DNA of 42,752 bases. Origin: Acetatifactor sp. (lineage in GTDB: Bacteria; Bacillota; Clostridia; Lachnospirales; Lachnospiraceae). How positions within the stretch are numbered: the stretch's first letter is position 1; every line of letters begins with the position of its first letter. The translations under genes were made by a program, and so were the position numbers. Location: positions 1-42,752 of the forward strand of contig JAHBAA010000041.1 of NCBI GenBank assembly GCA_018385425.1, in the 5' to 3' direction. Positions 1 through 42,752 of the stretch are shown piece by piece. The notes below the pieces were generated by a model. The model was not told where the DNA came from. It saw nothing but the letters and a program-made list of their open reading frames with translations, and did no database searches.

Positions 1-113
1 TTCTTTCGGATACTAAACTTAGAGTCTATATAGCAATGATACTTTTACTACTCTTATTGACCGTTTCACAAGTCTGCAGCAATGTGCAAAAATGGTTTTT
101 AAGCAACCAACTT

Positions 114-134
114 AAAAAAACGAGCTTCTAACTC
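114..134 (-). terminator. Intrinsic terminator of the candidate small RNA
   Basis: The minus strand shows GAGTT-AGA-AGCTC (one G-T pair) followed directly by G and seven T. The stem is short but the T tract is strong. Confidence 0.6.
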
Positions 135-254
135 AATCAATAACGCAGAAAAATCTGCAACTCGGCAGTGGACCCGGCTGTCCGTATGGCCTTATCGAAA
201 TAATCGAGGTCCGTATAATTGCCTGAAAGGCTCTAATCATCATCCTTCCAAAAC
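114..254 (-). ncRNA. Candidate structured small RNA, about 140 nt
   Basis: No convincing protein is encoded here. The leftward strand carries a near-perfect promoter (261-289) and, about 120 bases on, a short stem-loop followed by seven T (114-134). The transcript between them is rich in local pairing: CGGACC..GGCC and GGAC-AGCCGG-GTCC elements around 165-215, and CAGA-UUUU-UCUG near 146-158. The only reading frames are a 36-codon one starting at a GGAAGG-adjacent ATG and a 27-codon tail, neither protein-like. A stand-alone regulatory RNA is the best reading. I do not recognise the family with certainty; Firmicute families such as raiA-type RNA or 6S would be the first comparisons. The pfkB-type gene to the right also reads leftward, so the RNA could alternatively be its processed 3' end. 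Confidence 0.5.
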
Positions 255-260
255 GTGTTC

Positions 261-289
261 AGTATAACAAATTGCAGTACAAATGTCAA
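261..289 (-). promoter_or_regulatory. Sigma-A promoter of the candidate small RNA
   Basis: On the minus strand TTGACA (284-289) is followed after 17 bases by TATACT (261-266). This is a 6/6 and 5/6 match to the housekeeping consensus. It lies between the sugar kinase stop and the structured region and points left. Confidence 0.75.
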
Positions 290-331
290 TAATCGGGGAG
301 AAAAGTTACTCCCTCCTTTTCTATCTTCCAA

Positions 332-1234
332 TCACTTCGGCTGACTGCGAATCAATTCATTCACTTCCTCCAGTGTAGGCGGAAACAGCGGCAGCGGGAA
401 TCTGGAGATCGCAATGGCGGAGCAGGCACTGGCGAAACGAACCAGTTCGTCATCTTCCATCCCTGCGAGCAGTCCGTAGATACAGCCTGCCTTGAAGGTA
501 TCTCCTGCCCCCAGGGTACTCTTCACTTCCACAGAGAAAGGTTTCATGGTCTTACCCGGTTGCCCCTTCCTTCCATAGAGCATCTCCTTGGAACCGGTGG
601 TGATGATGGTCAGTCCTTCGGAATTCTCCTTCAGCAATTCAAAGGCTTCCTCCTTGTCCACCCCTTTGTAATCGGTTCCCAGACACTCCTTCGACACCAC
701 ATTGATCGCCGCATGCTGATGCAGATAAGTGTCGTGCTTACAGTCGATCGTCACATAAGGCTTCCCGTGCTTGACGCACAGTTCAGCCGCAGCTTGCGTC
801 TCCTCCTGAAAGTAGGGATCGATACCCACTGCCTCGGCTGCAAGGATATCCTCCTCCTTCGGCATATTCCAGCGCTTGACTCCGGAGCTGTACAACTGCT
901 GAAAGGTACCCATCGGTGTCCTGTCAAATCCGGAGATCAACACATAGTCCATCAGTCCTTCATATTCCTCGTCAAAATATAGCGATGACAGATCCACACT
1001 CTTATTCTCATAAAACCTACGAAGCATTGGGGCAACCTCTGTTCCGATATGGGTACCGTCCATCTTCACCGATACCCCCAGAGATGCCAGCACTGTTGCC
1101 GCACTGCCGGTCTCCCCGCCCGGCAGAAAATACTTCTTATGAATCTCGGAATATTCATCCGGGATAGGGAAACCATCCTTCAGATAGAAGGAGTGGGTTC
1201 CTAAGATCTGTCCAAACAAATATGCTTGCTTCAT
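332..1234 (-). CDS. PfkB-family carbohydrate kinase
   Basis: A 300-residue ribokinase-like sugar kinase of the cytoplasm, expected to transfer phosphate from ATP to a sugar or nucleoside. It shows the family's N-terminal glycine-rich segment (PGGETGSAA, about residues 38-46) and the C-terminal signature TLGAGDTF (about 240-247), whose Asp is the catalytic base and whose GAGD forms the anion hole. The reading frame extends to a TTG at 1264, but the ATG at 1234 has a good GAGAAGGA site before it and is preferred. It lies 30 bases after an unknown membrane protein. The substrate cannot be read from the sequence; fructose, ribose or a nucleoside are all possible. Confidence 0.85.
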   Translation of the reverse strand: MKQAYLFGQILGTHSFYLKDGFPIPDEYSEIHKKYFLPGGETGSAATVLASLGVSVKMDGTHIGTEVAPMLRRFYENKSVDLSSLYFDEEYEGLMDYVLISGFDRTPMGTFQQLYSSGVKRWNMPKEEDILAAEAVGIDPYFQEETQAAAELCVKHGKPYVTIDCKHDTYLHQHAAINVVSKECLGTDYKGVDKEEAFELLKENSEGLTIITTGSKEMLYGRKGQPGKTMKPFSVEVKSTLGAGDTFKAGCIYGLLAGMEDDELVRFASACSAIAISRFPLPLFPPTLEEVNELIRSQPK

Positions 1235-1264
1235 TGCTTTCGTCCTTCTCTCATAACTCACCAA

Positions 1265-2017
1265 CTACTTATCAAGTTCAAAATCAATCTCATCCAACTC
1301 ATCTGTCTCATCCTCAAAAAAGAAGGGAAGCTCGTCCAGTCCTAATCGATTCCACCCTTTCTCTTCCACGCACAAAACCAGCCATCCGATGAAACCGAAG
1401 AGCAGGCAGAGCAACAAATACCACGGATTGGTATAGGATGTGAGCACTAAAAAAGCAATGCTTACAGGTATCGTCACACAGCTGATTACAACATTTCTCT
1501 TGGAATACTGCTTCCTCTTGAACTCAAATTTGGTTCGAATCATCCAGTAGATGAGATAGAGGCATAATACTGTGATTCCCACAAGCACGCCAAGCCGCAT
1601 TTTCTCCCAAATATCGGCAATGTCTATCCCTGCCGCAATTCCCCGTTCCCGCAATTGAAATCCCAGAAACAATCCGGAGGAATAGGCAAAATACTCATTA
1701 TAGCCTGCCACATGAAAAAACGTGGTTCCAATGGTCCATACCAACAATTTCCATTCCCTTTTACAGTGCATCAAAGCATACATCCCGGCCTGAAGCAGGA
1801 GCACGGCAATCATTCCCAAAAGAGCACTCCACCTGAAGCCAATATCAAAGGGAATCAAAGAAATGCCTTCCTCCTTGTGAGTAGGTGCCCCGCTTTCTTT
1901 GAAAATATGCTTGATTAAAATAAGCAGTCCAACCGCAAGGAGCACCAGACAAATGCCTGTCAGTTTCACTGCAAGTTTTTTTCCGGTCAGATTCTTTTCT
2001 TCCACTTTCGTTAACAT
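1265..2017 (-). CDS. Multi-pass membrane protein of unknown function
   Basis: A 250-residue protein I do not recognise. A short charged N-terminus precedes several hydrophobic helices (about residues 15-35, 62-80, 85-105, 140-160, 177-215 in the shorter numbering), with a strongly acidic C-terminal tail (about ten Asp/Glu in the last 20 residues). No enzyme motif is visible. The ATG at 2017 follows GAAGGAGGAG at good spacing, so it is chosen over a GTG 33 bases upstream. It sits between a flavoprotein and a sugar kinase on the same strand and probably shares a transcript with the kinase. Confidence 0.75.
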   Translation of the reverse strand: MLTKVEEKNLTGKKLAVKLTGICLVLLAVGLLILIKHIFKESGAPTHKEEGISLIPFDIGFRWSALLGMIAVLLLQAGMYALMHCKREWKLLVWTIGTTFFHVAGYNEYFAYSSGLFLGFQLRERGIAAGIDIADIWEKMRLGVLVGITVLCLYLIYWMIRTKFEFKRKQYSKRNVVISCVTIPVSIAFLVLTSYTNPWYLLLCLLFGFIGWLVLCVEEKGWNRLGLDELPFFFEDETDELDEIDFELDK

Positions 2018-2132
2018 GGCGTTCTCCTCCTTCGAATATCCAAAGTCCACACAATTCTTCTTCGCTGTTTTCTGTATATAGTCTACTATCGGAACAGATA
2101 AACCGCAAGAGGAGAATGTAGAGAAGCACCCT

Positions 2133-2810
2133 CTACTGTCTGTTCACAATCTCCAGGTACTCCTCATTGGGTATCATCAATTCCTCCAGCTTTTCCATCG
2201 TCTCCAAGGCCAGACGTCCCTTCCGGTAATACTCTCTTCCTGCCTCACGGAAAAATCCTCTCTTCCGATCCGCAAGGTCCTTCCATTCAGGAACATTCAT
2301 CAGGGGCGTCTCCGGCACAAAGATCTTCGTACAATTTGAAAAGCACTTGTCGCAGGTCACACTGACTCCCTCAAAGTTTCGGTCGGACTGAGGAAAACCG
2401 GCACCGCAGATCACTACATGCTTCATTCGCTCAAAATCCGCCAGCTGCGTGTGATACACCACTCCATCCCGCTCTTCCATCTTCATTCGAACCAGAGGGA
2501 TCATTCGGTCCAACACAGCCTTTAAGTGTGAAGGAATTCCGAAACAATACAACGGAAAACTCCAGATGATCAGATCCGCCTGCTGATATTTTTCCAGGAT
2601 CTCATTTTGATCATCCTGCATCACACATTTCCCATCCCCATTACGCCAGCACCCGAAGCACCCCAGGCAGGGCTTGATCTTCTTCTCGATCACATGGATG
2701 ATCTCCACCTCATTGTCCCCGACCTCATTCAGTCCCTCCAAAAATGCGTTTGTAAGCTGCATCGTATCGCTGACCTTCTTCGGACTGCCATTCAAAATCA
2801 ATACTCTCAT
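2133..2810 (-). CDS. NAD(P)H-dependent flavodoxin-family oxidoreductase
   Basis: A 225-residue protein of the FMN reductase/iron-sulfur flavoprotein type. The N-terminus MRVLILNGSPKK is the phosphate-binding start of an FMN flavodoxin fold. A CxxCxxC cluster (KPCLGCFGCWRNG, about residues 47-59) follows, then the flavin-contact stretch SFPLYCFGIPSHLKAVLDR (about 95-113). Another CDKCFSNC pair lies near residue 158. Known relatives reduce quinones, azo dyes or nitro compounds, or carry an Fe-S cluster. Its ATG overlaps the stop of the PadR gene by four bases (ATGA), which points to translational coupling and to a PadR-controlled redox or detoxification role. Confidence 0.82.
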   Translation of the reverse strand: MRVLILNGSPKKVSDTMQLTNAFLEGLNEVGDNEVEIIHVIEKKIKPCLGCFGCWRNGDGKCVMQDDQNEILEKYQQADLIIWSFPLYCFGIPSHLKAVLDRMIPLVRMKMEERDGVVYHTQLADFERMKHVVICGAGFPQSDRNFEGVSVTCDKCFSNCTKIFVPETPLMNVPEWKDLADRKRGFFREAGREYYRKGRLALETMEKLEELMIPNEEYLEIVNRQ

Positions 2811-3361
2811 TTGTTCTCCTCCCTGCTTTTTTCAATTTGCTCCACGCATCTGTCACACCAATCGGCGACAAACCGGGCATATCCTCTTCCGAAATCTGCC
2901 GTCATATCCCAGAACATGGCATAGTTCCTATTCTCTGTCTCTGCCTTGTAGCTATCCAAACAAGACAGCAATTTCTCCAATTCACGGCCTCTCTCACAGT
3001 ATACCTGCTTCACTTTCTGAATCGCCGCAATCGCTTCTTCCTTAGGAAGCATTCCTCCGAAGAATAGCTTCATCAGGATCGGAAAATTTGGGAACTTCAG
3101 ATTTTCATAGTCTCCAGCCCACTGCAGCAGCTCTTCCCGCCCTGCCTCCGTGATGGAATACACCTTTTTATTCGGTTTTCCATCCTGTTCGATTACCGTC
3201 ACCTGAGCAAACCCGCTGTCTTTCAGGTTCTGCAGTTCCCGATAAACCTGGCTGGTATTCGCATTCCACATGAAGCTGAGGGAGTTCTTAAATACCTCCA
3301 TGATCTCGTAACCTGTTCTGTCATAATAAGATAGTAAACCTAATATTCCGTGTTTTAACAT
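2807..3361 (-). CDS. PadR-family transcriptional regulator
   Basis: A 184-residue regulator with an N-terminal winged helix (HGILGLLSYYDRTGYEIMEVF, then TSQVYRELQNLKDSGF and the wing KVYSITEAGREEL) and a C-terminal helical Vir-type dimerisation domain. PadR proteins repress detoxification or efflux genes until a ligand binds. The ATG at 3361 follows GAGAGGAAGAG and gives the canonical MLKHGILGLL start; an upstream GTG at 3391 falls inside an operator palindrome and is rejected. It heads an operon with the flavoprotein and very likely represses its own promoter through the palindromes at 3383-3468. Confidence 0.88.
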   Translation of the reverse strand: MLKHGILGLLSYYDRTGYEIMEVFKNSLSFMWNANTSQVYRELQNLKDSGFAQVTVIEQDGKPNKKVYSITEAGREELLQWAGDYENLKFPNFPILMKLFFGGMLPKEEAIAAIQKVKQVYCERGRELEKLLSCLDSYKAETENRNYAMFWDMTADFGRGYARFVADWCDRCVEQIEKSREENK

Positions 3362-3382
3362 ATCTCTTCCTCTCCCCTTTTT

Positions 3383-3468
3383 ATATTCCACTTATGGAAT
3401 ATTCTGTTGTCTCAAATATACCATTTGAAGGTTCAAATGACAAGACAAATATTCTACAAGTAGAATAT
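3383..3468 (-). promoter_or_regulatory. PadR operon promoter with three perfect palindromes
   Basis: The minus strand has -35 TTGTCA (3438-3443), a 17-base spacer and an extended -10 TGGTATATT (hexamer 3415-3420). Three perfect inverted repeats overlap it. ATATTCTA-CAAG-TAGAATAT (3449-3468) lies just upstream of -35. CATTTGAA-GG-TTCAAATG (3422-3439) fills the spacer. ATATTCCA-CTTA-TGGAATAT (3383-3402) lies just past the start point. The outer two share one architecture (8-4-8) and are the likely PadR operators. Confidence 0.8.
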
Positions 3469-3487
3469 AATTGTATCGGCTCGTCAT

Positions 3488-3527
3488 AAAAAACAAAAAC
3501 GCCGGTCTCCGAAAAGGCCGGCGTTTT
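3488..3527 (-). terminator. Intrinsic terminator after the GH43 xylosidase
   Basis: A 10-bp stem, AAAACGCCGG (3496-3505) against CCGGCGTTTT (3518-3527), is followed on the minus strand by GTTTTTGTTTTTT. It separates the leftward glycosidase transcript from the PadR promoter. Confidence 0.85.
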
Positions 3528-3564
3528 CACGCAATGTTAGATTCAGTTCAATTCTTCTCACTCA

Positions 3565-3687
3565 TCACCGGCAGGCAATGTACACATCCATCTCCCACTT
3601 TGAGATCGTCTGACGACTCACATTCAGCTTCTCAGCCAGTGCCTCCTGTGTCATATTTTGCAGAATGTGCAACCGATAGTTGCGCAC
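3565..3687 (-). pseudogene. Remnant of an XRE-type helix-turn-helix regulator
   Basis: The minus strand encodes RLHILQNMTQEALAEKLN followed by VSRQTISKWE, the recognisable first helices of an XRE/Cro DNA-binding domain. After the WE pair the frame continues for only eight unrelated residues to a TGA. The N-terminal residues before RLHILQN are also not family-like and run into the xylosidase gene's last codons. It has no start signal and no body. I read it as a fragment left by deletion beside the glycosidase gene, not a working regulator. Confidence 0.6.
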
Positions 3688-3701
3688 AGACGATTCTCCT
3701 C

Positions 3702-5327
3702 TTAGTCCTCTTGGAGTTCGAATGTGATCTGCCTCTCCATCCGTACCTCTGTCACTGTCACACTGCCGGAAGAAGACAATGCTGAGGAGATGCAGAACAG
3801 TCCGTATTTCACTCCAACCCACCTGCCGGGTACCGATTCCATGATGAGTGCCTCATGATACTCTTCCCCGTCGAAGCTATAAAAAAAAGTCACGATCTCG
3901 CAGGGGAAGCCCTTCTCACTCTCGTTTAGATCCCTGGTCCCGTTTCTTTTCACACGGTACTTTACATACACCGTATCCATTTCCGCCGGTACCTGAGCAA
4001 TCACCAAAGATTCTTCCTCTGTCTGTTCCACGAAAATCTTCCCGAATTTCTGTTTACCCAGAACTCGCTTGACACGAATCGAGTCATCGAGTCTTTCAAA
4101 AGCAATCAGTCCATACTGCATACCCATCGAGATCACTCCGGCTTCATCACCGGGAGTCAGCTGCTCCAGATGGAGGACGGCGACACACTCAAATTCCGGT
4201 GCCGGCCACTTCTGCAATAACAGGTTGGGGACGTCGCTGTATGCCCCCTCTCTGTGAATGGCATGCAGTGTCAGGCCACTTTCACAGAAGTCATACCATT
4301 CATCCCTTGGATTGGCGTTCCACTGCCACGCACGATTCAGTGCTTTCCCGGCGAAATCATCTGACGAGGCAGGTTCGATACGATCCACAGTGATTCCCCC
4401 AACATTCGGTTTCCGGTATCTGCCCACAGGCTCACCATAGTCATTCCCGGGCTTGGCTGCTCCGATAATTGGCCAATCATTTTCCCAGGTGACAGGCTGC
4501 AGATGTACGATGCGTCCGGCCGCATAAACATCCTGAAAATGCAGGAACCAATCCTCCCCTGTGACCGTATCTACCCAGGCGCCCTGATGAGGCCCATTTA
4601 CATTCGTCTCGCCCTGCCGCATTACCACCTGGTACTCATAGGGGCCAAAGATATTTTTGGATCGCAGCACCGTCTGCCATCCGGTCTTCACTCCTCCTGC
4701 CGGTGCAAAAATATAGTACCAACCGTTTCTTTTATACAACTTGGGGCCTTCTATCGTTACCTGATCGTTTTCATTGCCGTCAAAGATCTTCACCTCATCA
4801 CCGATCAGCGCCATTCCATCCGGCTGCATCCGAACCATGTGCAATACGCTCTTGTACCCGATACGGCTTTTGGCAACGCCTGCAACCAAATACGCCTTCC
4901 CGTCATCATCCCAGAAAGGACAGGGATCGATCCATCCCGCGCCGGGACGAATATTCACAGGTTCCGACCAATCACCGAAGGGATCTGTCGTGGTACACAT
5001 GAAGATTCCTTCATCCGGCATCGGAAAGCATACATAGTACACTCCCTCATGGTATCGAATCGAGGGTGCCCAGACACCACAGCCATGAACCGGTTTATCA
5101 TATATTGAATCCGGCAGTTTTTTCAACACATAGTTGATGACCTGCCAATTCACCAGATCTTTCGAATGCAAAACCGGTATTCCCGGCACATTACAAAAAC
5201 TGGATGCAATCATAAAATAGTCCTCTCCCACTCTGATCGCATCGGGATCGGAGTAGTCTGCATATAGAATCGGATTGATGTAAGTTCCATCTCCATTGTC
5301 TGCATTCCAAAGGTTTGATCGTATCAT
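3702..5327 (-). CDS. Glycoside hydrolase family 43 beta-xylosidase
   Basis: A 541-residue enzyme expected to release xylose from xylo-oligosaccharides. The GH43 five-bladed propeller fills about residues 10-310, with the three catalytic acids in place: base Asp27 (YSDPDAI), pKa-tuning Asp134 (WIDPCPFWD) and acid Glu193 (TIEGPKLY). Residues of about 325-535 form a beta-sandwich like the xylosidase C-terminal (concanavalin-like) domain that completes the active-site pocket. There is no signal peptide, so it acts on imported sugars. AGGAGGACAGT precedes the ATG. Some family members are arabinofuranosidases, so the exact linkage is inferred. It is the last gene of the leftward carbohydrate cluster. 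Confidence 0.88.
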   Translation of the reverse strand: MIRSNLWNADNGDGTYINPILYADYSDPDAIRVGEDYFMIASSFCNVPGIPVLHSKDLVNWQVINYVLKKLPDSIYDKPVHGCGVWAPSIRYHEGVYYVCFPMPDEGIFMCTTTDPFGDWSEPVNIRPGAGWIDPCPFWDDDGKAYLVAGVAKSRIGYKSVLHMVRMQPDGMALIGDEVKIFDGNENDQVTIEGPKLYKRNGWYYIFAPAGGVKTGWQTVLRSKNIFGPYEYQVVMRQGETNVNGPHQGAWVDTVTGEDWFLHFQDVYAAGRIVHLQPVTWENDWPIIGAAKPGNDYGEPVGRYRKPNVGGITVDRIEPASSDDFAGKALNRAWQWNANPRDEWYDFCESGLTLHAIHREGAYSDVPNLLLQKWPAPEFECVAVLHLEQLTPGDEAGVISMGMQYGLIAFERLDDSIRVKRVLGKQKFGKIFVEQTEEESLVIAQVPAEMDTVYVKYRVKRNGTRDLNESEKGFPCEIVTFFYSFDGEEYHEALIMESVPGRWVGVKYGLFCISSALSSSGSVTVTEVRMERQITFELQED

Positions 5328-5367
5328 ACTGTCCTCCTAATAAGTCTTGCCGAAACTGTTTTTTGCC

Positions 5368-5637
5368 TCATAAAAAGTCGATCTCTTCAAACTGTTTTTC
5401 CGTATAGGGAGCGTACCGGCCGGAAGCACCTCCAATTGCAGCGGAAGCAAAACTCTCCTGATCTCTCTCCCACTCTCTCCGCTTCTGCTCCTCCAATACA
5501 TTGCGATTCACAGAAAAAGCTGCTCCACTTCCTGCCAGGATGGTTCCTGTTTCCAGGGAAGACAGATCACCAAAAATATCGAAGGGATTAAGAATTGATT
5601 AAGGTGGATCGGATAGATCACGAGACAGCGCTTTCAT
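5368..5637 (-). pseudogene. Small gene interrupted by an in-frame TAA
   Basis: From an ATG at 5637 the frame reads MKALSRDLSDPP, meets TAA at 5599-5601, and then continues in the same frame for 76 residues to a TGA at 5368. The downstream part has normal protein character: LNPFDIFGDLSSLETGTILA, a charged helix (LEEQKRREWERDQES), and the end YTEKQFEEIDFL. Reading CAA for TAA would restore one 89-residue protein. The ribosome site (GGAAGAG) is close and weak. I do not recognise the family. It fills the 345-base gap between the YjjB-type exporter gene and the xylosidase; nothing else is seen in that gap. Confidence 0.55.
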
Positions 5638-5672
5638 CACTCTTCCGGCTGTTTTCGCACTTGGCTGCTGTC

Positions 5673-6143
5673 TCAGAGTTCCTCCGAGCTGTAACCTCTG
5701 CCTCGGTCTGCCAGCTTCTTGATCCTCATATAGTGAGAAAAACAGGAGCACACGACGAAACCGATGCCCAGCCCCACAAGAGCCAGGCAGCACTCGGTGG
5801 CATTCCTTCGAAACATCTCAGCGTCACCGCCAATGAGTCCCACACACATATAATAGAACAGATCTCCGGGGATCAGCGGAATGATAGTCGGATACAGATA
5901 ATAGGTTGCCGGTGTGTGCTTGGAACCGGACATCACCTCCGCATATAGAGCGGCCACAAAGGCCGCAAGCGCCACATAGACGATCCGATACGGAATCAAC
6001 TCCATGAAAATCAGATAAAAGATTCGAGTCAGTCCCCCGCCGATACCGGCAAAGATCAGATCCTTTTTCTCGATCTGAAAGCAGATCGCAAAGCCGCAGC
6101 TGGCAAGCACAGACAGAATTACAAGTTCAATATGATGAGCCAT
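5673..6143 (-). CDS. yjjB: YjjB-like membrane subunit of a ThrE-type exporter
   Basis: A 157-residue integral membrane protein with about five helices, matching the short second half of threonine/serine exporters (ThrE_2, DUF3815, E. coli YjjB). In actinobacterial ThrE this domain is fused to the first; here it is separate. The ATG at 6143 follows GGGAGGGAACAG and sits 14 bases after the stop of its partner gene. The E. coli YjjP-YjjB pair exports succinate, while ThrE exports threonine and serine, so a small acid or amino acid is the likely cargo. Confidence 0.8.
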   Translation of the reverse strand: MAHHIELVILSVLASCGFAICFQIEKKDLIFAGIGGGLTRIFYLIFMELIPYRIVYVALAAFVAALYAEVMSGSKHTPATYYLYPTIIPLIPGDLFYYMCVGLIGGDAEMFRRNATECCLALVGLGIGFVVCSCFSHYMRIKKLADRGRGYSSEEL

Positions 6144-6157
6144 TCTGTTCCCTCCCT

Positions 6158-6940
6158 CTAGAAAAAAGCAGTCGGCACAAATCCGAATACGAGACACGCT
6201 ATGTATAGACCTGCCACTATGGTGACGACCTCAAGGAGCACCTTCACCATCTCGATGATACCGTTTATCTCATTGCCGCAGATAATGTTTCGAAAGGCAT
6301 TGACCATCTGAATACCGGGAATCATGTAGAAGGCATTTGTGATGATGATTGCAGACAGATGCTTTGCAAAGGACCACTTGGTAAAGAGGATCGCCGTGCA
6401 TCCGCAGAAAAACATCGATACCACATTGGAAATGATGCGGTTCAGTTTTTCTCGGGAAAACCATCTGGTCACGAAGAACAAAACGGTCGTATTCAGAGCA
6501 ACCACCAGCATATCCTGCCACACGCCGCCGAAGATCCTGCACAGGCAGATCATCGCACACAGATACCCGGCAAGCTGAACCGGTTCAGAGTAAGACGGTG
6601 TAATCAGGGTCTCGTACAAAAGATCCGATAGTTTCCCGGGCGCCGGTTTGTCCTTGATGATCTTGTGAACCAGGACGTTCAGCTTTTTCAGCTTATATAA
6701 ATGGATTCCGTATACCGGAATGGGTTCCTGTCTGACATAATTGATGCCGTTGTCATCCTGCACAGATAAAAAGAGGACCGAATTGACCACAGTCATACTG
6801 ACTTCCCGCAATTTGTAGCATTTGCTGATTCTCTGCATGGTGATGGAAACGCGCTCTAAGTTGGCACCGCTCTCCAACATTTCACGTCCCAGATGCACCG
6901 CAAAATCTAATATTTGATGAATTTGTTTTTCGTCACACAT
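6158..6940 (-). CDS. yjjP: YjjP-like subunit of a ThrE-type exporter
   Basis: A 260-residue protein. The soluble N-terminal part (about residues 1-115) carries the family signature with a conserved LGREMLESGANLERV stretch, typical of DUF1212/ThrE proteins. About five membrane helices follow (residues 120-255). It starts 18 bases after the GH3 glycosidase stop and is followed by the YjjB-type partner, so the two-subunit exporter is transcribed within the carbohydrate cluster. That position suggests export of a fermentation product or amino acid when these sugars are used; the cargo is not visible in the sequence. Confidence 0.82.
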   Translation of the reverse strand: MCDEKQIHQILDFAVHLGREMLESGANLERVSITMQRISKCYKLREVSMTVVNSVLFLSVQDDNGINYVRQEPIPVYGIHLYKLKKLNVLVHKIIKDKPAPGKLSDLLYETLITPSYSEPVQLAGYLCAMICLCRIFGGVWQDMLVVALNTTVLFFVTRWFSREKLNRIISNVVSMFFCGCTAILFTKWSFAKHLSAIIITNAFYMIPGIQMVNAFRNIICGNEINGIIEMVKVLLEVVTIVAGLYIACLVFGFVPTAFF

Positions 6941-6958
6941 CGTTTCTTCCTTTGTATG

Positions 6959-9046
6959 TTATGAGATAGGAATCGTATCCTGCAAGTCTTCCACAAAGAT
7001 GCGATAGATTCCCGGTTCCAACACCATTTCTCCCCTCGCCTCATCAAAGTACTTCAATTCCTCCAACGGACATTCCATCGTTACTGTCTTTGTTTCCCGC
7101 TCCTTCAGATGGATTCTGGCAAAGCCCTTGAGCAGACGCTCTTCTCTGTCCGCCAATACACCGGGAGCTCCCACAAAAAGCAATACGGAAGTATCCGCCT
7201 CCATGGAACCCGTGTTCTGAACAGTCACCGCCACATGAAGCGCCCCGCCGTCAATGAAACAGCGAAGGTCAAAATAGGAAAAGCTGGTATAAGAAAGTCC
7301 ATATCCGAAGGGATAGGTCGGTTCCACCTTGTTATGCTCCAGCAGGGTGTAGCCGTGATATCTGCCATAGGTCTGTTCATCAGCCATCCAATCGACCCGG
7401 GCCTCATCCCCATCAGACTTTGGCACTGCAAAGGGAAGTCTTCCGCTGGGAGAAAGTCTTCCGAACAAAATCTCAGCCAATGCGGTAGCGCCCTCCATGC
7501 CTGGATAAAACTGCATCAGAATAGCTCCCACCTTCTCACGCACAGACTCTACAACGATCGGTCCGCCTCCTGTCAGAACAAGGACAGCATCCCTTCTGAC
7601 CTCTGCAACTGCATCCAACATGGCCAGTTGTTCCTCCGGAAGAGACAGTCCGCCGATTCTGTCACCCCCATAGGTATCCTTCTTCGGCACGGTTTCATCT
7701 GCCTTGATATGCTCCCCCTCATTGCGATAGCTGTTGCCTGCGACAATGATGACTGCGTCGGCCTCTCTGGCAAGCCGCCTGCAATGGCTCTTGTTTTCTC
7801 CGGAATAAATGATCAGCTCCGCGCCGGTCAGTTCTTTCCAGATTGCTTCAAAGCAGTGTACCACATAGGGCGGATAGGTACAGGATGACCCTCTGTCTCC
7901 CAGATTGTCTTCCTCTGCAAGCAGTCCCAACAGTGCTATTTTCCTGCCCTTCCCCACACATTTCAGCGGAAGGGTTCCATTGCGGTTCTCCAGGAGAGTG
8001 ATTCCCTCTCTCGCCGCCTGCAATGCCAGCCGTATATGCTCCTTCCGATTGGCGGTTTCATTCTTTTTCACCTGCGGCCGCACCTTTTGAATGTACTCTC
8101 CGTGAGCAAGCAGCGTCCGGACAAGCCGGACTGCTGCCTCGTCAATCAGGGACTCCTCCACAGTGCCCTGCACCACGGCCCTCGAAAGTGCCTCTCCGTA
8201 ACAGTATGTATGCGGCATCTCCACATCCATCCCGGCCCGAACGGCCTTTACGGTATCATTGATTCCCCAGGTAAAGTCGCTCATGACAAAACCGTCAAAT
8301 CCCCATTCGCCCTTCAACACATCACGAATCAGGTACCGATTTTGACCGCACATCTCTCCCTGATAACTGTTATAAGCTGTCATAACGGCCCCTGCTCCGG
8401 CATCCACACACTTCTTAAAATGGGGCAAAAAAACTTCCTGTTCTGTGCGCCTGTCGCAGGTAATGTTCACATTCAGGCGATTGTTCTCCATGGAATTGAA
8501 CGCATAGTGCTTCACACAGGCAATCACTCCCCTGCTCTGTACGCCGCGTATCAGCGCACTGCCCATTTCGCCCAGCAGATAACTGTCCTCACCGTAGCAC
8601 TCCTGCATTCTGCCCCACCCCGGATTGTACGGAAGGTTGACACAGACACCTCCGAACAGATTGCCTCCCGCATGAATCACTTCCTCCGCGATGGCTACAC
8701 CTATCTCGGTTTCCAGGTTTCTGTCAAAGGTGGCACCGCGCAGGATCTCCGCAGGGAATGCTGTATAAACGCCTCTTTGGCAGACCACACCTCTGGAGCC
8801 ATCGACAAAAAGAATGGGCATCACATTTTTTCTTGCCACTCCACCGGCCCAATAGGGTGTTTCATTATAGTGCTTTTTCTTCTTGTTCAGGATCTGGCTT
8901 CGAATCTCTTCACGTGTCAGTCTGCCGCTCATCAGCGATATTTTTTCTTCCGTTGAAAGATCCGCCACGATTTCCTCCGCCTGTTTTTGAAATGACAGGC
9001 GGTATGTTTTCCAATTGTCGATCAACGGCAAGTCTGATTTTCCCAT
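6959..9046 (-). CDS. Glycoside hydrolase family 3 beta-glucosidase/xylosidase
   Basis: A 695-residue cytoplasmic GH3 enzyme without signal peptide. The TIM-barrel domain (about 25-310) has the substrate residues KHYA (Lys179-His180) and the nucleophile Asp257 in VMSDFTW (most relatives have SDW). The alpha/beta sandwich (about 340-560) contains the usual GGG and EGATAL segments, and a fibronectin-III-like domain closes the protein (about 590-690). It removes glucose or xylose from the non-reducing end of beta-oligosaccharides. Its ATG lies inside the last 25 bases of the AraC gene, so translation is probably coupled to the regulator. Confidence 0.88.
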   Translation of the reverse strand: MGKSDLPLIDNWKTYRLSFQKQAEEIVADLSTEEKISLMSGRLTREEIRSQILNKKKKHYNETPYWAGGVARKNVMPILFVDGSRGVVCQRGVYTAFPAEILRGATFDRNLETEIGVAIAEEVIHAGGNLFGGVCVNLPYNPGWGRMQECYGEDSYLLGEMGSALIRGVQSRGVIACVKHYAFNSMENNRLNVNITCDRRTEQEVFLPHFKKCVDAGAGAVMTAYNSYQGEMCGQNRYLIRDVLKGEWGFDGFVMSDFTWGINDTVKAVRAGMDVEMPHTYCYGEALSRAVVQGTVEESLIDEAAVRLVRTLLAHGEYIQKVRPQVKKNETANRKEHIRLALQAAREGITLLENRNGTLPLKCVGKGRKIALLGLLAEEDNLGDRGSSCTYPPYVVHCFEAIWKELTGAELIIYSGENKSHCRRLAREADAVIIVAGNSYRNEGEHIKADETVPKKDTYGGDRIGGLSLPEEQLAMLDAVAEVRRDAVLVLTGGGPIVVESVREKVGAILMQFYPGMEGATALAEILFGRLSPSGRLPFAVPKSDGDEARVDWMADEQTYGRYHGYTLLEHNKVEPTYPFGYGLSYTSFSYFDLRCFIDGGALHVAVTVQNTGSMEADTSVLLFVGAPGVLADREERLLKGFARIHLKERETKTVTMECPLEELKYFDEARGEMVLEPGIYRIFVEDLQDTIPIS

Positions 9047-9966
9047 TCCTCTATCCTATCCTTCAGGAGGGAAACCACTTTAGGAGTCTCATAGTCCAGA
9101 TACCCCTTCAGTTCATCCCTTTCATTGTTCATTTGAATTTGTTCCCGATATTCTTTCGGTGTCAGTCCGGTACTCTTTTTAAAGCTTCTGTAAAACGTAT
9201 TCTCCGAGAAATAGCCGCAGACATCCATAATGTAACCTGTGCTCTTCGTTGTGTATTTTAACAGTCCCTTTGCCTTCTCCACACGCAGATTGTCCAGGAG
9301 ATCCTTTGCCGATATTCCCAGAATACCATCCACGATTCGATCAAAGGTTTTGCGGCTGATACCAAATTTCAGGCAGGCGTCACTTAAGATATCTTCATTC
9401 ATGAGGTGATTTTCCAGATATCCGATCAGTCGAATCAGCATATCCTGCTGGTCTCTGTCGCCGCGATTCTTCAATCGCTTATCATACACGGAGAACTCCA
9501 ACAGGTCTGCAATGAGGGAACATACCTGCGCCCTGACGCGAAATACAGACACCTTATCGGCGCGCAGTGTCTCGTAAAGAATTCTGGCCATGCGATAATA
9601 GAAAAGGGCGAAGCCACAGTCCGGTTCCTCTTCCTGTGTGGTGTCAAAATAGAAATGTATTTCCTTTTCGTCTTCAGCCGTATCCGCGAACCGAAACAAC
9701 TCCTCGGACAGCTGCAGAATCATGCACAGACATTCACCGCCATTGTTTTGAAGAGAGTGAACCTCCCTGGGATTGACAAGAAGCATATCACCCTCTTTCA
9801 GGACATACTCATTAGACAGTACTTTCGCCGTCATGCTTCCTGAAAGAATTCCGATGAGTTCGTACTCATTGTGCCAGTGCCAGGTGACACTGTCCAGAGA
9901 TATGATCAGCGCATTCATCGGAAACTGGCTGTTATTGATTATGGTTTCATACATGGAATACTGCAT
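9022..9966 (-). CDS. AraC-family transcriptional regulator
   Basis: A 314-residue regulator. A cupin sugar-sensing domain comes first (HWHNEYELIGILSG, then LKEGDMLLVNPREVHSL) and a double helix-turn-helix follows (about 190-290), with the family ending FSENTFYRSFKKSTGLTPKEYR. The ATG at 9966 has GAGGTGCAGG before it and is preferred to an ATG 27 bases upstream that lacks a ribosome site. It lies between the GPH symporter and the GH3 gene with which it overlaps, so it is the probable activator of this xylan-type sugar locus. Confidence 0.87.
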   Translation of the reverse strand: MQYSMYETIINNSQFPMNALIISLDSVTWHWHNEYELIGILSGSMTAKVLSNEYVLKEGDMLLVNPREVHSLQNNGGECLCMILQLSEELFRFADTAEDEKEIHFYFDTTQEEEPDCGFALFYYRMARILYETLRADKVSVFRVRAQVCSLIADLLEFSVYDKRLKNRGDRDQQDMLIRLIGYLENHLMNEDILSDACLKFGISRKTFDRIVDGILGISAKDLLDNLRVEKAKGLLKYTTKSTGYIMDVCGYFSENTFYRSFKKSTGLTPKEYREQIQMNNERDELKGYLDYETPKVVSLLKDRIEEWENQTCR

Positions 9967-9998
9967 CCTGCACCTCACTTTCACCTCTATCATAACAG

Positions 9999-10028
9999 GA
10001 AAGCACCCGCAAATCTACAGGTGCTTTC
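9999..10028 (-). terminator. Hairpin between symporter and AraC gene
   Basis: A perfect 9-bp stem, GAAAGCACC against GGTGCTTTC with a 12-base loop, lies 46 bases after the symporter stop and 33 before the AraC start. The T tract after it is weak. It may be a leaky terminator that lowers AraC expression, or part of the AraC leader. Confidence 0.5.
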
Positions 10029-10073
10029 GTTTCCGTGAAATAAATTTTATACACAATCTATGTCAGTTCATTT

Positions 10074-11423
10074 CTATTCAGCAGCATGCTTCTTTGCCAA
10101 GCCTTCTTCGATCTGAGGATAGATCTTATCCAGGTTGCAGAAGTAGAGAACAACCAGACCGATCACGATCAGAACGGCGGGAACAATGGTATATACCATC
10201 TTGATTCCGAAAATGGTCTCAGCGGTCTGTGCTGCCAGTTTTCCGTCATATGCTGCCCAGGCAAGACCCCAACCGGTGATTGCGGAACCAAGACCTGCGC
10301 CGACTTTCATACCGAAGCTGGTAGCAGAGTTTGTCAGTCCGTCCAGACGAACACCCGTCTTCCACTCACCGTAGTCGATCACATCAGCTACCATTGCAAA
10401 CAGACCTGCGTTGTGAGGAATACCGCCGATACCAAGGAGGATCAGACCAGCTGCAGCGGTAGCAAAGCTTGCAGGAGAAAGTGCCATCACCAGAACACCT
10501 GCAAGTTCAATTGCATAACCGAGCATCATGCTCTTCCACTTGCCGAGGAACTTGTTGATATAGGGATATACCAGGTTGCCGATCATCTTAGGAAGAATAA
10601 AGCAAAGGGTCAGGGTACCCATCAGTGCTGCATTGCCCAGTACATTTCTTGCAAAATAAATTCTCAGTCCGTTGTTAACGCCCAGAATCGTGTAGTTCAA
10701 TACAAAGATGATGGTAAGAAGCCAGAAGTACTTATTCCGAAACAGGTGGGAGAAGGACTCTTTTACGCTCATCTTGTTCTCAGGCTTTACCTCAGCAGCA
10801 GTGTTCTGCGCAAGGTTTGCTCTCTCCTTGGTGCCGAAGAAAGTGATCAGCAGAAGCAGGATTGCGATGCCGCCAAAGATAAGGGACATACCGGTCCAGC
10901 CAAACCTGTCAACGAACTTGCCGCAGTTATAGTTGATGAACAGAACGGTTGCCATGGTCAGGAAGAATCTTAAGGAACTCATGGTAACGCGATCCTTGGG
11001 ATTGGGTGCTTCCAGTGCAAGGAGCGTGTTGTACGAAAGGTTGCAGGCGGTGTAGATCACTGCAGCCATCAGCACATAGGTCACACAGGCAAATACCAGC
11101 TTACCCATATACGGTAAACTCTGGGGAATGCTGAACATGAGAACCAATCCGAGACCCATAGGGATGGCTGAGAGCAGGATCCAGGGTCTTGCCTTACCCC
11201 ATCTGGTGTGAGTTCTGTCGATGATACTACCCATTACAAGGTCTGATATTCCATCCAGCAGACGGCTTAACAGCATCAGGGTACCGATCGTTGCAGCAGC
11301 GAGTCCCACACTGTCTGTATAGTAAAGAGTCAGGTAAGAACCGATCGTGGTCCATACCAGGTTACAACCTGCATCTCCAACCGCAAATGCAAGTATTTCT
11401 TTCCATGTAGGCTTTGTTTTCAT
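10074..11423 (-). CDS. GPH-family sugar:cation symporter
   Basis: A 449-residue major-facilitator protein with twelve predicted helices of the glycoside-pentoside-hexuronide:cation type (relatives include XynB, XylP, YicJ and MelB). Family marks are the N-terminal FAVGDAGCNLVW, the DLVMGSIIDRTHTRWGKARPW loop after helix 2 to 3, and the central PNPKDR loop. It would bring xylosides or other oligosaccharides across the membrane with a cation. AAGGAAAGGATAAAA precedes the ATG. It follows the second GH43 gene by 62 bases and is followed by a hairpin. Confidence 0.88.
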   Translation of the reverse strand: MKTKPTWKEILAFAVGDAGCNLVWTTIGSYLTLYYTDSVGLAAATIGTLMLLSRLLDGISDLVMGSIIDRTHTRWGKARPWILLSAIPMGLGLVLMFSIPQSLPYMGKLVFACVTYVLMAAVIYTACNLSYNTLLALEAPNPKDRVTMSSLRFFLTMATVLFINYNCGKFVDRFGWTGMSLIFGGIAILLLLITFFGTKERANLAQNTAAEVKPENKMSVKESFSHLFRNKYFWLLTIIFVLNYTILGVNNGLRIYFARNVLGNAALMGTLTLCFILPKMIGNLVYPYINKFLGKWKSMMLGYAIELAGVLVMALSPASFATAAAGLILLGIGGIPHNAGLFAMVADVIDYGEWKTGVRLDGLTNSATSFGMKVGAGLGSAITGWGLAWAAYDGKLAAQTAETIFGIKMVYTIVPAVLIVIGLVVLYFCNLDKIYPQIEEGLAKKHAAE

Positions 11424-11485
11424 AGTTTTATCCTTTCCTTATCATTTCAAAATGACTTTAGATTGTGCTTTATTTCAACTTTTTG

Positions 11486-12892
11486 CTATGCCAGGAGATT
11501 CAGTGCCAGAAGCTCTTGGCTCCCCTCTCCGCGATATACGAGGTACAATTCTAAATCTTCGTCTGAAAAATCAGTCTCCACCATGGCCGTTGTCCAAAAG
11601 GGCGAAGGCGTCAGTCTGATGATTGCCTTCCCTTCACCATCCCGCTTGGTCCTCACTTCGAAGTTTCCTTCTCCGGTGCCGCGATATACCAGACAGATGT
11701 GACCGGTTTCCTTCAGTTGAATGTATTTGTAGCCGATCAGTGTATCTTGCTTGATATTAGTAATAAATCGCTGGCCGTCCACACTGGTCATGTAAGGGAA
11801 ATCTACCTCCGCATTGGTTCTTCCAAGGGAGGAAAGCGCTCCCATGTGCCCATTTGTCAGGTTGCAGCAATACACTGCGGGATAGGAAGCGATTCCCGAC
11901 AAGGGCTTTGGATTCATCCCACTTGTGGTGATGGTCACCTGGGGAATCCTGCCGTCTTCCTCAAAAATGATTCTCTCAGCGCAGCCCTGTCGATTGTATT
12001 GCGTTAGTGAGGTGTGTCGATGATAAAAGATATACCAATCATTCTCCACGCAGACTAGTCCGCCATGGTTGTTTCCGACACTCATCAGCTTGTCCTGCTC
12101 TTCTATTCCGTGATAACCCACATCACCGTTGCTGACAATCACGCCCCCGAAAGTGAATCCTTCCATCGGATGCTCACTGATTGCGTAACAGAGCTGATGC
12201 GTATGGACTGAAGAGTAGATAAGATAAAACCTGTCATTGATCTTTCGGATCGAGGGGCCTTCGAAATACTCATTTCCTTCGAAATCGGTACCTGCACCAT
12301 ATTTCAGACTGGGCAGTACCACATTGGGACCTTCTTTCACGGTCAACATGTCGTCTTCCAGCATTAAAACACTGCAGCCCTTCAAATCCTGATTCTGATA
12401 TCTGGGGATGTGAATCATACAAGGCGCAAATCCAAAATACAGGAAATTACCCTCTTCGCAGCAGATCACCGAAGGATCATAGGGCTGATTGTCTGTCATA
12501 ACCGTGCCGTCCCGATACTGAATTCTGCCATAATACTCATATGCGCCTGCAGGCGTATCGCATACTGCAACATTGATAGAGTCCTGAAAGCGTACGCAAT
12601 AGAACAAATAATACCTTCCGTCCCGCCCTCTTACGACATCGGGTGCATACAGGGGAAGCAGGTCCTTGTTGAAGGGATCCTGGTCTTTTCTGTAGATGAC
12701 GCCCTCATATCTCCAGTCAGAGAGATCGTTTACCGGTGCTGACCAGGCAACATAATCGAGTTCGCAGAATTCGTTGCCGTTTTCCAGATCATGACTGCCA
12801 AAAATGTACAGGCGGTCGCCGAAAACTCTTGGCTCTCCATCAGGGATATGTTCGAACAAAGGCAAGTAAGGATTGTGACACTGTGTCTTCAT
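11486..12892 (-). CDS. Second glycoside hydrolase family 43 enzyme
   Basis: A 468-residue GH43 protein of a different subfamily from the xylosidase at 3702. The propeller (about 5-330) keeps the catalytic triad: Asp18 (IPDGEPRVFGD), Asp139 (QPYDPSVI) and Glu211 (YFEGPSIRK). Residues of about 370-465 form a jelly-roll like a CBM6-type module. Relatives with this PDGEPRVFGDR opening are arabinofuranosidases, xylosidases or galactosidases, so the linkage is uncertain. There is no signal peptide. AAAGGAGGATAT before the ATG is ideal. It is the first gene of the leftward operon with the GPH symporter. Confidence 0.85.
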   Translation of the reverse strand: MKTQCHNPYLPLFEHIPDGEPRVFGDRLYIFGSHDLENGNEFCELDYVAWSAPVNDLSDWRYEGVIYRKDQDPFNKDLLPLYAPDVVRGRDGRYYLFYCVRFQDSINVAVCDTPAGAYEYYGRIQYRDGTVMTDNQPYDPSVICCEEGNFLYFGFAPCMIHIPRYQNQDLKGCSVLMLEDDMLTVKEGPNVVLPSLKYGAGTDFEGNEYFEGPSIRKINDRFYLIYSSVHTHQLCYAISEHPMEGFTFGGVIVSNGDVGYHGIEEQDKLMSVGNNHGGLVCVENDWYIFYHRHTSLTQYNRQGCAERIIFEEDGRIPQVTITTSGMNPKPLSGIASYPAVYCCNLTNGHMGALSSLGRTNAEVDFPYMTSVDGQRFITNIKQDTLIGYKYIQLKETGHICLVYRGTGEGNFEVRTKRDGEGKAIIRLTPSPFWTTAMVETDFSDEDLELYLVYRGEGSQELLALNLLA

Positions 12893-12973
12893 ATATCCTC
12901 CTTTTGCTATCTTTTGAAAGATGGTTGTTCTTCATTTTCTTGATTTCATCATACAGAATCGAAAAAATGTTTT

Positions 12974-13009
12974 CTCCCAAATGGAGTATTTTTCACTTCC
13001 AAAAATGGA
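12974..13009 (-). promoter_or_regulatory. Candidate AraC-type direct repeat upstream of the GH43-symporter operon
   Basis: About 80-115 bases before the GH43 start the minus strand carries TCCATTTTTGGAAG and, 24 bases later, TCCATTTGGGAG. Each copy is also a small inverted repeat. Paired direct repeats before a sugar operon beside an AraC gene fit an activator site. No clear -35/-10 pair could be fixed next to it. Confidence 0.35.
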
Positions 13010-13067
13010 CAAATTGAAGCGGATGACCCAACGGAATGCATTAAGGGAGTGTTTCGTGAATATACCG

Positions 13068-13096
13068 AAAAAGCCCGCCGAAATTCTCCGTGGGCT
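13068..13096 (-). terminator. Terminator-like hairpin at the left end of the repeat block
   Basis: On the minus strand AGCCC pairs with GGGCT across a 15-base interior and runs into five T. It would stop transcripts coming from the repeat block or from guaA before they reach the glycosidase operon. Confidence 0.5.
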
Positions 13097-13199
13097 GTGC
13101 TGAACCACTCTATAGACAATTTGTTTCACTTGTGAATCTCTCTATACTTACTTTTTATTTGAAGTAATCACCTTCCAACATAGTAACGACGAAGAAAGA

Positions 13200-13490
13200 G
13201 CATTCCCTTGCTATCGATGTAAAGGTATACAGCGAAAAGTCGTCAGTCAGTTTTTTTGTTGTTTTCTTCTTCATTCTAAAGGAAGAATGTGTACCATTAA
13301 CAACGATTGGACTCATTTCTCAGTTCTCGATGTAATGATACACAACAGAACAGTCGCAAGTCAGTCCTTTTGATGTTTTCTTCTATATTCTCCAAGAGGA
13401 ATACGTCCAAATATACAGCAATTGAAACTCTTTCACGGTTTTCGATGTAAGTCGATGCAGCAAAAAATACAAAAAAAGGTCTTCTCGTCG
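13200..13490. repeat. Diverged tandem repeat, period about 113-115 bases
   Basis: Two full copies and one partial copy follow each other. Each begins near a TCGATGTAA motif (13214, 13327 and 13442). The full copies share further blocks: GTCAGT with a T-rich run, TGTTTTCTTCT, an AGGAA core, and an end of the form CRATTG. On the minus strand copies one and two encode similar short peptides (KKTTKKLTDD and KKTSKGLTCD), but copy two has a TAG, so coding is doubtful. The block lies between two terminator-like structures with no gene in it. Confidence 0.6.
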
Positions 13491-13516
13491 ATTCCGTGGT
13501 TCTACCGCTCGATGCA

Positions 13517-13579
13517 GCGCGGCGACTCCGCCCGATTCCGCGTGGCGACTCCGCCCGATTCCGCGCGGCGACTCCGCGC
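13517..13579. repeat. 23-base GC-rich tandem repeat, 2.7 copies
   Basis: The unit GCGCGGCGACTCCGCCCGAT plus TCC occurs at 13517, 13540 (one change) and in part at 13563. Its GC content is far above the flanks. Confidence 0.75.
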
Positions 13580-13582
13580 AGT

Positions 13583-13643
13583 TTTGGCGACAACATACCG
13601 CTCGATTCCGCTTCGCTTCATCTCGCGGTATGTTGTCGCCAAA
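13583..13643. repeat. Perfect 19-bp inverted repeat (hairpin)
   Basis: TTTGGCGACAACATACCGC (13583-13601) is matched exactly by its reverse complement at 13625-13643, with a 23-base loop. There is no T tract on either side. Confidence 0.8.
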
Positions 13644-13654
13644 TACTTATTGGC

Positions 13655-13779
13655 GTAAAGACAGCATCCAGCCTGTCGGCCGGATGTCTGCATACAATAG
13701 AAAGGAGCCCCCTATCATGCAAGCATGTAGGGGGCTCCTTTCTATTGTATGACATCTGCTGCGCAGATGCTGTCTTTAC
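13655..13779. repeat. Nested 125-base palindrome downstream of guaA
   Basis: An outer perfect 14-bp arm pair (GTAAAGACAGCATC at 13655-13668 and its complement at 13766-13779) encloses an inner perfect 24-bp pair (13691-13714 and 13728-13751) whose loop is itself CATGC-AA-GCATG. Between outer and inner arms each side has its own small hairpin, the right one being CATCTGC-TGC-GCAGATG. It begins 21 bases past the guaA stop and may serve as its terminator, although T tracts are poor. Confidence 0.8.
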
Positions 13780-13800
13780 TGTAATGTGCTTGGCTCGTTA

Positions 13801-14784
13801 TCACTCCCATTCAATCGTTGCGACGGGCTTGGGAGACAGGTCGTAGAGTACGCGGTTGATGCCGGGTACTTCGGCCAGAATACGATCTGTGATCTTGCCA
13901 AGAAGTGCGTAGGGAATCTCTTCGATGGTAGCGCTGGTAGCATCCACAGAGTTGACTGCACGGATGATTGCGGGCCACTCGAAGGTACGCTTGTTATTCT
14001 TGATGCCGGTGGACTTATAATCGGGCACTACGGTAAAGTACTGCCATACCTTGCCTTCCAGTCCGGCATTTGCGAATTCTTCGCGAAGGATCGCATCTGA
14101 CTCGCGGAGCGCTTCCAGTCTGTCACGAGTGATGGCACCGGTGCAGCGAACGCCAAGTCCGGGACCGGGGAAGGGCTGGCGATATACCATTCCGTCCGGA
14201 AGACCAAGAGCCTTTCCTACCACACGCACCTCATCCTTATAGAGGAATTTCACAGGCTCCACCAGTTCAAACTGCAGATCCTCAGGCAGACCTCCCACAT
14301 TATGGTGTGCCTTTACGCCGTCACTCTCCAGGATATCAGGATAAATGGTTCCCTGTGCCAGAAACTCAATGCCGTCCAGCTTCTTTGCCTCGTCGGCAAA
14401 CACCTCGATAAACTCCTTGCCGATGATCTTTCTCTTGGTCTCAGGGTCGGAAACGCCGGCCAGCTTGTCCAGGAAACGGTCGATGGCATCCACATAGATC
14501 AGGTTTGCATCCATCTGGTTGCGGAATACTTCTACGACTTGCTCGGGCTCACCCTTTCGAAGCAGACCGTGGTTCACATGGACACATACCAGCTGTTTGC
14601 CGATGGCCTTGATCAGAAGTGCTGCTACTACAGAAGAGTCCACTCCGCCGGACAGTGCCAGCAGTACCTTCTTGTCACCGATCTGGCTGCGAAGAGCTGC
14701 GACCTGCTCTGCAATAAAGCTTTCGGCAAGTGCAGGGGTGGTGATACGTTCCATGGTTTCGGGACGCTTATTGTTTTCCATCAT
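13801..14784 (-). CDS. guaA: GMP synthase ATP-pyrophosphatase subunit (no glutaminase domain)
   Basis: A 327-residue protein equal to the second and third parts of GMP synthase: the ATP-pyrophosphatase domain with the PP-loop LSGGVDSSVV (about residues 45-54), and the dimerisation domain with PFPGPGLGVR and the C-terminal KPVATIEWE that contacts XMP. The glutamine amidotransferase domain of about 200 residues that normally precedes it is absent, and no such gene lies upstream. It would turn XMP into GMP using ammonia or a separate glutaminase subunit, as in two-subunit archaeal enzymes. AAGGAGGAATC precedes two adjacent ATGs; either could start. Confidence 0.88.
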   Translation of the reverse strand: MMENNKRPETMERITTPALAESFIAEQVAALRSQIGDKKVLLALSGGVDSSVVAALLIKAIGKQLVCVHVNHGLLRKGEPEQVVEVFRNQMDANLIYVDAIDRFLDKLAGVSDPETKRKIIGKEFIEVFADEAKKLDGIEFLAQGTIYPDILESDGVKAHHNVGGLPEDLQFELVEPVKFLYKDEVRVVGKALGLPDGMVYRQPFPGPGLGVRCTGAITRDRLEALRESDAILREEFANAGLEGKVWQYFTVVPDYKSTGIKNNKRTFEWPAIIRAVNSVDATSATIEEIPYALLGKITDRILAEVPGINRVLYDLSPKPVATIEWE

Positions 14785-14826
14785 GATTCCTCCTTAGAGT
14801 TTGATTATTCATTGAACATACTACTC

Positions 14827-14855
14827 ATTATATAGGAGGTCTTGCGATTGGGCAA
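14827..14855 (-). promoter_or_regulatory. Promoter of guaA
   Basis: The minus strand reads TTGCCC (14850-14855), 17 bases, TATAAT (14827-14832). The perfect -10 and correct distance from the ribosome site support it. Confidence 0.75.
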
Positions 14856-14899
14856 GCGATTTTACGTAATTAAGCGATCTTTTCTGCTATGTACCTGCC

Positions 14900-14918
14900 A
14901 AAAGCAACCCGCTTGCTT
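14900..14918 (-). terminator. Short terminator after ribU
   Basis: AAGCAA and TTGCTT form a 6-bp stem around GCGGG, followed by a short T run, a few bases past the ribU stop. Confidence 0.5.
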
Positions 14919-14928
14919 CTCGTCGAGA

Positions 14929-15678
14929 CTACTCTGTCTTAGCCTTACGATTTCCGCCCTTTAGGATGGGGCTTAAGGGTTTATAAATCAAAAGAGTCAC
15001 CAAAGATACTGCGGTTCCCTTGATCAGATTTAAGGGTGCCACACAGGCTACCACGAAGCTGACGATGTCTCCCTCTTTCACCAGAGAGTTCACCTCCATG
15101 CCCATACCAATCAGTGCTTCCAAAGGCATCTTATAGAGTGCGGCAAAGGCGGGAAGCAGGTAGATCGCATTGAAGGCGGTTCCAAAAACGGTCAAAACCA
15201 AGGTTCCAGCCACGCAGGCTATGATCGCCATCTTCTTATTCTTACGGAAAGAATAGATCACGGAAGCAGGAATGATCAGGCTGCAGCCCACAGCGAAGTT
15301 AGCCAGTTCTCCCACAAAAGCGGTAGAAGTACCCTTCATCAGAAGCTTTAACAATATCTTGATGAACTCCATCATCACGCCAGGTGCAGGTCCGAATGCA
15401 AAGGACACGATCAAAATCGGAATCTCACTGAAGTCCAGCTTGTAGAAAGGGGGCGCGAAGGGAAGTGGAATCTCAAACAGCATCAGAACCGATGACAGTG
15501 CGGAAAAGATGCCGATGACTGCCATCTTTCTGGTGGTGAAAACGGGCCCTTTCTCGCCGTTTAGCTTCTGCGCCAGCCGTTCAAAGGCCAGTGCAATCAA
15601 AAACAATACCACAATAACCACAAAAAAGCTCAGGACATAGGTGATGCGGCCTGCGGCCGTCTCCAACAATTTACTCAT
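14929..15678 (-). CDS. ribU: ECF transporter substrate-binding protein for riboflavin
   Basis: A 249-residue membrane protein with about six helices of the RibU type, the riboflavin-capturing S component that works with a shared ECF energising module (not in this window). Family traits are the TRKMAVIGIFSALSSVL opening helix and the following LDFSEIPILIVSFAFGP segment. The function call is supported by the FMN riboswitch directly upstream. The ATG at 15678 follows GGAGGAAAAAG; a longer frame to 15831 would run into the riboswitch terminator and is rejected. Confidence 0.9.
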   Translation of the reverse strand: MSKLLETAAGRITYVLSFFVVIVVLFLIALAFERLAQKLNGEKGPVFTTRKMAVIGIFSALSSVLMLFEIPLPFAPPFYKLDFSEIPILIVSFAFGPAPGVMMEFIKILLKLLMKGTSTAFVGELANFAVGCSLIIPASVIYSFRKNKKMAIIACVAGTLVLTVFGTAFNAIYLLPAFAALYKMPLEALIGMGMEVNSLVKEGDIVSFVVACVAPLNLIKGTAVSLVTLLIYKPLSPILKGGNRKAKTE

Positions 15679-15787
15679 TTTCTTTTTCCTCCGTTTTCTT
15701 CCTGCTCCGGTTCCTGAAGCCGAAGCATAGATTTTGCAAGGAAAATTCTTCTGTTCTTTCGCCTTGCAATCTGTCCTCCGCATGCAG

Positions 15788-15819
15788 AAAAAGGCCCTGA
15801 ATCCAATGGACTCAGGGCC
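15788..15819 (-). terminator. Expression-platform terminator of the FMN riboswitch
   Basis: GGCCCTGA and TCAGGGCC form a strong stem followed by TTTTT on the minus strand, between the aptamer and ribU. FMN binding would favour this stop. Confidence 0.88.
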
Positions 15820-15860
15820 GTAAACACACACACAAAGGACACGCTCGCAAAGCGTTCGTT

Positions 15861-15981
15861 CTTTCTTCTTTCATCCAGACTGTACTGTTGGTCCCGGAGT
15901 TACACCGAGTCAGCCCAAGAGATCACTCTTGGGGTCGCGGACTATACCGCCAGTAGGGAATCGCACCCAACCCTGAAGAAT
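15861..15981 (-). ncRNA. FMN riboswitch (RFN element)
   Basis: The minus strand carries the conserved parts in order: CAGGGTTGGGTGCGATTCCC, TACTGGCGGT, AGTCCGCGACC, a variable stem (CCCAAGAGTGATCTCTTGGG), a CTCGGTGTAACTCCGGGACC arm, ACAGT, and AGTCTGGATGAAAGAAGA. This is the RFN consensus. When FMN is bound, ribU transcription is expected to stop at the hairpin at 15788-15819. Confidence 0.95.
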
Positions 15982-16004
15982 TTTCACTTTTCAATTACTT
16001 TTGC

Positions 16005-16033
16005 ATGGTAACACACTGTCTGCAAAAATGCAA
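16005..16033 (-). promoter_or_regulatory. Promoter of the riboswitch-ribU transcript
   Basis: TTGCAT (16028-16033), 17 bases, TACCAT (16005-16010) with an upstream TG on the minus strand, placed about 25 bases before the aptamer. Confidence 0.55.
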
Positions 16034-16050
16034 TACCAATCTGACAAGAA

Positions 16051-16305
16051 TCAGTATCCCCTGTTGTTCTTCTTGATCTTATCGCTGATGGAACGCAGGA
16101 GAAAGCAGATCAGAATCGCAGCCACAGAGATCAAAAGTCCCTTGCTGAGGATCGGTCTCAGTGCCGTTGCATATTCATGCTCATTTTCAAACCCCAGTGT
16201 GTACAGATGCATGGACCAATAGATCCAGTACGCAGTGGCGCCTGCTGCAACCATCCACAGAACAATTCGAATCCCAAAGATAATCTTGACTATTCTATCT
16301 CCCAT
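16051..16305 (-). CDS. Small two-helix membrane protein
   Basis: An 84-residue protein with two clear membrane helices (about residues 8-32 and 55-70) and a basic C-terminus. It is not recognised. Its ATG follows GGAGGAGGTACAAG and sits 16 bases after the stop of the ABC exporter gene, so it is the last gene of the MarR-ABC operon. It may be an accessory of the exporter; no motif proves this. Confidence 0.7.
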   Translation of the reverse strand: MGDRIVKIIFGIRIVLWMVAAGATAYWIYWSMHLYTLGFENEHEYATALRPILSKGLLISVAAILICFLLRSISDKIKKNNRGY

Positions 16306-16321
16306 CTTGTACCTCCTCCGA

Positions 16322-18280
16322 TTATTGTGCCATAGCGTTGCCGGTATATAACTGGTAATATTTTCCCTTCTGTTCGATCAACTGGTCATGGGTACCGCGC
16401 TCAATGATGCGTCCCTGCTCCAGCACGATGATGCAGTCACTGTTCTTGACGGTGGAGAGTCTGTGGGCAATGACGAAGTTGGTTCTGCCCTTCATCAATG
16501 CATCCATTCCCTGCTGTACCAGCTTCTCGGTTCTGGTATCGATGGAACTGGTCGCCTCATCCAGAATCAGTACGGGAGGATCGGCGATAGCGGCTCTTGC
16601 AATGGCAAGAAGCTGTCTCTGTCCCTGGCTTAAGTTTGCACCGTCTCCGTGGAGCATAGTGTTATAGCCTTCGGGAAGTCTTCGGATAAAGCCGTCCGCA
16701 TTGGCAAGCTTAGCAGCCTGTATGACCTCCTCATCGGTGGCATCCAGCTTACCGTACCGGATATTCTCCATGACCGTTCCTGTGAAAAGATGGGTATCCT
16801 GAAGCACGATACCCAGAGACCGTCTCAAATCTTTCTTCTTGATCTTGGTGATATTGATGCCATCGTAACGGATCTTACCGTCCTGGATATCATAGAAGCG
16901 GTTGATCAAGTTGGTAATGGTAGTTTTGCCTGCTCCGGTTGCACCTACGAAAGCGATCTTCTGACCGGGCTTAGCAAAGAGCTCCACATCATGCAGCACG
17001 ATCTTCTCGTCTGTATAGCCAAAGTCCACGCCGTCAAAAACAACGTCTCCCTTCAGCTCTGTGTAGGTCGTCTCACCAGTCTGGCTGTGATAGTGCTTCC
17101 ATGCCCACAGTCCGGTACGCTTCTCAGACTCTTCGATCTCGCCCCGGCCGTTCTTTTTGGCATTCACCAGCTCAACATAGCCCTCATCCAGCTCCGGTGT
17201 CTCATCCATCAGCTTGAAGAAACGATCTGCACCTGCCAGAGCCATCACGATACTGTTGAGCTGCTGGCTGACCTGGTTGATGGGCATGCTGAAGGACTTG
17301 TTTAAGTTTAAGAAGCTTGCCAGAGCACCCAGGGTCAGGCCCGAAACACCGGTCACTGCCAGTACACCGCCTACCACTGCACAGACAACGTAGCTTAAGT
17401 TTCCCAACTGGGCATTGACGGGTCCCATAATGTTGGCAAACTTGTTTGCCTTATAAGCACTGTCACAGAGGTATTCATTCAGGTCCAGGAACTCATCCAG
17501 GCTCTCCTGCTCATGGCAGAACACCTTGACCACCTTCTGACCGGTCATCGTCTCCTCGATGCAGCCGTTTAACTGTCCCAGTGCCTGCTGCTGTGCCATG
17601 AAGAAACGTCCGCTCAAAGAACCGATCTTCTTGGTGCAGACCAGCATCACACCCACCATCACCAGCGTAGCGATCGTCAGGGGAATATCCAGGGCGATCA
17701 TGGCAGCCAGGGTGCTGACAACGGTAATCGCGCTGTTGACAAACTGCGGAATACTCTGGCTGATCAGCTGTCGGATGGTCTCAATATCGTTGGTATAAAG
17801 CGACATGATCTCACCGTGGGGATGGGTATCGAAATACTTGATTGGCAGCTGCTCCATCTTGGTGAACATATCGTCACGAAGGCTTCGCATGGTTCCCTGG
17901 GTGATATAGATCATCATTCTGGACTGGGTAAAGGAGGCTACAACTCCCAGCACGTAAAAGCATGCCACCCTTGTCATCGCAGCAGTCAACGGTCCGAAAT
18001 CGGGATTCTGCTTTCCGATCAGGGGTACGATATAGTCATCGATCAGCGTCTTCAGGAACAGAGTTCCCTGCAGAGAAGCAAAGACGGTGACAAAGATACA
18101 GATCAGTACAATGACCCATCTCACCGCATATTTTTTGAAGGAGTAGCCAAGGGTTCGTGAGAGCAGCTTCCCGGGATTGGCGATCTTCGGCTTGGCCCCA
18201 CGGGGTCCTCTGGGTCCGGGTCCATGCTTAGGTCCTTCCACTACCTTGCGGTTGTATTTCATTCTTCTTTCTTCCGCCAT
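16322..18280 (-). CDS. ABC exporter half-transporter with the catalytic nucleotide site
   Basis: A 652-residue protein: a basic, proline- and glycine-rich N-terminal tail (about 1-40), six membrane helices (50-340), and an ATPase domain from about 410. The Walker A is GATGAGKTT, the Walker B ends VLILDEATS with the catalytic Glu, and the switch His is present (IAHRLST). Its signature is LSQGQ instead of LSGGQ. An insert of about 40 residues precedes the ATPase core. It pairs with the gene two bases upstream as a heterodimeric multidrug or lipid exporter of the TM287/288, BmrCD, TmrAB kind. Confidence 0.92.
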   Translation of the reverse strand: MAEERRMKYNRKVVEGPKHGPGPRGPRGAKPKIANPGKLLSRTLGYSFKKYAVRWVIVLICIFVTVFASLQGTLFLKTLIDDYIVPLIGKQNPDFGPLTAAMTRVACFYVLGVVASFTQSRMMIYITQGTMRSLRDDMFTKMEQLPIKYFDTHPHGEIMSLYTNDIETIRQLISQSIPQFVNSAITVVSTLAAMIALDIPLTIATLVMVGVMLVCTKKIGSLSGRFFMAQQQALGQLNGCIEETMTGQKVVKVFCHEQESLDEFLDLNEYLCDSAYKANKFANIMGPVNAQLGNLSYVVCAVVGGVLAVTGVSGLTLGALASFLNLNKSFSMPINQVSQQLNSIVMALAGADRFFKLMDETPELDEGYVELVNAKKNGRGEIEESEKRTGLWAWKHYHSQTGETTYTELKGDVVFDGVDFGYTDEKIVLHDVELFAKPGQKIAFVGATGAGKTTITNLINRFYDIQDGKIRYDGINITKIKKKDLRRSLGIVLQDTHLFTGTVMENIRYGKLDATDEEVIQAAKLANADGFIRRLPEGYNTMLHGDGANLSQGQRQLLAIARAAIADPPVLILDEATSSIDTRTEKLVQQGMDALMKGRTNFVIAHRLSTVKNSDCIIVLEQGRIIERGTHDQLIEQKGKYYQLYTGNAMAQ

Positions 18281-18282
18281 CC

Positions 18283-20031
18283 TTAGTTTCCTCCTTTCTC
18301 ATCAAAGTCGCCGCTTCCGCCCATCTGAGACTCATATACCTCGCGGTAGATCTCATTGGTCTTCAGCAATTCCTCGTGGGTTCCGAATGCATCGATCTTA
18401 CCCTCATTCATCACAATGATCTTATCTGCATGCTCCACGCTGGAGATTCGCTGTGCAATAATCAGCTTGGTAGTTCCGGGGATCACTTCCTTGAAAGCCT
18501 TTCTGATCTTCGCATCGGTTGCCGTATCCACTGCGCTGGTGGAATCATCCAGGATCAGGATCTTGGGTTTCTTCAAGAGTGCCCTGGCGATACAGAGTCT
18601 CTGCTTCTGTCCGCCGGAAACATTGGTGCCGCCTTGTTCGATAAAGGTCTCATATTTCTCGGGCATCTTCTGTATAAATTCATCGGCACATGCCATCTCG
18701 CAGGCACGTCTGCACTCTTCCTCGGTTGCATTCTTGTCTCCCCAGCGAAGGTTCTCCAGAATCGTTCCGGAGAAGAGGACATTATTCTGCAGCACAACAG
18801 AAACCTGATTTCTGAGAGCCTCGCAATCATACTCTCTCACATCCACGCCTCCTACCTTCAGTGAACCGGAGGTGACATCGTAAAGTCTGCTGATCAGATT
18901 GACCAGACTGGATTTTGCACTGCCGGTGCCGCCGATGATACCGATGGTCTGTCCGGAAGCGATCTCTAGGTTGATATTCTTCAAAACCGGTTCATCCGCA
19001 TCCTTTTTGTAGCTGAAACAAACATTCTCAAAGGAAATGCTGCCGTCTTTCACCTGAGAGACGGGGTTTTCGGGATTGGTGAGATCTGCTTTCTCCTCCA
19101 GCACCTCGCAGATACGCTTTGCACTGGCGGCAGACATGGTCATCATGACAAAGATCATGGAGAGCATCATCAGGTTCATCAGAATATTCATACAATAGGT
19201 CAGCATACTCATCAGCTGTCCCGTGGTCAGGCTATCCTGGATGATCATATGGGCACCCAGCCAGCTGATGGCAAGGATACAGGTATAGACTGTCAGGTTC
19301 ATTACCGGGCTGTTCCAGGAAACTACCTTCTCCGCCTTACAGAAGATGTCGTAGATTCCGCTGCTGGCGCGCTTGAATTTCTCCGTCTCGTACTCTTCCC
19401 GGACATAGGCCTTCACCACGCGGATGGCGGATACATTCTCCTGCACACTCTCGTTCAGCACATCATATCTGGGAAATGCCTGGCTGAAATACTTGGTTGC
19501 AGTGGATACGATAATGGCAAGAATGGCGCCGAGGAACACGACCGCGATCAGATACACACTGGCCAGCTTCGGACTGATATAGAAGGACATGAGCATGGCA
19601 AAGAGCAGACTGAAGGGTGCACGCATACACATTCTCAGGATCATCTGATAGGCATTCTGAATATTTGTCACATCGGTAGTCAGTCTTGTGATCAGTCCGG
19701 AGGTGCTGAACTTATCGATGTTGGAAAAGCTGAAGGTCTGGATATTCTCATACATCGCTTTTCGCAGGTTCTTGGCAAAGCCTGTGGAAGCCTTGGCTCC
19801 GTACACACCTCCGCCGATACCGAACATCAGACTGAGTACGCCTGCCAGAAGCATCAGCACTCCCACAAAATAAATATGTTTCAGATCCCCCTTGTTGACG
19901 CCATCATCAATAATCGATGCCATCAACAGCGGAAGGATGGTCTCCATGATGACCTCACCGATCATAAAGATGGGGGTCAGGATTGAGGCTCTCTTATACT
20001 CCTTGATATGAGCTGCAAGAGTTTTAATCAT
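18283..20031 (-). CDS. ABC exporter half-transporter with the degenerate nucleotide site
   Basis: A 582-residue half-transporter with six membrane helices (about 15-300) and an ATPase domain. Three active-site changes are visible: Walker A GGTGSAKS has Ala372 where Gly is usual, the Walker B ILILDDSTS has Asp496 in place of the catalytic Glu, and the switch residue is Gln527 (IIAQRIS) in place of His. Its signature VSGGQ is normal and would complete the partner's active site. This is the known asymmetric pattern of heterodimeric exporters. Its start overlaps the MarR stop by four bases. Confidence 0.92.
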   Translation of the reverse strand: MIKTLAAHIKEYKRASILTPIFMIGEVIMETILPLLMASIIDDGVNKGDLKHIYFVGVLMLLAGVLSLMFGIGGGVYGAKASTGFAKNLRKAMYENIQTFSFSNIDKFSTSGLITRLTTDVTNIQNAYQMILRMCMRAPFSLLFAMLMSFYISPKLASVYLIAVVFLGAILAIIVSTATKYFSQAFPRYDVLNESVQENVSAIRVVKAYVREEYETEKFKRASSGIYDIFCKAEKVVSWNSPVMNLTVYTCILAISWLGAHMIIQDSLTTGQLMSMLTYCMNILMNLMMLSMIFVMMTMSAASAKRICEVLEEKADLTNPENPVSQVKDGSISFENVCFSYKKDADEPVLKNINLEIASGQTIGIIGGTGSAKSSLVNLISRLYDVTSGSLKVGGVDVREYDCEALRNQVSVVLQNNVLFSGTILENLRWGDKNATEEECRRACEMACADEFIQKMPEKYETFIEQGGTNVSGGQKQRLCIARALLKKPKILILDDSTSAVDTATDAKIRKAFKEVIPGTTKLIIAQRISSVEHADKIIVMNEGKIDAFGTHEELLKTNEIYREVYESQMGGSGDFDEKGGN

Positions 20032-20531
20032 TTTTCCACTTCCTTTCCTGATATTGCACTCTGTAATTCTTCCGATCCCAATTCCTGCTGCCAGGCCTCC
20101 AGATTCTTCATCACACGCCCCAGATAGGAATCGAACTGAGCGATCTCCTCCGGTGTCATCCCCTGCAGCATTCTCTCATTCATCTCACGAATATGCTCCT
20201 CCACTCTGGCGTGGTTGGTGGCTGCTGCTTCAGTCATCAGGATCCGTTTCAGCCTGGCATCTTTGTCCAGGCTTCTGCGAACGATCAGGCCCCGCTTTTC
20301 CATGACCTGAAGGGTATTAGTGGCAGTGGCCCGGGAGATTCGAAATTCCTTCTCAATATCCTTCTGATACACAGCGCTGTCCCTGTGATGAAATAAATAT
20401 CCCAAAATCCCGCCCTGCAGCTGCGTCTGTGGGGCAATATCCGATTTGGGAACTGTCTTACTGATAATATCCTTCACCTGATTATGTATGACCCGCAGGG
20501 TAAAGGAGATATACCGGTTTTTCCTGTCCAT
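20028..20531 (-). CDS. MarR-family transcriptional regulator
   Basis: A 167-residue winged-helix regulator with a typical MarR core: YQKDIEKEFRISRATATNTLQVMEKRGLI (recognition helix) and the wing RRSLDKDARLKRILMTEAA. GGAAGGAG lies before the ATG. It heads the ABC exporter operon with translational coupling, and paired palindromes overlap its promoter, so it most likely represses the operon until a drug-like ligand binds. Confidence 0.9.
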   Translation of the reverse strand: MDRKNRYISFTLRVIHNQVKDIISKTVPKSDIAPQTQLQGGILGYLFHHRDSAVYQKDIEKEFRISRATATNTLQVMEKRGLIVRRSLDKDARLKRILMTEAAATNHARVEEHIREMNERMLQGMTPEEIAQFDSYLGRVMKNLEAWQQELGSEELQSAISGKEVEK

Positions 20532-20559
20532 AGTTTCCTAAACTCCTTCCTTGGCACTC

Positions 20560-20661
20560 ACAAATTCCCTCTGCTTCGCAGAGTCGTCTCTGCGTGACTT
20601 CTGAATTTGTTCGTGTTCGCTCGGGTGAAACCAAATAACTGCTGCGCAGTTGCTTGGTTTC
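20560..20661. repeat. Two adjacent REP-like hairpins in the MarR leader
   Basis: The first has arms ACAAATTC and GAATTTGT (20560-20610) enclosing CTCTGC-TTC-GCAGAG. The second has arms GAAACCAA and TTGGTTTC (20627-20661) enclosing AACTGC-TGC-GCAGTT. The core CTGCTGCGCAG of the second also occurs in the palindrome downstream of guaA (13756-13766). They lie in the 5' leader of the MarR transcript. Confidence 0.6.
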
Positions 20662-20678
20662 CTTCCTCGCTCCAAAAA

Positions 20679-20740
20679 GTTAGCAAGCTAACTTCTATTG
20701 TTAGCTTGCTAACTTTATCACGTACAGACAAAAAAGTCAA
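20679..20740 (-). promoter_or_regulatory. Promoter and double MarR operator of the exporter operon
   Basis: Minus strand: TTGACT (20735-20740), 17 bases, TAAAGT (20712-20717) with TG upstream. Two palindromes follow: GTTAGC-TT-GCTAAC (20700-20713), touching the -10, and GTTAGC-AA-GCTAAC (20679-20692), just past the start point. Their centres are 21 bases apart, two helix turns, so two MarR dimers could sit on one face. Confidence 0.85.
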
Positions 20741-20748
20741 TGAATTTT

Positions 20749-23130
20749 TTATGAACTTTTCTGAATTTTCATGGTGAGGGAGATTCTCTTCTTCGCTGTG
20801 TCCACGGACAGCACCTGCACCTCCACAATGTCTCCCACACTGACAGCCTCCAGAGGATGCTTGATAAAACGATCTGTGATCTGAGAGATATGTACCAGAC
20901 CGTCCTGATGTACTCCAATGTCCACAAAGACACCGAAGTCGATGACATTGCGCACCGTACCCTTCAGGATCATGCCGGGCTTTAAGTCCTTCATCTCCAA
21001 TACATCGCTTCGAAGGATGGGTCTGGGCATATCGTCTCTGGGGTCACGGGCAGGCTTCTCCAGTTCCTTCAGAATGTCGGTGAGCGTAATCACTCCGACT
21101 CCCAGTTCCTCCGCCAGTTTTTTCTTGTCCGGAATCCTTTTTTCCAGACCGTATACCTGTGCGTTCCGGGTTCCTTCGGTATCCTTCCTGTTTTTTACTG
21201 GGGTATCATTGTCCAGTGTCATACCGTTCAGTGCAGCAGCCAGCGCTTTGCCCATGGCAGTGTTTGTATTCTGCACCTGAATCGGCTTCTTTTTCGGTGC
21301 AGCAGGGGTTTTCCTGTCAGTGGATCCGCCTGCAATACTTCCCGCCTTTTTCGCCGCTGCAAGCTTTTTCTGAGTCTCCCGGACATCCTCCATGGTAAGT
21401 CCCAGCTTCTCCAGCAGCTTTTCCGCTGCGCCATAGGACTCCGGGTGTACACTGGTGGCATCCAAAGGGTTCTCTCCATCTAAAATACGCAGGAAGCCGG
21501 CACACTGTTCATAGGCCTTGGGACCCAGCTTTGCCACCTTCAGCAGCTGCTTTCGATTGGTGAAGCGGCCATTGGCCTCGCGGTACTCCACAATATTCTT
21601 CGCAATGGTCTTGTTGATGCCGGAGATGTACTCCAACAGAGAGGCGGAAGCAGTATTCAGGTCCACACCGACTCTGTTCACGCAATCCTCCACCACACCG
21701 CTCAACGCCTCGCCAAGTTTTTTCTGATTCATATCATGCTGATACTGCCCAACACCGATAGATCTGGGATCGATCTTCACCAGCTCTGCCAGGGGATCCT
21801 GCAGTCTTCTGGCGATGGAGGCTGCGCTTCTCTGACCCACATCGAAGTTGGGGAACTCCTCGGTGGCAAGCTTGCTGGCGGAATACACGCTGGCCCCTGC
21901 CTCGTTGACGATCACATACTGTACCGGGCGGTCCAGTTCCTTCAAGAGTTCCACGATGATCTGCTCCGATTCTCTGGATGCGGTACCGTTACCCACAGAG
22001 ATCAGGTCGATTCCGTACTTGCGGATCAATCGCTTCAGTTCAGCCTTTGCCTCTTCTACCTTGTTCTGGGGTGCTGTGGGGTAGATCACCTTGGTATCCA
22101 GCACCTTTCCTGTTGCGTCCACAACAGCCAGCTTACAGCCCGTTCGAAATGCGGGATCCCAGCCCAATACAACCTTGCCGGCGATGGGCGGCTGCAGCAG
22201 CAATTGCTCCAGATTCTTTCCGAAGACGGAGATGGCACCATCCTCAGCCTTCTCTGTCATCTCGCTGCGGATCTCCCGCTCGATGGCAGGTGCAATCAGA
22301 CGAGTGTATGCATCCTCGATAGCCTCCTGCAAAACAGGCGTCGTATAGGGATTGTCGTTGGTGAGCGTTTTTTTCTGCAAATACTGCAGGATCCTCTCCT
22401 GCGGTGCGTTGACCTTCACCGTCAGCACCTTCTCCGCCTCGCCGCGGTTCAGGGCCAGCACTCGATGTCCCGCCACCTTTTTCACAGGCTCCTCATAGGC
22501 GTAATACATCTCGTACACACTCTGTGCCTTGGGATCCTTTGCAGTGCCGGTGACGATTCCCTGGTCCACGGTCAGTTCTCTGATGTAGGCGCGATACTCT
22601 GCATTATCGGAGATACCCTCTGCAATGATGTCCATAGCACCCTGCAGTGCCTCTTCTGCACTCTTCACCTGTTTCTCTGCTTCCGCAGTTTCTCCGGTGA
22701 TATACTTTGCGGCCTCTGTCAGAACCGGTTCCTTCGCGCTCTGCTCCAGAAGATATTCAGCCAAAGGCTCTAAGCCTTTCTCCTTTGCAACACTTGCTCT
22801 GGTCTTTCTCTTTGGCCGATAAGGACGATAATAGTCCTCCACGGCCACCAGTGTCTCTGCCGCCAGTATTTTTGCTTTCAGTTCCTCGGTCAGCATCCCC
22901 TGCTCCTCGATGCTGCCCAGTACCTGTTCCTTCTTTTCCTCCAGATTTCGAAGATAGGTTAGACGCTCGTGAAGATTTCGAAGCTGTTCATCGTTCAGCG
23001 ATCCGGTGACCTCCTTGCGGTATCTGGAGATAAAGGGAATGGTGTTTCCCTCATCGATCAGCTTTACCGCAGCCTCCACCTGCCATTTCTCTACTTTTAA
23101 TTCTTCTTTCAATTTCAGAATGATATCCAT
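20749..23130 (-). CDS. tex: Tex-family RNA-binding protein with S1 domain
   Basis: A 793-residue Tex protein, a conserved nucleic-acid binder of the cytoplasm linked to transcription and RNA turnover. In order: the helical N-terminal Tex domain (IPFISRYRKEVTGSLNDEQL near residue 30), a YqgF-like RNase H fold (VVLGWDPAFRTGCKLAVVD, about 310-440), tandem helix-hairpin-helix motifs (DLNTASASLLEYISGINKT, about 480-550), a lysine/proline-rich linker longer than in most relatives, and a C-terminal S1 domain (LKPGMILKGTVRNVIDFGVF onward). The ATG at 23130 follows GGAGGAAT; upstream ATG 23187 has no good site. Confidence 0.93.
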   Translation of the reverse strand: MDIILKLKEELKVEKWQVEAAVKLIDEGNTIPFISRYRKEVTGSLNDEQLRNLHERLTYLRNLEEKKEQVLGSIEEQGMLTEELKAKILAAETLVAVEDYYRPYRPKRKTRASVAKEKGLEPLAEYLLEQSAKEPVLTEAAKYITGETAEAEKQVKSAEEALQGAMDIIAEGISDNAEYRAYIRELTVDQGIVTGTAKDPKAQSVYEMYYAYEEPVKKVAGHRVLALNRGEAEKVLTVKVNAPQERILQYLQKKTLTNDNPYTTPVLQEAIEDAYTRLIAPAIEREIRSEMTEKAEDGAISVFGKNLEQLLLQPPIAGKVVLGWDPAFRTGCKLAVVDATGKVLDTKVIYPTAPQNKVEEAKAELKRLIRKYGIDLISVGNGTASRESEQIIVELLKELDRPVQYVIVNEAGASVYSASKLATEEFPNFDVGQRSAASIARRLQDPLAELVKIDPRSIGVGQYQHDMNQKKLGEALSGVVEDCVNRVGVDLNTASASLLEYISGINKTIAKNIVEYREANGRFTNRKQLLKVAKLGPKAYEQCAGFLRILDGENPLDATSVHPESYGAAEKLLEKLGLTMEDVRETQKKLAAAKKAGSIAGGSTDRKTPAAPKKKPIQVQNTNTAMGKALAAALNGMTLDNDTPVKNRKDTEGTRNAQVYGLEKRIPDKKKLAEELGVGVITLTDILKELEKPARDPRDDMPRPILRSDVLEMKDLKPGMILKGTVRNVIDFGVFVDIGVHQDGLVHISQITDRFIKHPLEAVSVGDIVEVQVLSVDTAKKRISLTMKIQKSS

Positions 23131-23195
23131 ATTCCTCCAGCCTTTCTGTATCGGTCCTTCCGGGAAGTATACTGCGTGCTTCCCCAAACACTCCT

Positions 23196-23224
23196 ATTAT
23201 ATCTGAAAAAGGGCTTTGCCGCAA
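23196..23224 (-). promoter_or_regulatory. Promoter of tex
   Basis: Minus strand TTGCGG (23219-23224), 17 bases, TATAAT (23196-23201). Confidence 0.65.
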
Positions 23225-23254
23225 TGTAAAAAAAGCCTTTCCGGCGATACACCT

Positions 23255-23283
23255 TTGACAGAACAGTACAAAAATGATACATT
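23255..23283 (+). promoter_or_regulatory. Promoter of the rightward membrane-protein pair
   Basis: TTGACA (23255-23260), 17 bases, TACATT (23278-23283) with a TG one base before it. It diverges from the tex promoter. Confidence 0.72.
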
Positions 23284-23317
23284 GATTCTATTGATATTTT
23301 TAGGAGGGAGGTCCCCT

Positions 23318-23677
23318 ATGAATTCCGATAACCGTCATCTGACCAATCCGAATTTTACCACAGCTGCGTTTGTCTGTGGAATCCTTGCCATCACACTCAG
23401 TTGTCTGTATCTTTCCCTTCCCCTTGGAGCTTTGGGACTGGTGTTTGTGACCCTGAATCTTCGTCATCGCACACCGATAGATCGTCCCACACAGTATGCG
23501 CTGTGTTTCAATGTTTCCGCCTGCATTTACGGTGCCTACGGACTGTTTCGGCTGTATCAGCAGGTACAGCTCTTGCTCAGCGATCCGGCTTATCTGGAGA
23601 AGCTGAACAAAATGTATCAGACCATGTATGACGCAAATATGCAGAGCATTCTCCGGAATAGCCCTGCACTGAAATAA
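23318..23677 (+). CDS. Small DUF4190-like membrane protein
   Basis: A 119-residue protein with two membrane helices (about 14-45 and 60-82), separated by a short polar loop with RHRTPIDRP. This resembles the two-helix DUF4190-type proteins, though the match is by overall form only. The ATG at 23318 has GGAGG six bases upstream. It is followed after 23 bases by a DUF975-type gene with which it is probably co-transcribed. Function unknown. Confidence 0.65.
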   Translation: MNSDNRHLTNPNFTTAAFVCGILAITLSCLYLSLPLGALGLVFVTLNLRHRTPIDRPTQYALCFNVSACIYGAYGLFRLYQQVQLLLSDPAYLEKLNKMYQTMYDANMQSILRNSPALK

Positions 23678-23700
23678 TATGATCGGAAAGGATGCTGCCT

Positions 23701-24447
23701 ATGAAGAATCACTATGCGACGCGCGTTCAATTAAAAGACAGGGCAAAGGATCTGCTGAATGGATCCTACGGGGTATACATTCTCGGAATGTTTCTCTTTG
23801 GACTGCTGCTGATCGCTTTATCTCTGTTCACCTATCTGCCTATCACGATTCTCTCTTTGGAACCGGAGGTGCCTGCCTGGCTGACCATTGCCGGTACGAC
23901 CGCAGATCTGATCCTATCGGTTTTCACCGGTTTTCTGCAGTTCGGCCTTGCTTCCTTAAGCCTGAAGATCGTGGCAAGGCAATTTCGTTCCTTCTCTGAC
24001 GTGTTTGACGGTTTCGCGGGAGCAAACTTCCGCAGCGTGCTTTGGATCTCTCTGGTGCGGGCTGCGGCAGGTCTGATCTGCTTCCTGCCTGCCAATTACT
24101 GTATGAATCACCTGGTACAGCCGGAAGACCTGAAAACTGTGCTCGTCTATCTGATTTTGCTGCTTGCAGGATACCTGGTCTATATTCCCATCATCCTGCC
24201 GTTGGATGTGGCTTACTTTTTGATGTTGGACTTCCCGGATCTGTCCGGCTGGGATCTGTTGGCAAAAAGCTATTCCATCATGAAGGGACACACGAAGAGG
24301 CTGTTCCTTCTGGAGTGCAGCTTTATCCCCCTGCAAATACTGTGTACCGCCAGTCTGGGCATCGGTTTTCTCTGGATCACCCCCTACATGCATATGACCA
24401 TTGCTCTCTTTTATCTGGACCTGATGTCCCCCTCCTCAGGAAACTGA
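23701..24447 (+). CDS. DUF975-family membrane protein
   Basis: A 248-residue membrane protein with about five to six helices. The N-terminal LKDRAKDLLNGSYGVYILGMFL and the later pattern DLLAKSYSIMKGHTKRLFLLECSFIPLQIL (given here in parts: SYSIMKGHTKRLFLL) are typical of DUF975 proteins of Firmicutes, whose job is unknown. The ATG at 23701 has AAGGA eight bases upstream and is preferred to one at 23692. A strong terminator follows. Confidence 0.78.
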   Translation: MKNHYATRVQLKDRAKDLLNGSYGVYILGMFLFGLLLIALSLFTYLPITILSLEPEVPAWLTIAGTTADLILSVFTGFLQFGLASLSLKIVARQFRSFSDVFDGFAGANFRSVLWISLVRAAAGLICFLPANYCMNHLVQPEDLKTVLVYLILLLAGYLVYIPIILPLDVAYFLMLDFPDLSGWDLLAKSYSIMKGHTKRLFLLECSFIPLQILCTASLGIGFLWITPYMHMTIALFYLDLMSPSSGN

Positions 24448-24463
24448 TCATGGGGAAAAAAAC

Positions 24464-24509
24464 AAAGCCCTTTCGGGAAATGTCTGACACACTTTCCGAA
24501 AGGGCTTTT
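24464..24509. terminator. Bidirectional terminator between DUF975 gene and prfB
   Basis: AAAGCCCTTTCGG(G)AAA pairs with TTTCCGAAAGGGCTTT across a 12-base loop, one bulged G. T runs follow on both strands (TTTTCTATT to the right, GTTTTTTT to the left), so it serves both converging genes. Confidence 0.9.
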
Positions 24510-24512
24510 CTA

Positions 24513-25641
24513 TTATGCATTTTCAGCTGCAGTATCCTTTGTACTGATCCATTTCAGGTATCCGTTGATGAAGGGATCCAGGGCACCGTCTAACACCGCG
24601 TCCGCATTGCCGGTCTCCACATCCGTGCGCAGATCCTTGACCAGCTTATAGGGCTGCAGGACATAGGATCTGATCTGGTTGCCCCAGGCAATATCCTTTA
24701 CCTCGCCGCGAATATCCGAAAGCTTCTCTACATTAGCCTCCTGCTTCAACAGATACAGCTTTGCCTTCAGCATCTGCATGGCCTTGTCCTTATTCTGGAA
24801 CTGGCTGCGCTCGTTCTGGCACTGTACTACCGTTCCTGTGGGGATATGAGTAATACGAATGGCGGAGGAAGTCTTGTTGATATGCTGTCCGCCTGCACCG
24901 GAGCTTCGGTAGGTATCGATACGAAGATCCTTCTCATCGATCTCCACATCCAGATCCTCCTCGATATCCGGCATCACATCCAGTGAAACAAAGGAGGTCT
25001 GCCGCTTACCCTGGGCATTGAAGGGAGAAATACGAACCAGTCTGTGCACTCCCTTCTCCGACTTCAGGTATCCGTAGGCATTCTCGCCGTTCACCTGGAA
25101 GGTGACCGACTTGATTCCTGCCTCATCGCCGTCCAGCTAGTCCAATACCTCAATGGAAAAGCCCTTGCGCTCCGCCCATCTGGTATACATGCGATACAGC
25201 ATGCTGCACCAGTCGCAGCTCTCCGTACCGCCTGCACCGGCGTTCAGCTTCAGAATGGCATTGTCCTTGTCATATTCCCCGGAGAGAAGTGTGCTGATGC
25301 GAAGCTCCTCAAAGACCCGAATGAACTCATCCAGTTCCTGTCTGATCTCGCCAACCATCTCCTCGTCATTCTCCTCATAGCCCATCTCGATCAGGGTGAG
25401 AATATCCTCAAGCTGCATCTGAAGACCGTTGCATTCTGCCACGGTATCCTTTAGGTTCTTCAATTCTTTCATCTTCAGATTGGAACGTTCCGGGTTATCC
25501 CAAAAGCCCGGAGCCTCCATTTCCATCTCCAGCTCTTCGATTCGCTTTGCCTTGTTAGCAAGGTCAAAGTGAATCCCTCACTTCCGCTAAAGGTGTTTCA
25601 TAAGCTAAAATCTCTGATTTCATCTGATCCAATTCAACCAC
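24513..25641 (-). CDS. prfB: Peptide chain release factor 2, frameshifted and with an in-frame amber codon
   Basis: RF2 ends translation at UGA and UAA. The gene starts at GTG 25641 (GAAGGTG upstream), runs 25 codons to CTT TGA, and needs the usual +1 shift to continue as [15 protein letters not shown]. The stop-codon anticodon motif SPF (VRISPF) and the catalytic GGQ ([11 protein letters not shown]) are intact. Unexpectedly, codon 168 is TAG (25137-25139) inside EVLD-TAG-LDGDEAG, where B. subtilis has Tyr. The frame on both sides is otherwise continuous, for 375 codons in all. It is a true nonsense mutation, a suppressed codon or a base-call error. It follows secA by 42 bases, as in many Firmicutes. 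Confidence 0.9.
25563..25575 (-). promoter_or_regulatory. Programmed +1 frameshift site of prfB
   Basis: Minus strand AGG GAT TCA CTT TGA C. The slippery CTT, the in-frame TGA and the following C match the classic RF2 autoregulation site. The internal Shine-Dalgarno (GAGGG at the classic distance) is shorter than the AGGGGG of E. coli. Confidence 0.88.
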
Positions 25642-25683
25642 TTTGCGTCACCTTCTTTCTATAAATTCTTATTTGTGCTGACT

Positions 25684-28251
25684 CTATGCTTTTCTGCCGC
25701 AGCACAGCTTATACTTCTTTCCGCTGCCGCAGGGACAGGGAGAGTTGGGGTAGATCTTCTCCGCCTCTCTCTTCTGAGGCGTTCTCACAGAGGTATCATC
25801 CTTGTTGGTGCCGGTCACCTTGGCAACCTGCTCACGTTCAACGCGCTGCTCAACTTTCATACGCATCAGAAGTCTTACAGTCTCTTCCTTGATATTCTGG
25901 GTCATCTCCTCAAACATGGAATAACCGCTGATCTTGTACTCAACCAGAGGATCCTTCTGTCCATAAGACTGGAGTCCGATACCCTGACGGAGATGATCCA
26001 TATCGTCGATATGATCCATCCACTTTCTGTCGATGACCTTCAGCAGAATGACACGCTCGATCTCACGGATATTCTCGGGATCGGGGAACTCAGCCTCCTT
26101 GCTCTCATAGAGCTTTACTGCCTCTTCCTTCAACTGCTGCTTTAAACTGTTCTTCTTCGGCTTCTTCACCCGCTCGGGAGTGATGGGTTCCAACGGAATC
26201 GTTGGCAGTAGCAGAGAGTTCAGCTCGGAATAGTTCCAATCCTCCGCGATGGAGTCATCATTGATGCAGATATCCACACAGTTCTCCGTGATATCCTCGA
26301 TCATCTTGTAGATAGAATCCCGCATGCTCTCTCCGTTCAATACTCTGCGCCGCTCGTCATAGATGATCTCACGCTGCTCGCTCATGACCCGGTCATACTC
26401 CAGCAGATTCTTTCTGATGCCGAAGTTATTGTTCTCTATCTTCTTCTGGGCGGATTCGATGGCATTGGTCAGGGAACTGTGCTCGATCTCCTGTCCCTCC
26501 GGTACACCCAGCGCATTGAAGACACTGATCAGTCTCTCAGAGCCGAACAGTCTCATCAGATCATCCTGCAGAGAGATATAGAATCTGGATTCACCGGGGT
26601 CGCCCTGACGTCCGGAACGTCCTCGCAGCTGATTGTCGATTCGTCTGGATTCGTGACGCTCCGTACCGATGATCTTCAAACCGCCGGCAGCCTTCGCCTC
26701 CTCGTCCAGTTTGATATCCGTACCACGGCCCGCCATATTGGTAGCAATGGTTACCGCACCATGGATTCCCGCATCCGCCACGATCTCTGCTTCCTTCTCA
26801 TGGAACTTTGCATTCAGCACATTGTGGCGAATACCGCGTCTGGTCAGCATCTTGCTCAGCTCCTCACTGGCTTCAATGGTGATGGTACCCACTAAGACGG
26901 GCTGACCCTTTGCATGCGCTTCCTCCACGGCATCCACAATTGCATGGAGCTTCTCCGCCTTTGTCTTGTATACTGCATCGTGCAGATCCACACGGGCAAT
27001 GGGCTTATTGGTAGGAACCTCTACCACGTCCATACCGTAGATCTCACGGAACTCATTTTCCTCTGTCAGTGCGGTACCGGTCATACCACACTTCTTCGCA
27101 AACAGGTTGAAGAAGTTCTGGAAGGTGATGGTCGCCAACGTCTTGCTCTCACTCTTTACCTTTACCTTCTCCTTTGCCTCGATCGCCTGATGCAGACCGT
27201 CGGAATAACGTCTGCCCGGCATAATACGCCCTGTAAACTCATCTACGATCAATACCTCATTGTCCCTCACCACATAGTCCTGGTCGCGGAACATCAGGTT
27301 GTGGGCACGCAGCGCCAGAATAATCGTATGCTGGATCTCCAGATTCTCAGGATCCGCGAAGTTATCCAGATGGAAGAATTCCTCCACCTTGCGGACACCC
27401 TCGTCCGTCAGGTTGATCACCTTATCCTTTTCGTTGACGATAAAGTCACCTGTCTCCTCCTGCACGACACCCATGATCGCATCCAGCTTGGACAACTGCT
27501 GTACATCCGCGCCACGCTTCATACGACGTGCTAACAGGTCGCACATCTGATACAGTGCGGTGGACTTACCACTCTGACCGGAGATGATCAGCGGGGTTCT
27601 CGCCTCATCGATGAGCACAGAGTCTACCTCATCGATAATACAGAAATTCAAATCGCGAAGGACCAGCTGCTCCTTATAGATGACCATGTTGTCTCTCAGG
27701 TAATCAAAGCCCAACTCATTGTTGGTCACATAGGTAATGTCACAATTGTATGCCTTCTGGCGTTCCTGGCCGTTCATGTGGTTCAATACCACTCCCACGG
27801 TCAGACCGAGAAATTCATGCACCTGTCCCATCCACTCCGCATCACGCTTTGCCAGATAGTCATTGACGGTGACGACATGGACGCCCTTGCCGGAAAGTGC
27901 ATTCAAATATGCCGGAAGCAGACAGGTCTGTGTCTTACCTTCGCCGGTCTTCATCTCAGCGATTCGTCCCTGATGGAGGATAATGCCGCCGATCAGCTGC
28001 ACCCGATAGTGCTCGGTATTCAGCACACGTCTTGCCGCTTCCCGCACGGTGGCAAAGGCCTCCGGCAAAAGGTCGTCCAGCGTCTCGCCCTCTGCATATC
28101 TTCTCTTGTACTCAAACGTCTTCTCGCGAAGCTGTTCATCGGTAAGTGCCATCATTTCCGGCCGCAGACTTTCAATTTTGTCGATGAGAGGCATGATTCT
28201 CTTGATCTCTCTCTCGCTGCGGGTACCAAAAACCTTATCAAATAATTTCAC
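25684..28251 (-). CDS. secA: Preprotein translocase ATPase SecA
   Basis: An 855-residue SecA that drives proteins through SecYEG. Visible: the N-terminal [18 protein letters not shown], Walker [10 protein letters not shown] (about 98-106), the [19 protein letters not shown] block, helicase motifs [11 protein letters not shown] and [16 protein letters not shown], and the C-terminal zinc motif [14 protein letters not shown] that binds SecB or ribosomes. The start is GTG with AGGTAGG five bases away. prfB follows immediately. Confidence 0.97.
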
Positions 28252-28351
28252 AAAAACCTACCTAAGCCTTTCTTTTTCCGTTCCCACTTTGTGTCCGGAG
28301 ACATTCCGCTTACAACAAATAAGAACGCTATATTAGAAGAAACCAATCCTA

Positions 28352-28380
28352 ATTGTAACAGATTCTTTCGGTATATTCAA
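28352..28380 (-). promoter_or_regulatory. Promoter of secA-prfB
   Basis: Minus strand TTGAAT (28375-28380), 17 bases, TACAAT (28352-28357), about 100 bases before secA. Confidence 0.75.
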
Positions 28381-28435
28381 CCCAAAGGTTTGTGAACAAA
28401 TCTTTAACTTTCTATAAACTGTTCCGCAGAAAAGA

Positions 28436-28472
28436 CACAGGCTTACACGGTGCATTCACCGCAAAACCTGTG
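28436..28472 (-). terminator. Two-part hairpin terminator after the HerA-like gene
   Basis: CACAGG pairs with CCTGTG, enclosing a second stem CGGTG-aatg-CACCG; TCTTTTCT follows on the minus strand. Confidence 0.65.
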
Positions 28473-28491
28473 CCCGATCTGCTTTATGAAC

Positions 28492-30054
28492 TTATTTGAA
28501 CAACGTTTTCATCAGTCCACGCTTTAAAATGCTGGCTCCGGTACTGATCAGGGTTCTCTCGATCTGGGCCTGTCTTCTCTCCGCAGCCTTATCCTTTTTC
28601 TTTTGCGCAGCCTCTTCCTCCTTGGCTTTCCTGCGCTTGGCGGCTTCCTCTTCCTTCTCCTTTTGCTTCTGGGCCAGGAAGGCTTCCTTCTCCTTCATCT
28701 TCTCGAATTCCGCACGTTCCTTCTCCAACGCCGCGCGTTCAGCCTCCAGTTTTGCCTTCTGTTCTTCCTCCGCCGCCAGATCGGTCAGCACCTCATAGGC
28801 GGACCATCTGTCAATTGCTTCGTCGTATTTCGCCATACCGTCAGACGCGGTCACCGCAGCGCGGATCGAATCATTTGCAGGTCCCATCAGACTCTGAGGG
28901 CAGATGATTGCTGTCTGCTGCACCATGCCGGGCACACCTTTCTCATCCAGGAAGGAGGTCAATGCATGTCCAACACCCAGCTCCATGATCACTTTCTCCG
29001 TCTGGAACGCAGGGTTTGCACGGAAGGACTGGGCAGCCACACGTACAGCCTTCTGTTCTGCGGGAGTGTAGGCTCTCAGTGCATGCTGCACACGGTTGGA
29101 CAATTGCGCAAGAACACTATCCGGAATATCGCTGGGGCTCTGGGTTACAAAGTAAATACCTACTCCCTTCGATCGAATCAGTTTAACCACCTGCTCGATC
29201 TTCTGCACCAGCACCTTCGGTGCATCCGCAAAGAGCATATGCGCCTCATCGAAGAAAAATACCAGCTTAGGCTTCTCCAGATCTCCGGCCTCCGGCAGCC
29301 GCTCAAACAATTCTGCCATCATCCACAGCAGAAAGCTTGCGTACAAAGTAGGATTCTGCACCAGCTTCACGCTGTGCAGGATATTGATCATGCCTTTGCC
29401 ATTGCAGTCGGTCCGAATCCAGTCGAAGATATCCAGGGCGGGCTCTCCGAAAAACAGATCCCCTCCCTGATTCTCCAGGGGAAGCAATGCTCTGATGATT
29501 GCACCGACAGACTGAGTCGATACCGAACCATAGGACGTCACAAAATCGTTCTTATGCTCCGCCACATAGTTGATCACAGCCCGAAGATCCTTCAGATCGT
29601 AAAGCATCAGCCCCTTGTCATCGGCGATCCGAAAGACGATATTCAGCACACCTTCCTGGGCAGGGGTCAGATCCAGGATTCTGGATAAAAGCTCCGGTCC
29701 CATATCGGAGATCGTAGCGCGCACAGGATGCCCTGCCTCCTGATAGATATCCCAGAAACAGGTTGGATAAGCCTTATAAGTAAACTGATTCCGAATTCCA
29801 AATTTATCGATTCTCTTCTCCATACTCTCGGACTGTACGCCGGGAGCAGCAAGTCCGGATACATCGCCCTTCACATCGCAGAGAAACACCGGTACTCCCG
29901 CATCGGAAAAGGACTCTGCCAACACCTTCATGGTAATAGTCTTGCCGGTTCCGCTGGCCCCTGCGATGAGACCGTGACGATTACACATATTCAGCGCAAT
30001 ATTCACTTCCTGTCCGTCTGCAAGACCGATATAGATCTTTCCGTCTCTATACAT
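28492..30054 (-). CDS. HerA-like (DUF853) P-loop ATPase
   Basis: A 520-residue cytoplasmic ATPase of the DUF853/HerA-type helicase group. Walker A is [10 protein letters not shown] (about residues 32-41), Walker B is [12 protein letters not shown] (about 260-271), and a glutamine-serine sensor ([18 protein letters not shown]) follows. The last 110 residues are a Lys/Glu/Ala-rich charged coiled coil. HerA relatives move along DNA in repair or defence, but the bacterial DUF853 branch has no settled role. The ATG at 30054 has AGGGGG upstream. It follows the barnase-domain lipoprotein by 69 bases on the same strand. Confidence 0.82.
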
Positions 30055-30123
30055 TTCAATACCCCCTGTCAACTCTCAAAACTACTCTCTATTCTATCAT
30101 ATTTCCCTATGAAACCGCAAGCA

Positions 30124-30831
30124 CTACTCTTCCCCATACAGCAGTGTGAAGGACTCATAATGATCCTCGGTATAATAGATCAGACCGTCGTTGGAATAGA
30201 CGATGCGTTTCGTTCCACGCTTCTTAGCCCCAAGGGTATCAATATCGCACTCATAATAAGTGCGTCCCTTCTTGACCGGCAACAGCTTCTCATAATTACC
30301 GAAGCGATCTCCGCCGATACACATCCCCGGTGCATATTCCTCCAGAGAACCGCCGGTCCACCCCAGTTTTTCCGCCTCCTTCTTCGTGATGAAGTTTTCC
30401 GGTAGATCATTGTAGGTGTGCAGATACTCTGCCACATCCTCTTTGCTGGTATAGGTTCCGTACTCGTCCAGATGGGCGCCCGGACCGGCAGGATCGTTTA
30501 AGTCACCGGTGGAAGGCTTGCTCTCATCCGAAGCATCCGCGGATCGATCCGTTTCCTCTGTCTCAGAGAAAAACTCCTCGGGCAGATCCTCGAAGCTTTC
30601 CTCTAAAGTCTCATCCGAATCCTCCAGCCAAAAGTCCGATTCTGCCGAAGACTCCGAAGAATCGGGGTTCACAATGCTCTCGGACTCCGGATCCGATTTT
30701 GCGGAGCTGTTCTCAGACAGCACAATGGTGATGAACTGGTCCACCTCTTCTTCCGTACAGCCTGTCAGAAGAAACACAGAGAGCATACCGAGCAATATTG
30801 TCAACCTTATCTTATCAAACCATTTTTTCAT
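30124..30831 (-). CDS. Lipoprotein with a C-terminal barnase-type ribonuclease domain
   Basis: A 235-residue precursor. A type II signal peptide ends in the lipobox LLTGC (Cys25), so the protein is lipid-anchored outside the membrane. A Ser/Glu/Asp-rich linker (about 40-125) carries a microbial RNase domain (about 130-233) closely like Bacillus barnase: YLHTYNDLPENFITKKEAEKLGW, IGGDRFGN, ECDI, RIVYSNDGLIYYTEDHYESFT. Catalytic residues are Lys150, Glu194, Arg205, Arg209 and His224. Barnase Arg59 is Tyr180 here. No barstar-like gene is in the window, which fits an enzyme active only outside the cell. Likely roles are RNA scavenging or competition. Confidence 0.87.
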   Translation of the reverse strand: MKKWFDKIRLTILLGMLSVFLLTGCTEEEVDQFITIVLSENSSAKSDPESESIVNPDSSESSAESDFWLEDSDETLEESFEDLPEEFFSETEETDRSADASDESKPSTGDLNDPAGPGAHLDEYGTYTSKEDVAEYLHTYNDLPENFITKKEAEKLGWTGGSLEEYAPGMCIGGDRFGNYEKLLPVKKGRTYYECDIDTLGAKKRGTKRIVYSNDGLIYYTEDHYESFTLLYGEE

Positions 30832-30867
30832 AGAATGTTACCTTTCCTTGTCAAGCATACGAAAAGC

Positions 30868-30896
30868 ATTGTACTTGGTAAACCCGATTCAGTCAA
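30868..30896 (-). promoter_or_regulatory. Promoter of the barnase-domain lipoprotein
   Basis: Minus strand TTGACT (30891-30896), 17 bases, TACAAT (30868-30873). Confidence 0.8.
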
Positions 30897-30955
30897 CCGA
30901 ATTTGAAAATGAAGCAAAGAATAGATGATTTTCCCTCATTCACAAAAGAAATGAG

Positions 30956-30984
30956 TTGCGCAATGACTATGCAAAACGTATAAT
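30956..30984 (+). promoter_or_regulatory. Promoter of the LacI-type gene with an overlapping palindrome
   Basis: TTGCGC (30956-30961), 17 bases, TATAAT (30979-30984). The -35 lies in the perfect palindrome TTGCGCAA (30956-30963), a possible self-operator. Confidence 0.7.
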
Positions 30985-31037
30985 ACGGTTATCTGTCCCT
31001 TTATATGCAACGAACTTTTTCCCGTGAGAGAGGCAAT

Positions 31038-32045
31038 ATGACAATCTATGACATTTCAAAAAAAGCCGGTGTTTCCACCGCAACCGTATCCCGCGTCCTA
31101 AATGGCAGCATTCATGTCAGCGAGGCAACCCGTCAGAAGGTAATGGCAGTCATCGATAAATATGGATATACTCCGAATGCATTTGCAAGAGGTCTGGGGC
31201 TGAATTCCATGAAGACCATCGGGATCATGTGCGCTGACAGTTCCGATATCTATCTTGCCAAGGCGATCTACTATCTGGAGCAGAAGCTTCGTGCCAACTG
31301 TTACGACAGCATACTTTGCTGCACAGGATACGAACTGTCCGGCAAAAAATCCGCCATGAATCTGCTGATCACCAAAAAAGTAGATGGAATCATTCTTGCA
31401 GGCTCTCATTTCCTCTATCAGGACGACCGTGACAATCAATACATTGTAGATGCGGCAAAGCAGGTTCCCGTCATGCTGATGAATGCATTAATGGATGCTC
31501 CTAATGTCTACAGCATTACTTCCGACGACTATTCCTCTACCTACGAGGCAACAAAATACCTCCTGGCTTCAGGCATTTCCGATATCCTGTATTTCTACAA
31601 TGCAGTATCCTACAGCGGACAGCGGAAACTGGCAGGCTTCCGTGAAGCTATGGAGGAGAGCGGCTTTCCTCTGGACAGCAGACTGATTCAATACTACAGC
31701 GGTTCTCCGGAAGATATGGATGCAATGGTAGAGCATCTGACACGTCTTCACATGAAGGGAATCACCTTTCACGGAATTCTTGCTTCGGATGATCTGCTGG
31801 CGTTGGCTGCTGTAAAATATGCGAAACAGACGGGCTACTCCGTTCCGGAAGACTTTTCTGTCATCGGATACAACAATTCCATACTGGTCAAGTGCTGTGA
31901 TCCGGAACTGACCAGCATCGACAACAAATCGGAGAAGATCTGTCAGCATCTGATCAATACACTGATGGGGGTACTCTGTGGAACAGAAATGCCCGGCAAG
32001 ACGATCCTTGCCGGGGAATTGATTCGAAGAGGAACGACCAGATAA
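31038..32045 (+). CDS. LacI-family transcriptional regulator
   Basis: A 335-residue repressor: an N-terminal helix-turn-helix and hinge (IYDISKKAGVSTATVSRVLNG, about 2-22, then YGYTPNAFARGL) and a periplasmic-binding-protein-like sensor domain (60-330) with the usual DGIILAG, DDLLALAAVKYA and DFSVIGYNN segments. The ligand is probably a sugar. The ATG at 31038 has GAGAGG upstream. It stands alone on the plus strand, so its targets cannot be named; the local promoter palindrome suggests autoregulation. Confidence 0.9.
   Translation: MTIYDISKKAGVSTATVSRVLNGSIHVSEATRQKVMAVIDKYGYTPNAFARGLGLNSMKTIGIMCADSSDIYLAKAIYYLEQKLRANCYDSILCCTGYELSGKKSAMNLLITKKVDGIILAGSHFLYQDDRDNQYIVDAAKQVPVMLMNALMDAPNVYSITSDDYSSTYEATKYLLASGISDILYFYNAVSYSGQRKLAGFREAMEESGFPLDSRLIQYYSGSPEDMDAMVEHLTRLHMKGITFHGILASDDLLALAAVKYAKQTGYSVPEDFSVIGYNNSILVKCCDPELTSIDNKSEKICQHLINTLMGVLCGTEMPGKTILAGELIRRGTTR
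31992..32015 (-). terminator. Terminator-like hairpin inside the 3' end of the LacI-type gene
   Basis: A perfect 9-bp stem, CCCGGCAAG against CTTGCCGGG with a 6-base loop, lies 42 bases past the ktrA stop on the minus strand and within lacI codons. The minus side is followed by CATTTCTGTT, a weak T tract. Confidence 0.4.
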
Positions 32046-32056
32046 GGGACGACCGC

Positions 32057-32701
32057 TTACTGTGTGATCGCCTTGATGTGTTCGGCAGTTCCCATCACCA
32101 TCAGGCTCTCGTCGTTTTCAAAGATATGACTGGGCAGGGGAAGAGGATAAATCTTCTCCTCCTTTTTTGTTGCAAGAATGCTGACATGATATTTCGTGCG
32201 GATGGACAATTCGACCATGCTTTTGCCCCGCCAGTCCTTCGGAACTGCGATCTCATAGATACCAATCTCAGGCGTCAGCTCCACATAATCAAAAATATTA
32301 TCCGCCCCGAATTTTATCGCCAGGCGCTCTGCCACTTCCCGCTCCGCGTAAACCACATAGTCTGCGCCGTTGCGAAGGAGAAGCTTTCTGTGAACATCCT
32401 TTGTTGCTCTGGCGACAATGTAAGGACATCCCAGATCCTTTAACAGAACCGTAATCTCCAAAACGGTCTGAAAGTTCTCGGCCACCGCAACCACAGCCAG
32501 ATCGAAATTATGCACGCCAAGACTCTGCATAAATCTTTCATCGGTTGCGTCACCGATCTGAATCTGTTGGATCAGGCCCACCGCATTGTCTGCTCTTTCC
32601 TCATTATTATCAATCGCCAGCACCTCATGACCATTCTCAATAAACTTTTGGCCCATATGACGTCCGAATCGTCCCAGACCGATAATCAAAATGGATTTCA
32701 T
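32057..32701 (-). CDS. ktrA: Potassium uptake regulatory subunit KtrA/TrkA
   Basis: A 214-residue cytoplasmic RCK protein. The N-terminal Rossmann domain has IIGLGRFGRHMG (nucleotide-binding glycines) and the acidic AIDNNEERA end of strand two; the RCK-C domain occupies about 130-214. It gates the KtrB channel-like transporter by ATP/ADP or NAD(H) binding. The ATG at 32701 has GGGAG six bases upstream. It follows ktrB by 67 bases. Confidence 0.92.
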   Translation of the reverse strand: MKSILIIGLGRFGRHMGQKFIENGHEVLAIDNNEERADNAVGLIQQIQIGDATDERFMQSLGVHNFDLAVVAVAENFQTVLEITVLLKDLGCPYIVARATKDVHRKLLLRNGADYVVYAEREVAERLAIKFGADNIFDYVELTPEIGIYEIAVPKDWRGKSMVELSIRTKYHVSILATKKEEKIYPLPLPSHIFENDESLMVMGTAEHIKAITQ

Positions 32702-32768
32702 TTCTACTCCCATCTGCCCTCTTCCGGGCTTCACTTCATTATCTACCTGCACCAGCACGCAATCGCTT

Positions 32769-34124
32769 CTATCCCACCTGCACGCTCTCCAGAGGGAATC
32801 TGGAGGTCTTTACCTTCTTCTCAGATGAGAAGGCCAACAACATCGTTATGGATCCCACACGCCCACACAGCATGAGAAAAGCAAGGATCAGTTTCGAGGG
32901 CATGCTGACTGTAGCCGTTATGCCCAGGGTCAAACCAACTGTGGCCATCGCCGATACCGTCTCAAACAACACCGTCAGAAGCGGCAGCTTCTCGATGGCA
33001 GAGATGATGATCGCTGACCCTGTGGTCAGAATCAGGTATGTCATAAAAACACAGGATGCGGTTCTGGTGATATTCTCATCCATCCGTCTGCCGAAAGCCT
33101 CGATATTCTTTCTTCTGCCAAAGGTAGCAAATACACTGACGCACAGCACATAGAAAGTCGTCGTCTTCATACCGCCGGCAGTGGAGCCGGTAGATCCGCC
33201 GATCATCATCAGGCAGATCATAAAAAACACTCCGGCCTCTGTCATTTTCCCATAATCCGTCGTATTGAACCCGGCTGTTCTGGCGGTGACAGACTGAAAC
33301 AGGCTGGCCAGAACCTTGTCCGAAAAAGACATGCCGGCAAGCATACCGTCACTGCTCTCCAGAATATAGAAACAGACAGCACCCGCAAACACAAGAAACA
33401 CACTGATACTCAAAACCATCTTGCTGTGAAGACGCAGAGTCTTGAATCTGCCCCGATTCTTCCGAACATCATGCCAGACAAAAAAACCAAGGCCTCCGAT
33501 AAAGATCAACAGCATGATCACGATGTTTACATACCAGTTGTCCACCAGTCCGGTAAGGGAGGAACAGGGGCCTGTGGTATCACCCATGAGATCAAACCCT
33601 GCATTACAGAAGGCGGAGATGGAGTGAAAGATACTGAAATAGATCCCCCTTCCCCATCCAAACCGGGGCACAAAGTCAAAGGCCAACAGAACCGCCCCCG
33701 CAAGTTCGAAGTTCAAGGTTCCCAGCACAATAAAGATCGTCATCCTTACGATCCCGCCGATCTGGGGTGCTGAGATGGAGTTTTGCATCAGAGAACGCTG
33801 ATTCAATCCTATTTTCTTCTTAGCCAGTACCAATGCCAGGATAGCGATGGTCATAAAGCCCACCCCACCGATCTGAATCAGGCACAAGATGACCAGCTGT
33901 CCGAAGATCGTCCAATGCGTAAACGTGTCAAATCGTACCAGACCGGTGACACAGGTGGCTGATGTGGCTGTAAAAAAACAATCCGATAACGCAGTGCTAC
34001 CTGCCCCCTTTGTGGAGACAGGTAGCGCCAATAAAAGCGTTCCGATAAGTACAATCAGGCAGTATCCGCCCAAAATCATCTTCATTGGGGATATCTTCTG
34101 CCAAATATTTGTCTGAACCTTCAC
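32769..34124 (-). CDS. ktrB: Potassium (sodium-dependent) transporter KtrB/TrkH
   Basis: A 451-residue membrane protein with the four-fold M1-P-M2 layout. All four selectivity-filter loops with their glycine are visible: SATCVTGL, SAFCNAGFD, TARTAGFN and SAMATVGLTLG. It moves potassium with sodium and is controlled by KtrA. A frame-opening ATG at 34145 overlaps the butyrate kinase stop (TAATG) but has no ribosome site; the GTG at 34124 has AGAGG seven bases upstream and is preferred. Co-transcription with buk is likely. Confidence 0.92.
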   Translation of the reverse strand: MKVQTNIWQKISPMKMILGGYCLIVLIGTLLLALPVSTKGAGSTALSDCFFTATSATCVTGLVRFDTFTHWTIFGQLVILCLIQIGGVGFMTIAILALVLAKKKIGLNQRSLMQNSISAPQIGGIVRMTIFIVLGTLNFELAGAVLLAFDFVPRFGWGRGIYFSIFHSISAFCNAGFDLMGDTTGPCSSLTGLVDNWYVNIVIMLLIFIGGLGFFVWHDVRKNRGRFKTLRLHSKMVLSISVFLVFAGAVCFYILESSDGMLAGMSFSDKVLASLFQSVTARTAGFNTTDYGKMTEAGVFFMICLMMIGGSTGSTAGGMKTTTFYVLCVSVFATFGRRKNIEAFGRRMDENITRTASCVFMTYLILTTGSAIIISAIEKLPLLTVLFETVSAMATVGLTLGITATVSMPSKLILAFLMLCGRVGSITMLLAFSSEKKVKTSRFPLESVQVG

Positions 34125-34144
34125 TCTTTTACCTCTATAAATCA

Positions 34145-35212
34145 TTAATACTGCATTGCAGCTTCTTCACCATTCAATACACGTATCGCGCCCTGTGCCA
34201 ATGCAAGCAGCTCATCCTCACCGGGATAAACCGTGAAGGGAGCGATAAAACCTGCTCTCTCCTGAAGGGCTGCGCATACATCCGCACCATAAGCGATACC
34301 GCCAGTCAGAATGATCTGATCTACCTTGCCGTTCAGCACACAAGCCATGGAACCGATGTCCTTCGCAACCTGAAGCAGGAATGCCTGCTTCGCCTCGATT
34401 GCTGCTGCATCGCCTGCGTTTGCACGCCTGGTTACCTCTCTCATATCGTTGGTGCCAAGATAAGCATTGAAGCCACCCTTACCAACGATCTTGCTGTAGA
34501 CTTCCTTCTCGGTATACTTTCCGGAGAAGCACATCCTGATCAATGCGCCGCTGGGTACCCCGCCTGCTCTCTCAGGGGAGAATGCACCGTCACCGTCCAG
34601 TGCGTTGCACACATCCACTACCTTGCCATACTCATGCGCGCCTACGGAAACACCGCCGCCCATATGCACAACGATCAGGCGCAGCTCTTCGTAGGGCTTG
34701 CCGATCTCCTTGGCATATCTCTTTGCGACTGCCTTCTGATTCAGTGCATGGAACACACTGGTACGGGGAAGCTCGGGTACTCCGGAATATCTGGCAATAG
34801 GCATCAGTTCGTCCACTACCACGGGGTCAACGATAAAGGAAGGAATCCCCAACTCATCACCGATCTCCCTTGCCAGAATACCACCCAGATTGGAAGCATG
34901 CTGCCCCTGCTTGCCGATCACAAGATCGTGAAGCAGATCGTCCGTTACAGCGTAGGTACCGCCGGGGATAGGCTTTAACATACCGCCCCGTCCTACGACC
35001 ACATTCAGGCTCTTCACATCGAAATTCTTAGACTCCAGAAGATCGGTGATGATCTTCTTTCTGAAATCCTTCTGATCCACGATGGTAGCATACCGGGAGA
35101 TCTCCTCAGTGCTGTGTCTTAAGGTCTCCTCAAACAACAGGTTCTCATCCTCAAATACACCGATCTTGGTGGAGGTGGAACCGGGATTAATGATCAAGCT
35201 CTTGATTGACAT
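34145..35212 (-). CDS. buk: Butyrate kinase
   Basis: A 355-residue ASKHA-fold kinase that makes ATP and butyrate from butyryl phosphate and ADP. Signature segments are [16 protein letters not shown] at the N-terminus, [28 protein letters not shown] and ILTGGIAYG; length and motifs fit Buk better than acetate kinase (about 400 residues). AGGAGGACAAGAC precedes the ATG. Together with ptb upstream it forms the Ptb-Buk butyrate route, used by some Coprococcus, Butyrivibrio and clostridia in place of butyryl-CoA:acetate CoA-transferase. Confidence 0.95.
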
Positions 35213-35330
35213 CTGTCTTGTCCTCCTGATTTTTCTTTTTCTTCTCTTTCCGGGCGGTAACGGCAGCTTCGATTCCCTCCGAGAGCAGTTCGCCTGCGAT
35301 CTCCGTTACGGCCTCAACGCTAAAATCCAT
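35187..35330 (-). CDS. Unannotated 47-residue reading frame between ptb and buk
   Basis: Between ptb and buk the minus strand has ATG at 35330, four bases past the ptb stop, with AAGGGG upstream at workable distance. It encodes [20 protein letters not shown], continues with [14 protein letters not shown] and ends QELDH at a TAA at 35187, which lies 26 bases inside buk in another frame. Codons look normal for the operon. The product has an amphipathic acidic helix and a lysine-rich tail. I do not recognise it. Its translation would carry ribosomes across the buk start, so it may be a small accessory protein or a coupling leader. Confidence 0.55.
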
Positions 35331-35333
35331 TCA

Positions 35334-36257
35334 TCATTCCCCTTTGTTCAGCTCCTCGGCAACCACTGCTGCCAGAGCGATGGAATTCACCTTGGTCTCA
35401 AAAGTATCGGAACGGCTGGTCAGGATCACAGGAACCTTGGTACCGGTCAGGATGCAGCCGTTCTTAACGCCGGGAACCATATGTACGATCGCCTTGTATA
35501 CCTGATTGCCTGCATGAATGTCAGGGAACAGAAGAATATCCGCATCTCCCTGAATCTTGCGATCGGTTGCTCCCTTATGCTTTGCTGCCTCAGGATCGAT
35601 TGCCAGATCGAGAGAAAGAGGACCGTCCACGATACATCCGGTAATTTTGCCCTCCTCACACATCTTCGTCAGCTCAGCAGCCTCCACAGTAACAGGCATC
35701 TTAGGATTTACGACCTCAACAGCAGCAAGCGGAGCCACCTTAGGAGTCTCAATTCCGCAAGCCTTACATACGGGAACCGTATTTTCGATGATATTCGCCT
35801 TATCCTCCAGTGTAGGATAGGTCATGAATGCAACGTCTGTCAGGAACAACAGTCTGTCGATACCGGGAATCTCAAATACAGCCACGTGAGAAAGAGGGCT
35901 GCCGGTTCTGAGACCTACCTCCTTATCCAATACACTCTTCAAGAAAGTCTTCGTGTCGCAGAGACCCTTCATATACATGTCGACCTCACCGTCATGGGCA
36001 AGCTTCACGGCCTTCAGTGCAGCCGCAGCCATATCCGGCTCATCGATGATCTGAAACTCACTGATATCAATGCCAAGTTCTGCAGCGATAGACTTGATCT
36101 TCGCCTCATCACCTACAAGGATCGCATCTGCAATTCCCTGCTCCTTTGCAGCCTTCACGGCCTCCAGTACAGCGGAATCCTGTGCTGCAGCGACAGCAAT
36201 TTTTTTCATTCCGCAGCTCTTCACCTTAGCAATTACCTCGTTGAAACCCTGTTTCAT
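35334..36257 (-). CDS. ptb: Phosphate butyryltransferase
   Basis: A 307-residue enzyme of the phosphate acyltransferase fold that converts butyryl-CoA and phosphate to butyryl phosphate and CoA. It shows the family's DAILVGDEAKI, DMYMKGLCDTKTFLKSVLD, FLTDVAFMTYPTL and the C-terminal VPVILTSRSDTFETKVNSIALA. Length and motifs match Ptb, not the longer Pta. GCAGGAGGAAAAG precedes the ATG. It heads the ptb-buk-ktrBA operon. Confidence 0.94.
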   Translation of the reverse strand: MKQGFNEVIAKVKSCGMKKIAVAAAQDSAVLEAVKAAKEQGIADAILVGDEAKIKSIAAELGIDISEFQIIDEPDMAAAALKAVKLAHDGEVDMYMKGLCDTKTFLKSVLDKEVGLRTGSPLSHVAVFEIPGIDRLLFLTDVAFMTYPTLEDKANIIENTVPVCKACGIETPKVAPLAAVEVVNPKMPVTVEAAELTKMCEEGKITGCIVDGPLSLDLAIDPEAAKHKGATDRKIQGDADILLFPDIHAGNQVYKAIVHMVPGVKNGCILTGTKVPVILTSRSDTFETKVNSIALAAVVAEELNKGE

Positions 36258-36277
36258 CTTCTTTTCCTCCTGCCCAA

Positions 36278-36308
36278 CCGGGCTTTTTCTCTATTGTTCT
36301 TTGCCCGG
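36278..36308 (-). promoter_or_regulatory. Leader hairpin of the ptb transcript
   Basis: CCGGGC and GCCCGG pair across a 19-base A-rich loop about 20-50 bases before the ptb start, just ahead of the ribosome site. It could stabilise the mRNA or affect initiation. Confidence 0.4.
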
Positions 36309-36345
36309 GGGCACCACATCTCCCAGACAAACACTAATCGTTAAA

Positions 36346-36374
36346 ATAATATCACGCACCCGTTAAAAAAGCAA
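36346..36374 (-). promoter_or_regulatory. Probable promoter of ptb-buk
   Basis: Minus strand TTGCTT (36369-36374, inside the end of the HAD gene), 17 bases, TGATATTAT with -10 at 36346-36351. The extended -10 compensates for a weak -35. Confidence 0.55.
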
Positions 36375-37007
36375 GTCTGTTAGGGAGTCTATTCGAGTTA
36401 CTTTTGCATATAAAAGCCTAGACAGTTCCTCATCCGGTTCTGTCTGGTCCGGCACCATCACCACCTTGCAGCCTGCCCGGTAAGCAGACAACACGCCATT
36501 GGGAGAATCCTCCACCGCAATACAGTCCTCGGGGGAAACCCCCAACTGTTCGCAGGCATACAGATAAATGTCCGGTGAAGGCTTTCCCTCCTTCACCTGA
36601 GTGGCACTGATCAGCCTGTCAAAGTATCCCTCCAGTCCGGTCATTTTCAAATATTTTCCGGTCCTTTCCAAATCAGTGGCGGTAGCGATCGCCGTAGTCA
36701 TCCCTTCCTGTTTTAAGCGTTTCAAGAGTTCCAGCACCCCCGGTTTTCTCTCGATTCCCTCCCGGTCTATGGTCTCCTCCATCAGCGCCTTTCTCCTGTC
36801 ACGCACCGCAATGTAGTCGAAATCCTCTCCGAACCAACCTTTCAGCTGCCGCGGGGCAAAAGGCCGCCCCAGACTGCGCATGGTAAGCGCCTGCTCATCC
36901 GTCATACGATAACCGAATTCTGCCAGCGCCATAGGCCAGAATCTCCTATAATACTTCTCGGTATCGATCAGCGTGCCATCCATATCAAAAATCACTGCCT
37001 GTATCAA
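36363..37007 (-). CDS. HAD-superfamily phosphatase, phosphoglucomutase-like group
   Basis: A 214-residue cytoplasmic HAD hydrolase with all four motifs: FDMDGTLIDTE (nucleophile Asp, motif I), ATATDLER (II), Lys in KEGKPSPDIYL (III) and VEDSPNGVLSA (IV). The helical cap after motif I is of the beta-phosphoglucomutase/phosphatase kind. The substrate is unknown, probably a phosphosugar. The start is TTG, with AGAGGAAAGGG upstream; no ATG is available in frame. It lies 33 bases after the GLUG-repeat gene. Confidence 0.85.
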   Translation of the reverse strand: MIQAVIFDMDGTLIDTEKYYRRFWPMALAEFGYRMTDEQALTMRSLGRPFAPRQLKGWFGEDFDYIAVRDRRKALMEETIDREGIERKPGVLELLKRLKQEGMTTAIATATDLERTGKYLKMTGLEGYFDRLISATQVKEGKPSPDIYLYACEQLGVSPEDCIAVEDSPNGVLSAYRAGCKVVMVPDQTEPDEELSRLLYAKVTRIDSLTDLLF

Positions 37008-37040
37008 ATCGTCGCCCTTTCCTCTCGCCCAAAGAGGGCA

Positions 37041-40000
37041 TCATTCGTTCGTGACAAGCGCCTTTCTCCTACGTTTGTCTCTGATCTTCTTTATCGCTTT
37101 CCGAATCAGCAGGCACAAACACAAACCGGCGATCACAGAGGCACCGATCACCAACACTTCTATTCTACTATGATCCTCTACAATTGTCACCCGGAAAATG
37201 CCCGGTTTTTCCATGGAGAACTGCTGATATCTGCCGATCGTCTCACAATCCACCGTTCTCCACTGTTCCTCGGCGTATACCTCGATCAGAGAATGCTCCG
37301 GATCTTCCAACTGCAGACGGACTTTCACAGGATCCTCATAGTGTCCCGTCTCATGACCTTCCTCGTCCAGATAGACGATCTCCAGCGTCCTCTCCGCTCC
37401 GTGCTCTGTCATTCGAAGATCTGCACCCGGCAGAAACTGGCCCTGCACCAGGACAAGGGGTCTGCCATCCTCATCCGTGTTTTCGCCGGCAATGGAGGAG
37501 ATCCAGGGAATATACTCCGCCTCCAGAATACGATTTCCTCGGATGAAGCCGTAATCGAATTGGGGCCAGGCGCCGAAATATCCCTCCTTCTCGGGAATCG
37601 TGGGTATCATGCTCTGCTCCAGACTGTCCCCGTATTTGCAGGAATAAGAAGCCAGTTCCTCCCCATCCGCAAGAAAGCATACGGTAAAGCTTGTAAACCC
37701 TTCCGGCAGCTCGTATTGACTGCACAATTCCTCATACTCCATGGGGGTCGCACCCCCCTCATAACCGATGGAATCTACACCCGGCAAACCACCCTGAACA
37801 TACAGATTCCCGGCGATCATGCCATCCTCCGAGAGTTGTCCGGCGATGGAACCGCCTCTCTCCCCGGTTATTTCCAACGTAGGATATGCCACGGAAGAGA
37901 AGATATCACAGCCTTTCCCAACGATACCGCCAACGTTGTTCTTGCCGCTTAAGTCCCCCAAAAAGCAGCAGCTTCTCACCGTGTATCCGGAGAGTCCAAC
38001 AATTCCGCCCACATAGCTTCCGCCGGTACTTTTTACTCCTCCGAAGCTTTCGCATTCGATCACGGCGCCGTGGTCTGCCTTACCCACGATTCCACCCACA
38101 TAGTCCTTTTTGGCAGTGATCTCGCCCTGATTACGGCATTCCCTGACCACAGCCTTCACCGTCTGCTCTATGTTGAAGCTTTCCTCCCCGGTCAGCTCAA
38201 TGTCATCCTCCGGATCAAAATCCAGTTCTGTGGAGATCTGCCCAACAATACCTCCCACATTGGTATCGGCCTGAATGACTCCCCGGTTTACACATAGCGT
38301 GATCTTCCCCTTTTGAAACGAGGAAATATCATAATATGCCTCCTCCTTCTGGGTATCCGGATTGCCGAGTTCCTCGGTCTGTGCATCTTCCGACATTTCC
38401 TCATCCGATGCGTCTTCTACTGAGATTCCCTCGTACCGAAACAGATCGTCCCGCAATTCACTGATGGACTTGCGAAGCACTCTGGCCTGATTGACGAGAG
38501 CATCCCGATTTTTCTCTCCCTGCTCTACTCCCTGCTCCAGCACTGCTGCCAGCTGCTCCAATTCGCTGCCGGCTGCCTCCATCCGATCGTTCAGCGTGTT
38601 CAGGTTCTCCGTGATGACTCCGCTCCTGTCTGTGGATGCCTGCCCCATATTGGCAAGATGGTCCCCGGTACTATCCGCGAACCGGCGAAGGGCTGCCCGA
38701 TAGCTCTCCATATCGTTCGGAACGGTAATGGTGATCTCCCCCTCTTCTCCTTCACCGATCACATGATCCGTAGTATTTCCTTCTTCCCGGTCCTGGGTAT
38801 CCTGCTCCTCCAACTCTTGATTCAGACGATCCAGATCATTTCCGATCCCGGTCAATTCCTGATTGTAAATGTACCACAGTTCATTTGCCACAGAAGACAG
38901 TCTGCCTGCCGCAGCAGATGCCTCCTTCAGATTGGTGCTGAGACTCTTCGCCAAATCGGAGGCCTGCTTCCCTGTACGGTGCAGTTCCTCCCCGGACTGC
39001 TCCACCAGATCCAGAAATTTTTCCGTCTCCCGATCGATCTCCTTCAGCTTGTCATCCAGATACTGAATCTCCAGAAAAGGTTCCATCTGACCTGCAATAC
39101 CACCCACATCCTTTCGGCCGAAGACCGCTCCGCTGTTGGTACAATTCTGCAGATATCCCTGATGCAGTCTTCCCACGATTCCGCCGGTATTGTAGCCCAC
39201 ATGCTGATAACCAACGGTTCCGCTGTTGCTGCAATAGTAGATCTTGCCATCGGAATACCCGGCGATTCCACCGGTGTCCGTGTGGGCCGCCATGTTTTCC
39301 GCGCTGTTGAATGACTCGACATTTTCAGCCGTGATATCCTCGATATGATAGGGCACCTCCATGCTGTAAGCATTCACCTTTCCGTAATTGATGCAATTGT
39401 TCAGCGTACCGCTGTTTTTTCCACAGATGCCGCCCACATAATGCTCCCCGTTTACAGTTGCTTTGGAACTGCACCGCCTGATCTCCCCGGCAGCCTCATT
39501 GCTGCCGACGATACCGCCTACCGCTTCCTTTCCCACAATACTGCCCGCGACGAAACAATTTGTGATCTTACCGTAGTTCACGCCTGCCAGCATCCCTACA
39601 TTGCACTGACTTCCCTCGGGACACACAGAACCTGACAACACCAGATTTCTCACCACTGCCCCCTGTTGCAGGTAACGGAATAAGCCAATGGCAGACCCTG
39701 TCTCATCCAGGCGAAGCCCGTTGATGGCGTGCCCGCAGCCGTCAAAGATACCTCCAAAGGTAGGGATCATCAGCTCGGTGCCCTCCGAGAGGAAAATGTC
39801 CCGATCCAACACAACATATTTATCCACAGACCAGGAATCCAGGGCACAGTTTTCTGCCAATTCCAACAGATCTGCCTCACTTCGGATCGAGATCTGAATG
39901 AGATTCTCTGCCTCTGATGCTTCCTCTGTCCGTACTTCTCCTGCCAGATACTCCCGGTAGGTTTTTTCCTCGGAAGCCGCCTGCACCGGCACCCGGTGAA

Positions 40001-40064
40001 AACCGGACAGTACCACACAGAGCCATACAGCCATTCCCCTTATCGCCCGTTTCCTATTCTTCAT
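37041..40064 (-). CDS. Large GLUG-repeat, coiled-coil, membrane-anchored surface protein
   Basis: A 1007-residue exported protein. A signal peptide ends near VQA-AS (residue 30). GLUG-type repeats with the GGIVG signature form a likely beta-solenoid in two parts: about 150-325 (signatures near 183, 211, 265, 294, 321) and 595-745 (604, 657, 686, 712, 738). A long coiled coil (about 330-550) with an acidic loop splits them. A beta-rich region follows, then one membrane helix (about 969-987) and a basic tail. Its ATG overlaps the MMPL transporter stop by four bases, which suggests a shared complex, perhaps as an extracellular scaffold or conduit. Function unknown. Confidence 0.82.
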   Translation of the reverse strand: MKNRKRAIRGMAVWLCVVLSGFHRVPVQAASEEKTYREYLAGEVRTEEASEAENLIQISIRSEADLLELAENCALDSWSVDKYVVLDRDIFLSEGTELMIPTFGGIFDGCGHAINGLRLDETGSAIGLFRYLQQGAVVRNLVLSGSVCPEGSQCNVGMLAGVNYGKITNCFVAGSIVGKEAVGGIVGSNEAAGEIRRCSSKATVNGEHYVGGICGKNSGTLNNCINYGKVNAYSMEVPYHIEDITAENVESFNSAENMAAHTDTGGIAGYSDGKIYYCSNSGTVGYQHVGYNTGGIVGRLHQGYLQNCTNSGAVFGRKDVGGIAGQMEPFLEIQYLDDKLKEIDRETEKFLDLVEQSGEELHRTGKQASDLAKSLSTNLKEASAAAGRLSSVANELWYIYNQELTGIGNDLDRLNQELEEQDTQDREEGNTTDHVIGEGEEGEITITVPNDMESYRAALRRFADSTGDHLANMGQASTDRSGVITENLNTLNDRMEAAGSELEQLAAVLEQGVEQGEKNRDALVNQARVLRKSISELRDDLFRYEGISVEDASDEEMSEDAQTEELGNPDTQKEEAYYDISSFQKGKITLCVNRGVIQADTNVGGIVGQISTELDFDPEDDIELTGEESFNIEQTVKAVVRECRNQGEITAKKDYVGGIVGKADHGAVIECESFGGVKSTGGSYVGGIVGLSGYTVRSCCFLGDLSGKNNVGGIVGKGCDIFSSVAYPTLEITGERGGSIAGQLSEDGMIAGNLYVQGGLPGVDSIGYEGGATPMEYEELCSQYELPEGFTSFTVCFLADGEELASYSCKYGDSLEQSMIPTIPEKEGYFGAWPQFDYGFIRGNRILEAEYIPWISSIAGENTDEDGRPLVLVQGQFLPGADLRMTEHGAERTLEIVYLDEEGHETGHYEDPVKVRLQLEDPEHSLIEVYAEEQWRTVDCETIGRYQQFSMEKPGIFRVTIVEDHSRIEVLVIGASVIAGLCLCLLIRKAIKKIRDKRRRKALVTNE

Positions 40065-42589
40065 GCTTTCCTGCCTCCTTCCTCATCACCTTCTTGGATT
40101 TCCCGAGGGTTCGGTTCGATGTCCTGCTGTTCCTGTTCGGAAGCAGTTGGCGTCAGTTCCGCATCCCGAGTGTATTGACTATCTAAGTCAACATTCTCCA
40201 CAGTATCCTTCGCGCGAACCACAGCACCCATCTCACCCTCAATCACACCGATGAACTCACCGTCCACCACACCATTCACATACCCCTTGATCCTTCCGTT
40301 CATGCGGATCCTTCCGCCGGCGGGCAATGGCTTCACCATCTCACGCTTCAGCGTGAACGCTGTCTTCTCAATGATGATATCTCCAACCAACAACGTCTGC
40401 GGCAGCACCAACAGCACCAATGCAATGGATGTCAAGGTTCCTCTGCCCAGCGCAAGCCCGATGGCTGCCACCACAGCGTTGGAGGAAATATTGCTGATGA
40501 TGAAACCTGCCGCCACCAGCATGGAACCGCTGGTCACGATCGTGGGAAATGCCTGATTCAAGGTCTCCACAATGGCCTGTCGGATAGGCAGATAAGTCTT
40601 TATTTCCATATAGCGGCTGGTGATGACGATGGCATAGTCGATAGTTGCTCCCATCTGGATCGCAGATACCACCAGATAGCCCAGGAAATAAACCGATTCT
40701 CCGGTCAGGTAAGGCAGGGAGAAGTTCATCCAGATGCTTCCCTGAATGGTCAGTACCAACAGCACCGGAAGCCCGGCAGACTGGAAGGTAAACAGCAGAA
40801 TGATCATGACAAACAACGCCGTCAACACCGTAATGATGGTATTGTCGATGCCAAAGGATGCGCTTAAGTCCTTGTTGCTGGTCGCATTGCCCGCCAGCAC
40901 GATGGAATCCTCCTCATAATACCCGGCCACCGTGTCCCGGATCCGCTGAAGCGCTGCATAGGTCTCCTCCCCCTCTGTAGGGACAGAAAGCTCCAGGACG
41001 AAACGACTGTACTCCTCCCCCAGAAGCTGATCCCTTGCGATGCTGATCTGGGAGTAGGCATCCGTCAGCTTCTCCTCCAGTTCAGCGTCCAGTGTAATAT
41101 TGCCCGCTTCCTTCTGATCATAGATAAACAAAAACATATCGATCAAGGGCACCTTGTATTCATCCACACCGCTTAACAGGGCGCCATAGTTGCTGTTGTC
41201 CACCGCATAGGCGGAATAGAGCAGTTCTGCCACCTCAATATCCAGATCGATCAGCTCGGAGAACTCTCTGGGAGACAGCTGCTCGGTCAGCATATACCCA
41301 TCCATCGCCTCGATATTCGCAAGCCCCATACAGGAGTTCACCTCCGGCATTCTCTCCAGAGCGCGCAGCACTGCTGCCTCCTTTTCATAATCTCCTCTGG
41401 GCACCATTACCGCCAGCTGATTGATTGTTCCAAATTCCCTGTTGACCATGGACGCCGAAAACTTATTGTCACTCATGATCTTCGATTCCAGAGAATTCAC
41501 ATCATACACATAGTTGGTCTTACCGGAGATCCATGCTGCCCCAATGACCGCCGCAACCAGCAACGGCGGAACGATAAACCTTGTATGCACGCAGAATTTA
41601 CCCACGGCAGTGATCTTCGGCACGAAGCTTCTGTGGTGAGACTTGTCGATCGCCCGGGCAAAGGTCAGCAACAGACCCGGCATCAAAAAGAATACGGATA
41701 CCAGGCTTAAGAGGATCGCCTTCGCCAGCACGATACCCATGTCATAACCGATCCGAAACTGCATGAACATCATGGCGATCATACCGGAAACAGTGGTCAG
41801 TGAGCTGGAAGAGATCTCCGGAATTGCTTTGCTCAGTGCCACGATCACCGCCTCTCTGGCATCCTTGTCCTCATGCTCCTCCATAAATCGATGACAGAGA
41901 ATGATGGCGTAATCCACAGCCAGCGCCAGCTGCAGTACCACAGCGATCGAATCGGTGACAAAGCTGATGGTACCGAAGATAAAGTTGCTGCCCTTGTTCA
42001 GAATCGCCGCCACAATGAAAGTTGCCAGATACACCGGTATCTCCGCGTAGGTAGTGGAAGTAAACAGCAATACCGCCACGATGACCACTGCTGCCAGCAG
42101 CAAAATGATGATCATATCATGATTTAAGTCGGAAGCGTCCCGCTCCTCCTGACCAATATCGGAGGAATAATAGACATCATACTTTTCCAGCTCTGCCAGC
42201 ACATTGCTTAAATATTCCTGCGCGACAGCATCCTTGGCTTCCGCCTGAAAGGTAATATCGTACAATGCCTCCATATCGTGATAATGCTCCTCGGAATCGT
42301 CAAAGGAAAGCATACTGACACCCTCCAGCCCCTCCAGCCGTTTGGATATCAGCTGTGCCTCCTCCTTCGTCACGTTGCACACCATCACCCGGGCAGTACC
42401 ATATGTGGTAAACTGCTCCTCCATCAGATCCAACCCCTGCCTGGTCTCCGTCGTCTCCGGCAGATAGGAGGTCAGGTCATTGTTCACTTTCACCTTATTC
42501 ATATAGATCACACTGAAAATGATCAGAACGATAAATATGAGATAGAACCCCTTTCTCTTGTCTACGATCAACGTAGACAGCTTGATCAT
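40061..42589 (-). CDS. MMPL/RND-superfamily transporter
   Basis: An 842-residue transporter with the MmpL layout: one helix, an extracytoplasmic domain, five helices, then the same again. Asp-Tyr pairs for proton relay are present in helix 4 (LALAVDYAII) and helix 10 (MGATIDYAIV), as in MmpL3. The C-terminal tail of about 90 residues is acidic and cytoplasmic. Relatives export lipids, siderophores or peptides. The frame opens at 42619, but ATG 42589 (MIKLSTL) has AGGAGG at ideal spacing and is chosen. It heads an operon with the GLUG-repeat protein. Confidence 0.9.
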   Translation of the reverse strand: MIKLSTLIVDKRKGFYLIFIVLIIFSVIYMNKVKVNNDLTSYLPETTETRQGLDLMEEQFTTYGTARVMVCNVTKEEAQLISKRLEGLEGVSMLSFDDSEEHYHDMEALYDITFQAEAKDAVAQEYLSNVLAELEKYDVYYSSDIGQEERDASDLNHDMIIILLLAAVVIVAVLLFTSTTYAEIPVYLATFIVAAILNKGSNFIFGTISFVTDSIAVVLQLALAVDYAIILCHRFMEEHEDKDAREAVIVALSKAIPEISSSSLTTVSGMIAMMFMQFRIGYDMGIVLAKAILLSLVSVFFLMPGLLLTFARAIDKSHHRSFVPKITAVGKFCVHTRFIVPPLLVAAVIGAAWISGKTNYVYDVNSLESKIMSDNKFSASMVNREFGTINQLAVMVPRGDYEKEAAVLRALERMPEVNSCMGLANIEAMDGYMLTEQLSPREFSELIDLDIEVAELLYSAYAVDNSNYGALLSGVDEYKVPLIDMFLFIYDQKEAGNITLDAELEEKLTDAYSQISIARDQLLGEEYSRFVLELSVPTEGEETYAALQRIRDTVAGYYEEDSIVLAGNATSNKDLSASFGIDNTIITVLTALFVMIILLFTFQSAGLPVLLVLTIQGSIWMNFSLPYLTGESVYFLGYLVVSAIQMGATIDYAIVITSRYMEIKTYLPIRQAIVETLNQAFPTIVTSGSMLVAAGFIISNISSNAVVAAIGLALGRGTLTSIALVLLVLPQTLLVGDIIIEKTAFTLKREMVKPLPAGGRIRMNGRIKGYVNGVVDGEFIGVIEGEMGAVVRAKDTVENVDLDSQYTRDAELTPTASEQEQQDIEPNPREIQEGDEEGGRKA

Positions 42590-42706
42590 AAAAGACTCCT
42601 CCTTCCTCTCCTGTGCCATACTAATCTGTCCTCCGTCTTTAGACTCTTGTTGTTTATTGTAGAATCGTCATTTATTGAACAACTGTTGATTTTTAGAATA
42701 AATGTA

Positions 42707-42734
42707 ATTATAATGAAACCAGACAGAAACACAA
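42707..42734 (-). promoter_or_regulatory. Probable promoter of the MMPL-GLUG operon
   Basis: Minus strand TTGTGT (42729-42734), 16 bases, perfect TATAAT (42707-42712). A small palindrome AACA-GT-TGTT and an inverted TTGTT/AACAA pair lie between it and the gene and might bind a TetR-type regulator. Confidence 0.5.
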
Positions 42735-42752
42735 TACACATTTTTTTGACAG

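Follow-up and report, generated by a model that had tools for sequence, protein, structure and literature searches.

A dedicated GLUG beta-helix/coiled-coil surface partner of a clostridial MMPL pump

In the window, a whole 42,752-nt contig from a 2.47 Mb assembly of Acetatifactor sp., the gene for an MMPL/RND pump overlaps that for a GLUG beta-helix/coiled-coil surface protein. The second protein is a dedicated, repeatedly associated partner of the first: it accompanies 60 of 64 pumps of the subfamily in 397 family-level genomes, and is adjacent to the pump in 77, and fused to it in two, of the best 80 of at least 557 loci found with the pump alone. We hold it moderately likely that the two form an obligate two-part RND export system, in which the partner would supply a coiled-coil arm in trans, with its beta-helix docking on the pump.

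An RND pump with a dedicated partner is a known kind of system; the GLUG/coil partner is new to it, and a clostridial surface partner of an MMPL pump is apparently undescribed. A literature search, with most subscription journals outside its reach, found no published account of the MMPL-GLUG pair and no work pairing 'MMPL family transporter' with Lachnospiraceae. Judged by their titles, the matches listed from the wider pump literature concern mycobacterial, Gram-negative or general efflux, and the 'GLUG motif' literature found is archaeal. Gram-positive RND/MMPL pumps are poorly understood, and in gut Clostridia the pair offers a case that is compact, widespread and open to experiment.

The gene pair in the window

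Both genes lie on the minus strand. The pump gene (40061..42589, minus strand; 842 aa, alternative start at 42619) and the surface-protein gene (37041..40064, minus strand; 1007 aa; PF07581, E 1.7e-14; AF2 model) share an ATGA stop/start overlap at 40061..40064 (minus strand), read from the sequence, and an AGGAGG-like ribosome-binding sequence for the surface-protein gene sits inside the end of the pump gene. The preliminary description, of a four-base overlap joining an MMPL pump with Asp-Tyr pairs to a 1007-residue protein, is confirmed by the sequence, Pfam and the pump alignment. Since the window is the whole contig, its boundary lies 133 bases upstream of the pump's outer start codon. 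The nearest named relatives, by pump scan and tree, are Lachnospiraceae such as Acetatifactor muris. Among 77 unfused named loci the four-base overlap is possible in 20, and a start codon in the GLUG frame falls at -10 to +30 from the pump stop in 65.

Elsewhere in the window, a 327-aa ORF (13801-14784) matches only the C-terminal part of GMP synthase and an NAD synthase-like domain, with no amidotransferase match, and a 235-aa protein (30124-30831) has a C-terminal microbial ribonuclease domain (PF00545).

Association of pump and partner across genomes

Pump and partner were each searched against 397 family-level genomes. The pump subfamily is set off by score: 64 matches in 62 genomes lie between 366 and 1807 bits, and the next MMPL match is at 289. 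A GLUG match follows within 3 kb downstream, on the same strand, in 60 of these 64; the other four all run into contig ends, one of them (G358) after the first part of a GLUG gene. Beside the other MMPL matches entered from the same genomes a GLUG partner was found in 0 of 50, a comparison drawn from 114 pump and 76 GLUG rows after omission of the weakest rows and of any further piece of a protein already counted; one of the 50 (G114:C41) is probably a subfamily pump truncated at a contig edge. Chance or local adjacency was rejected because of this difference between the 64 and the 50.

Species genomes of GTDB were also scanned with the pump alignment alone, and the best 80 of at least 557 loci were kept. 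The partner is adjacent in 77 and fused in two (L086, L088), while in the remaining locus the sequence stops at a contig edge 80 bases past the pump. A contig end cuts the GLUG gene in seven of the 77, and in one (L097) only a 159-aa remnant is present; a long apparent ORF overlap between the neighbours occurs in 8/80 loci. Named hosts include Acetatifactor muris, Eisenbergiella porci, Oscillibacter valericigenes, Flavonifractor, Anaerotignum lactatifermentans, Oceanirhabdus and a Vallitalea MAG. The preliminary description would have fallen had the two families shown no repeated association in other genomes; the neighbourhood survey was run against it on that point, and the refutation failed.

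At class level the GLUG profile has a match at 1e-20 in 96 of 391 genomes, many of them partial and to other GLUG proteins, and a match below 1e-100 in 43 of 391, from 14 families. At phylum level 7 of 398 genomes matched at 1e-40: that of the window, one of its family and five non-Clostridia. Of the class-level loci retrieved because of a GLUG match, 22/22 have the pump adjacent or fused; outside the class, the partner adjoins the pump, or as much of it as the contig contains, in 5/5 loci. Loci of this kind (a set of 40, 20 plus two, L204 and L205, at class level, and five outside the class) were picked by GLUG matches and so are not a test of association. In these samples the pair is common in Clostridia and rare outside.

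Several loci depart from the simple arrangement. One pump gene is flanked by two GLUG/coil genes on the same strand (L069:4993-13957). Decayed copies of pump and GLUG genes, two in one genome, are each split into several ORFs (L200, L201). A faecal record labelled Bacteriophage sp. (MT836298.1, L235) carries the gene pair and is probably bacterial DNA.

Architecture of the surface protein

The protein is predicted to be one continuous beta-helix with an inserted coiled-coil hairpin, followed by beta domains and a membrane helix (all coordinates on the minus strand). A signal peptide with a VQA-AS site was read from the sequence (residues 1-29, 39978..40064), and the N terminus is hydrophobic in 108/110 partner sequences. 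The N-terminal half of the beta-helix (residues 56-335, 39060..39899) and its C-terminal half (residues 587-775, 37740..38306) stack on each other in the AF2 model, as PDB alignments agree. Between them stands the hairpin (residues 336-542, with the insert extending up to 586; 38439..39059), modelled as helices at a pLDDT of about 56-78, so that its pose is uncertain. The C-terminal beta domains (residues 790-961, 37182..37697; pLDDT 83-95) lead to the C-terminal membrane helix and basic tail (residues 966-1004, 37053..37169). Two GLUG half-solenoids split by a coiled coil had been proposed; the coil insert stands, but the two solenoids give way to the single beta-helix, which bears the GLUG repeats that make this a GLUG protein. 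The one C-terminal helix, proposed earlier to hold the protein, is seen in the model. A C-terminal hydrophobic segment is found in 98/110 partners, the other 12 falling below the membrane-helix threshold; 9/110 have a mid-protein hydrophobic stretch.

Database searches place the beta-helix and little else. NCBIfam models gave no match to the GLUG protein at E 0.001, nor did Foldseek by itself for its model at E 0.001. A second PDB comparison, which covered model residues 56-775 and barely tested the C-terminal beta domains, gave the beta-helix of IgA1 protease as the best structural match; no metalloprotease (M26) domain was matched by Pfam at E 0.1 across the 1007 aa. An adaptor fold is absent from the 50-row PDB comparison, which is weak outside residues 56-775, and an adaptor family is absent from the Pfam and NCBIfam matches.

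Heptad periodicity has a z over 3 in the coil of 110/110 partners. The coil ranges from 144 to 768 aa, an approximately fivefold spread, at a mean identity of 17%, unlike the beta-helix, whose length is nearly constant. So unconserved a sequence would be odd for a selective channel, and this counts against a conduit. It would suit a factor resembling MmpS, which would set the oligomeric state or stability of the pump while the coil, as a spacer or self-association device, carried no cargo; MmpS5, an operon partner with one membrane helix, is described in PMC12501195 as bridging protomers and being required for efflux. However, the clostridial partner is about seven times MmpS5 (about 15 kDa), its coil is kept in every sequence, and a mere clamp needs no arm of this length, which makes an assembly role unlikely in our judgement; we keep to the two-part export system. 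One GLUG relative (L189:7041-9797) has no pump in the 16 kb fetched and only about 68 residues in place of the coil, a loss that fits a coil serving the pump in this single case.

An arm of variable length, with a single membrane helix and a short basic tail, could also belong to a sensor or receptor that spans the wall and gates the pump in response to a signal from outside, and is no cargo route. Long coiled-coil surface proteins such as YueB/Pip are phage receptors. However, the tail is short and the partner's Pfam matches include no signalling domain; we give a sensor very little credence beside the export system.

The pump and its alpha subdomain

The pump matches the MMPL family (PF03176, E 5e-35) in two stretches, corresponding to the two domains of that family. 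Its Asp-Tyr pairs, D226-Y227 (41909..41914, minus strand) and D651-Y652 (40634..40639, minus strand), are invariant in 41 aligned pumps; we take them to be the proton-relay motif of RND proteins. The nearest solved structures to the AF2 model (pLDDT 79) are MmpL5/MmpS5 (8zkp) and MmpL4 (9syj).

The second extracellular domain contains an alpha subdomain (residues 426-519; 41033..41314, minus strand), the candidate docking site of the partner. All 28 GLUG-type pumps have it, with 87-88 of 88 alignment positions filled. Among 22 sister pumps, 21 fill none of the 88 positions and one fills 17, and a loop of 12-20 residues replaces the subdomain in 21. The 94 residues lack heptad periodicity (z 0.96), and the pump has no long insert there. 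Since the subdomain tracks the type of partner, it is the first place to seek the contact between the two proteins.

At the other end of the pump, the C-terminal cytoplasmic tail is predicted by the AF2 model and the alignment to form a glycine-spaced beta-hairpin (residues 755-790, window 40220-40327). Its G765, G769, G773 and G785 are invariant in 41 pump rows, and the hairpin is apparently missing from shorter pumps of about 763-779 aa.

Co-evolution and gene fusion

On the pump tree all 28 rows with a GLUG partner form one group (SH-aLRT 100). An adjoining group of 24 pumps (SH-aLRT 99) has a different coiled-coil protein beside 22 of its members. Pump and beta-helix distances correlate at r 0.84, against 0.09 for the best of 500 permutations, in a mirror-tree comparison of 110 pairs whose genes are complete, including 40 from loci picked by GLUG matches; part of this correlation comes from the common ancestry of the hosts.

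Fused genes occur in two settings. In one other clostridial family four genomes have fused ORFs that are complete, at 1912-2003 aa, and another has one cut by the contig end (L167-L171); two Lachnospiraceae MAGs have fused ORFs of 2024 and 2036 aa. The fused rows require two origins on the pump tree. In both kinds a hydrophobic stretch with an A-x-A end lies between the parts, where signal peptidase may cut the product. With this putative cleavage site kept, fusion is no proof of a lasting covalent link, and in our reading of these sequences a fusion that is cut would fix the stoichiometry of synthesis instead. The natural fusions point to the partner and to 1:1 synthesis, and the pump subdomain predicts the contact.

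Translational overlap alone can hold genes together, so that the two might be merely co-regulated, inherited as an operon with no physical interaction. Against this stand an association that is almost complete across 14 families of the class and extends outside it, the two origins of fusion and the difference in the pump subdomain, and we regard a bare operon as very improbable.

Other clostridial MMPL pumps

We compared 31 further clostridial MMPL pumps, selected from those found in the family-level search. A non-GLUG coil is supplied in trans beside 22 (20 downstream, two upstream) and in cis in two; three have long repeat-type inserts, and neither was found for four (L195, L196, L215, L216). 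Coil in cis had been a candidate in five of the 31, but with the first residue set this was not borne out (z -0.6 to 1.6). With a stricter set, L192 and the first L193 pump show a heptad-like period of 3.5 (z 7.4 and 12.1), and the inserts of L190, L191 and L194 are unclear as coils (z 3.5, 2.4 and 0.7). The last three are pumps of 1271-1372 aa whose second outer domain holds an insert of about 430-660 residues; by eye and by weak profile matches, these inserts resemble tandem copies of the alpha subdomain that is single in GLUG-type pumps.

The proteins beside the 22 pumps form an unnamed coiled-coil surface family (alignment A6; L193, L197-L199, L206-L214, L217-L225), whose ORFs often overlap those of the pumps. 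Like the GLUG partner, they have a hydrophobic N-terminal signal, an N domain without heptads, a coil with heptad periodicity (z 5.1-16.5 in 20/20 tested) and a C domain, and stand beside the pump; unlike the GLUG case, their pumps are without the alpha subdomain. The two partner profiles match only near the signal peptide (probability 95, columns 20-116, the signal peptide and what follows), which was not taken as kinship. A PDB sequence search with the GLUG and other-coil profiles gave almost only myosin, SMC and dynactin coils among the best 60 of 267 and of 425 matches; these are generic coiled coils, and the search is therefore silent on kinship.

One of four A6-type partners scanned with NCBIfam has the LxxG heptad repeats of TIGR03057. 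Kinship with YhgE/Pip was rejected, there being no YhgE/Pip model, such as those of the terminal domains, among the NCBIfam matches of the GLUG protein or these four partners. The earlier suggestion that coiled coils of YhgE/Pip type stand beside other MMPL genes thus holds for the coils, beside 22 of the 31 pumps, but not, in the proteins scanned with NCBIfam, for the type.

Neighbouring genes and cargo

Among 40 loci, no gene cluster beyond the pair is common to more than 10, and there is no recurrent biosynthesis gene. The clearest recurrent neighbour is a TetR-type regulator, recurrent and not universal: among 57 upstream genes of relatives, chosen from 112, a TetR_C_8 match was found in 27. 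Together, the regulator and the lack of a recurring cluster weakly favour regulated export of a stress compound over that of a dedicated biosynthetic product. By analogy with FarE, for which we know of no GLUG/coil partner, our guess is that the cargo may be stress compounds of a hydrophobic or amphiphilic kind, fatty acids for example.

The same neighbourhoods bear on whether the pump delivers a lipid or glycolipid to a partner that is itself an adhesin or receptor, the pair building a modified surface structure. The best match of the beta-helix comes from IgA1 protease, which is secreted or lies at the cell surface, and this agrees with such a role. However, conserved biosynthesis genes are missing nearby in the 40 loci, an LPxTG-like anchor is found in 0/110 partner sequences, and the outer domain of the pump itself varies with the kind of partner. 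An adhesin, as first suggested, is without direct support and seems to us quite improbable.

Proposed mechanism

In the two-part export system that we prefer, the MMPL pump would sit in the cell membrane and the partner, exported by Sec, would be held there by its one C-terminal membrane helix. The rigid beta-helix, of near-fixed length, would bear the antiparallel coiled-coil hairpin pointing outwards and would dock on the pump's outward second domain, at the alpha subdomain, present in one full copy. Hairpins of an oligomer, probably a trimer, would then form an arm or tube that leads amphiphilic cargo off the membrane and into the wall or across it, as has been proposed for the coil that MmpL4/5/10 carry in cis. 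Here the pump-partner contact, docking site, oligomer and conduit are what we infer from the models and comparisons above.

A bolder reading, possible though somewhat doubtful, is that of a new class of RND adaptor that works without an outer membrane: the beta-helix clamp would give a coiled-coil tube of adjustable length in trans, and the pump's cargo would pass through the wall. On that reading each clostridial MMPL type would bring its own outer extension, be it a GLUG-borne coil, another coil in trans, a coil in cis or a repeated alpha subdomain, and the tube proposed for mycobacterial MmpL pumps could come from a second protein.

Comparison with known systems

The closest counterparts are the HAE-2 RND pumps MmpL4, MmpL5 and MmpL10 with MmpS, which share the pump fold, a long outer coiled-coil arm and a single-helix operon partner. 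According to PMC12501195, the 196-residue coiled coil in the second periplasmic domain of MmpL5 is needed for efflux and was modelled as a tube of 13 nm; biochemical and EM data on MmpL10 in PMC12183618 suggest that the coil drives trimer formation. The coil is in the pump there and in the partner here, whose pump lacks one; MmpS has about 15 kDa with an Ig-like domain, whereas the clostridial partner has 1007 aa with a beta-helix; and mycobacteria have a mycomembrane, while these Clostridia have none.

FarE/FarR of S. aureus is alike in placing an MMPL-type pump beside a TetR regulator, and FarE exports fatty acids according to PMC10019231. IgA1 protease shares the GLUG motif and beta-helix fold; the partner differs in its coiled-coil insertion, its membrane helix and the lack of a protease domain among the matches found.

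Periplasmic adaptors (membrane fusion proteins) of RND and ABC pumps, of the HlyD/AcrA kind, likewise have an outward alpha-hairpin of varying length spliced into a beta domain, as described in PMC4446572, which also remarks that very large Gram-positive adaptor hairpins are hard to rationalise as mere bridges. In the clostridial partner a GLUG beta-helix would take the place of the lipoyl and barrel domains, and there is a single C-terminal membrane helix. We claim no kinship with these adaptors; the likeness is in the way of working.
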